Assembly: GCF_003755185.1 (NCBI RefSeq) | Contig: NZ_RKIC01000017.1 | Location: forward strand, 1 to 37,569 | Reading direction: 5' to 3' | DNA: 37,569 nucleotides | Source of the DNA: Frigoribacterium sp. PhB24 | Lineage (GTDB): Bacteria; Actinomycetota; Actinomycetes; Actinomycetales; Microbacteriaceae | In this document: positions 1-37,569 of the stretch, piece by piece | Position numbering within the stretch: the stretch's first letter is position 1 | Layout: each line of letters opens with the position of its first letter | Made by a program: the position numbers and the translations under genes | The notes under the pieces: model-generated | What the model saw: the letters and a program-made list of their open reading frames with translations, nothing else | Databases searched by the model: none | What the model was told of the DNA's origin: nothing

Positions 1-89
1 TGGGTCCGGCTTAGATTGCCCCAGACACCCCGAAACACCCGAAGTGGGTCCCGCTTAGATTGCCCTGGTGGGTCCCAATAACGCTGCCA
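1..89 (+). mobile_element. Right end of an IS21-like insertion sequence
   Basis: Two copies of a 22-base motif beginning TGGGTCC (1-22 and 45-66) are followed by a third TGGGTCC (69-75). The segment 45-75 is a perfect inverted copy of 37496-37526. Fourteen bases beyond it a CA dinucleotide ends at 89, matching the 14 bases between the opposite copy and a TG at 37482. Repeated terminal motifs and TG...CA ends fit the IS21 family. The probable istA start at the other end of the window marks this as the istB-side end. No istB coding sequence is included. Confidence 0.65.
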
Positions 90-226
90 TAGTCAAACGC
101 CCGAGTGGCTCATCGAAAGTGGGCATGGTGCTGGAACATCGGTTGAGGCTGCCCAAAATGGCGCCCCATACGCGCTCGGTGGCGTCGTCAGCTCGGTTGC
201 GGGCATTGCCGACGGCTGTCTGAGTG

Positions 227-892
227 TTAGACCTTCTTCGCGAGGACCGCGATCGTGATTTTGCCGACGACGGTCGTGAGGACGTAGTTGGTCGTGCCGC
301 TAAAAACGACTCCGATTCCTAGAGGGACCGCTTTTGCCATGGCCTTCTGGGTGAAGTCGATGGCCACTTTTTTGAAGAGTTGTTTGATCGTCGTGAGGGC
401 AGGGCCTTTGAGGTACTGCAGCACCAATTTCTGCGCCGTCTTTTCGACCGCGATTTTCCCGCCGTTGGCTGCCATTTGTTCTGCCGAACCGGCAAGGGCG
501 AGGACGAACGCCAGATGCTTCTTGTCCTCGCCGCTGAGTTCAGATTGGTACACCTCGACGAGGCACATGCACATGTCGATCTGGAGCTTGAGCGAGGCCG
601 CGAGATCCGCCAGCCCACCGCCGACTGTCGCTAGGGCGGTTCCGACACCGGGGATGACACCTGGAAGAGCGGCCGCGGCCCCTGTCGCGGCGGCGAGTTT
701 CGAGTAGCGGCCAACGATTCTCTTCGCGATGCGAGCTTTGTCTTGGAGCGTCTCCGGCGGTCGTCCGTACGTCGCTTCGAAGCTCGAGCGGTATCCGTGG
801 ATGAGTCTCTCGGCGTCCTTCGGCGTGATGGCGATTGCCTCGACGAAGTTCTGGAGCTTCGACGGCTCTATGTCACCTGCGTTGTCGTTCAT
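227..892 (-). CDS. EcsC-like hydrophobic protein
   Basis: A 221-residue protein starting at an ATG with AGGGAAA just upstream. Residues 66-100 form a glycine/alanine-rich stretch with the pattern LPGVIPGVGTAL, which recalls EcsC-like and related membrane-associated proteins. Another hydrophobic stretch lies near the C-terminus (about 188-215). No catalytic motif is visible. It lies downstream of, and on the same strand as, the restriction genes, so it could be cotranscribed across the 135-base gap or be an independent cargo gene next to the IS. The EcsC assignment rests on the look of the glycine-rich segment only. Function unknown; membrane association is inferred. Confidence 0.55.
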   Translation of the reverse strand: MNDNAGDIEPSKLQNFVEAIAITPKDAERLIHGYRSSFEATYGRPPETLQDKARIAKRIVGRYSKLAAATGAAAALPGVIPGVGTALATVGGGLADLAASLKLQIDMCMCLVEVYQSELSGEDKKHLAFVLALAGSAEQMAANGGKIAVEKTAQKLVLQYLKGPALTTIKQLFKKVAIDFTQKAMAKAVPLGIGVVFSGTTNYVLTTVVGKITIAVLAKKV

Positions 893-1027
893 ATTTCCCT
901 GGTTTCAAGCACTTCTCGACGGGGTGCTGTGGACGAAGCCTGCCATGCCCCTCCGGGACGCATCAGCAGGTGCGTCAGGTCGACATTCATCAAAGGAGAG
1001 GGAGCACATTCCCTGGACATCGCGGAG

Positions 1028-2155
1028 TCATTCGATTCCCGGGACATGGGGTACCAATTCAAAGAGGCCTTCCGCCACCTTGTCGAGCGGGGTGTCGGCG
1101 CTCTCGACGGGGGTGAATTCGATCACCCAGAGCTTCGAGGGTCCCACGACCTTGATGCCTAGCGGGATCACGCCGGTCAAGTCGCCTAGTGTTGACCCCT
1201 TTGTGGACTTCGCCATCGCTTGGAGGTTGTGCGCGGCCCGGGCGATCTGTGGGGTATGGAACTGTTCGGTTCGACCCTTGACCTCGGCGGATACGAGCCA
1301 CTGTCCGTCGTCGGCTGACAGGCTGAACGCGGCGTCAGTCTCGCCTCCTCTCATCTTGATTCCTGTCTGGAGGAAGTTCACCTCGTGCACGCTGCGCGGC
1401 GGGACGTTCCGGGGGGAACAAAGCGCGAAGAACGACGACACGACGTTCAGGCGGTCCGCGACCTGCGCATGCCAGTTCTCACCGGGTCGCCCAAGCGCCT
1501 TCATCGATTGCGGCATCGATAGGGATTGCAGCCTGATGGCCGGCAGGTGGTCGTCGAGGAGGAGGCCTTCGAGAAAAGGTTCCGCCTGGCCAGCGACGAT
1601 GCCTACGAACGTGAAGACGGCCCGCCTCCCCTGTCCGATCGCGTCCGCTCCGGCGTAACCGCGGACGAAGACGGATTGAGGCCAATTCCTATTGAGTCCT
1701 GCGGTCCCGTTGCGGGTGAGGTCCTTCCAAAAGTTCGCCGGGTTCGAGCTGCTGAGCTTCGCGTTCGTGGCGACAATGCCGTCACTGATGTCGTCCATCG
1801 TCACGATGGCGTCCGAGAGCCTTCCGGTCGATGGGTCGTATCTTCTGTCGAACACCCACTCGATGACTTCTGTTTTTGCGCTTGGCACGAACGAAGGATA
1901 GCGATCCGAGTAGGGCGCAAGAATCTTTCGGCTACGGGCCGAGGGGTAGTCGGCGAAGCCGGCGAGATCTTCCAAGGTGCACCCCCCGGGGGGGGGCGAC
2001 GCCCCGCGAAACGAGGGTGTGGATCGTTGGTGGAAGTTTCCTCTGATCAGCTCGGCGTACAAATCGTGATCGGCTCGGTATGAAGGATCGAGCCGGTCAG
2101 GCCCCCTTCCGGACGGCGGTTTCGATGGCCTCGGCGACCGACGTCGCCGGTTCAT
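1028..2155 (-). CDS. Probable PD-(D/E)XK restriction endonuclease
   Basis: This protein probably cuts DNA left unmodified by the adjacent methyltransferase. With the ATG at 2155 it has 375 residues. The C-terminal part holds a PD-(D/E)XK-like core: D274 (DAAFSLSADDG), then W-L-V-S-A-E291-V-K293. It is encoded directly after vsr on the same strand and reads away from the methyltransferase. The start is uncertain. The ATG overlaps the vsr 3' end by 59 bases and gives an Arg/Pro-rich N-terminus that may be a shadow of vsr; the only later in-frame start before the convincing sequence is a TTG at 2062. Neither has a clear ribosome binding site. The specific restriction family was not recognised. 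The role follows from the nuclease motif plus the vsr/methyltransferase context. Confidence 0.7.
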   Translation of the reverse strand: MNRRRRSPRPSKPPSGRGPDRLDPSYRADHDLYAELIRGNFHQRSTPSFRGASPPPGGCTLEDLAGFADYPSARSRKILAPYSDRYPSFVPSAKTEVIEWVFDRRYDPSTGRLSDAIVTMDDISDGIVATNAKLSSSNPANFWKDLTRNGTAGLNRNWPQSVFVRGYAGADAIGQGRRAVFTFVGIVAGQAEPFLEGLLLDDHLPAIRLQSLSMPQSMKALGRPGENWHAQVADRLNVVSSFFALCSPRNVPPRSVHEVNFLQTGIKMRGGETDAAFSLSADDGQWLVSAEVKGRTEQFHTPQIARAAHNLQAMAKSTKGSTLGDLTGVIPLGIKVVGPSKLWVIEFTPVESADTPLDKVAEGLFELVPHVPGIE

Positions 2156-2513
2156 GGGTCCAAAACCGTAGGACGGTCCACCCGCGTCGACGGAGCGCGT
2201 CATTGGTCTGGCCGTCGCGTTCCTTATTGCGGTCAATCTTGGACGTCCAGAACTCGGTATTGCTTTTCGGTGGTCGGAAGTGCTCCGGGCAACCGTGCCA
2301 GTAGCAGCCATCGACGAACACCACGACGCGACGTCGAGTGAACAGGAGGTCGGCCGTGCGTCGAAGGTCCGGCTCGATCCGGGCGTTCACCCGGTAGCGC
2401 AATCCCCGGGCATGGACGAGGCGGCGTACCGCCAGCTCGGGTTTGGTGTCCCGACCGCGGTTGCCCTGCATGACCTTTCGGACCGTCTCACGATTGGGCG
2501 AGGGCGCATCCAT
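2097..2513 (-). CDS. vsr: Very short patch repair endonuclease (Vsr)
   Basis: Vsr nicks DNA 5' of the T in T:G mismatches that arise when 5-methylcytosine deaminates, and so repairs damage caused by its partner methyltransferase. Family hallmarks are all present: MQGNRGRDTKPE near the N-terminus, TADLLF followed by VVVFVDGCYWHGCPEH (catalytic Asp and zinc-site Cys/His region), W..KI.RN..RD, and GWTVLRFW. The ATG at 2513 gives 138 residues, close to the usual length; a GTG at 2564 would add 17 residues. No strong ribosome binding site is visible at either. It is divergent from the methyltransferase, with a shared 77-base intergenic region, and its 3' end overlaps the possible start of the downstream nuclease gene. 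Confidence 0.93.
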   Translation of the reverse strand: MDAPSPNRETVRKVMQGNRGRDTKPELAVRRLVHARGLRYRVNARIEPDLRRTADLLFTRRRVVVFVDGCYWHGCPEHFRPPKSNTEFWTSKIDRNKERDGQTNDALRRRGWTVLRFWTHEPATSVAEAIETAVRKGA

Positions 2514-2590
2514 GGAGCCGATGCTACGTGCCTTGCCGGTCTCCGGCCGCTCGGTCGGGGTCACGGAAGTCGACCGCTACGCTGGTATCT
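2514..2590. promoter_or_regulatory. Shared divergent promoter region of vsr and the methyltransferase
   Basis: These 77 bases separate two divergent start codons and must carry both promoters, unless vsr starts at the GTG at 2564. No clear -10/-35 boxes or Shine-Dalgarno sequence can be picked out, so one or both messages may be leaderless. The compact layout would let methylase level feed back on both operons. Confidence 0.4.
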
Positions 2591-3886
2591 ATGTCGATCG
2601 ATGTTCGCCGTCCCCTTGCCGTCGATCTGTTCGCTGGGGCGGGTGGTTTGTCCCTTGGTCTCGAGCAGGCTGGCTACGAGATAGCGGCGGCTGTCGAGTA
2701 CGACCCCATCCATGCGGCCGTACACGAGTTCAACTTCCCCTACGGCACCACGTTCTGCGACGACGTGTCGAAGATCACTGGCGCCGACATCCGGGAACGA
2801 TCTCAAATCAAGGACCAAGAGATCCATCTCGTCGCCGGTGGCCCGCCCTGCCAGGGGATCTCGATGATCGGCAGGCGTGCCATCGATGACCCCCGAAACG
2901 CCCTCTTGAAGGAGTTCGTCCGGGTCGTACTGGAACTCCGGCCGCGGTATTTCTTGATGGAGAACGTCGCGGGGCTGATGGTCGGCGGGCACCGGCAGCT
3001 CGTCGACGAGGTGGTCCAGATGGTCGAGTCGACGGGGGAGTACCGGGTCCTCACCCCGATCCGGGTGCTTCAAGCAGCCGACTATGGTTCACCCCAGTCG
3101 CGGAAACGCGTCTTCGTTCTAGGGGCCCGTTCCGACGTCGCCCTGCCTGTCTACCCGGAAGCGACCCACACCCCGAGGGCTATCAATGGGATCGTGCCCC
3201 TGGCCGGGGCGCTGCCGCTCGGGCCGAGCGTGTCCGACGCCCTGGGGGACCTCCCCGACGCCGACCTATTCGAGAATCTCCTCTACGACGACAAGGTCGA
3301 CGACGTCGTCTACGGCCGCGCCAGCGAGTACGCCGCCCGACTGCGCGGGACCAAGAAGGACCCCACCGACTATTCGCGCCCTCGACCCAAGCCGGCCAAG
3401 GGATTGTCCTCATCGGCCAGGACCATCCACACGCGGAAGTCCATCGACCGATTCTCTGCGGCCCTCCCCGGGACCACCGAGAAGGTCAGCCGGTTTCTCC
3501 GGCTGCACCCCGAGGGTTTGTCCAACACCCTCCGTGCAGGCACGGCATCGGACCGGGGCGCCTATACGGCGCCCCGTCCGATCCACCCGACACTCCCGCG
3601 GGTAATCACCGTGCGGGAGGCCGCGCGCTTGCACGGCTATCCCGACTGGTTCCGTTTCCACGTGACGAAGTGGAACGGGTTCCGACAGATCGGTAACTCC
3701 GTTCCCGCACGCCTTGGCCGGGCCGTCGGCGCCGCCATCCTCCAAGCCGACGGGGCGGAACCCAAGCCAGGCAAGTCGACCAAACTCGGCTCCCCTTCAC
3801 TGCTTTACATGACTGCCGGCCAGGCGCACACCCACTTCGGCCTCGCGGAACGCGTCATCCCACAACGCGACCGAAAGGTCGGCTGA
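2591..3886 (+). CDS. dcm: DNA (cytosine-5-)-methyltransferase
   Basis: Transfers a methyl group from S-adenosylmethionine to C5 of cytosine in a specific DNA site. Motifs appear in family order: motif I DLFAGAGGLSLGLEQAG (residues 11-27), motif IV GGPPCQG with catalytic Cys87, motif VI ENVAGL, motif VIII QSRKRVFVLG, and motif X GNSVPARLGRAVG near the C-terminus. The region between VIII and IX is the target recognition domain, whose specificity cannot be read from sequence. The ATG at 2591 gives 431 residues. An upstream in-frame ATG at 2528 would run into vsr and adds no family sequence. The next gene starts one base after the stop codon. Together with vsr and two nuclease-like genes it forms a restriction-modification locus. 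Confidence 0.95.
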   Translation: MSIDVRRPLAVDLFAGAGGLSLGLEQAGYEIAAAVEYDPIHAAVHEFNFPYGTTFCDDVSKITGADIRERSQIKDQEIHLVAGGPPCQGISMIGRRAIDDPRNALLKEFVRVVLELRPRYFLMENVAGLMVGGHRQLVDEVVQMVESTGEYRVLTPIRVLQAADYGSPQSRKRVFVLGARSDVALPVYPEATHTPRAINGIVPLAGALPLGPSVSDALGDLPDADLFENLLYDDKVDDVVYGRASEYAARLRGTKKDPTDYSRPRPKPAKGLSSSARTIHTRKSIDRFSAALPGTTEKVSRFLRLHPEGLSNTLRAGTASDRGAYTAPRPIHPTLPRVITVREAARLHGYPDWFRFHVTKWNGFRQIGNSVPARLGRAVGAAILQADGAEPKPGKSTKLGSPSLLYMTAGQAHTHFGLAERVIPQRDRKVG

Positions 3887-3887
3887 C

Positions 3888-4703
3888 ATGCCACCGGGTA
3901 AGGGCCCCACCAAGTACGAGCAAATCCTCTGCCACGTCTTCGAGACGCATCACGCACCCGGGGTAGAACGTCTCGAATGGAACCGTGCGGAACTCGACGA
4001 TGCCGCCGACGCCCTCGGTATCGGTCGCGTCAAGAACCTCGGGGACCTCGTCTACAGCTACCGGTTCCGTGCTGACATGCCTGCGCGGATCAACGCGACG
4101 GCACCGGCCGGTAAGGAGTGGATCATCCGGGGTGCGGGTATGTCCAAGTACCGCTTCGACCTCATCCCCCAGCAGATCCCCATCGTGCCCAACCCCTCCC
4201 TCGCGGTGACGAAGATCCCCGACGCCACACCGGAGATCATTACCAAGGCTGCGCTCGGTGACGAGCAAGCGCTTCTGGCGAAGGTCCGCTACAACCGGCT
4301 CATCGACATCTTCCTCGGGGTCGCGTCATACTCCTTGCAGAACCACCTCAGGACCACCGCACAAGGGATCGGCCAAGTCGAGGTCGACGAGATCTACGTC
4401 GCGGTCGACCGACACGGCCGCCAGTTCATCCTCCCCGTCCAAGCCAAGGGTGGCTCCGACAGGCTCGGGATCACGCAGACGGAACAGGACATGGCGGCTT
4501 GCGCCGCGAAATGGCCCGACATGCTCTGCCGGAACATCTCAGTACAGTTCGCCGGAGGCGGCCTTATCGCGTTGTTCGAGTTGACCGTCCAAGACGACAG
4601 GGTCGTCATCCGACGCGAGGCTCACTACAAGCTCGTCCCCGCGAACCAGATCAGCGCCGCAGATCTCGCAGGTTACGAACTCGCCGCCAACCCCGGAGAC
4701 TGA
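3888..4703 (+). CDS. Nuclease-like protein paired with the methyltransferase
   Basis: A 271-residue protein starting one base after the methyltransferase stop codon, so almost certainly translated from the same message. Residues 163-187 read QVEVDEIYV, then FILPVQAK. Acidic residues (E165, D167, E168) followed by a strand ending Q185-A-K187 resemble a PD-(D/E)XK core in which Gln replaces the usual Glu, a variation known in this superfamily. N-terminal residues 30-110 may form a DNA-binding or dimer domain; no motif was recognised there. Proteins of this kind are often annotated simply as endonuclease beside cytosine methyltransferases. It could be the true restriction enzyme or a subunit acting with the nuclease at 1028-2155. 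Confidence 0.72.
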   Translation: MPPGKGPTKYEQILCHVFETHHAPGVERLEWNRAELDDAADALGIGRVKNLGDLVYSYRFRADMPARINATAPAGKEWIIRGAGMSKYRFDLIPQQIPIVPNPSLAVTKIPDATPEIITKAALGDEQALLAKVRYNRLIDIFLGVASYSLQNHLRTTAQGIGQVEVDEIYVAVDRHGRQFILPVQAKGGSDRLGITQTEQDMAACAAKWPDMLCRNISVQFAGGGLIALFELTVQDDRVVIRREAHYKLVPANQISAADLAGYELAANPGD

Positions 4704-4802
4704 CCACGACTCCAAGGAACGCGGGCAATTCCGCATCTCCGCATCGGTATTTGCCATATGCCTCCACGATGCGCAGGACGTTTTGCCCCGAACAGGTTCC
4801 AC

Positions 4803-4826
4803 GGGGCGCCTTTCGGAATGCGCCCC
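4803..4826. repeat. GC-rich hairpin between two genes
   Basis: GGGGCGC (4803-4809) and GCGCCCC (4820-4826) can pair around a 10-base loop. The hairpin lies 100 bases after the nuclease gene and 40 before the next ATG, with no T-run. It may be a weak terminator of the restriction operon or part of the next gene's leader. Nothing else was recognised in 4704-4865. Confidence 0.4.
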
Positions 4827-4865
4827 CGGTCCTTACTTTGGTAGAGAACGGAAAGAGCAAAGCAG

Positions 4866-5099
4866 ATGACCGAAGCAGGGCGAAAGACCGTCAGGGATCA
4901 GGCCGCGGAAAACATCCTCGTCGAAGACGCCGCGGACGAGGCCGAGCGGATCATCGAGTTGACCCGCAGGGCGGTCATGGACCAAGCCACAATCGACAAC
5001 CTCATCGAAGACGCCGCCTACCCAGACGGTTACGACGGGTGGCCCATCAGCGGTAAAGCCCTTGCCGTCCTCAAAGACCGCGACGCCTTCGTAGGCTGA
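4866..5099 (+). CDS. Small acidic protein of unknown function
   Basis: A 77-residue protein with an ATG preceded by GGAAAG at good spacing. It is rich in Asp, Glu and Ala and largely predicted helical. Two similar stretches (residues 16-25 and 47-53) contain NILVEDAAD and NLIEDAA, suggesting a short internal repeat. It has no Cys, signal peptide or membrane segment. A 9-bp hairpin lies 65 bases after the stop. It is the first gene of the run that ends at ardC. Small acidic proteins on the leading side of plasmids are sometimes DNA mimics that block restriction enzymes; that idea rests on composition and location only. Confidence 0.6.
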   Translation: MTEAGRKTVRDQAAENILVEDAADEAERIIELTRRAVMDQATIDNLIEDAAYPDGYDGWPISGKALAVLKDRDAFVG

Positions 5100-5163
5100 A
5101 CCCGCGAGTGGGCTGCCGGTAAATCCGGGTCTAACACATCTCCTACCCACCACCGCGGATGAT

Positions 5164-5189
5164 GTCGGACGCTTGCCCTAGCGTCCGAC
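5164..5189 (+). terminator. Perfect 9-bp hairpin, possible terminator
   Basis: GTCGGACGC (5164-5172) and GCGTCCGAC (5181-5189) pair perfectly around an 8-base loop. It is followed by TTCGT rather than a long T-run, so termination may be weak. It lies between two unknown genes; the GTG proposed for the next gene is only three bases downstream. Confidence 0.5.
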
Positions 5190-5192
5190 TTC

Positions 5193-5528
5193 GTGGGTGT
5201 GCGAGGTTCCGGTGAGGTAGCGGCGAAGATTCTGCGCCGGCCGATCCCGACGCACCCGCTGGCAGTGCCACCAAGTCCTGGCACGTTCGGTGTCTGGCAG
5301 GTTCGCCGGGACCGTGCCGCACCCCTCGGTTACGTGCTCTCGCGCCCGGAGCTGGGCCGCATCGCTTACCACTGCTACGCCCACGGCCGAGACGATGCCG
5401 GCGGCCGGCCCTGGCTACGCCGAGAGGGCAGCCTGAACAGCGCCGTCGCGTGGATGATCCAGCACGAGGCCGAGCTGTCGGCCCTCACGGGCCGGCTGCA
5501 CCCCGAGCCGGACGAGTGGCCGTCATGA
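5193..5528 (+). CDS. Unknown protein, 111 residues
   Basis: Open frame from a GTG (a second in-frame GTG lies at 5199) with actinobacterial codon bias. No Shine-Dalgarno sequence is visible because a hairpin ends three bases upstream; either translation is leaderless or the real start lies further in. The middle reads like a compact globular domain (GVWQVRRDRAAPLGYVLSRPELGRIAYHCY, given here only as the start of the segment at residue 33 to residue 62). There are no membrane segments, and no family was recognised. The stop overlaps an ATG that opens an 8-codon frame, and a 50-residue ORF starts 20 bases later, suggesting a small operon. Confidence 0.5.
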   Translation: MGVRGSGEVAAKILRRPIPTHPLAVPPSPGTFGVWQVRRDRAAPLGYVLSRPELGRIAYHCYAHGRDDAGGRPWLRREGSLNSAVAWMIQHEAELSALTGRLHPEPDEWPS

Positions 5529-5547
5529 CCGCGGGTAGCGCCCGGGC

Positions 5548-5700
5548 ATGAGCTGGTTCGTCCGGCACCGCCCCAAGGGCGACACGAGCGCCGAGGCCGT
5601 GGCCGTCGAGACGGGCGCCCCGACGCCGGCCGACGCAATCGACCAGGTACGCGCCACCCTCCCTGAGGATCGCATCGTGACCTCGGTCGCTCCCTACTGA
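5548..5700 (+). CDS. Small protein, 50 residues
   Basis: A short frame from ATG 5548 to TGA 5700, preceded by a weak GGGTAGCGCCCGGGC. The product starts MSWFVRHRPKGD and ends TSVAPY. It has the codon bias of its neighbours and lies 20 bases after an in-line gene, which supports translation. The C-terminal part could form an amphipathic helix. No family was recognised. Confidence 0.45.
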   Translation: MSWFVRHRPKGDTSAEAVAVETGAPTPADAIDQVRATLPEDRIVTSVAPY

Positions 5701-5802
5701 GCCCGAGAGAGCCGTCAGGGCCCGCGCGTAGCCTGGCCCCGGTCAGCTTCCCCCCAAGCTGACCGAGAGCTGCCGGGCGGTCTTAGGCCGCTAGGCAGCA
5801 GC

Positions 5803-5847
5803 AGCCCCCGCATTCCGGCTCCCCCCAGCCGGGCGGGGGCTTCTTCG
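5803..5847 (+). terminator. Rho-independent-type terminator
   Basis: AGCCCCCGC (5803-5811) pairs with GCGGGGGCT (5833-5841), with an inner CCGGCT/AGCCGG helix, followed by TTCTTC. This is a strong stem with a pyrimidine tail and probably ends the operon 4866-5700. Confidence 0.7.
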
Positions 5848-5949
5848 TGCGCGCAGACCGTTCTCGAGTCCGGTGCCGGCCAGGGGCACGGCCCGCTGCG
5901 CGGTCCGGGGGAGTCGCTGCGCTCCCCGGGAGCCGCTGCGCGGCGCTGG

Positions 5950-6183
5950 GTGCCCTTCGGGCACGTCTTTTTGCCGTGAAGCCTGCGGCGGCTCGGTCGC
6001 TGCGCTCCCTCGTAGCCACCTCCGGGTCTCCGTTCAAGTGGCTACGCCACCGGCTCCTCCGAGATTTTCGGCACGCGGTCGCGGGGCTCCCTTATTTCGC
6101 GCCGAAATTCTCTCCTCTGCCGCCCTCCGGGTTGCACTGCGCCCTCCGGTCGCTAAGGCGGAAAACCGCCTTCACGGCAAAAA
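5950..6183 (+). promoter_or_regulatory. Structured leader upstream of the ardC operon
   Basis: The region holds nested structure. GTGCCC/GGGCAC (5950-5964) with a TTC loop is followed by GTCTTTTT, a terminator- or attenuator-like element. A 14-bp perfect inverted repeat, TTTTTGCCGTGAAG at 5968-5981 and its complement at 6170-6183, spans 188 bases. AAGGCGG/CCGCCTT (6155-6172) has an AAAA loop. A 14-bp direct repeat, GTCGCTGCGCTCCC, lies at 5913-5926 and 5996-6009. No gene is convincing in 5701-6203. In single-stranded form the long inverted repeat could fold into a large stem, like the single-stranded promoters of conjugative leading regions (F plasmid Frpo), or the attenuator could control ardC. 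Both readings are inference. Confidence 0.5.
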
Positions 6184-6203
6184 ACGAGAGGGAGAGGAAG
6201 CAA

Positions 6204-6413
6204 ATGCAGAAGCAGCAGATCACCACCGTGACCACGTTCGTTCCGGTCACAGGTGTGGGCGAGTTGCAGCGCCAGCTCCGCAAGTTAGGCGAGCGCGACT
6301 CGGACCTCGCGACGTTCGCGCGGAACGAGTGGCAACTCGCCCACACGGCGACCATCACCGGCCCCGAGGTCATGACGTTCGTCGACACCCTCACCCGCAC
6401 CGACAGCGAGTGA
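6204..6413 (+). CDS. Small protein upstream of ArdC, 69 residues
   Basis: The ATG at 6204 is preceded by a strong purine-rich GAGGGAGAGGAAG. The protein begins MQKQQITTVTTFVPVTGVG and continues with a helical segment (residues 20-45) and a short acidic C-terminus. A longer in-frame reading from 5847 would cross the terminator-like structures and is unlikely. It is separated from ardC by an 80-base spacer holding a 12-bp hairpin. No family was recognised. Its position as first gene of the ardC unit suggests a role in establishment or antirestriction, but nothing in the sequence proves it. Confidence 0.65.
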   Translation: MQKQQITTVTTFVPVTGVGELQRQLRKLGERDSDLATFARNEWQLAHTATITGPEVMTFVDTLTRTDSE

Positions 6414-6421
6414 CACAGGAC

Positions 6422-6452
6422 GGGAGGGACCTATTCGAACTAGGTCCCTCCC
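6422..6452. repeat. 12-bp perfect inverted repeat before ardC
   Basis: GGGAGGGACCTA (6422-6433) and TAGGTCCCTCCC (6441-6452) flank a 7-base loop TTCGAAC. There is no T-run after it. It could be a partial terminator setting the ratio of the small protein to ArdC, an operator, or an RNA-stabilising stem. Confidence 0.6.
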
Positions 6453-6492
6453 GCTCCACCCATCATCACCGATCGACCCAGGAGCAGGAACC

Positions 6493-7407
6493 ATGACCAC
6501 CACCGCTACCAAGACCCGCCGCCCCGCTAAGACCGCCGCGCCCCGCAAGAGCATGGAGGAGAAGAAGGCCCAGGCCGCCGCCCTCCACGAGTCGATCGCG
6601 ACTCAGGTCGAGGCTCTCCGTGACTCGGACCGCTGGACCGCATTTCTCGACTTCGCGTCCGCGTTCCACGCCTACAGCCTGGGCAACGTGTTGTTGATCC
6701 TCAGCCAGCGCCCCGACGCCGAGCGCGTCGCGGGGTTCCGCAAGTGGCAGAGCCTCGGCCGCCAGGTCCGCAAGGGCGAGAAGGCCGTGCGGATCTTCGG
6801 CTACAGCACCAAGAAGGTGACCGAGGAAGACGAGAACGGGGACGAGGTGGAGAAGCGCATCGCCAGGTTCCCCATCCTCTCCGTGTTCGACATCGCCCAA
6901 ACCGACGTGATCGAAGGGGAGACGGATCGAACGATCGCCCGGCAGCTCACCGGCGCCGAGGACCACGGGATCGTGGACGCGCTCAGCGCCTACCTCGACG
7001 GCGAGGGGTGGACGACCTCGCACCAGGACCTCAGCGGCGGCCGCAACGGCTACAGCGACCCCGAGGGGCAGCGCGTCGTGATCGGGAAGCACCTCAGCCC
7101 TGAGCACGCCGCAAAAACGATGATCCACGAGACGGCGCACGTGCTCATGGGCCACACGGGCGACCTCGCGGAGTACGCCGAGCACCGCGGCCTCATGGAG
7201 ACAGAGGCCGAGAGCGTCGCCTACGTCGTCGCCGGGCTCGTCGGGTTTGACACCAGCGCCTACAGCGTCGGCTACGTCGCCGGATGGGCAGACGCCGACG
7301 TCGAGTTGATCCGCGGCACGGCCGCCCGCGTGCTCGCCACCGCGCACCAGATCGCCGCGATTCTCGACCCCGAGGACGAGGACACCGACGAGGCAGACGC
7401 CGCCTGA
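6493..7407 (+). CDS. ardC: ArdC-like antirestriction protein
   Basis: ArdC-type proteins bind single-stranded DNA through an N-terminal domain and carry a zincin metallopeptidase-like C-terminal domain; they protect incoming plasmid DNA from restriction. The 304-residue product has a Lys/Arg/Ala-rich tail (1-25), then the ArdC N-domain pattern (YSLGNVLLI, GFRKWQSLGRQVRKGEKAV, residues 55-100), and then a metal-binding HETAH motif (H-E-x-x-H, about residue 215) with downstream E-A-E residues. The length is typical. An AGGAGCAGGAACC ribosome site precedes the ATG. It lies on the side of the candidate oriT that would enter the recipient first, and is followed by a strong GC hairpin. Confidence 0.85.
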   Translation: MTTTATKTRRPAKTAAPRKSMEEKKAQAAALHESIATQVEALRDSDRWTAFLDFASAFHAYSLGNVLLILSQRPDAERVAGFRKWQSLGRQVRKGEKAVRIFGYSTKKVTEEDENGDEVEKRIARFPILSVFDIAQTDVIEGETDRTIARQLTGAEDHGIVDALSAYLDGEGWTTSHQDLSGGRNGYSDPEGQRVVIGKHLSPEHAAKTMIHETAHVLMGHTGDLAEYAEHRGLMETEAESVAYVVAGLVGFDTSAYSVGYVAGWADADVELIRGTAARVLATAHQIAAILDPEDEDTDEADAA

Positions 7408-7415
7408 CACCGGCC

Positions 7416-7441
7416 GGGGCCGCGGCTAGCGCCGCGGCCCC
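7416..7441 (+). terminator. Strong GC hairpin after ardC
   Basis: GGGGCCGCGGC (7416-7426) pairs perfectly with GCCGCGGCCCC (7431-7441) around a 4-base loop. There is no T-run, so it may be a weak terminator or a processing or stabilising stem between ardC and the next gene. Confidence 0.5.
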
Positions 7442-7496
7442 TCACACCGGCGGCGCAGCCGCCACCAGAGCCCCAAGACCCCGCAGGAGAACCGCC

Positions 7497-7925
7497 GTGC
7501 TCATCACCTACAGCCGCCCCCAGGACCTCGACCCCAAGCAGCTCGACCCCGCAGCGCCCGCCGCCGACCTCGACCCCGCCGGGTACGAGTGCGAGGCCGA
7601 GACGGTCGACGTGGGCGGCACCCCGTGGAGCTGCACCCGCCGCCGAGCTCACACCGACGACGAGCACCGCGCCGTGTTCGGCCAACTTGGGGACGGACCC
7701 GCCGAAGCCGTCGCGATCGCGTGGGCGTACGAGCACGGGGGGGCCGGTTACGGCCCGCCCTCTCCCGAGGCCGTGCACACCATCACCGTGACCGTGACAT
7801 TCCCCGAGTCGGCTTCGACCGGCGTCGCGGCGGATCGCATCGCGGCCGACGTGCTGTCGAGCTTTTGGGAGTGCGACCACGACCACGTGCGCGTGGCCGT
7901 CACCAGCTCGACCCGCACGCCCTGA
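7497..7925 (+). CDS. Unknown protein, 142 residues
   Basis: Starts at GTG 7497 with AGGAGA six bases upstream; this is preferred over an upstream reading that would overlap ardC. The N-terminal third is Asp/Pro/Ala-rich with repeated DLDP/QLDP. A middle segment has C-x-R-R-R-x-H followed by DDEHRAVFG. The C-terminal half alternates as in a small alpha/beta fold (HTITVTVTFPES, then DVLSSFWECDHDHVRVAV). No membrane segment; no family recognised. It lies 90 bases after ardC on the same strand and could be cotranscribed with it. Confidence 0.65.
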   Translation: MLITYSRPQDLDPKQLDPAAPAADLDPAGYECEAETVDVGGTPWSCTRRRAHTDDEHRAVFGQLGDGPAEAVAIAWAYEHGGAGYGPPSPEAVHTITVTVTFPESASTGVAADRIAADVLSSFWECDHDHVRVAVTSSTRTP

Positions 7926-8011
7926 CCCAGCGGTCCCCGGTCGCCCGCGAGCGGCCGGGCGAGGGGCCAGCCCCTCGCGCACCCCGCCATGAGCCAATGG
8001 TCGACGAAGCT

Positions 8012-8446
8012 TCAGAGCACGCGCGGCCCGTCGTTTCGAACACTGTCGAGAAACGTACGAAGAGCGTCGAGGCTGATGCGCTTCCGTGACCCCAGGTCAA
8101 GGTGCGGCATGTCGCCCTGTGTGAGCATCTGGCCGAGCGTTGGAACTGACACCCTTAGAACTTTGGCTGTCGCATTTAGGGAGAGGTACGGCGGCAACGA
8201 GGCCAGCGGGTCAGGCCACGTCGACGATGACTGCCCCGGGACGGTCGAGGTACTCGCCACCCAAGCTTCGAACTCCACCCGCAGCACGAGCCATGACCTT
8301 CTGATCCTGTACGCCGGCATGCGGTTTGTTTTCGCCCACGCGTTGATCGTCGCTGCACTAAGACCAAGTTGAGCCCCGACCTCAGTCGCGCCCAGGGTGC
8401 AACTGGACTCACCAACAGTGCTTTCGAGCATTTTCGTCACAGGCAT
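8012..8446 (-). CDS. Protein with two excisionase-like HTH domains
   Basis: A 144-residue protein with two helix-turn-helix modules of the MerR/excisionase (helix-turn-helix 17) look. The first is around residues 20-60 (GATEVGAQLGLSAATINAW...MPAYRI), the second around 90-130 (LSLNATAKVLRVSVPTLGQML...MPHLDLGSRKRIS). Each ends in the short wing with conserved Pro and Arg typical of Xis-like proteins. A single protein with two such domains could bridge or bend DNA. It lies 33 bases downstream of the coiled-coil/HTH protein on the same strand, next to the candidate oriT. It may be a relaxosome accessory factor, a transcriptional repressor or a recombination directionality factor; no integrase was found in the window to support the last. 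Confidence 0.7.
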   Translation of the reverse strand: MPVTKMLESTVGESSCTLGATEVGAQLGLSAATINAWAKTNRMPAYRIRRSWLVLRVEFEAWVASTSTVPGQSSSTWPDPLASLPPYLSLNATAKVLRVSVPTLGQMLTQGDMPHLDLGSRKRISLDALRTFLDSVRNDGPRVL

Positions 8447-8479
8447 GGCTTAAGTGGTCGCGAGGGAGCGGCCATGTTG

Positions 8480-8881
8480 TTACGCAGCCGCTTCGGCGGA
8501 CTCGCCTTCACCTTCGGTCGGCTGCGTCGCCTCGGTAGGGAAAGTGCCACCGCCGTTCTCGGCCGGTGCCTTCTTGACGTCGCGCACAGCGACACCGAGA
8601 CGCGACGCGACCTCGGCGCGGGTGATGCCGAGAGCCAGCATCTTTTGCATGACCGACTCCGCTTCGGCGCGAGCGTCGGCGCTCTGCTTTTCCGCACGAG
8701 CGCGAACGGCGGTGACTTCCTTCTCAGCTGCCGCGTCGATTTCATCAAGCGAGTCCGCGGCGACAAAGTAGTCCACCGCGAGCTGTTCCAGCTTGTCCTG
8801 CTGCTCCCGGAACTCGGCAGCTTTCTCGCGCGCCCGGCGACGCGCCTCGGTCTGCTTGGCAGACTTCCGAACCTCAGCCAT
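8480..8881 (-). CDS. Coiled-coil protein with C-terminal HTH, possible relaxosome accessory
   Basis: The ATG at 8881 has a good CAGGAGGGGG site nine bases upstream, giving 133 residues; an upstream GTG reading is rejected because it runs through that site. Residues 1-85 are a charged, Ala/Glu/Lys/Arg-rich helical segment, likely coiled coil. Residues 88-105 (ALGITRAEVASRLGVAVRDV) read as a helix-turn-helix. The tail (110-133) is low-complexity Glu/Gly/Ala/Pro. The gene is divergent from the relaxase gene across the hairpin-rich 8900-9240 region, the usual place for oriT-binding accessory proteins. KfrA-like or TraM-like function is inferred from layout, not from a recognised family. Confidence 0.65.
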   Translation of the reverse strand: MAEVRKSAKQTEARRRAREKAAEFREQQDKLEQLAVDYFVAADSLDEIDAAAEKEVTAVRARAEKQSADARAEAESVMQKMLALGITRAEVASRLGVAVRDVKKAPAENGGGTFPTEATQPTEGEGESAEAAA

Positions 8882-8899
8882 GAGCGGCCCCCTCCTGTT

Positions 8900-9240
8900 G
8901 GTGCCTTCATTATGCACGCACCCCTCGCGCAGCTCGGGATGGGTCAGCGCTCTGGCACCGAGGACGACCCCCCGGCGGGGTCGTCGTAGCCCTGGTTGGG
9001 CCACGGGCTCGGACTGCCCGCTAGCCGGTTCCCGAGCCCGACGTGCAGCCCGAGTGTGGCTCGGCCTTAGCTGCTCGACCGACGTTCACTCCCGCGACTT
9101 TCCTCGTTCCTCGTCAGCCGCTCCCGTTCACTTCCCGGTCGCACAGCACAGCCGCAGTCTCTACGATCCTGGCCGCCCGTCCACTCGTTCCTCGCTTCCT
9201 AGGTCGTCACACCTCTGGCATTCCCAATCAGCGAGGTAGA
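8900..9240. other. oriT: Candidate origin of transfer (oriT) and divergent promoters
   Basis: This 340-base gap between a divergent accessory gene and the relaxase has no convincing gene but several inverted repeats: GACGACCCC (8963-8971)/GGGGTCGTC (8977-8985), GGGCTCGG (9005-9012)/CCGAGCCC (9032-9039), and GCCCGAG/CTCGGCC around 9048-9066. Relaxase genes of this type commonly sit beside their oriT, with the nick next to such hairpins. The nick site cannot be assigned by eye. The segment must also hold the promoters of both flanking genes. Confidence 0.55.
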
Positions 9241-12200
9241 GTGACCCCCGTGATGACCATGCATATCCTCTCCGCGGGAGACGGTTATGCGTACTACACC
9301 GGCGAGACCGCGACCGGCGACGCCAAACGCGACCCGGACCGCGAGCTGGGCGACTACTACACCGCAGACGGCAACCCTCCCGGTGTCTGGGTAGGGTCCG
9401 GGCTCACCGCCCTCGGGGTCAGTGGCACCGTCTCCGAGGACCAGATGCGAGCCCTCTTCGGTGAAGGCCTGCACCCCGACGCTGACGCCCGGGTCGCAGC
9501 AGCGCAAGACGCCGGCGAGAGCGCCGAGGACGCCTTGGCCGCGTCAAAGCTCGGTCGTCGGTACAGCTCCTACGACCAGGGCGGGCAGGGGCTTCGGGGC
9601 GCCATCGACGAGGGCTACGCCCGGTTCGAGCGCACCGAACACCGCGAACCGAACGCCGACGAGCGCCGCGCGATTCGGGTCCGCGAGGGCGCCCAGGCGT
9701 TCCGTGAGGCCAAGGGCCGGCCCCCGGCCGACAAAGAAGAGCTGGGCCGGTTCATCACCGCAGCGTCCCGTCCGACGCAGCAGGCCGTGGCCGGTTTCGA
9801 CCTCGTGTTCTCTCCCGCCAAGTCCGTCTCGACGCTCTGGGGACTCGGCGACAACGACACCCGGAAGACCATCGAGCAGGCCCACGAGGCGGCAATCGAA
9901 GACACCGTGAAGTACCTCGAAGCCGAGGCCATCGCCACCCGTGCAGGGACCAATGGTGTCGCGCAGCTCGACGTCGAAGGCGGTCTCATCGCGACCCGGT
10001 TCCGGCACTACGACTCCCGCGCGGGCGACCCGCAGCTCCACGACCACCTGGTCGTGGCGAACAAGGTCAAAGGCTCCGACGGCAAGTGGCGCACCATTGA
10101 CTCCAAGCTCCTGCACCGCCAGGGCGTCGCCGCGTCTGAGTTCTACAACTCCCGTGTCATGGACCGCGTCACGGACGCTCTTGGCCTGACCACGGAGCTG
10201 CGCGAGGCCACCCCCGGCAAGCGTCCCGTGGTCGAGATCGCGGGCGTTGATGACCGCCTGACAGCCGGGTTCTCGTCCCGTTCGGCGGACATCAAAGCGT
10301 CGATGAAGAAGCTCGAACGCGAGTACCGCCAGGACCACGGGCGCGCCCCCGACATGAAGGCCCGCGTCCGCCTCGCACAACAGGCGACCCTCGATACCCG
10401 CCCTGCCAAGGCTCACGCACGGTCCCTGAAGGAACTGCGCGCGGGATGGCAGGCGCAGGCAAGCGCTGTCGTCGGTGACCGTGTCGTCGCGGACGTGCTC
10501 AGCAGTGCCAGGGAGGCGGCACAGCCGACTGCTGGCCCCCCCACGGCGCCTAGGACCGTGGGGGTTTCCGAGGCTGCACAGGCCATCGTGGAGACTGTGT
10601 CCGAGCACCACTCGGTCTGGGGTCCGCACACCATCGAGGCCGAGGCGCGTCGGTACGTCCAGGCGCAACGGGCCGCCGGTGTCAGTGTCGACGGCAGCGT
10701 CGACGAGATTACCCGGCACGCCCTCGACACCGACTCGGTGATTCTTACGCCCCCGTCTCCGCACGGGGCGTTCCAGCCCCTCACGAGAGCGGACGGCAGC
10801 AGCATCTACGAGCACAAGGGCCGCCAGCTCCTCACCTCCCGCAGCGTTCTCGTCGCCGAAGACACGCTGCTGGACGCTGCCCGTGACCGCACCGTGCGTC
10901 CCGTGAGCCGGGAGACATTCGACCGGATCGCGGCCGAGGAAAACGCCACCAGCACCCACCCTCTCGACCAGGGCCAGCACGCCCTCGCGGGCGAGTTCGC
11001 AACGTCCAGCGCACGCCTGGTCGTTGGCACCGGGCCCGCGGGCGCCGGCAAGACCACAGCCCTCCGCGTCGCCGCACGTGCCGTCGAGGCCGAGGGCGGC
11101 AAGCTCATCGGCCTCGCCCCGTCCGCTACCGCAGCAGCCGTCATGGCCGACGCGCTCGACGTCGACGCCAAGACCATCCACTCCTTCACGCACGGCACCG
11201 GCACCCTCACCGAGCTGCTGGCACACGAGGGACCCGTCGACGGAATCGACCTCTCTCCCGGCGATGTGATCGTGGTCGACGAGGCAGGTATGGCCGGGAC
11301 GATGAACCTCGCCAAGGTGACCCGCATCGCAGAGCTGCATGGCGCGCACGTCCGCCTCATCGGCGACGACAGGCAGCTCTCTGCCGTCGAGGCCGGCGGC
11401 GCCCTCCGCCTCCTCGAGCACGAAGTCGGCAGCGTCAAGCTCGACCAGCTCCACCGGTTCGTGGACCGCTCCGAAGCCGACGCCACCAAGGTCCTCCGTG
11501 ACCCGGCCCAGACAGGTGACCCGTTCGCCTGGTACATGGACCACGGCCGCGTCAGGGGCGGCGACGTCGACCGGATGACCGGCGACGTCTTCACCGCCTG
11601 GCAGGCCGACACCGAAGCCGGCAAGCACTCCGTGATGCTCGCCCAGACGAACACCACCGTCACCGAGCTCAACACCCGCGCACAGGCCCTCCGCATGTCC
11701 GAAGGCGTCGTCAAGGGCCGCGAGACGGTCGCCGTTCGGGGCGGCCTCTCGGCCTACCGCGGCGACGTCGTCGTGACCCGGTCGAACAACTCGGAGTTGA
11801 AAATCAGTGGCGGCCGTGACCGCGTGAAGAACGGCGACCTGTGGACCGTCCGCGAGGCGCACCAGGACGGTTCCCTGTCGGTCGAGCACACCACCAGCGG
11901 CGGCCGCATCACACTCCCGGCCGACTACGTCAGCCGGAACGTGGAGCTGGGTTACGCCTCGACCATTCACCGCGCACAGGGCATGACGGCCGACACCGCG
12001 CACGTCCTCGCCGACGCAGCGACCTCGCGGGAGCTGGCCTACGTCGGGCTGACCCGCGGCCGCGAGGCGAACCACCTCTACGTCGAAACGGCCGAGGCGC
12101 AGCCTGTCCGTGACGTCCTCGACCAGATCGCCGGCAACGCCGACGGGATGTTGTCTGCCACGGAGGCAATCCGCGCCGAGCAGGCCCGCGTCGATGACCT

Positions 12201-13179
12201 CGTGACCCTCGTCGACCAGTACGCCGACGTCGCCGATCGCGCCGACACCCTCCGGTTCGAGAAGGTCGCCGACCAGGCCCTCGGTGACGACACCGCCGAG
12301 GCCCTCCGTGACCACGAGAGCTGGGGCGCCGTTGAGGGCGCCCTCCGTCACGCCGAGGCGCAGGGCCTCGACCCGGCCGACGTGCTCTACCAGTCCTGGA
12401 CCGAGCGCGACTTGGAGGGCGCCGACGACCGCCCCGCAGTGCTCTCGGCTCGCATCATGAAGAACACCACCGAGCACGTCGACGCACTGCCCTACGACCG
12501 GCAGACCGAGGAGCCGGCGGTGCCCTCGTGGATTGCCGACCGGCGCGCGATCGACAGCCCCCACACCGACCCCGCATGGAGAGAGCACATGGCCGAACGC
12601 TACGACTACCTCCACACCCGCCTCGAGGAGCGCGGCGCGGCCCTCGCCGTCGAGCAACCCAAGTGGGCGGGCCAGCTCGGGCAGGTGCCGGCAGAGCCGG
12701 TTAAGCGTGAAGAGTGGACCCAGCTCGCGGCCGAGGTCGACGTGTTCCGCCAGCGGTACGGCGTCGACACCGCCGAGCCCACCGCTATCCCGAACCAGTA
12801 CCGGGAGCAGGCAGTCGGCGCGGATCTCGCCCAGCGGGTCACGGCGCTGCACAAGTCGACCCAGCTCAGCACCCAGCCGGGCGCGACTGACGCCGACCGT
12901 CAGCGTGCGGCGACCGCGGCCGCCACGGCGACCCAGCGGGCCCATGACGCCGTCACGACCACCACGGCGAGCGGTTCCAGCCAGGATGCCCGGAAGGCCG
13001 CCATCCGGGAGCAGATGCGCCAGGCCGGCCTCATCGGCACCAAGCGGACCCCTGCCGGCGCCGGCACCGAGGACGGCACCGCCGCGGCGGCCAAGCGGCA
13101 GCAGGAGCAGCAGCAGGCGGCTCAGCGCCGCGCAGGTCAGCAGCGCGACCGGGACCGAGACCGGGGGCATGAGCGTTGA
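9241..13179 (+). CDS. traA: MobF (TraA/TrwC) relaxase-helicase
   Basis: Nicks one strand at oriT, stays covalently bound through an N-terminal tyrosine and unwinds the strand for export. The GTG at 9241 follows GCGAGG; an ATG at 9253 is an alternative. The product has 1312 residues. The relaxase domain (about 1-300) opens with MHILSAGDGYAYY; Tyr pairs at YAYY and GDYY are nick-tyrosine candidates, and H267-D-H269 (PQLHDHLVV) belongs to the metal triad. The RecD/TraI-like helicase has Walker A GPAGAGKTT (K604), Walker B VVDEAG (D680), motif III IGDDRQLSAVEAGGAL, and motifs V/VI (TIHRAQGMT; AYVGLTRGRE). The C-terminal 200 residues are Gln/Arg/Ala-rich and likely contact the secretion machinery. 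Confidence 0.95.
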   Translation: MTPVMTMHILSAGDGYAYYTGETATGDAKRDPDRELGDYYTADGNPPGVWVGSGLTALGVSGTVSEDQMRALFGEGLHPDADARVAAAQDAGESAEDALAASKLGRRYSSYDQGGQGLRGAIDEGYARFERTEHREPNADERRAIRVREGAQAFREAKGRPPADKEELGRFITAASRPTQQAVAGFDLVFSPAKSVSTLWGLGDNDTRKTIEQAHEAAIEDTVKYLEAEAIATRAGTNGVAQLDVEGGLIATRFRHYDSRAGDPQLHDHLVVANKVKGSDGKWRTIDSKLLHRQGVAASEFYNSRVMDRVTDALGLTTELREATPGKRPVVEIAGVDDRLTAGFSSRSADIKASMKKLEREYRQDHGRAPDMKARVRLAQQATLDTRPAKAHARSLKELRAGWQAQASAVVGDRVVADVLSSAREAAQPTAGPPTAPRTVGVSEAAQAIVETVSEHHSVWGPHTIEAEARRYVQAQRAAGVSVDGSVDEITRHALDTDSVILTPPSPHGAFQPLTRADGSSIYEHKGRQLLTSRSVLVAEDTLLDAARDRTVRPVSRETFDRIAAEENATSTHPLDQGQHALAGEFATSSARLVVGTGPAGAGKTTALRVAARAVEAEGGKLIGLAPSATAAAVMADALDVDAKTIHSFTHGTGTLTELLAHEGPVDGIDLSPGDVIVVDEAGMAGTMNLAKVTRIAELHGAHVRLIGDDRQLSAVEAGGALRLLEHEVGSVKLDQLHRFVDRSEADATKVLRDPAQTGDPFAWYMDHGRVRGGDVDRMTGDVFTAWQADTEAGKHSVMLAQTNTTVTELNTRAQALRMSEGVVKGRETVAVRGGLSAYRGDVVVTRSNNSELKISGGRDRVKNGDLWTVREAHQDGSLSVEHTTSGGRITLPADYVSRNVELGYASTIHRAQGMTADTAHVLADAATSRELAYVGLTRGREANHLYVETAEAQPVRDVLDQIAGNADGMLSATEAIRAEQARVDDLVTLVDQYADVADRADTLRFEKVADQALGDDTAEALRDHESWGAVEGALRHAEAQGLDPADVLYQSWTERDLEGADDRPAVLSARIMKNTTEHVDALPYDRQTEEPAVPSWIADRRAIDSPHTDPAWREHMAERYDYLHTRLEERGAALAVEQPKWAGQLGQVPAEPVKREEWTQLAAEVDVFRQRYGVDTAEPTAIPNQYREQAVGADLAQRVTALHKSTQLSTQPGATDADRQRAATAAATATQRAHDAVTTTTASGSSQDARKAAIREQMRQAGLIGTKRTPAGAGTEDGTAAAAKRQQEQQQAAQRRAGQQRDRDRDRGHER

Positions 13180-13223
13180 CACGTCGAGAGGTGCGGGATA
13201 CACACGATGGTGTGCCGCCCCTC

Positions 13224-13919
13224 TTAGCGGTGGCGGCGGGGCCGGTGCTGGGGCCGGCCTTTTCGGACTTCAGCAATCAGGACTGGGAGCAGTTCGCTCA
13301 TAGCTTTCTCAGCACGGCGTTCGGCTTGCCGATAGGCGCCCGCACTTTTTCTGATGTTCCGATGGTCGAGGACTTCGTCGGCGTCCCGGGAAATGCGCCT
13401 GCGTTCAGTTTTGTCGCGAGGGATGTCCTTGAGGACGTACTCGCCGGCTCCAAGCAGCTTGGCGGTCACCCATTGGCGCACTTTCGGTTCTGGACCGTGA
13501 ATGGCGAACCAGCGTTCTAGTGCCTGACTGAGGTTGTCGCCATCGCGATCGAAGTCGCGGAGGATTGATCGGTAGCGCATAAGCCGCCTTGTTAGTTCGG
13601 TGGGTCGTTGCTCATGCCACTCGTCGAGTTGGGCACCTTCGATGAAATCCAGGGCGGACCGGTGCTTCCTTGGCAATGCAATGTTGGTGTAGCTCGGAAA
13701 GTACTTAGGCCTCTGCAATAGCAACAACAAGGGCTGGACGGTGCGCAAGCTAGCTTGCCGAGCGAGGCGACGTCGGCCGCGTCGCTCGACGCCGAGCTGC
13801 AGCAAGAGCACAAAGACGCCAATGACCACACCCGTGATTGCGCCGACAATTAGGTCGGGTATAAACGTTTCCCAATTGGCTGGCCAGATCATGCAGATCC
13901 AGTCTCTAAGTGCGGTCAT
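13224..13919 (-). CDS. Membrane-anchored protein of unknown function
   Basis: A 231-residue protein with one transmembrane helix near the N-terminus (about residues 19-43, DLIVGAITGVVIGVFVLLLQ), followed at once by an Arg-rich stretch ERRGRRRLARQ, which predicts a cytoplasmic C-terminal domain. The remainder is helical and strongly charged, ending Arg/His-rich. No ribosome binding site is evident before the ATG at 13919. It converges on the relaxase gene with a 44-base gap. No family was recognised. The topology is compatible with a surface-exclusion or defence effector, but this is only a possibility. Confidence 0.6.
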   Translation of the reverse strand: MTALRDWICMIWPANWETFIPDLIVGAITGVVIGVFVLLLQLGVERRGRRRLARQASLRTVQPLLLLLQRPKYFPSYTNIALPRKHRSALDFIEGAQLDEWHEQRPTELTRRLMRYRSILRDFDRDGDNLSQALERWFAIHGPEPKVRQWVTAKLLGAGEYVLKDIPRDKTERRRISRDADEVLDHRNIRKSAGAYRQAERRAEKAMSELLPVLIAEVRKGRPQHRPRRHR

Positions 13920-14007
13920 GCGGCCAATGTACTGTGCAGCATTTCTGGTCCTCTAACGCTCATTGCATGCGGAGTTACCGCTCCGAGCCGGATCCTTGGA
14001 GGCGCAT

Positions 14008-14448
14008 CTAACCTCGCCAGTCCACTGGTGGCATGGCCGGCACCGGAGCCACCCGCTTGTCGCTGCTGGACCAGAGGTGGCCGTGCTCGACGTCGCAGTT
14101 CCGGAACGGCCCCTTGTCGTGGAACAGGATCGCCCGGTGCGCGTCCCAGTGGTGAAGCCACCAGCTCGACAGTGCGCCGGCGTCCTCGTTCTCATCGAGG
14201 CCTATGTGCGCCACCCACAGAGCTTTGAGTCGTGCCACGGCCTCCGTGTGCTCCCACCACTCCGGGCACCACCTGATCTTCGCCTCCGCGGTGAAGAATT
14301 CCACCATGGCGAAATGCTCCTGCACCCACTCGGCAAACGAGACGTTCAGCGACGGCAGCGGGGCAGAGTCAGCAGGATCACCCGGGTTGTAGCCGTCTGC
14401 GTCTGCGTCGGAGATCTCGCCCGTGCCGAAGTCCGGCTCGTCGCTCAT
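14008..14448 (-). CDS. DUF4913-like protein
   Basis: The ATG at 14448 overlaps the stop of the coupling-protein gene as TGATG, so translation is coupled. The 146-residue product has an acidic N-terminus (MSDEPDFGTGE, to about 35) and a Trp-rich domain: FAEWVQEHF, then WCPEWWEHTEAVARLKALWVAH, SSWWLHHWDAHRAIL and KGPFRNCDVEHGH. This spacing of WW, W-H and GPF..C is that of DUF4913, a family commonly placed next to TraG/VirD4 in actinobacterial mobile elements. Its biochemical role is not known. It is the last gene of the transfer operon seen here. Confidence 0.75.
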   Translation of the reverse strand: MSDEPDFGTGEISDADADGYNPGDPADSAPLPSLNVSFAEWVQEHFAMVEFFTAEAKIRWCPEWWEHTEAVARLKALWVAHIGLDENEDAGALSSWWLHHWDAHRAILFHDKGPFRNCDVEHGHLWSSSDKRVAPVPAMPPVDWRG

Positions 14449-16163
14449 CACAGGGTCACCTCCGTGGCCACGGCAGCGGGAGCCGCGGCAGGTTCGGGAT
14501 GCTTGATGCACCGCGTCAGCCCCTTGTCTTCAAACCAGGGCTTGGCCTTCATCATCACGGGCCGCCCGTTCGCGGGGAAGAGCACCATGTGCCACTTCGG
14601 CAGCGCTGCGAGCTGGGCGGCCGTGAGGCTCGACTGCCGGCGGGTGTTGGTCGACATGGAGAGCTGGCCGTCGCGGCCGGTCGATGACCCGTGGGTGACC
14701 TCGTCGTGCTCACCGGCCAGGTTCGACAGTGACTTGAGGAAGTCGTCGTCTTTCACCCCGGGGCCGAGGACGGCGATACGGGCGTTTGACCACATCGTGT
14801 CCCACCCGTTCTTGCCGAACGACTCGTACGCCTGCGACCGGGCCTGGAAGTAGGAGCTGATGATGATCCCGCGAGATCCCGCAACCGAGTACAGCGACGG
14901 CAGCTCGGGCCAGCGGACGATGTTCGCGCACTCGTCCAGCTCCATCACCAGCGGCACCCTAAGACGGCCGCCGTTACGGTTCGCTTCCTTCTCGGCCGCC
15001 TTGAACACCGCCCGCACCAGCGCCGTCAGGATCGCGCCCGCAGAGCCCGTCTCCTGAGCAGCCAGCAGCACCAGCGTGTCCGTGCTTCCAACGAACGCTG
15101 CCGGATCGAAGCGGCGCACGCCCTCGTTCCCGGCCGTGTCCGTCCACGCCAGCAGCTCGTCATACGCCAGCGCTGACGCCATCCGGTGAGCCGTGGCGAA
15201 CGTCGACGTCCGGGTGCGCTCGTGGGTGGCGAGGATGCCCGTCACGACCGCTGCGGGCCCGACAAGGCCCGTGGATGTCAGACGGTTCGCAATCTCATCG
15301 CCGTCCTGGTCGGAGAGCCACTGCCACACGGTCGACAGCGGCAGATCGTCGTTCGCCGCGGCGAGGAACGCACACGCGAGCAGGTTCCGTCCCGAGGAGT
15401 CGAACTGGGCATCCCCGCCTCGCTCCTCACCGGTTTTGGTCGAGGCCTCGAAGATCCCCGCAAGCTCCTGCGCTGACTGGTACGACGTCACGGCACTGAG
15501 TGGGTTGAAGACGAAGTCAGGGGCGGCGTCGGCGTCGCGGTGGATGCCGTTCGGATCGAACAGGTACACCGACCCCAGATGCGAGCGGAGCGCCAACGCC
15601 TCCCGCACACCATCAGGCTTGGTGGAGGTGAGAACGAGGGCGCCCGGGGCGTCGGCCATGTGCCGCACGACAATGGCGCTGGTCTTGCCCTGCCGGTTGC
15701 CGAACACGTAAACGCCGGTGTCCTCCCACCCTTGGTAGAGCATCTTCTTCGACCCCAGGACCAGGCCCACTGCGAGGCCGGACGACGACACCGCCAGGGA
15801 CGGGTGCAGCCGGCGGACCTCGGCACGCCGCGCCTTCTCGAGGAAGCTCCGCACCTCTCCCTTGGAGGCCAGATGCTCGTTCGACACAGCTCCGCGCTTG
15901 TTCGCCGCCCGTCGTGCACGCCACGCCAGTAGGACCGTGAAGAGCACCAGCACGAGGATGACGCCAACGATGGCTGCCGGAGTCGCGGCCGACGGCCACG
16001 GGGTGCCCCGCATGACCATGTCGCCGCCCAGCCGGAAGATGTTCCACGAGTACTCGTGGCCCGTGGGGGTCATAGCCGCACCGACGTGAACGGCGAGGTA
16101 CACCGCTCCGAGGATCATCGCCAGGAGAACGCCGGTCAGGACTTTGGCTCTGACGTCGCTCAT
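14448..16163 (-). CDS. traG: Type IV coupling protein (VirD4/TraG family)
   Basis: The hexameric ATPase that docks the relaxase-DNA complex to the secretion channel. The ATG at 16163 overlaps the previous stop as ATGA and gives 571 residues. Two N-terminal transmembrane helices (about 8-28 and 64-82) are followed by the conserved entry to the nucleotide-binding domain. Walker A is GNRQGKT (155-161), then LVLTSTKPDG. Walker B is LVMELDE with D410/E411, followed by SRGIIISSYFQARSQ, the glutamine-bearing motif of this family. The C-terminus (about 540-571) is Ala/Pro-rich. It is translationally coupled on both sides. Confidence 0.92.
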   Translation of the reverse strand: MSDVRAKVLTGVLLAMILGAVYLAVHVGAAMTPTGHEYSWNIFRLGGDMVMRGTPWPSAATPAAIVGVILVLVLFTVLLAWRARRAANKRGAVSNEHLASKGEVRSFLEKARRAEVRRLHPSLAVSSSGLAVGLVLGSKKMLYQGWEDTGVYVFGNRQGKTSAIVVRHMADAPGALVLTSTKPDGVREALALRSHLGSVYLFDPNGIHRDADAAPDFVFNPLSAVTSYQSAQELAGIFEASTKTGEERGGDAQFDSSGRNLLACAFLAAANDDLPLSTVWQWLSDQDGDEIANRLTSTGLVGPAAVVTGILATHERTRTSTFATAHRMASALAYDELLAWTDTAGNEGVRRFDPAAFVGSTDTLVLLAAQETGSAGAILTALVRAVFKAAEKEANRNGGRLRVPLVMELDECANIVRWPELPSLYSVAGSRGIIISSYFQARSQAYESFGKNGWDTMWSNARIAVLGPGVKDDDFLKSLSNLAGEHDEVTHGSSTGRDGQLSMSTNTRRQSSLTAAQLAALPKWHMVLFPANGRPVMMKAKPWFEDKGLTRCIKHPEPAAAPAAVATEVTL

Positions 16164-16663
16164 GCGACGTTCTCCGTCGACGCGCCTTCGTCGAGGACCC
16201 CGGGGTCGGCCAGCAGCTCGGGCAGGTCTGCGGCGTCCTGGTCCCGGTTGTCGATCCACCAGCGGGCCCGGTCGAGGGGCCGCGCCGCCTCGAGTACCTG
16301 GGCCTGGAACTCAGCGTCGCTCATCTGGTCGGTTTCGACCAGCGCCTCATACGCACCCCGGATCAGCTCACCTCGGACGCGCAGCGCCCACGGGACCTGC
16401 TTCTCGGTGCCGACCAGGTCGACGGGCAGGCCGTCGCGCTCCGCGTCGGCCCGCAGCGCCTCCGCCTCGGCCGCGTGCCGATCGTCGCGCTCCTTCTCGC
16501 TCTCACCCGTGCCGCTGTCCTTTTTGAAGCAACGGCCGCACACCAGGTGCTCGCCGTACCACCGTGCCGACGCAGCACGCTTGCCGGCGGGCTTGTCGGA
16601 CAGGTCGCGGTTCTCGGTGTGGCCGCACGTGTATGTGACGGGCCAGACAGTTTTGATAGCCAT
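16160..16663 (-). CDS. Conjugation-operon protein with a Cys/His motif
   Basis: A 167-residue protein with AAGGAG before its ATG. Residues 10-47 contain TCGH and, 28 residues on, VCGRCF: two Cys-containing clusters that could bind one zinc ion (C-G-H...C-x-x-C). The middle is a charged helical stretch (GESEKERDDRHAAEAEALRA starts at about residue 52). The C-terminal half is helical and acidic, with a Trp pair in RARWWIDNRDQD. Its stop overlaps the coupling-protein start (ATGA). The motif suggests a small zinc-ribbon DNA- or protein-binding factor working with the coupling protein. No named family is claimed. Confidence 0.7.
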   Translation of the reverse strand: MAIKTVWPVTYTCGHTENRDLSDKPAGKRAASARWYGEHLVCGRCFKKDSGTGESEKERDDRHAAEAEALRADAERDGLPVDLVGTEKQVPWALRVRGELIRGAYEALVETDQMSDAEFQAQVLEAARPLDRARWWIDNRDQDAADLPELLADPGVLDEGASTENVA

Positions 16664-16695
16664 GGTGTTCTCCTTCGGTGGTGAGTCGGTGAGGC

Positions 16696-17160
16696 CTAGC
16701 TGAGGTATGTGTCGGAGCCGCTGCCCGGTGGGCTGAGCTTGTGGAGCAACTGCCGGGCGATACGCGCTTCGGCGTCGTCTCCGGCGAACCGCTCGGCTAT
16801 CGACAGGTCGACCCCCGCCATCAGGGCCATTTCGGAGGGCATGACGCGGTGCACGCTGAGCTGTTTCAGCAGCGCGTCACGGTCGGGGCGGGTCTCTTTT
16901 TCGAGGCGTTTGCTGGCCCGGTAGGTCTCGTGCAACCAGTGCATGACCCGGCGGATCTTCTGCACGTCGAGGTCGACGTCGACGCCGTTGACGACGTACC
17001 GCAGCTCGACCGTCGCGCCGGTTCGAGCTGCGAGCTCGGAGCGGTGGCAGGTCAGGGTCTCGTCAAGCCACAGCCCCCGCGTGACGACCTCGTGGTCGGG
17101 GTTGGTCACCGTCCAGTCCTCGCCCGCGAGGACCGCCGTCGACGTCGTCGTCTCAGCCAC
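16696..17160 (-). CDS. Unknown conjugation-operon protein, 154 residues
   Basis: Starts at a GTG that overlaps the 3' end of the small membrane-protein gene by 8 bases, so it is probably translationally coupled. There is no signal or membrane segment. The N-terminal half looks beta-rich (DWTVTNPDHEVVTRGLWLDE), the C-terminal half helical with a basic patch (about 75-95: RRVMHWLHETYRASKRLEKE). No catalytic motif was seen and no family recognised. Its position between membrane components and the coupling protein implies a cytoplasmic role in transfer. Confidence 0.65.
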   Translation of the reverse strand: MAETTTSTAVLAGEDWTVTNPDHEVVTRGLWLDETLTCHRSELAARTGATVELRYVVNGVDVDLDVQKIRRVMHWLHETYRASKRLEKETRPDRDALLKQLSVHRVMPSEMALMAGVDLSIAERFAGDDAEARIARQLLHKLSPPGSGSDTYLS

Positions 17161-17401
17161 GGATGAGCACTCCGAGGACCCCGACGACGACCACGACCAC
17201 GACCACGGTCAGACCACCGATCAGGGCGAGGCTCTTCTGGGCGCTCAGCCCGGCACGGCGCAGAACACCGGTGCCCCAGAGCACGAGCAGCACCAGCACC
17301 ACGCCGGCGCCGACGTACGTTGCCCCGATCAGGAACGAGGCGACGTCGTCAAGGAACGGCAGCGGCGGCCTGGTGGGCTGGGGGTTGGGGATAGCAAGCA
17401 T
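17153..17401 (-). CDS. Small two-helix membrane protein
   Basis: An 82-residue protein with AGGAG before its ATG. Two hydrophobic helices lie at about 21-46 (VASFLIGATYVGAGVVLVLL) and 56-78, the latter nearly all Val/Gly/Leu. A Pro-rich N-terminus and a short loop RRAGLSAQKS complete it. The size and topology resemble VirB3-like or other small T4SS inner-membrane subunits, but such proteins are too short to assign safely. It lies directly downstream of the cell-wall hydrolase gene. Confidence 0.65.
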   Translation of the reverse strand: MLAIPNPQPTRPPLPFLDDVASFLIGATYVGAGVVLVLLVLWGTGVLRRAGLSAQKSLALIGGLTVVVVVVVVGVLGVLIRG

Positions 17402-17410
17402 GGTGGTCTC

Positions 17411-18496
17411 CTAGCTGTTGCTGGTGAGCTTCATGGGTTGGGTGCCGTTGCCGTCGACCTGGACGTGGAAGTGGTTGCAGCCGTCCGCGAACTCGGGCGT
17501 CTGCTTGGGGAAGGTCAGCCCCGCAGCGGCCCGGCACTGCGACTGGCCGAAACCAGATCCATCGGCCATCAGGGGGTCGAGGATCTTGAGGAGCTTCATC
17601 GAGTTCGCGTCGGCGCCCGTGACGGGGATGCGCTCGAGTGAGTAGAAGTCCACGGCGTGCCCGCCGCCGTTGACGACGTGCATCGAGGCGTTGCCGGCAC
17701 CGGGGCGCTGCCCCGTGCAGAGCCGGTTAATGTCCGAGATCCCGACTTGCTGGAACGTGTTCGTGGCCACGGTGATGATTTGCAGCACGCGGGTGTCGAT
17801 GCCGCAGTTCGGGTGAACCTCCCCGGCGGCGATCCAGCGGATCTCGCGAAGGTGGTCGGGTGAGAGCCCGGTGATCTGACCGGCGTCGATCTTCGCCGTC
17901 AGGCCCTTCGCGAGGGCCTGCGCGTCACCGCTGACCGACGTCGACGCGCACGCGGCGTCACCGCCGCCGGCAAGGGCCGTGACGACCTTCTCTGCGGACG
18001 CAAAGAACCGCGTGTAGTGGTTCGGGTCGGCGTTGATCTGCGCCCTGTGGGCGGCCTCGGTCGGCGTCAGGGTCTCCCAGTTCGGCACCTTCACCAGGCG
18101 CTCGAAGAAGAACGTTGCCGCCTTCGTGGGGTTCATCCGCTCGGCGAGGGTGCCCCAGGTGTCGCGCTGCTGGAACAGCCCGCGGGAGTCGGGGCCGGCG
18201 GTGTCGCCGTACTCGATATTCCGCAGGGTCGACTCGCCCATGGCGGTCATGACGGCGATGGTCTGCCCCTTCGCGTTGACCCCGAGCGCTGCGCCGGCGT
18301 TCATGATCGCCGCGGCATTCACGAGCTGGTCGCCGGAGTACCCGTCGACGGCCGCCGCCGTCTCGGCCGCGGTCGTGTCCGCGGTGACGGTGGCGCAGGC
18401 GTTCTGCCCGGAACCGCCGCCACCGAGGAGCAGCACGCCGGTGAACAGCACAACCAGCAGGGTCACCACACCCGCCTGTAGAGCACGCTTTCCCAT
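17411..18496 (-). CDS. T4SS cell-wall hydrolase with lytic transglycosylase-like and M15-like domains
   Basis: Opens the peptidoglycan for the transfer channel. A signal anchor (residues 8-27, VTLLVVLFTGVLLLGGG region) is followed by a lysozyme-like domain (about 55-170): E88 in AMGESTL is a candidate catalytic Glu, and DSRGLFQQRDTWG is the motif seen in actinobacterial transfer-linked hydrolases. The C-terminal domain (about 200-350) has H280-x2-D283 (GGHAVDF) and H342-x-H344 (NHFHV), the zinc pattern of D-Ala-D-Ala carboxypeptidase-like M15 domains. Two different peptidoglycan-cutting activities in one 361-residue protein would cut both glycan strands and peptides. It follows the VirB4-like gene after 9 bases. 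Confidence 0.82.
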   Translation of the reverse strand: MGKRALQAGVVTLLVVLFTGVLLLGGGGSGQNACATVTADTTAAETAAAVDGYSGDQLVNAAAIMNAGAALGVNAKGQTIAVMTAMGESTLRNIEYGDTAGPDSRGLFQQRDTWGTLAERMNPTKAATFFFERLVKVPNWETLTPTEAAHRAQINADPNHYTRFFASAEKVVTALAGGGDAACASTSVSGDAQALAKGLTAKIDAGQITGLSPDHLREIRWIAAGEVHPNCGIDTRVLQIITVATNTFQQVGISDINRLCTGQRPGAGNASMHVVNGGGHAVDFYSLERIPVTGADANSMKLLKILDPLMADGSGFGQSQCRAAAGLTFPKQTPEFADGCNHFHVQVDGNGTQPMKLTSNS

Positions 18497-18505
18497 GGCT
18501 GGCCC

Positions 18506-20050
18506 CTACAAGCTCGACGGGGCGGCGCCACCGGCCATGCCCTCGTCGGTGTTGGTCACGGCTGTCTCCCACTGGCTGCGGACGTGGCGCATGTGGGTAG
18601 CGGGGTTGGAGCCGTACTTGAACACGCAGTGCCCGGGCTCGAGGTTCATCAGAGTCTCGGCTGCGTCCGGGTTCAGCCCGAACGTGTCGGTGACCCAGCG
18701 GGCGTCCTCGGGCCGGTCCTGCCGGTAGGCGTAGATCGTCTGTGCCTCTTGCACGACCGTGTAGCCCTCGGAACCTGCGGGAATGTCGGTGCCCTTGTGC
18801 ATCACGAACACGTTCGAGATCCCCAAGGAGCGGGAGAGCTTCTGGTTGGCCTTCACAAGCCTCGCCGACGGGCCGGCGATCATGTGCCAGCCCTCCTCGT
18901 AGACCACATTCGTGATCCAGCCGCGCTCCCGCATCAGCCGTCCAAGGAGCCACTGGTGACCAATCGACATGATCGTCGGGATGGCGGGTCCGTCGCTGGG
19001 GAGCTGGGAGACGTCGAACACGGTGAGCTTGTGCGCGAGGTCGACGTCTTTGCTGGTCTCGCCGTCGAAGACGTCGCCATAGGCCGTGAGCAGGTTCTTT
19101 AATCCGAGCTGTATCGAGATCCCGGCCTGGTGGTACCGCTCTTTCGCCTCGGCCGAGTAGCCGAGATCCGTCGGGACGTGCCCGAGGTACGGCAGCAGGT
19201 CCGCCATCGTGGCGGCCCGGTCGCCTTCTTTGTCCGCGAACAGGCGTTGCAGGGCGTACTGGGTCGCGTTCTCCTCCCACTCCGTTGCGGGCTTGTCGTC
19301 GCGCGCGATGCGGGCCACAGCGTTCACGAGCTGCATCTGCCCGATCAGACCACTGCCCTGCACGATCAGCGGATCGAGCAGGTTCAGCCGGGTGCCGTGA
19401 CCGTCGGGTGAGAACCGCAGCGGCTCCGACCCGAGCTGACGGGCGACCCCGGAGTACTCGCCCTCGTCGCCCTGGTCCTTCTTGTCGAACACGACGGCGC
19501 GGTGCTTGGCCAGCAGCAGCGGGCGGATCACCATCGTCGTCTTCACGAACGAGGACTTACCCGACCCCACGGTCCCCATCACGAGGACGTTCGGGCTTGT
19601 CAGCTTCCGAGGGGTCGCGTTGTACGCAGTCGGGGCGTCGTGGCTGATCATCGTCGACGACAAATTGTCGGTGCCGTTGACGACACCCTCGACCCCCGTC
19701 GGGGCACCGATGATGCCGGTGTTCAAGATCTCCGCCTGCTTCGTCGTCGACGGAGCCCCCTGGATGCGCGGGGCGTACCAGCCCCGTGCCGCGGGTCCCG
19801 AAGCCAGGCGCAGCTTCCCACCGGGGAGCGAGTGCGGAGACACCTCCACCGACCGCTCTGCCGGAGCGCCCTCGACGGTCGCACCGGTGATGACGGGGGC
19901 CAGCAGTTCCGGCGGCACGAACACGCGCAGCAGCGGGACACCCGCGAGCGGGTGCCGACGGGCCTTCGTGGCGTCGGCCGCCGTGGGCTCCGCTGGGACC
20001 GACCGCTCGGCCTTTTTCTGCTTCCGGGTCTTCGGCGTCGTGTCGGTCAT
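18506..20050 (-). CDS. VirB4-like transfer ATPase (C-terminal motor)
   Basis: A 514-residue protein. After a basic N-terminus it carries Walker A GTVGSGKSS (159-167) preceded by LTSPNVLVM, then AVVFDKKDQGDE, RFSPDGHGTRLNLLDPL (a motif shared by VirB4/TraG-class ATPases), and a Walker B-like segment VVYEEGWHMIA. It powers assembly of the channel or substrate transport at the membrane. The N-terminal membrane-proximal domain of full-length VirB4 (usually about 800 residues) is missing but is supplied by the gene just upstream, whose stop overlaps this start as ATGA. Read together, the two genes look like a split VirB4. Confidence 0.88.
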   Translation of the reverse strand: MTDTTPKTRKQKKAERSVPAEPTAADATKARRHPLAGVPLLRVFVPPELLAPVITGATVEGAPAERSVEVSPHSLPGGKLRLASGPAARGWYAPRIQGAPSTTKQAEILNTGIIGAPTGVEGVVNGTDNLSSTMISHDAPTAYNATPRKLTSPNVLVMGTVGSGKSSFVKTTMVIRPLLLAKHRAVVFDKKDQGDEGEYSGVARQLGSEPLRFSPDGHGTRLNLLDPLIVQGSGLIGQMQLVNAVARIARDDKPATEWEENATQYALQRLFADKEGDRAATMADLLPYLGHVPTDLGYSAEAKERYHQAGISIQLGLKNLLTAYGDVFDGETSKDVDLAHKLTVFDVSQLPSDGPAIPTIMSIGHQWLLGRLMRERGWITNVVYEEGWHMIAGPSARLVKANQKLSRSLGISNVFVMHKGTDIPAGSEGYTVVQEAQTIYAYRQDRPEDARWVTDTFGLNPDAAETLMNLEPGHCVFKYGSNPATHMRHVRSQWETAVTNTDEGMAGGAAPSSL

Positions 20051-21762
20051 GAGATCGCTTCTTTCTCGCTACGACCGGCCAGGCGGGACACCGCTCGGCC
20101 AGCCAAGGTGGATGCGTCAGGGCGCAGACCCCGGCCAATGGGCCAGGTCGCACCGGAGGCGGCCGACTGGAACGAGTCCTGCCAGTCGAGGCGCTCGATC
20201 CCGAGCCCTGTTGCGCAGACCTCCTCCAGCTGACGCGAGGCCTTTGCGAGCTCATCGCGGCTCGTGGCCGAGATCGTCACGTACCCGACCCACTCGACGC
20301 CGTGGTGGTGTGAGCCCGCGGCGAGATCCGCCTTCCGGCGCTCGGCCGCGCCGAGACCCATCTGGGTCTCGTCGTTGACAAGGCGGCCCTTTTGCTGCGC
20401 GGCGTAGATCGCCGATCCGTCCCGAACGGCGTCCTGGCGGGCCTTCGCCTTCGCCTGTGCTGCCGGAACCAGGTGCAGGTGGAATGCGATGGTTCGAACG
20501 ACCTTTAGCTCACGCCCGATCAGCAGATCCAGCAGCCACAACGGCGTACGCCCGGCCACGGCTAGGTTCTCGCCGTGGATCGCGGCCGTGCGGTGCCACC
20601 ACTGGACGGCCGGCGCGTTCTCGATGGGGTCACCGGGGGCGAGGAACGTCGGGTCGATACCGTCAACGACGTGCGCGCTGAACTCGTCATGAGAGGTCAG
20701 CCCGAACCGTGCCGGGTTGACCTTCCTGATCTGATCGATCGGCAGGTGCGGGTTCTGCTGGTGCAGCATCAGCGCCGCGGTCTGCTTCGCCGTCAGCGGG
20801 GCGACGTCGCCTTCCTTGGCGTCCCGAAGGCCGCGAACGGTCGAGTTGATCTCGTCCGCCATGAAGGACCGCCAGGCCTCCCGTCCGGTGCCGAACTTCG
20901 CCGCGGCGTCCGTGAAGGCCTGCGTGATCGGCCACGACACCACGACGTAGTGCCGCTGCACCATCGACCCGGCACTGGCGAGGCGGATCACGTCGTCGTA
21001 GGAGCGCGTCTGGTCACCCCAGGAGGTCCACTGCTCGGGAGTCCACGGTCGCTCGGGTGTTTCCCGCTCGAGGCGGTCGGCGACCCAGAGCTGCTGCCTC
21101 GCCGAGTCCGGCGGCAGCACCCGTGTCATGGGCTGCACGTCGCTAATCAGCGACGACGGGGCCGCCCGGCGGGCCAGGAACCGGCCCCACCCCGACGACG
21201 CCCGAAGAAGCGCCTCGGCGGTCTCCATGCCGCGGAGCTGCCCGGAGACACTGAAAGCTACGGAGAGGTATTCCGACTCCCCCACGGGCGAGTGCCAGGC
21301 GATGCCGGGAACGTTCGCCCCGTACTGCAACCACCCCATGCCGTCGGCGCCTTCGGGGTTGGCACGCATCTGTCGCATGAGGCGCGCAGCGTCCGCCTGC
21401 TCAGCCTTCGACCCGGTACGGGCCTGTTCCTCGAGCAGCCCCCACGTCTCGTCGTCGTAGGGCGTGAACATGTCCGTTCCGAGCCGCTTCCGAGCGGCCC
21501 AGCGCTTCCGCTTCCGGCGCCGCTGGATCAGCGACCCGCGATGCGTCTTCGCTGTCATCAGGAATGTCAGCCCGGCCGCGATAGCAGCGACGATCAGCAC
21601 CCACACCTGCTGGAGGACGATCATGCCGATCATCCCGGCCACGACGATGATCGCCAGGGCAATCGAGCGCCCCTTGGAGGCGGTGCCGCCGAAGAAGCCG
21701 CGGTGACCTGCCTCACCGCCGAGGAACCTCACGGTCGAGGGGGCCTGCCCTACGTCACTCAT
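20047..21762 (-). CDS. SCO6880-like T4SS protein
   Basis: The ATG at 21762 has GGAAAGGA upstream and gives 570 residues. Two adjacent membrane helices (about 33-72, ALAIIVVAGMIGMIVLQQVW and the following IVAAIAAGLTFL) are of the PrgI/VirB3 type. A long soluble domain (about 130-560) resembles the SCO6880 family found in actinobacterial conjugative elements and the N-terminal part of VirB4 proteins. No Walker A is present. Its product probably sits at the inner membrane and holds the separate ATPase encoded by the next gene, with which it is translationally coupled. Confidence 0.8.
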   Translation of the reverse strand: MSDVGQAPSTVRFLGGEAGHRGFFGGTASKGRSIALAIIVVAGMIGMIVLQQVWVLIVAAIAAGLTFLMTAKTHRGSLIQRRRKRKRWAARKRLGTDMFTPYDDETWGLLEEQARTGSKAEQADAARLMRQMRANPEGADGMGWLQYGANVPGIAWHSPVGESEYLSVAFSVSGQLRGMETAEALLRASSGWGRFLARRAAPSSLISDVQPMTRVLPPDSARQQLWVADRLERETPERPWTPEQWTSWGDQTRSYDDVIRLASAGSMVQRHYVVVSWPITQAFTDAAAKFGTGREAWRSFMADEINSTVRGLRDAKEGDVAPLTAKQTAALMLHQQNPHLPIDQIRKVNPARFGLTSHDEFSAHVVDGIDPTFLAPGDPIENAPAVQWWHRTAAIHGENLAVAGRTPLWLLDLLIGRELKVVRTIAFHLHLVPAAQAKAKARQDAVRDGSAIYAAQQKGRLVNDETQMGLGAAERRKADLAAGSHHHGVEWVGYVTISATSRDELAKASRQLEEVCATGLGIERLDWQDSFQSAASGATWPIGRGLRPDASTLAGRAVSRLAGRSEKEAIS

Positions 21763-23209
21763 TGGTGGAGTCCTTTCCGTAGTGCTCGTCGTGGTCCTGG
21801 ATCGGGTCGACGGCGGTCTGTGCAACCGCGTCATTGGCCTCCTTGCCTGCGTCGGCGGCGGCCATGGCACCGGCGGCGATCATGGTCGGGATGCCGACCG
21901 CAGCACCGACACCGGTTGAGGACTCGGCCGCCCCTGCGGCAGCCATGCCGCCCTCGGCCGTTGCTGCGCCGGTGGCCGCACCGGCGCCCGCTCCCGCACC
22001 GCCTCCCGCCGTGGAGGCACCGACGGTCTCGCCGGCGGTCGCGCAGGAGCCGGCACCCTTGGTCGCCGACGTCACCGACGACGTCGGCTCCTCGCTCTCA
22101 GCCCCGGCGTTGCCTGCCGCCTTCGTCGACGACCCACCACCACCGGTGCTGTTGCTCGATCCGCCGCCACCGGAGCCGTCGCTGTCGCTGCTGCTACCGG
22201 ACTGCTGGCTTACTCGAGAGTCGGCCTGCTGCATGGACGAGGAGCCGACCGTCGGCCCAGCCGGCGCCGAGCCCATGCCGCCTGTCGGAATGACGGGTGC
22301 GAACTTCGTCAGCAGCAGGGGCGAGAGCCCCGCCATCAGCAGCGCCAGCAGCGACACGACCAGGTTGACGGTGCGCTGCAATGAGGGCGTCTCGGAGAAG
22401 ACGGTGAGGTTCGCCCCCACCATGAAGTACGCCACCGCGAGCAGGAAGAACAGCAGCGGGTGCGAGGCGAGGATGCCGAACCAGAGGTAGGCAATCTTCG
22501 TCCCGAACTTCCGTTTAGAGGGATCGATGATCCACACCAGGCCCAGCGGGAACAGGATGCCGGTGAAGTAGAGGGTGATGAGCTGCACGATCAGAATCAG
22601 CACCACGACCAGCAGGCCCAGCAGCATCAGGAACAGCAAGATCACGCCGATGACCGCCCCGCCAGCGAGTCCTGCCCCGTTGTCGTCCTCGGAGAGCATG
22701 GCGGTGAACTGGTCCACGATCTGACCGGAGTTGGTGTTGATGCCCCAAGCGATGATCGATTCCGTGAGCGCTCCGAAGAACTGCACGAGGACCGTGCCGA
22801 CCGCGGGCCCGAACGCGGCGCTGATGAGGAACAGGGGCGCGTAGAGACCCAGTGCTTCGGCGGTGTCGCGGCCTGACTGCTGGCCCCTGGCTGTCCGCAC
22901 GAGCTGCGGAATCAGCAGCGCGACCATGACGAAGATCGCCAGGCCGAAGCTGATCGCGTACGACCGGAGGAACCAGTCGGTCGTGAGATCCGGCAGGGTC
23001 GCTTTCGTGATCGCGGGCATGACCGTCTCGGACAGACCCCGGTTGGCGTCCTGCAACATGTTGAAGGTGTTCCCCGCCGGATCAGACCAAAAATCGGCCA
23101 CAGATCCGACCGTGTCGATGCCCTTACCGACGGCGTCGACAACATCACTGCCCTCGACGCCGACACACACGACGGGACCGAGCGCGCACGCCGGGCTCAG
23201 GGGGTCCAT
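21755..23209 (-). CDS. Polytopic VirB6/TrbL-like channel protein
   Basis: A 484-residue membrane protein. Hydrophobic segments lie at about 85-105, 120-150, 183-225 (long, probably two helices), 240-262 and 280-303. The C-terminal 170 residues are low complexity (Gly/Ser/Ala/Thr), common for VirB6-like proteins of Gram-positive T4SS. It forms the inner-membrane pore of the transfer apparatus. The start overlaps the stop of the VirB8-like gene (TGATG) and the end overlaps the SCO6880-like gene by 8 bases. A WIIDPSKRKFG segment sits between membrane helices. Confidence 0.82.
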   Translation of the reverse strand: MDPLSPACALGPVVCVGVEGSDVVDAVGKGIDTVGSVADFWSDPAGNTFNMLQDANRGLSETVMPAITKATLPDLTTDWFLRSYAISFGLAIFVMVALLIPQLVRTARGQQSGRDTAEALGLYAPLFLISAAFGPAVGTVLVQFFGALTESIIAWGINTNSGQIVDQFTAMLSEDDNGAGLAGGAVIGVILLFLMLLGLLVVVLILIVQLITLYFTGILFPLGLVWIIDPSKRKFGTKIAYLWFGILASHPLLFFLLAVAYFMVGANLTVFSETPSLQRTVNLVVSLLALLMAGLSPLLLTKFAPVIPTGGMGSAPAGPTVGSSSMQQADSRVSQQSGSSSDSDGSGGGGSSNSTGGGGSSTKAAGNAGAESEEPTSSVTSATKGAGSCATAGETVGASTAGGGAGAGAGAATGAATAEGGMAAAGAAESSTGVGAAVGIPTMIAAGAMAAADAGKEANDAVAQTAVDPIQDHDEHYGKDSTNE

Positions 23210-23937
23210 CAGCAGCCGCCCGTATAGCGATTACCGCCAGCGGCAAGCTTGTCCTGGTCAGGCGTCAACCCCTGTTCGATGTGCCAGGCGTCGTCTTCCC
23301 AAACCATGATGTAACCGGCAACGGTGCTGAGCGCGGGGCTCAGTGCGCCGTCGACCACGTAACCCTCCGCGAGCTCGACGAACACACGATCTCCCGTGGA
23401 CTCCTCGAGGACGCGCCACAGGCCATTGGTGGTCGAGATATGGAACGGAGCACCTGCGTCCACCGTCCCGGCCGCCATGTTGTCGCCAGCTGCTTCGTAC
23501 GCCGCGGGCAGGTCTCGGAACGAGGCCGGCGAGGAGGACGACATAAGGTTGTCAGTCACAGCGTTGGCCTCAGCGTCGGCGGGGTAGGGGTACTGCCAGA
23601 GGAACCGGTAGAACGCGGTGGCGACCTCGACGGCACCGTAGGTGCTGTGCTTGGCCTCGCTCTGAGCTGTGAGCACCATGTCGGCGTTCCGTTCCTGACC
23701 GCCGAGGCACCCGGTGGGAGGCACGTCATCCTCGTTGTCCCCTGCCCCAGAGGTGTCCCCCGTGGGGGCAGCGGTCGGTGCCGTTGACGCCGGCGCCGAC
23801 GTCGTGGGGGCCGCGACCTGCTCGTCGTCGGGGCGGGTGGCGGCGAACGCCACTCCCCCGACGATGGCCACAGTGGCGACTCCGCCGACGATGACGAACG
23901 GCCAGCGGCTTGTTCCTGCTGCGGTGTGCATGCGCAT
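23209..23937 (-). CDS. VirB8/TcpC-like bitopic transfer protein
   Basis: A 242-residue protein with AGGAGG before its ATG. One membrane helix (about 13-33, FVIVGGVATVAIVGGVAFAA) is followed by a Thr/Ala/Pro-rich linker (36-70) and an extracytoplasmic domain of about 165 residues with the pattern of an NTF2-like fold (ATAFYRFLWQYPYP, VEVFVE-like strands, GYIMVWEDDAWHI). This is the architecture of VirB8 and TcpC-type proteins that nucleate channel assembly. Two cysteines, near residue 77 and at the C-terminus, could form a disulfide. It is coupled to the VirB6-like gene. Confidence 0.78.
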   Translation of the reverse strand: MRMHTAAGTSRWPFVIVGGVATVAIVGGVAFAATRPDDEQVAAPTTSAPASTAPTAAPTGDTSGAGDNEDDVPPTGCLGGQERNADMVLTAQSEAKHSTYGAVEVATAFYRFLWQYPYPADAEANAVTDNLMSSSSPASFRDLPAAYEAAGDNMAAGTVDAGAPFHISTTNGLWRVLEESTGDRVFVELAEGYVVDGALSPALSTVAGYIMVWEDDAWHIEQGLTPDQDKLAAGGNRYTGGC

Positions 23938-23966
23938 ACGCGCCTCCTAGCGGTGAGTGGGGGTGC

Positions 23967-24299
23967 TTAGCCGGCGAAGGTCAGCACAGCGCCGACGATG
24001 AGCGCCAGGGCCGCGAGGGCACCAAGAGCGACGAGAGCCCAGAGGGCCTTCTTCCGGCCGACGGCGTGCTGCTGCGGGTTCGGGTTGACGTCACCCGAGG
24101 CCCCGGCCATGCCGACAACACCGACGATCAGGTACACGATGGCGATAAGGATCGCGACGCCCCAGATCGCGGCGATGAGCTTCTGCCAGAGGGCGGTGAA
24201 CTCCGTTCCGCCAAACGAGAAGTCAGGGATGATGCCGTTCAGCGGGTTCTGGACAGCGAGCGGGAGCCGGGCTGCGGCGGTGAGGATCAAGTCGTTCAT
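23967..24299 (-). CDS. Small two-TM protein, possible VirB2-like pilin
   Basis: A 110-residue protein with AAAGG before its ATG. Hydrophobic helices lie at about 42-68 (AIWGVAILIAIVYLIVGVVG) and 86-109, with a short polar loop (69-84, GDVNPNPQQHAVGRKK) between them. A VirB2-type pilin also has two helices and a small polar loop and is often encoded first among channel genes, which fits here. No cleavage site is evident. A purely structural membrane role is the alternative. Confidence 0.68.
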   Translation of the reverse strand: MNDLILTAAARLPLAVQNPLNGIIPDFSFGGTEFTALWQKLIAAIWGVAILIAIVYLIVGVVGMAGASGDVNPNPQQHAVGRKKALWALVALGALAALALIVGAVLTFAG

Positions 24300-24310
24300 G
24301 GTGTGACCTT

Positions 24311-25516
24311 TCAGTCGTTGGAGACGTTGTCTTGAAGGGTGCGGACGACCGCCGCCGCGGCGGCGACGAACGCCTCACGGGTCACGGGCTGGAGCTTGCC
24401 GAGAGTGATCTCGCCGCGCTCTGCGATGTGGGCGTCATAGGGAATGTCGAGGAGGGTGTTCATCCCTGCGTCTCGCAGGAGCCGTTCGACTTCCTCACCC
24501 ACGACGGGGCTCTCGGGCCGCCCGTCGTGCATACGAAGGATCACGGCTGTGTCGGCGAGCTTCTTCGGGGCACCGCCGGCAGCTCGGAGCTGGCGAAGCA
24601 GCTCGAGCGCGTCGATCACGGCGTCACCGGCGTTCGTGATCGGGATCACGAGCACGTCCGTCACCGACACGGCCCCTTGGAAAGCCTCGGCGCGGTACAC
24701 GTTCCCGGAGTCCATGACGCGGATGCTGTAGAACTCGTCGACGACCTTGGAGACGTTGACGACGTCCTCGCCGGACAGGCGTGGCCGCTCGGGCGCGGAG
24801 CCGATGACGTCAGCGAACGATGTCTGCGGGGCGGTGTAGCCCTTGAGCTGCCCGGCGGTCTTGATCTGAGCTATGTCGCGAACCAGCTCCCCCATACCAA
24901 GACGCGGCGTGCCCTCGGCCCGGAGGCGCAAAGCGCCCGAGTCGTCAGCAGCGTCAATGACGGCGACCGAACCGCCCTTGATCGCAGCCATGGTCCCGGA
25001 CAGCAGCACTGACGCGGGCGTCTTGCCCACGCCGCCCTTACGGTTCGCGACGAGGACCGATACGGCCCTCGTCCACACCGCCCGCCTAACCTCTTCCTCG
25101 AACCGGGCCTGCCGCTCCGCGTGCTCGCGACGCGCCACCTCCTGCGGGCGGGGCTTCGTGGACAGGCCGAGCTTGGCGAGGAATCCCTGCCACCCCGACG
25201 TCGGCTTAGAGGCCGGAGCGTCAGCCAGGACGGTGGGTGCTCCCCCGAACAGGATCGAGGTCGAGTCCGACCGGGCCGGGGCGGCCACGGCTGCCGGCGG
25301 GGCCGGCGAGATCTCCGGCGCCTCTCTCGCCGTCGCGGTCTCGACAGGCGCGTCGACCTGGCCGGGCATCGGCGGCAGAACGGGCAGGCCGCCCTCCGCT
25401 TCGGCAGGCTTTGCCGTACGCCGGGACGTCGGAGCGCCAATGGTGTCTTCCTCCATGTACTCGCTAGCGCGCGAGGCGCCGCCGAACACCCTGCCGCTCT
25501 GGTTTGAATCGCTCAC
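24311..25516 (-). CDS. ParA/MinD-like ATPase of the conjugation operon
   Basis: A 401-residue protein starting at a GTG after AGGAGA. Residues 1-130 are a Pro/Ala/Thr-rich, probably disordered, region. A deviant Walker A, RKGGVGKTP (about 158-166), follows, then VAVIDAADDSGALRL and IRVMDSGN (Walker A' and B regions). The residue after GKT is Pro rather than the usual Thr. Because it heads the minus-strand transfer block and is distinct from the parA at 29596, it may position the transfer machinery or recruit the relaxosome (as VirC1 does) rather than partition the plasmid. An HTH regulator is divergent. Confidence 0.8.
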   Translation of the reverse strand: MSDSNQSGRVFGGASRASEYMEEDTIGAPTSRRTAKPAEAEGGLPVLPPMPGQVDAPVETATAREAPEISPAPPAAVAAPARSDSTSILFGGAPTVLADAPASKPTSGWQGFLAKLGLSTKPRPQEVARREHAERQARFEEEVRRAVWTRAVSVLVANRKGGVGKTPASVLLSGTMAAIKGGSVAVIDAADDSGALRLRAEGTPRLGMGELVRDIAQIKTAGQLKGYTAPQTSFADVIGSAPERPRLSGEDVVNVSKVVDEFYSIRVMDSGNVYRAEAFQGAVSVTDVLVIPITNAGDAVIDALELLRQLRAAGGAPKKLADTAVILRMHDGRPESPVVGEEVERLLRDAGMNTLLDIPYDAHIAERGEITLGKLQPVTREAFVAAAAAVVRTLQDNVSND

Positions 25517-25619
25517 CTTGTTCTCCTATCTCGACTGCTTGTCCCGGCCGTTCGCCGGTTGTTTGCGAAGTCTTGTTATATCTTAAAGCTTAGCAAGTCT
25601 TCGCCCGTAAACTAGGGGC
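25517..25619. promoter_or_regulatory. Divergent promoter region of the transfer operon and an HTH gene
   Basis: 103 bases between two GTG starts. An AT-rich core (25569-25595: CTTGTTATATCTTAAAGCTT with AAGCTT at its end) stands out in GC-rich surroundings and lies between GAAGTCTTG and CAAGTCTTC, an imperfect inverted pair. This is a likely promoter/operator controlling the transfer operon; the adjacent regulator is the obvious candidate to bind it. Confidence 0.5.
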
Positions 25620-25931
25620 GTGTCCGCCCTCTCCGCTGCCGACGCAGCGCGCCTCGACGAGGCGTGCGCGACCATCGCAGCCACGCCCGCCCGACTGCGG
25701 ACGCTCCGCGTCGTCATGGACGGCGGCGACGTCACGGCGAAGGACGTCATGGAGGCGCTGGACCTAACGCGGAGCGCCGTGGGCTACCACCTAACCGCCC
25801 TCACCGAGGCCGGCATGATCCACGAACGACGCGCCACTCACCCCCGCGGCCGCGGCCCGATCATCTACTGGTCCGCGGATCGCGAAGCAATCCACGACCT
25901 CAGAGACACCCTGAATAAGCACCTGACTTGA
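25620..25931 (+). CDS. ArsR-like winged-helix regulator
   Basis: A 103-residue protein from a GTG with no clear ribosome site, possibly leaderless. The winged helix-turn-helix covers about 20-95: RLRTLRVVMDGGDVTAKDVM, then LTRSAVGYHLTALTEAGMI (recognition helix), then a wing ending IIYW. There are no metal-binding cysteines, so metal sensing is unlikely. It is divergent from the ParA-like gene that opens the conjugation operon, which suggests repression of transfer genes and itself. Confidence 0.8.
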   Translation: MSALSAADAARLDEACATIAATPARLRTLRVVMDGGDVTAKDVMEALDLTRSAVGYHLTALTEAGMIHERRATHPRGRGPIIYWSADREAIHDLRDTLNKHLT

Positions 25932-26050
25932 CCCCCGTCCGGGTGCCAACGATACATAATTCCTACGACAGTTGATTCATAATGGGCACTAGTCCCCCCA
26001 AGGGACGACTGCTCCGTACCCCACCCGTGGGTCCCAGGAAAGGAGCGCCC

Positions 26051-26785
26051 GTGTCCGTAGCGGCCGCCGCTTTCAAGCACTGGGCGAGCACTGTCGATCT
26101 CCCCTCCGGAGCCCTCCCCCTCGCACGCGCGATCGGTGTCAATCGCACAACCGTGCAGGCGCAGCTCCTCCGCGGCCGCGTCCGTGAGGCGGTCGTCATC
26201 GCCGCCGCGCGCGCGGTCGGAGTCGAGCCTGTCGTCGCCCTGTCGAGCTTCGACGAGTACCACGAGCTGCACCGGGAAATGCGCCCACCGCTACCAGTCG
26301 AGATCCTGTCCCAGGTCACACTCACGGACGTATCGATCGAGCTGCTGCGCCGCCGCAACACCGCATACGGCGACGCGATCGCTGCGGTGCGCATGTGGGA
26401 GGACCCGCCCCAGCCGGACGGGCTCAGAACATGGATCGACGCCGTCGACCCCGGCCACATCCGCCGTGACCTTGCAGAACGCCTCGGGATCGCTCCCCCC
26501 AACCTCTCGGCTCAGATCACCGCCAACAAGATGCGGCCCCGCCACCTCGTCGAGGCCGCCCGCATCGCCAACACCTCCTTGACGAGCGGGCTCGCTGTGG
26601 GCGGGGTGATTACTCTTCAAGAGGCCGGCTGGCCGGATGGTGCTCGCTCCCACGCGGTCACGCATCTGTCAGACGTCGCCCTGAACGACCTCGTCCAGGC
26701 GCGCCTCGCGGCCGCGCAACGCGGGGCCCGACGCCTTGCCGCAGATAGCGCTGAGGCGCGACGAATCGAAGAAACGCTGGGCTGA
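26051..26785 (+). CDS. HTH regulator-like protein, 244 residues
   Basis: Starts at GTG 26051 with AAAGGAG five bases upstream; a longer frame from 25982 lacks such a site. Two regions look like Cro/LacI-type helix-turn-helix: about 22-60 (LARAIGVNRTTVQAQLLRGR) and about 140-175 (DLAERLGIAPPNLSAQITANK). The rest is helical. The stop is one base before the next gene, a membrane protein, so the two are cotranscribed and probably act together. A DNA-binding role is inferred. Confidence 0.65.
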   Translation: MSVAAAAFKHWASTVDLPSGALPLARAIGVNRTTVQAQLLRGRVREAVVIAAARAVGVEPVVALSSFDEYHELHREMRPPLPVEILSQVTLTDVSIELLRRRNTAYGDAIAAVRMWEDPPQPDGLRTWIDAVDPGHIRRDLAERLGIAPPNLSAQITANKMRPRHLVEAARIANTSLTSGLAVGGVITLQEAGWPDGARSHAVTHLSDVALNDLVQARLAAAQRGARRLAADSAEARRIEETLG

Positions 26786-26786
26786 C

Positions 26787-27497
26787 ATGCTGACCGGATA
26801 CCTCATCGCCGTAGTCCTCGCCGCCTTGGCCCTGACCCGCCTTCCCGGCGCAATCCGCGGCAGGAACATGCTCATCGCCTCCTCGGCCGCCGCGATCGTG
26901 CTCGCCTTCGCCCTCATTACCCCGGACGTCTACGCCGCCCTAGACCGCTTCTCCCCCATCCCGAACCTGGTCGACCTGGTGGCCAAGCTCGCCCTGTTCA
27001 CGGGCCTGCTCCTCGCCGGGACACAGGTCGCCCGGGCATGGAGGGCCCCTGAGACGCAGCGCCGCATCTCAGGCCTGCCCGGCGTCCTCGTCTTTCTCGG
27101 CGTCTTCGTCGCGGAAGTCGTCATCTTCGCCGTCGTGCATACCACCAGCTCGGTCCCCGACCTCGCAGACAACCTCTCGAGCCCACTCGTGCGGCTCTAC
27201 TCGACCCTCGCAACGGCCTACCCCGCCTACATCGCCGCACTGCTCCTCCCCCACGTCCGCAAGGGCCTCAGCTCCTCGCAGGGCGCGACCAAAGCGACAT
27301 CGCGCTTCCTATTCGTCGGCTTTGTTCTGGCCGGCGTGCGCTTCGTGCTCGGCCTCGTGACATTGCTCCTGCCAGCGACGTACTACGTCGGGCAGGTCGT
27401 CAGCGGCGTGGCCGCGATCTTCGTCGCACTAGGCCTCGCTACAGCGTTCTTCGCCCGCCTCGGCCGCCAGCGGGCCGCCCAACGTCAGTACAGCTAG
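26787..27497 (+). CDS. Polytopic membrane protein, 236 residues
   Basis: The ATG at 26787 follows the upstream stop after one base. About seven hydrophobic helices are visible: 4-20, 29-47, 61-82, 98-120, 133-153, 171-195 and 203-225. This layout (regulator followed by an integral membrane protein) recurs on actinobacterial plasmids, but its function is not established. No transport or enzymatic motif is seen. The pair could sense a membrane or extracellular signal controlling transfer or copy number; this is speculation. Confidence 0.7.
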   Translation: MLTGYLIAVVLAALALTRLPGAIRGRNMLIASSAAAIVLAFALITPDVYAALDRFSPIPNLVDLVAKLALFTGLLLAGTQVARAWRAPETQRRISGLPGVLVFLGVFVAEVVIFAVVHTTSSVPDLADNLSSPLVRLYSTLATAYPAYIAALLLPHVRKGLSSSQGATKATSRFLFVGFVLAGVRFVLGLVTLLLPATYYVGQVVSGVAAIFVALGLATAFFARLGRQRAAQRQYS

Positions 27498-27574
27498 ACA
27501 CCCCGGTACAAACTCTCGGACGACACGCCGCCACAGTTGCCACTTAAGTTGAGGCTTACGGTTAACTGAGGCGC

Positions 27575-27814
27575 ATGGCCACTAGACGCCGCCGACGAGG
27601 CGAGGTCCTGGACCCCAAGCAGCTCGGCTACTTGGTCTCCGGGTCCACAAAAGACCGTTTCGACGCGGTGGCAGATCTGGCCGACATCGGCAGCTCTGAA
27701 CTGATCGAGCTGCTGATTCTTCGGATGCTCGACAACGAGCTGACCGATCAGGGCATCCCCGCATGGCTGCCTCAGAAAGACCGTAGCGAGGAGCTGCCCA
27801 TCAACACGGCTTAA
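27575..27814 (+). CDS. Small basic DNA-binding-like protein, 79 residues
   Basis: Begins MATRRRRRGEVLDPKQLGYL and continues with a helix-turn-helix-sized segment (30-55: DRFDAVADLADIGSSELIEL, then LILRMLD), the length and pattern of ribbon-helix-helix or CopG-like repressors. A weak TGAGG site precedes the ATG. The gene is closed by a good terminator and lies just upstream of the probable replication gene, the usual place for a copy-number repressor. The RHH fold is inferred from size and pattern only. Confidence 0.6.
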   Translation: MATRRRRRGEVLDPKQLGYLVSGSTKDRFDAVADLADIGSSELIELLILRMLDNELTDQGIPAWLPQKDRSEELPINTA

Positions 27815-27820
27815 CGAGAA

Positions 27821-27844
27821 AGGCCCCCGCTTTCGCGAGGGCCT
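27821..27844 (+). terminator. Rho-independent-type terminator
   Basis: AGGCCCCCGC and GCGAGGGCCT pair with one mismatch around a TTTC loop. It directly follows the stop of the small DNA-binding-like gene. The downstream tail AAAGCTCTT is not a clean T-run. Confidence 0.65.
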
Positions 27845-27853
27845 AAAGCTCTT

Positions 27854-27897
27854 AGCTCAAACCTGGTGAAGTTTGCCGACTGAACAGGATTTGAGCT
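27854..27897. repeat. Inverted repeat in the leader of the probable rep gene
   Basis: AGCTCAAA (27854-27861) and TTTGAGCT (27890-27897) can pair, followed by a short CCGG/GCCGG structure near 27911-27928. Such structured leaders upstream of replication genes can be sites for antisense RNA or repressor control; that is inference. Confidence 0.4.
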
Positions 27898-27932
27898 CCT
27901 AGGTAAAGAACCGGCTTCTCAGGGCCGGGCCT

Positions 27933-28991
27933 TTGACGTACCCACTTGGGCGACCAAGTGAGAACGGACTCATCATAACTCCCGTTTCTGCGCCTGCGCA
28001 CCCCCATGTCTCCGGCGTGTCCGGGCATTCCGTGTCCCCAGAACGCCCGACACGTCCCGGGCGGTCCCACCACATCGGCCGGCGACGCCCGCCGCGACCC
28101 TCACAGGCCTTCTCCCGCCCCGGCGGCTCGTACCCCCTGCCAGTACCCGACAGCGCCTACAAGGGCCTCTGCCTGCCGACCTCGCGCCGCGCATGGCTCA
28201 ACCGGCTCCTGGCCATCGTCATGTCGCCTGCCGGCGACACCCACCGCCGCCGCGTGTCCATTCGGCTGAGCACGTTCATGAAGTTCGCGGAAGCCGAAGC
28301 ATCCATGGCCGGCGCCCGAGACGGCCGAGGCATCACCACATCGCACGACACCCTCGCCCGCATGGTCGGCATGAGCAAGATCACCGCCCGCCGAGCCCGA
28401 GCCCTCATGGAGGCCCTGGGCTGCCTGGCGACCGTCGAGCCCGGCCGCTACCTCACCCGCGTGGAACGCCTCGCAGCCACCGCCCGACACGGCGGCCAGC
28501 AGCTACGCGCCGCATCCGTCCGCGCCCTGACCATGCCGGAAATCAACGATTCAGCTCTAAATGAGCACCTAGCTACCGCTTCACGGTTTAACCCGACCAC
28601 CCACCCTCTTAACTCCAATCCAAGGCGCGGCAAGCCGCACTCGGAGCCCGCTCCGCGGGCACAGCAACAACAGAAGCGGGCAAAATTCGTTCCCGGAGCT
28701 GACCAACCTCGACCACTCCCCTTGCAACGCCTCGCCGCCCGACTCGTGAGCAGCATCCCGTGGCTACCGGACGACCTCTCCACGCTCCGTGTGCAGCGAA
28801 TCGTGCACCGATCCGGCTTCGACGCCGACCGGTACAGCTACCCCGACCTGATCCACATTTGGCAGGCCGTTGACGCGGGCCTCGACCAAACGCCGAAGAA
28901 CGCCGGGGACGTCACCGATCCCGAGGCGTACCTAGTCGTCCGCATGAAGCTCGCGGCCACCTACGCCCTGTGGCATCCGGTTAGGCCGTGA
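27933..28991 (+). CDS. Probable plasmid replication initiator (winged-helix protein)
   Basis: Open frame of 352 codons from TTG 27933. The first 80 or so residues are Pro/Arg/Ser-rich and may not be translated; GTGs at 28017 and 28032 are alternatives, so the start is not settled. The core (about 85-190) reads SRRAWLNRLLAIVM, VSIRLSTFMKFAEAEA, then a helix-turn-helix ITTSHDTLARMVGMSKITAR and EALGCLATV, like the winged-helix DNA-binding modules of theta-type Rep proteins. The C-terminal domain (about 255-350) is helical. It sits between a repressor-like gene and the partition locus, which is the main reason for calling it Rep; a plain transcription factor is the alternative. Confidence 0.55.
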   Translation: MTYPLGRPSENGLIITPVSAPAHPHVSGVSGHSVSPERPTRPGRSHHIGRRRPPRPSQAFSRPGGSYPLPVPDSAYKGLCLPTSRRAWLNRLLAIVMSPAGDTHRRRVSIRLSTFMKFAEAEASMAGARDGRGITTSHDTLARMVGMSKITARRARALMEALGCLATVEPGRYLTRVERLAATARHGGQQLRAASVRALTMPEINDSALNEHLATASRFNPTTHPLNSNPRRGKPHSEPAPRAQQQQKRAKFVPGADQPRPLPLQRLAARLVSSIPWLPDDLSTLRVQRIVHRSGFDADRYSYPDLIHIWQAVDAGLDQTPKNAGDVTDPEAYLVVRMKLAATYALWHPVRP

Positions 28992-29031
28992 CGCCCATGA
29001 AGGGTCGTTTGATGACACTAATATCTCGCCG

Positions 29032-29349
29032 TCAACTCACGCCGACGACGCTGTGATGGGTCCACGTCTCGCCCAGCTCGTCGGCCGGCGGCTCCCCCGG
29101 CCCTCGCAGGGCCCGCAGCCAATTGCGCTCTGCGGCCGCGAACATCAGGGCATCCAAAACACTTGGCCGGCGCACCAGCCACCGCCGCTCCCCCGGCGTC
29201 ACGCCGTCGCCGTAGACGTTGACGTGAAGCACGTCGTGACCGTCGCTCCGCGTGATCCGCACCCACACCAGAGGACGCGCCGAATCGTCGTCCTCGATCC
29301 GAGCCCGGCCGGTCCGATTGTCGTTCCAAGCGAGCTGGAACCGGGTCAT
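29032..29349 (-). CDS. Unknown protein, 105 residues
   Basis: The ATG at 29349 gives MTRFQLAWNDNRTG; a longer frame from 29457 would run into the partition repeats and is not favoured. The N-terminal half appears beta-rich (ARPLVWVRITRSDGHDVLHV), the C-terminal half helical (SVLDALMFAAAERNWLRALR). No family was recognised. It converges on the probable rep gene with a 40-base gap and is divergent from parA. Confidence 0.55.
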   Translation of the reverse strand: MTRFQLAWNDNRTGRARIEDDDSARPLVWVRITRSDGHDVLHVNVYGDGVTPGERRWLVRRPSVLDALMFAAAERNWLRALRGPGEPPADELGETWTHHSVVGVS

Positions 29350-29451
29350 CTTTCGAGCTTCGCACGCGGCTACGAGACGCCAGTTCAGAACCAGGCTGCA
29401 CGCGGGTTCACTCCGCTCCCCCTTGCCGTTGAAGGGTCGTAGTGACGGAGG

Positions 29452-29579
29452 TAGCACTTGCTAGCAGTGATCGAAATAGCAACTGCTAGCACTTGATAGC
29501 TAAGCCCCGATCTGATAGCTTTTGATAGCAGCAGCTGGCATTAGCTAGCCCGGCTAGCACTTGATAGCCATTGATAGCA
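29452..29579. repeat. Partition-site (parS/parC) repeat cluster upstream of parA
   Basis: TGATAGC or TGCTAGC occurs at 29459, 29484, 29494, 29513, 29523, 29562 and 29572, with near copies TAGCTAGC and CGGCTAGC around 29543-29558. Spacing is irregular, and several copies form palindromic GCTAGC cores. The cluster ends 17 bases before the parA start, so it can act both as centromere and as operator for the small ParB protein. It is more AT-rich than its surroundings. Confidence 0.8.
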
Positions 29580-29595
29580 GCAGGAAAGGGGAGTC

Positions 29596-30237
29596 GTGAT
29601 TACGCTCTTTGGCGGGACGAAAGGCGGGGCGGGTAAGACCACCGCTGCGATCAACACCGCGACCGCACTCGCACACACCGGGGCCCGCGTGATCCTCGTC
29701 GACGTCGACAAGCAGCGCAGTGCCGCCAAGTGGCACGCCCGCCGGGTCGAAGCCGGTCACGAGCCCGCGATGACGCTGGTCGAGAAGCAGGGCAACGTGT
29801 ACGCCACGATCGTCGACCTCGACAAGCACTATGACCACGTGATCGTCGACGCGGCCGGCGACGACAATCAGGAAATGCGAACGGCCATGACCGCCGCGGA
29901 CCTCATGATCGTTGTCCTGCGCCCTAGTCAGCTCGACGTGGAGACGCTGGAAGAGTTCACCGACGTCATCGACACGGCGAAGGACTTCAACCCCGAGCTA
30001 CAGGTGCGGAGCCTCATCACCCAGGCCCCGACGAACCACAACGAGACAGAGACGGTCGACGTCACCGAGTACATCGTCGAGTTCCCCCAAGTGAAGCCCC
30101 TTGAAACCGTCCTCTACCTCCGCAAGGCCTACCGCGACTCCCTCGCGGACGGACGCGGCGTGATCGAAGTGCCAGGCGGCCCCGGCAAGAAGGCTCGAGC
30201 CGAGATTCAGGAACTAGTCGCGGAGGTGTACGCGTAA
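29596..30237 (+). CDS. parA: Plasmid partition ATPase ParA
   Basis: Positions plasmid copies by ATP-dependent binding to the nucleoid. Starts at a GTG after GGAAAGGGGAG. The 213-residue length without an N-terminal HTH is that of small type Ib ParA proteins. The deviant Walker A KGGAGKTT is at 9-16, Walker A' is VILVDVDKQRSA, and Walker B is HVIVDAAGDD. The overlapping TAATG with the next gene couples it to parB. The repeat cluster just upstream is the likely operator/centromere. Confidence 0.93.
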   Translation: MITLFGGTKGGAGKTTAAINTATALAHTGARVILVDVDKQRSAAKWHARRVEAGHEPAMTLVEKQGNVYATIVDLDKHYDHVIVDAAGDDNQEMRTAMTAADLMIVVLRPSQLDVETLEEFTDVIDTAKDFNPELQVRSLITQAPTNHNETETVDVTEYIVEFPQVKPLETVLYLRKAYRDSLADGRGVIEVPGGPGKKARAEIQELVAEVYA

Positions 30238-30551
30238 TGGTGATCGCACGCAACAAGAAGAACCCCACGGCAGACCCGGCTGCGATCGCGGCGTTCGGCG
30301 CAGCGGCCGAAGTTCGGCCTGCCACGCCGGAGCCGGGCGCGCCGACCAAGGCCCGCGCTCCACGCGCCGTGACGCCGGCCGCGCAAGCTGGCGAGGAGAA
30401 GGCACCGCCGAAATCGAGTCTGGTCCGCTGGGCCGGCGAGGAGGAGACGCGCGACCGGCTCATTGCCTACTCCGCTGCCGAGCGGTACAAGATGCAGGAC
30501 CTGATGGTGAAGGCCATGCAACTCGGGATGGATCAGCTCGAAGGTCGTTAA
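30237..30551 (+). CDS. parB: Small centromere-binding protein (ParB-like)
   Basis: A 104-residue protein whose ATG overlaps the parA stop. The N-terminal 60 residues are Ala/Pro/Lys-rich and look disordered, as in adaptor tails that stimulate ParA. The C-terminal part (about 62-104: LVRWAGEEETRDRLIAYSAA, then ERYKMQDLMVKAMQLGMDQL) is helical and of the size used by ribbon-helix-helix centromere-binding proteins. No ParB/Spo0J HTH is present, as usual for type Ib partition systems. Identity rests on gene order and size more than on sequence. Confidence 0.8.
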   Translation: MVIARNKKNPTADPAAIAAFGAAAEVRPATPEPGAPTKARAPRAVTPAAQAGEEKAPPKSSLVRWAGEEETRDRLIAYSAAERYKMQDLMVKAMQLGMDQLEGR

Positions 30552-30555
30552 GGAC

Positions 30556-30604
30556 TGTTAGCACCGGCCGCTATCCCAAGCTAGCGACTGCTAGCACCTG
30601 ATAT
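30556..30604. repeat. Second partition-repeat cluster downstream of parB
   Basis: TGTTAGC (30556), TGCTAGC (30589), a CTAGC (30581-30585) and TGATATC (30599) repeat the pattern of the cluster upstream of parA. Repeats on both sides of the operon suggest a split centromere or autoregulation of the following short gene. Confidence 0.6.
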
Positions 30605-30621
30605 CAACCGGGGGAGAGAGC

Positions 30622-30771
30622 ATGACCATAACCGACCAGGAACTCGTCGACAGCATCGCTGCCGTCCTGCCCGTCCCGACGAAGGGGACTGCTGTCGATT
30701 CGTTGACTCGTCTTGGTTGGGTTTCAGGCCGCGTGAGCGGCTTGTATGTTGATTATCTCGAACTCGATTAG
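30622..30771 (+). CDS. Small protein downstream of parAB, 49 residues
   Basis: The ATG at 30622 follows GGGGGAGAGAG. The product starts MTITDQELVDSIAAVLPVP and ends SGLYVDYLELD. It lies 70 bases after parB behind the second repeat cluster. The pattern (short helix, then G-W-V-S-G-R-V-S) could be a small winged-helix-type fragment, but the length makes this uncertain. Its stop codon overlaps that of a minus-strand gene. Confidence 0.5.
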   Translation: MTITDQELVDSIAAVLPVPTKGTAVDSLTRLGWVSGRVSGLYVDYLELD

Positions 30772-30956
30772 TCATCCCCGTCTTCGGAATCGTTCTTCGT
30801 GGCAAAGACAGACCCCGTTGCGCTTTCGGTGACTTGGCCGACTATCTGGCCGGTTTCAGCGCCGTGCGTGAGGTATCCAAGGGCAGTCTGGGACGCATCG
30901 GAATCCGCATCGCTGTTGTCGCCGGCGATGCTGTCTTCGTAGTCGGGTCGAGCCAT
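30768..30956 (-). CDS. Small acidic protein, 62 residues
   Basis: The ATG at 30956 lies one base after the stop of the upstream membrane-protein gene; a TTG at 30968 is an alternative. The product is acidic (MARPDYEDSIAGDNSDADSD, ending DSEDGDD) with a glycine-containing centre. The tight spacing suggests cotranslation with the membrane protein and perhaps a partner or inhibitor role. No family was recognised. Confidence 0.5.
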   Translation of the reverse strand: MARPDYEDSIAGDNSDADSDASQTALGYLTHGAETGQIVGQVTESATGSVFATKNDSEDGDD

Positions 30957-30957
30957 G

Positions 30958-32130
30958 TCATTGACCAATCACTTCGAGGGCGTAGACGAGGGAGAGCGAG
31001 ATAGTTCCGGCGCCGAGCAAAATGAACCCCACCCACACCCACGTGGCTCGGTTCCGCAGGTCATTTTCGTGGTTGGCCACGACCTGAGCTTTGTTGCGGA
31101 CAATTTCGGCCTCGACAACCGCGGCCGATTTCGTTGAATCGACGTACAGGTCCACCAGGCGTTGGGCTTGCAGCCCGAGGCGTTTGCCAGGGCGGAGTGC
31201 CGCCGCGGCGCAGAATATTGCCAAGCTCGCCAAGACGAGGGCGCAAACACCAATGACGCCGGCTGTTGTCCACAGCTGCGCTGTAGATGCCGCAACGATG
31301 ACGCCTGCCGTCACGGCAAGAAAGGACGCCTTGTTCAGCACCGAGGCTGCCCGGGTACCGGAGTCCACCACGAGGGCGTCAAGCTCCTGATTGAGCAGGC
31401 GGATTCGCGCAAACCGCGCCCGAGCATGATCGGTCATCACGGCTTCGTCACCCCCAGTCGGTGTGCCGCTGGGGGAAGGCTCGGAGCTCATGGTTCGACC
31501 GTAGTCGTGACTACCGTCGATGGCAGCGGAAGGCGCTGACTCAGGGGCATGCACCTCGCGAGCCGAGTCTCGGATATGTCCGGTCGCGGAGCTGCTGCGG
31601 GCGTCCGTGAACACTTGATGCCAGCTTCTTGCCATGGCACGTCGCCTGTCCCGGCGGCCGCCCTCGAGCCAGACCAGGATTACCGCGAGGGCAAGACCGC
31701 CGAGACTCCAGGCAACCCATCGGAAGAGTGAGTTGATGAAGCCTTGAGATGCGTCTGCATCAGCTGGGGTGAGTTGGTCGGCGAAGCCGAGGTAGGCGGC
31801 GAGGATGGCGGCCACGACAGCCGTGACGACTGTTGCGAGACTTGCAAGTCCCGAAACGAGCGCTGAGGCGCCGACGCCCCGGTTGCCCGCTTCGTGCGTA
31901 AGGGCATCCCGCTGCAGGAGGAGCAGGGTTGCGCGCTGAACTTCAGGTGGTTCCTCGAGGAACCGTGCCACTCGAAGGTCGATGTGGCGAAGTGTCTCGT
32001 ACGTGGTGTGCCGGTGAGCACGATCGACATCGTCGTCTCGGCGAAACATCTCTCGGAATCTGAGTCGGGTGTAGGGCCAATCGATGTGTTTCACGCGCGG
32101 GTCACTCTTCGTTGGCGCGGTCGAGAGCAT
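30958..32130 (-). CDS. Two-module membrane protein of unknown function
   Basis: A 390-residue protein with two membrane modules. The first has helices at about 90-115 and 138-156, preceded by a charged cytoplasmic helix (50-80). After a hydrophilic linker (160-255), the second has helices at about 266-286, 292-312 and 363-387, with a charged helix (320-360) before the last. Small membrane effectors of phage-defence systems, such as SLATT-type and Pycsar-type proteins, have comparable layouts, but no motif proves this. An internal ATG at 31491 could make the second module separately. The start overlaps a 35-codon frame. No clear ribosome site. Confidence 0.6.
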   Translation of the reverse strand: MLSTAPTKSDPRVKHIDWPYTRLRFREMFRRDDDVDRAHRHTTYETLRHIDLRVARFLEEPPEVQRATLLLLQRDALTHEAGNRGVGASALVSGLASLATVVTAVVAAILAAYLGFADQLTPADADASQGFINSLFRWVAWSLGGLALAVILVWLEGGRRDRRRAMARSWHQVFTDARSSSATGHIRDSAREVHAPESAPSAAIDGSHDYGRTMSSEPSPSGTPTGGDEAVMTDHARARFARIRLLNQELDALVVDSGTRAASVLNKASFLAVTAGVIVAASTAQLWTTAGVIGVCALVLASLAIFCAAAALRPGKRLGLQAQRLVDLYVDSTKSAAVVEAEIVRNKAQVVANHENDLRNRATWVWVGFILLGAGTISLSLVYALEVIGQ

Positions 32131-32209
32131 CGAGGATCATGTCGAGCTCCTCGTCTTCCATCGCCCCATAGGTCGTCAGGTCACTCGCGTCGTATCGGCC
32201 GGTCATCAT
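32102..32209 (-). CDS. Possible 35-residue protein overlapping the membrane-protein gene
   Basis: ATG 32209 (or 32206) to TGA 32102, encoding MMTGRYDASDLTTYGAMEDE and a further acidic helix ending DRANEE. It overlaps the first 29 bases of the following gene in another frame, so ribosomes finishing it would lie close to the next ATG (32130). This could be a translational coupling leader or a small partner protein. There is no strong ribosome site. Confidence 0.35.
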   Translation of the reverse strand: MMTGRYDASDLTTYGAMEDEELDMILDALDRANEE

Positions 32210-32491
32210 CCGACCGTAACCAGCCAGGCAAGCGAGATGGCAGCCCCACAACGGGCACCAACCCCCATCTGCCACGCCGCCAGGAAGAGCTGTGATTTAG
32301 AGTCCGCACGCTCCACACTCCAGCTCTGGCGCATTTGATCAGGTAAATGAGCGCCCGTAGAGGCCGGCCACATAGCATGCATAAGTGGTGTTTGGGTATA
32401 CCCCAGCACAACGGATGCCAGGAGGTGCGGCGCGCGTGGCGTTGGAGCGTGTTCTGCGTCTTTCGCCACAGGTGTGTGTCAGGGTCTAAGG
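32210..32491 (+). promoter_or_regulatory. Resolvase promoter and possible res site
   Basis: No gene is convincing here. A perfect 10-bp palindrome GGGTATACCC lies at 32394-32403 inside an AT-richer stretch that also contains GCATGCAT. Serine resolvases bind res sites directly upstream of their gene, so this segment is the natural place for one. The subsites were not aligned. Confidence 0.4.
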
Positions 32492-33091
32492 ATGGTGCAG
32501 CACAAAACACAGATTGTTGCGTACGTCCGAGTGAGCTCGGTGGATCAAAACCTTGGCCGGCAGCTCGAGGCCGTCGGTGACGTTGACCGGGTCTTCGAGG
32601 AGAAGGTCTCGGGCGGGTCGAGGGCGGACCGGGTCGCGCTCCTTGACTGCATCCGGTACGTCCGTGAGGGCGATGTGGTTAAAGTCGCCTCGATGGACCG
32701 GCTCGCACGGTCGCTTGGGGATCTTCGGGAGATCGTGGACGAGATCACGGGCAAGGGGGCCTCGGTGGTGTTCATGAAAGAGCAGCAGACCTACAGCCGT
32801 GACACGGACGATGCGATTGGCCGGCTGATGCTGAATCTATTGGGGGCTTTCGCGGAGTTCGAGCGGACCCTGATTCGTGAGCGGCAGCGGGAGGGCATTC
32901 GTCTTGCCCAAGCGGCGGGCAAGTACAAGGGCAGGTCTCAGAAGCTGACCATGGAGCAGCTCGTCGACGTGCGTCGACTAATCGAGTCCGGAGTCCCAAA
33001 GGCGAAGGTTGCCCGGGATCTGGGCATCGACCGAACGACTCTGTACAGGGCCCTTGCGCGAGGCGCGGGGGAGGGGCTGACGGTGGAATGA
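32492..33091 (+). CDS. Serine resolvase/invertase family recombinase
   Basis: The ATG at 32492 gives 199 residues. The catalytic domain starts IVAYVRVSSVDQNLGRQL with the nucleophilic Ser in the RVSS motif. It continues with DCIRYVREGDVVKVASMDRL, an Arg-rich active-site region with SLGDL, and LLGAFAEFERTLIRERQREG (long dimer helix). The C-terminal helix-turn-helix reads SGVPKAKVARDLGIDRTTLY. The size is that of Tn3-type resolvases and Hin/Gin invertases. On a plasmid it most likely resolves multimers; no transposase gene of the Tn3 family was seen. Confidence 0.92.
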   Translation: MVQHKTQIVAYVRVSSVDQNLGRQLEAVGDVDRVFEEKVSGGSRADRVALLDCIRYVREGDVVKVASMDRLARSLGDLREIVDEITGKGASVVFMKEQQTYSRDTDDAIGRLMLNLLGAFAEFERTLIRERQREGIRLAQAAGKYKGRSQKLTMEQLVDVRRLIESGVPKAKVARDLGIDRTTLYRALARGAGEGLTVE

Positions 33092-33207
33092 GAAAAACAC
33101 CCCCACGCTGGTCACGGACGTGAGGCGCTTTCTTCCCCGCGGGACCTGGGAAGGGGGCGGGGAGCTTGATGCACCTGCAGGGTCAGTGTGATCGCCATCC
33201 GTATGGA

Positions 33208-33248
33208 GACTCCCACCTGTGGGCGACCGGCTCTACGCGGTGGGAGTC
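33208..33248. terminator. Hairpin between convergent genes
   Basis: GACTCCCACC (33208-33217) and GGTGGGAGTC (33239-33248) pair perfectly around a 21-base loop, between the resolvase and carD 3' ends. Its position suggests a two-way transcription barrier, though no T-run follows on either strand. Confidence 0.45.
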
Positions 33249-33249
33249 C

Positions 33250-33705
33250 TTAGGACCTCGAGCAGTTCCGTGTCGGCATTCTCCGTCGTGATTTTGTTTT
33301 GTTAGCGAGGGCGAGTTCGGAGACGAGGATTTGCCGGGCGCGAGAGAGCATTTCTTTCTCGCTGACGGAAATGCCCTTGTCTTGTTCTCGTCGCCATACG
33401 TCACGGACGACTTCAGCGACTTTGTAGACGTCGCCGCTGAGCATCTTGGCTTGATTGTCTTTGAACCATCGGGACCAGTTAGTGGCCTCTTCGACGACTG
33501 CGACACGAAGAAGGTCGTAGCCCCTGTGGACGCCTGCCTGGTCGATGACGTCGCGGACTCCGAGGTCTGCTGCAGTCTCGATGGCGGCCTGGATGACGAG
33601 GTCGCTGCTGTGGACGCGGAGGGCCATGTACTTGGTCGGTGTGCCCTTGACGTTCCTCGTGGTAAGGCCAGTGATCGTGACGGCGCCGTGGTGGGGATAG
33701 ACCAA
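33250..33705 (-). CDS. carD: CarD-family RNA polymerase-binding regulator
   Basis: CarD binds RNA polymerase beta through an N-terminal Tudor-like domain and stabilises open complexes. From TTG 33705 the 151-residue product begins MVYPHHGAVTITGL. R17 (TTRNVKG) matches the polymerase-contact Arg25 of M. tuberculosis CarD. The DNA-contact Trp is W77 in TNWSRWFKDN, where the usual RR is RW. EVVRDVWRRE and ARQILVSELALA complete the helical domain. Codons upstream of the TTG still encode CarD-like sequence (TYRLGKT), yet contain no ATG, GTG or other start back to the UAG that ends lsr2 in the same frame. The family's initiator position is occupied by GCC. The protein is therefore either N-terminally short or made by readthrough. 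Confidence 0.88.
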   Translation of the reverse strand: MVYPHHGAVTITGLTTRNVKGTPTKYMALRVHSSDLVIQAAIETAADLGVRDVIDQAGVHRGYDLLRVAVVEEATNWSRWFKDNQAKMLSGDVYKVAEVVRDVWRREQDKGISVSEKEMLSRARQILVSELALANKTKSRRRMPTRNCSRS

Positions 33706-33738
33706 TGTCTTCCCGAGCCTGTAGGTGGCGGGTACCGG

Positions 33739-34077
33739 CTACTGGGCGGCGTTGTACGCGTCACGCACCGCGGCGGAGATCCGGCCGCGGCTTGAGACTG
33801 CGTGCCCGTTCTTCTCGGCCCAGTCGCGGATCTTCTGCAGCTCCGCCGGGTCCGACTTTGCCGTGGATGTGCGAGCTGCCGTCTTCCGGCCGCTTATCTT
33901 TCGACCGGCGGCGACGTACGGAGCCAGGGCCTTGTTCAGCTCCTCGGCGTGTGCCTGGCTGAGGTCGATCTCGTACGAGACCCCCTCGAGCGCAAACGTG
34001 ACGGTTTTGCCTACTCCATCGGAGAGGGCGGTGCCATCGAGGTCATCGACAAGCTGAACAAAAGTTTTCTGGGCCAT
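33739..34077 (-). CDS. lsr2: Lsr2-family nucleoid protein
   Basis: Lsr2 binds AT-rich DNA and silences foreign genes. The ATG at 34077 is preceded by GGAGA with 7-base spacing. The 112-residue product has the N-terminal dimer domain (MAQKTFVQLVDDLDG, then VTFALEGVSYEIDLS; 1-60), a basic linker, and the C-terminal DNA-binding domain (IRDWAEKNGHAVSSRGRISA, 83-102) with the RGR minor-groove hook. The length is typical. It ends in UAG and continues in the same frame into carD 11 codons later. It is adjacent to the most AT-rich genes in the window, its likely targets. Confidence 0.95.
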   Translation of the reverse strand: MAQKTFVQLVDDLDGTALSDGVGKTVTFALEGVSYEIDLSQAHAEELNKALAPYVAAGRKISGRKTAARTSTAKSDPAELQKIRDWAEKNGHAVSSRGRISAAVRDAYNAAQ

Positions 34078-34379
34078 TAGTCATCTCCAAGTCATGACCG
34101 CCTCGTTTCTGCGGACCCCTTGAGCTTATCCGTCTTCGCCGCATATCAAGAAACTTTCCAATCCTTCGAGCGCCATATGTCTCGAATCCCTAAGAACTTG
34201 ACAGTCAGCCAGCAAGTTCTTAGTCGCGACTTAAAGTGGAAGGCGGCCCTGGCGTTTCGCGGAGCATCGTGAACATAAACTGCCCAGGCCAAAGTCGTCT
34301 GGAACGCGTCCCGCCTTGCAATCATATGGGCCCTAGCCCTCGACGCGTGATACCCCGCATCATTATGGTTGCTTTGCCG
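34078..34379. promoter_or_regulatory. Intergenic region with a 10-bp inverted repeat
   Basis: No convincing gene in these 300 bases. TAAGAACTTG (34191-34200) and CAAGTTCTTA (34213-34222) form a perfect inverted repeat around 12 bases. The rest is comparatively AT-rich. The region must hold the lsr2 promoter and lies after the HEPN gene on the same strand, so the repeat may be an operator or a terminator. Confidence 0.5.
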
Positions 34380-35036
34380 TCAAAAGGCTGCGGAACTGGC
34401 CAATGCGGCGAGGCAGTCCTTCCATTCCGAGAAGGCCTCGATTCCCGAGCGACGCTCACGTAAATGAGTAGATAAATCCACAAAGGGTGACCGCGCAAAG
34501 GCTAGAACATCATTGAGAGTCGGCTGGCTCTTATGCGCAACGAAGTTGCGGCAGAGTCGAATTTCTTTAAGAGGATTCGCCACAGCGATGGGGCCAAGGT
34601 GGACCGTGCTAGCGCCCACGGCATTTACAATAATGTAACCGTTTTGCAGGCCAAGAAAATTGACAATATCTGCAAGGCAATTCGGGTCGGCCCAGGCGGG
34701 TTCCCCATTGTTGATCCTGAAGTTATTACCACTTCTATTAGCGATTAGATCTGCAAGTACCTGCGATTCATTTCGATTATTGGTGGGAACGTAAGTATTT
34801 CCACTCAATCCGGTTACGGGTCTTGAGGCGGAATAAATGACTATGCTTCGCACAAAACGAGTCCAGGAGTCCCAGAGAGAGATTAAGCAGCCATCTTCTG
34901 CGGGCGTGTAGGCAAATTGAAAACCCACAACAGTGCGAGCCCCCTTATGGTTTGTAAAAACGGACTCGATCTCATCGAGCTCTCTTACAAAGTCATCCAT
35001 GACATCAGCGAGTGTTCCAGTGCCGACTGCGGACAT
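34380..35036 (-). CDS. HEPN-domain protein, likely RNase partner of the DUF262 protein
   Basis: A 218-residue protein starting two bases after the DUF262 gene's stop, so cotranslated with it. R163-N-F-V-A-H168 (in LCRNFVAHKS) is the RxxxxH motif that forms the active site of HEPN ribonucleases, followed by PTLNDVLAF. The N-terminal part (1-70) is helical with acidic and Trp-containing segments. The organisation recalls the MAE_28990/MAE_18760-like HEPN group, but assignment to that group is tentative. HEPN proteins commonly act as abortive-infection toxins cutting RNA. Base composition is clearly more AT-rich than in the transfer genes, a sign of separate acquisition. Confidence 0.72.
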   Translation of the reverse strand: MSAVGTGTLADVMDDFVRELDEIESVFTNHKGARTVVGFQFAYTPAEDGCLISLWDSWTRFVRSIVIYSASRPVTGLSGNTYVPTNNRNESQVLADLIANRSGNNFRINNGEPAWADPNCLADIVNFLGLQNGYIIVNAVGASTVHLGPIAVANPLKEIRLCRNFVAHKSQPTLNDVLAFARSPFVDLSTHLRERRSGIEAFSEWKDCLAALASSAAF

Positions 35037-35038
35037 GG

Positions 35039-36094
35039 TTATTCGGCGTATCGACCTGTCAGAGCCTGGCAGAAGTGTTCGAACCTCGTTTGGCGGCTCT
35101 TCATCCTCTGCGTCGATGCGCGTGCCTCGCGGAACTGCTGAAACCTTGCACCGGGCTGATCGCTGGCCAGAGCTGTGTTCAGCACCGCCAACGAGTCACG
35201 CACTCGACGATCATCTACTAGGAGCTCATTCGGGGAAGGAACGCTGTCCATGTCGAGGCGTCCCGCAGGCAAAACGCCACGCGCGTACATAACGGCGGCG
35301 AGAAGCATAAGGAAATGGGGCCTTTGAACCAGGGGCTCATTGGCCAAGTCCACGACGAGCTCGCTCGTCTCGTCCAATAGTTGTCTCAGTAAGTCAGTGC
35401 CGGGCAGGTGCTCAATGTCTCGTGTTCGTGTTTGCTCGTAAAAGCGAGTGATGTCGGCCTCGGAGCCGGTGATGACTCCACGGTCCAGGAACGCAAATGC
35501 TTCCGCTACAAAGGTTTGGTCTACCATTCGAACGCGTTCGCGTTCGGAAATAACGCCAAGTGACCAAACGGCCCCAAGTTGCGGCGAGAGCTCTTTTACT
35601 AAGTCGCTAAAGTCTGTATCGAAACGGGCATTTCTAAGCTCGGCCTCGCTCACAGGAATTGCATACGAATTAATTCTGACAAAAACTTCGAGGACATCAT
35701 CGTCGGTTGCATTAAGTAATTGCTCGCAGGTTAGCTTGTAACTGAGAAATCTATCTTTCAGATCACCATCTAGAGTGTCATAACGATCTCCTCTAAATTC
35801 TTTAGCTTTCGCGCCGAGAGTTAATTTGCCGGAGGCGAAGTCAATAATTGTGCGTAGTCGCTGTTGACCGTCCACAACGTCTCGTATAGTGCGTCGACTG
35901 TCGCGGTCGACTTCGGTTCGCAGGAGCAACTTCGGAATTGGATAACCGCGCAGAATCGAGTCGATAAGATAGGTCCGGGCCTGAGATGACCACACGGAGC
36001 CGCGCTGAAACTTGGGGTTCAGTACTAGTTCTTTATCGTCATTCCACTTCAGAAAGTCTGCAATGGTGTAAGTCTGCGGAGTAGTGCCCTGCAT
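35039..36094 (-). CDS. DUF262 (ParB/GmrS-like) protein
   Basis: The ATG at 36094 is preceded by AGGGGACA; an upstream GTG at 36118 is less likely. The 351-residue product has the DUF262 signature: NPKFQRGSVWS (26-36), SILRGYPIPKLLL (46-58), then VVDGQQRLRTI (73-83), the motif used for nucleotide or phosphate binding in GmrSD- and SspE-type proteins. VFVRINSYAIPVSEAELRNA follows. The DUF1524 nuclease half of GmrSD is absent; instead a HEPN gene follows at once. The pair thus resembles a sensor/NTPase plus RNase effector. Codons are AT-rich compared with the transfer genes. Confidence 0.85.
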   Translation of the reverse strand: MQGTTPQTYTIADFLKWNDDKELVLNPKFQRGSVWSSQARTYLIDSILRGYPIPKLLLRTEVDRDSRRTIRDVVDGQQRLRTIIDFASGKLTLGAKAKEFRGDRYDTLDGDLKDRFLSYKLTCEQLLNATDDDVLEVFVRINSYAIPVSEAELRNARFDTDFSDLVKELSPQLGAVWSLGVISERERVRMVDQTFVAEAFAFLDRGVITGSEADITRFYEQTRTRDIEHLPGTDLLRQLLDETSELVVDLANEPLVQRPHFLMLLAAVMYARGVLPAGRLDMDSVPSPNELLVDDRRVRDSLAVLNTALASDQPGARFQQFREARASTQRMKSRQTRFEHFCQALTGRYAE

Positions 36095-36210
36095 CGTGTC
36101 CCCTGTCGTCGGTCTCACACTAGCGGTCCTAAATTGGACAGTGCCACCCCCATGACACGGAGACAGGTCGCGTCAGCAAGGATTCGCTATCTCACGCTCA
36201 CTGGAGGTCT

Positions 36211-37443
36211 TTACGGCAGTGCGTAAGTGATCGCCGCGATGACGTCCGCCACCTGATAGCCGGGATGCACTTCAACCAACGTCATCCCATGGTCGAGGCA
36301 CAGCCCCCGCTTCGTAGCGTCGCGCATTTGTTGACGCTCGAAGGCTTCCTGACCGCCAAAGAAATCCACGGGGCGAGAGTGCTGAACGCCTTGATATTCG
36401 ATCGCGATGTTGCGACCACGGAAAACCATGTCGAGCGACTGCGGTGCGAGCCACCACGGTCGCGCCTGGTGGTCCACGATCTCGTCCGGGAACGCGTCTC
36501 TGAGTTGATTGAGCAGGCGGACCTCGGCTACCAGGCCCTCACCGACGCGAGGTAGCCCTGCGGCCTCTCTCGCGCGGTTCTCCGATTCTCGAAAGAGAGG
36601 CCGGCACAGGGCGCGAATCAAACCCTCGAAGGCGTACGGGTTGGCGCGGTTCCATTCTGCTGGGATAGGGCGGGCATAGCCACCGAAACCCTCGAACGCG
36701 GTCAGTGGCACTGGTCCGAAGGTCCGACCATAGGAAATGAGCTGGGCGATCTGATCTACGGAATAGTCGGCACCGAGGGATTCATAGAGGCTCTGCGAGA
36801 TAGCTTCGATGGGTTCATCGGCATGCAATCGCGCCCAGAGGTGCCCGACGACACTGATGCCGTGTCGATCATGGAAGTCATCGAGCTCGGATTGCAAGTC
36901 GTCGAGGACGGCGTCGATATTTACCCACCCTGCCTTCGTGACGTTCGAGGACCCCCACCTCATTACTTGCCACGCCTCCGCACGGGGTTGCAGCACGTCG
37001 CCAAGACCGACGAACGACACGAGCCTCCGGTGACCGTACGTCAGCTCGAGTGCTTCGCCCCATTCCTCCCGGAGAAAGTGCATGTCGGCGAGACACCGCC
37101 GTGCCTCGCTCTGCGCTACCGATCTTGGATACGCGGCGACGATGCGCGCCATGCCGTCCATTGCTGCTCGTGGATCGACATCCCAGGCCGCCAGGAGCTC
37201 GTGCATCATGACGACCGGGTAGCCGAACTGGCCGTCGACGTCCATTGTCTCGCCAGCCAAGAATCGGGGCTTGTAGTGCTTGGTGAAGAAGGAGCGCTGC
37301 AGGCGGTTCATGGCTGGCGATTCTTCGCCCGAGTCCACCTCGAACCGGTGGATTCGTGGAGACGGGGGATGGTCGGACATAAATCGATGATGCCATCGGG
37401 TTCGCCCACGCAGAATGCGTAGAAGGCCGGTTTGTTCTTGCAT
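36211..37443 (-). CDS. Large protein with C-terminal nuclease-like domain
   Basis: A 410-residue protein; the ATG at 37443 has GAGG eight bases upstream, though an internal ATG at 37380 is possible. The C-terminal domain has D338 (LDMVFRGRNIAI), E349-Y-Q351 (EYQGVQH) and a following conserved-looking RPVDFFGG, then RDATKRGLCLDHGMTLVEV. This is the layout of Vsr/homing-endonuclease-like and other PD-(D/E)XK domains (D...E-x-Q). Residues 1-250 are largely helical with several Trp residues and no recognised family. It is followed after a 116-base gap by the DUF262-HEPN pair on the same strand, so it may belong to the same defence unit or be a separate one. The IS end lies 38 bases upstream of its start, within the likely promoter. 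Confidence 0.7.
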   Translation of the reverse strand: MQEQTGLLRILRGRTRWHHRFMSDHPPSPRIHRFEVDSGEESPAMNRLQRSFFTKHYKPRFLAGETMDVDGQFGYPVVMMHELLAAWDVDPRAAMDGMARIVAAYPRSVAQSEARRCLADMHFLREEWGEALELTYGHRRLVSFVGLGDVLQPRAEAWQVMRWGSSNVTKAGWVNIDAVLDDLQSELDDFHDRHGISVVGHLWARLHADEPIEAISQSLYESLGADYSVDQIAQLISYGRTFGPVPLTAFEGFGGYARPIPAEWNRANPYAFEGLIRALCRPLFRESENRAREAAGLPRVGEGLVAEVRLLNQLRDAFPDEIVDHQARPWWLAPQSLDMVFRGRNIAIEYQGVQHSRPVDFFGGQEAFERQQMRDATKRGLCLDHGMTLVEVHPGYQVADVIAAITYALP

Positions 37444-37481
37444 CGATGCTGCCTCGTTGCACAGGCAGGAACGCCTGGCTA

Positions 37482-37569
37482 TGTCAACTTAGGCCGGACC
37501 CACCAGGGCAATCTAAGCGGGACCCAGGGCGCTGTGTAGCGAGGGATACTGGGGTATGCGCGTGGAGAT
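37482..37569 (+). mobile_element. Left end of an IS21-like insertion sequence
   Basis: Begins with TG at 37482. The segment 37496-37526 is the exact inverted copy of 45-75. It is followed by a leader and the first codons of a probable istA, so the element enters here and continues beyond the window. The four bases before it (GCTA) do not match the bases after the other end (TAGT), so no target duplication is evident. Confidence 0.65.
37556..37569 (+). CDS. istA: Partial istA, IS21-family transposase
   Basis: Only the first codons are present: ATG CGC GTG GAG AT, encoding MRVE and one more residue, preceded by GAGGGATACTGGGGT. Actinobacterial IS21 transposases often begin with MRVE-type sequence. 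The call depends mainly on the terminal repeats just upstream, because four residues prove little by themselves. Confidence 0.5.

Follow-up and report, generated by a model that had tools for sequence, protein, structure and literature searches.

How is carD translated in a locus where it follows lsr2 in the same reading frame, separated from it by a TAG stop codon, with no canonical start codon ahead of the conserved CarD N terminus? The locus lies in the window, i.e., the whole stretch of DNA analyzed (37,569 nucleotides), which is the entire contig C9 (37.6 kb) of the Frigoribacterium sp. PhB24 genome (3.46 Mb in 17 contigs). The initial annotation had offered three answers: readthrough of the UAG to give a silencer fused to a polymerase activator, a CarD that starts at a downstream TTG and lacks the first strand of its polymerase-binding domain, or a recently broken fusion. 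Our comparison of relatives points to another answer, which we consider probable on the strength of the aligned sequences: an acquired lsr2-carD pair in which carD was recently broken, with lsr2 intact and the host keeping its ordinary carD.

Lesions and constraint in the window carD

The two observations from which the question arose are borne out by the sequence: the lsr2 stop codon and the carD stretch are in one frame, and the eleven codons between that stop and the TTG at 33705-33703 (CCG GTA CCC GCC ACC TAC AGG CTC GGG AAG ACA) include neither ATG nor GTG nor TTG (Table 1). Both domains of the Lsr2 family, one for dimerization and one for DNA binding, are present in the lsr2 product (Pfam: PF11774, 89.8 bits, and PF23359, 59.5 bits).

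Table 1. Positions of the genes, codons, and lesions at the lsr2-carD locus of the window
Feature	Position	Strand	Remarks
Recombinase-like gene	32474..33091	+	Converges on the lsr2-carD pair
Remains of the conserved CarD tail, LLEVLRTPTA	33233..33292	-	Readable in another frame only; TAG at 33235-33233
carD open stretch	33250..33738	-	Shares the lsr2 frame; 162 codons, opening without a start codon and closed by TAA at 33252-33250
ACAAA-ACAAA tandem repeat	33293..33302	-	Five bases more than in each of five relatives
TTG	33703..33705	-	Earliest ATG/GTG/TTG, in any frame, past the lsr2 stop; sole candidate initiation codon of any residual CarD
GTA	33733..33735	-	Lost start codon, by alignment to relatives
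lsr2 stop codon TAG	33739..33741	-	
lsr2	33739..34077	-	112 amino acids, ATG start, intact; sole Lsr2 match in the host genome

The lost initiator became apparent on alignment with five intact relatives of the pair, from Frigoribacterium endophyticum AS3.20 (G007), Frigoribacterium sp. CFBP 13712 (G003), Frigoribacterium sp. Leaf263 (G002), Frigoribacterium faeni (G006), and Frigoribacterium sp. NBH87. In all five, the codon aligned to GTA of the window is a start codon, namely GTG in AS3.20, NBH87, and CFBP 13712 and ATG in Leaf263 and F. faeni (the comparison is confined to rows of the pair, most other CarD rows being offset by a few residues from the printed codon). A decayed remnant of the pair in a further genome (G008) also retains GTG at that position. 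NBH87 has two candidate starts, since its annotated carD begins at another GTG, located two codons earlier and overlapping the lsr2 stop. The initiator had been placed at GCC by the initial annotation; it is instead the GTA, and the window carD has no usable start codon at this position. The initial annotation had named homologues with a regular initiator immediately ahead of a TYRLGKT-like sequence as the finding that would speak against its proposal, and such homologues do exist.

A second lesion, absent from the earlier account, lies near the 3′ end of carD. According to the alignment, five extra bases shift the frame, and a basic tail of unrelated sequence takes the place of the ending conserved among relatives (...LLEVL.TPT.). 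Since an ACAAA repeat is found at the site, the extra bases presumably arose by tandem duplication. Measured against its intact homologues, the window carD therefore carries disabling lesions of the kind that mark a pseudogene, at the start and in the tail.

The residues between the two lesions have also changed. In the numbering of the host's ordinary CarD, the window CarD is altered at four near-invariant residues (V70G, R88W, A122V, and G123S), compared with 0, 1, 0, 0, and 0 such changes in the five other pair members. Columns counted as near-invariant when conservation reached at least 90% in a set of 70 other CarDs (69 distinct sequences from the loci, with identical copies removed, plus the host's ordinary CarD); the residues altered in the window are also kept by all other pair members. 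A count of unique changes among the six pair members only gave 8 of 99 columns for the window and the same for AS3.20, and it is therefore too crude to single out the window. A glutamine at canonical position 47, present in all pair members, was considered as a special RNA polymerase-contact change and rejected, the other CarDs mostly having Q, K, E, or T there too.

In a two-ratio codon model, for which the best topology out of three was used (that grouping the window with AS3.20), the carD branch of the window had an omega of 0.068 compared to 0.024 elsewhere, a difference that is not significant at 0.05 (p = 0.057), and an omega of 1 was rejected for this branch (p = 0.001). The lsr2 branch of the window showed no shift (omega 0.056 versus 0.068, p = 0.83), and for it an omega of 1 was not rejected (p = 0.12). 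Among six branch tests, only that of NBH87 lsr2 revealed a significant shift, and this was toward stronger constraint (p = 0.0009). Because neutrality is rejected over the whole carD branch, selection acted for most of its length, and either the lesions are recent, which is the more probable, or some function remains.

Indeed, much of a CarD is still encoded. The 162-codon frame has no internal stop, and CarD_C (PF21095) is recognized with 98.4 bits at a Pfam cut-off of 23.1, compared to 106.8 and 120.3 bits in two intact relatives and 128.6 bits in the host's ordinary CarD. The N-terminal RNA polymerase-interacting domain (RID; PF02559) is borderline, with 22.9 bits for the whole reading at a cut-off of 23 and 24.7 bits in a genome search. 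The wedge tryptophan, described in an excerpt of PMC4593161 as the conserved minor-groove wedge of CarD, is kept at canonical position 85 in the window as in 70 of 70 other CarDs. An AlphaFold model of the post-TAG reading, built from an alignment of the window with 33 relatives picked from 80 loci, has a mean pLDDT of 81.9, with the first strand at residues 11 to 14 and low confidence for residues 150 to 162, and the predicted fold matches CarD in the open promoter complex of Mycobacterium tuberculosis (6edt) with a TM score of 0.84. The stop-free frame, the CarD_C score far above its cut-off, the retained wedge tryptophan, the equal number of unique changes in AS3.20, and the rejection of neutrality all count against erosion. 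Nevertheless, the start lesion and the tail lesion, combined with the four near-invariant changes, argue that carD is being lost, and recently so.

In our model, lsr2-carD is an acquired operon of two genes that lies on a plasmid-like contig. In the intact pairs, carD starts 2 to 4 bases past the lsr2 stop and its start shows little Shine-Dalgarno pairing (0.7 to −1.7 kcal/mol at the four relatives' starts scored), and therefore translation of CarD is probably coupled to that of lsr2. The GTA in place of GTG or ATG would remove most CarD synthesis, and the five extra bases would replace the last residues of whatever is still made, which would most likely start at TTG 33705. lsr2, in turn, would stay intact and continue as the DNA silencer of the element. 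Loss of carD is presumably tolerated because the host retains its chromosomal carD (G000:C3:42212), immediately upstream of ispDF. This model is supported by a parallel in G008, in which lsr2 and carD of such a pair have both decayed. Of the "recently broken fusion" in the initial annotation, the recent breakage thus stands; what broke was a separately started carD of the ordinary kind and no fusion.

Residual initiation, sequence errors, and readthrough

It is conceivable that carD still works by reinitiation at TTG 33705, yielding a CarD of 151 residues that is ten residues shorter in front and has a new tail; we regard this as unlikely. The TTG is the first possible start after the lsr2 stop, and a Shine-Dalgarno match is found there, weak as it is (−4.3 kcal/mol); the open frame and the rejection of neutrality on the carD branch would also fit. 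Furthermore, little of the fold would be lost: the TTG is residue 12 of the post-TAG reading, within the modeled first strand, and a start there is predicted to cost the N-terminal leader and one strand residue, and not the whole first strand as had been supposed. However, the RID score falls to 20.4 bits when read from the TTG, below the cut-off, although scores for RID are low throughout the pair group (24.5 bits in intact AS3.20), the tail is changed too, and the four near-invariant residues are altered. The relatives do not have the TTG: the aligned codon is CTG in four of them, and NBH87 has TTA and then GTG. As an evolved alternative start, the TTG is ruled out (0 of 5 intact relatives), and what stands of the earlier proposal is that a residual protein of 151 residues is possible, as judged from the model.

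An error of sequencing or assembly, with a normal start and tail in the true genome, is in our view improbable. In its favor, two lesions fall in one gene, and the junction with lsr2 is otherwise very similar in DNA sequence to that of AS3.20. However, a substitution at one end of the gene and five bases added at a 5-base repeat near the other, next to a clean lsr2, are in our judgment unlike a typical error, and the residue changes between the lesions also point to relaxed constraint.

Readthrough of the UAG would produce an Lsr2-CarD fusion of about 275 residues, in which a silencer is joined to a polymerase activator. The frame is indeed continuous and open to 33250, with no start before the TTG, and AS3.20 and Leaf263 share it. 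In NBH87, CFBP 13712, and F. faeni, however, carD lies in another frame, every intact relative starts carD at a separate codon, the lsr2 stops of these five vary (TAG in three, TGA in two), and the genes are unfused in all these pairs. A shared frame is expected by chance in one of three cases and was found in three of the six pairs, and therefore needs no explanation; a fusion product would require a conserved frame, and the frame is not conserved. Readthrough is accordingly very improbable. The GTA itself as a weak start, reached by termination-reinitiation from the TAG three bases upstream, is hardly credible: spacing and flanks are as in AS3.20, where GTG is the start, but to our knowledge GTA is not accepted as a bacterial start, and the tail lesion would be left unexplained. 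For GUA as a start, no value is given in the excerpt of PMC11497404.

The element, its relatives, and the fate of the ordinary carD

The probable loss of carD is under way on a contig that carries conjugation-type genes. Positions 9000 to 30300, in and around genes for a MobF relaxase and transfer-type functions, resemble plasmids of related actinobacteria (30 records, the best of them covering 27% of these positions), and the contig is therefore plasmid-like. A check for circular closure found no terminal overlap of at least 20 bases, and the last 20 bases of the contig have no second copy on their strand. Copies of AATCTAAGCSGGACCCA lie close to the two ends of the contig and are oppositely oriented (positions 1 to 17, 45 to 61, and 37510 to 37526), three matches compared to 0.01 expected; they may be ends of the element or repeats that broke the assembly. 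Between 32900 and 34600, no sigma-70-like promoter was found for the pair, and two terminator-like sites compare to 1.6 expected, from which we make no claim. A recombinase similar to the one that converges on the pair adjoins it in AS3.20 and on plasmid NZ_CP043651 of strain NBH87, where it is annotated as a recombinase family protein, and lsr2, carD, and the recombinase may be mobile as one module. Window, AS3.20, and NBH87 thus share the adjoining recombinase, and F. faeni, Leaf263, and CFBP 13712 share flanking synteny.

The pair is present in 5 of 16 Frigoribacterium genomes (G000, which is that of the window, G002, G003, G006, and G007), and the NBH87 plasmid carries a sixth. G008 has a chromosomal remnant (L054, about 8890-9340; G008:C1) with stops or frame breaks in both lsr2 and carD. 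A search for Lsr2 in the 12 genomes of the genus without an intact relative pair (that of the window included; G002, G003, G006, and G007 outside the search) matched only the window's genome and the remnant in G008. Since no match was found in the other 10 of these 12, Lsr2 in Frigoribacterium seems to come together with the pair.

Beyond the genus, no pair was found among 110 CarD loci scanned (flanks of about 1.5 to 2 kb in nearly all; that of NBH87 larger). lsr2 was nearby in nine of these loci, which represent only five different pairs because four were retrieved in duplicate; all are from Frigoribacterium. CarDs as near to that of AS3.20 (E ≤ 1e-60) were encoded in 4 of 398 genomes of the family (85 genera), again all Frigoribacterium; CFBP 13712 was not among the matches listed. 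Among 28 plasmid records matching CarD, five were looked at, and NBH87 alone has the pair: the plasmid genes of Tsukamurella and Arthrobacter ERGS1:01 are of the ordinary ispDF-linked kind, that of Rhodococcus adjoins uvrA and a sigma-factor gene, and the unannotated CarD-encoding stretch of the StoSoilB13 plasmid has no lsr2 match. A phage search returned two matching records (one with E = 5e-16 and 51% query coverage, the other with E = 3e-14 and 86%), and no relative was confirmed in viral contigs. The initial annotation had suggested looking on plasmids and phages for fusions or neighboring pairs; a neighboring pair is indeed found on NZ_CP043651, and a fusion in none of these pairs. Our literature searches found no published report of an lsr2-carD pair and, among the papers listed, nothing on point concerning loss or paralogues of CarD genes. 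In Micromonospora, according to an excerpt of PMC7587189, Lsr2 and CarD genes do not form a pair; both belong to a disA-carD-ispDF neighborhood of the ordinary kind, at a distance of 15 genes from each other, an arrangement that may hint at the origin of the pair.

Leaf263 and CFBP 13712 are without the ordinary carD. In both genomes, PF02559 matches only the lsr2-linked CarD and a protein of about 1,230 codons, which we take to be Mfd, and a search with the ordinary CarD as query at E values up to 10 found only the lsr2-linked CarD. Upstream of ispDF (L154, G002:C4:668000-674000; L155, G003:C7:52300-58500), the ordinary carD has been lost by a deletion in place: the sequence preceding the gene still aligns, as do its first codons, which now run into ispDF. 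In Leaf263, the lsr2-linked and the ordinary locus lie on one 791-kb contig. Between Leaf263 and CFBP 13712, the differing codons are 15 synonymous and 1 nonsynonymous of 143 in carD, 10 and 10 of 110 in lsr2, and 91 and 45 of 401 in ispDF; between F. faeni and CFBP 13712, they are 26 and 6 in carD and 17 and 20 in lsr2. F. faeni retains both CarDs and its lsr2-linked carD is constrained as well, and therefore loss of the ordinary gene does not by itself account for the tight constraint.

We tentatively propose, as a possibility that falls somewhat short of an even chance, that lsr2-carD is a horizontally moving unit of a silencer and an open-complex stabilizer whose CarD can take over the housekeeping role, as in Leaf263 and CFBP 13712, which have lost the ordinary carD and in which no CarD other than the lsr2-linked one was found, with the opposite outcome under way in the host of the window, where the acquired carD is being lost and the silencer kept.

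Comparison with known silencers and CarD proteins

In sum, the comparison of relatives replaces the idea of a silencer-activator fusion with ordinary gene loss. Within one genus, the pair appears to have met three fates: it persists intact as an accessory copy, it decays, or it apparently takes the place of the housekeeping carD. Mycobacteria require CarD for viability, but its relative CdnL is not essential in Caulobacter (PMC10232725 and PMC5324124, both in excerpt). Frigoribacterium may offer a natural experiment on whether an acquired version can displace a general transcription factor essential in mycobacteria.

With CarD/CdnL, the RNA polymerase-binding stabilizer of open complexes in actinobacteria, the window carD shares CarD_C, a borderline RID, the fold, and the wedge tryptophan. 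In contrast to it, the window gene follows lsr2 on a plasmid-like contig and is not located ahead of ispDF, and it has lost its start codon, has a frame-shifted tail, and scores weakly for RID. With Lsr2 and plasmid-borne xenogeneic silencers, the window shares both Lsr2 domains. Lsr2 is commonly encoded on plasmids, with 300 plasmid records matching it, and PMC7074111 deals with acquired homologues of silencers that plasmids carry, as an excerpt of that paper indicates. What sets the window apart from plasmid-borne Lsr2 is that lsr2 is directly followed by carD, an arrangement found, among the records examined, only in Frigoribacterium. The closest counterpart on a plasmid is the NBH87 pair, which has the same gene order and the adjoining recombinase (protein identity of 76.8% for Lsr2 and 77.6% for CarD). 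Unlike in the window, however, carD of NBH87 begins with GTG and keeps the normal tail, lsr2 ends in TGA, and the two genes differ in frame.
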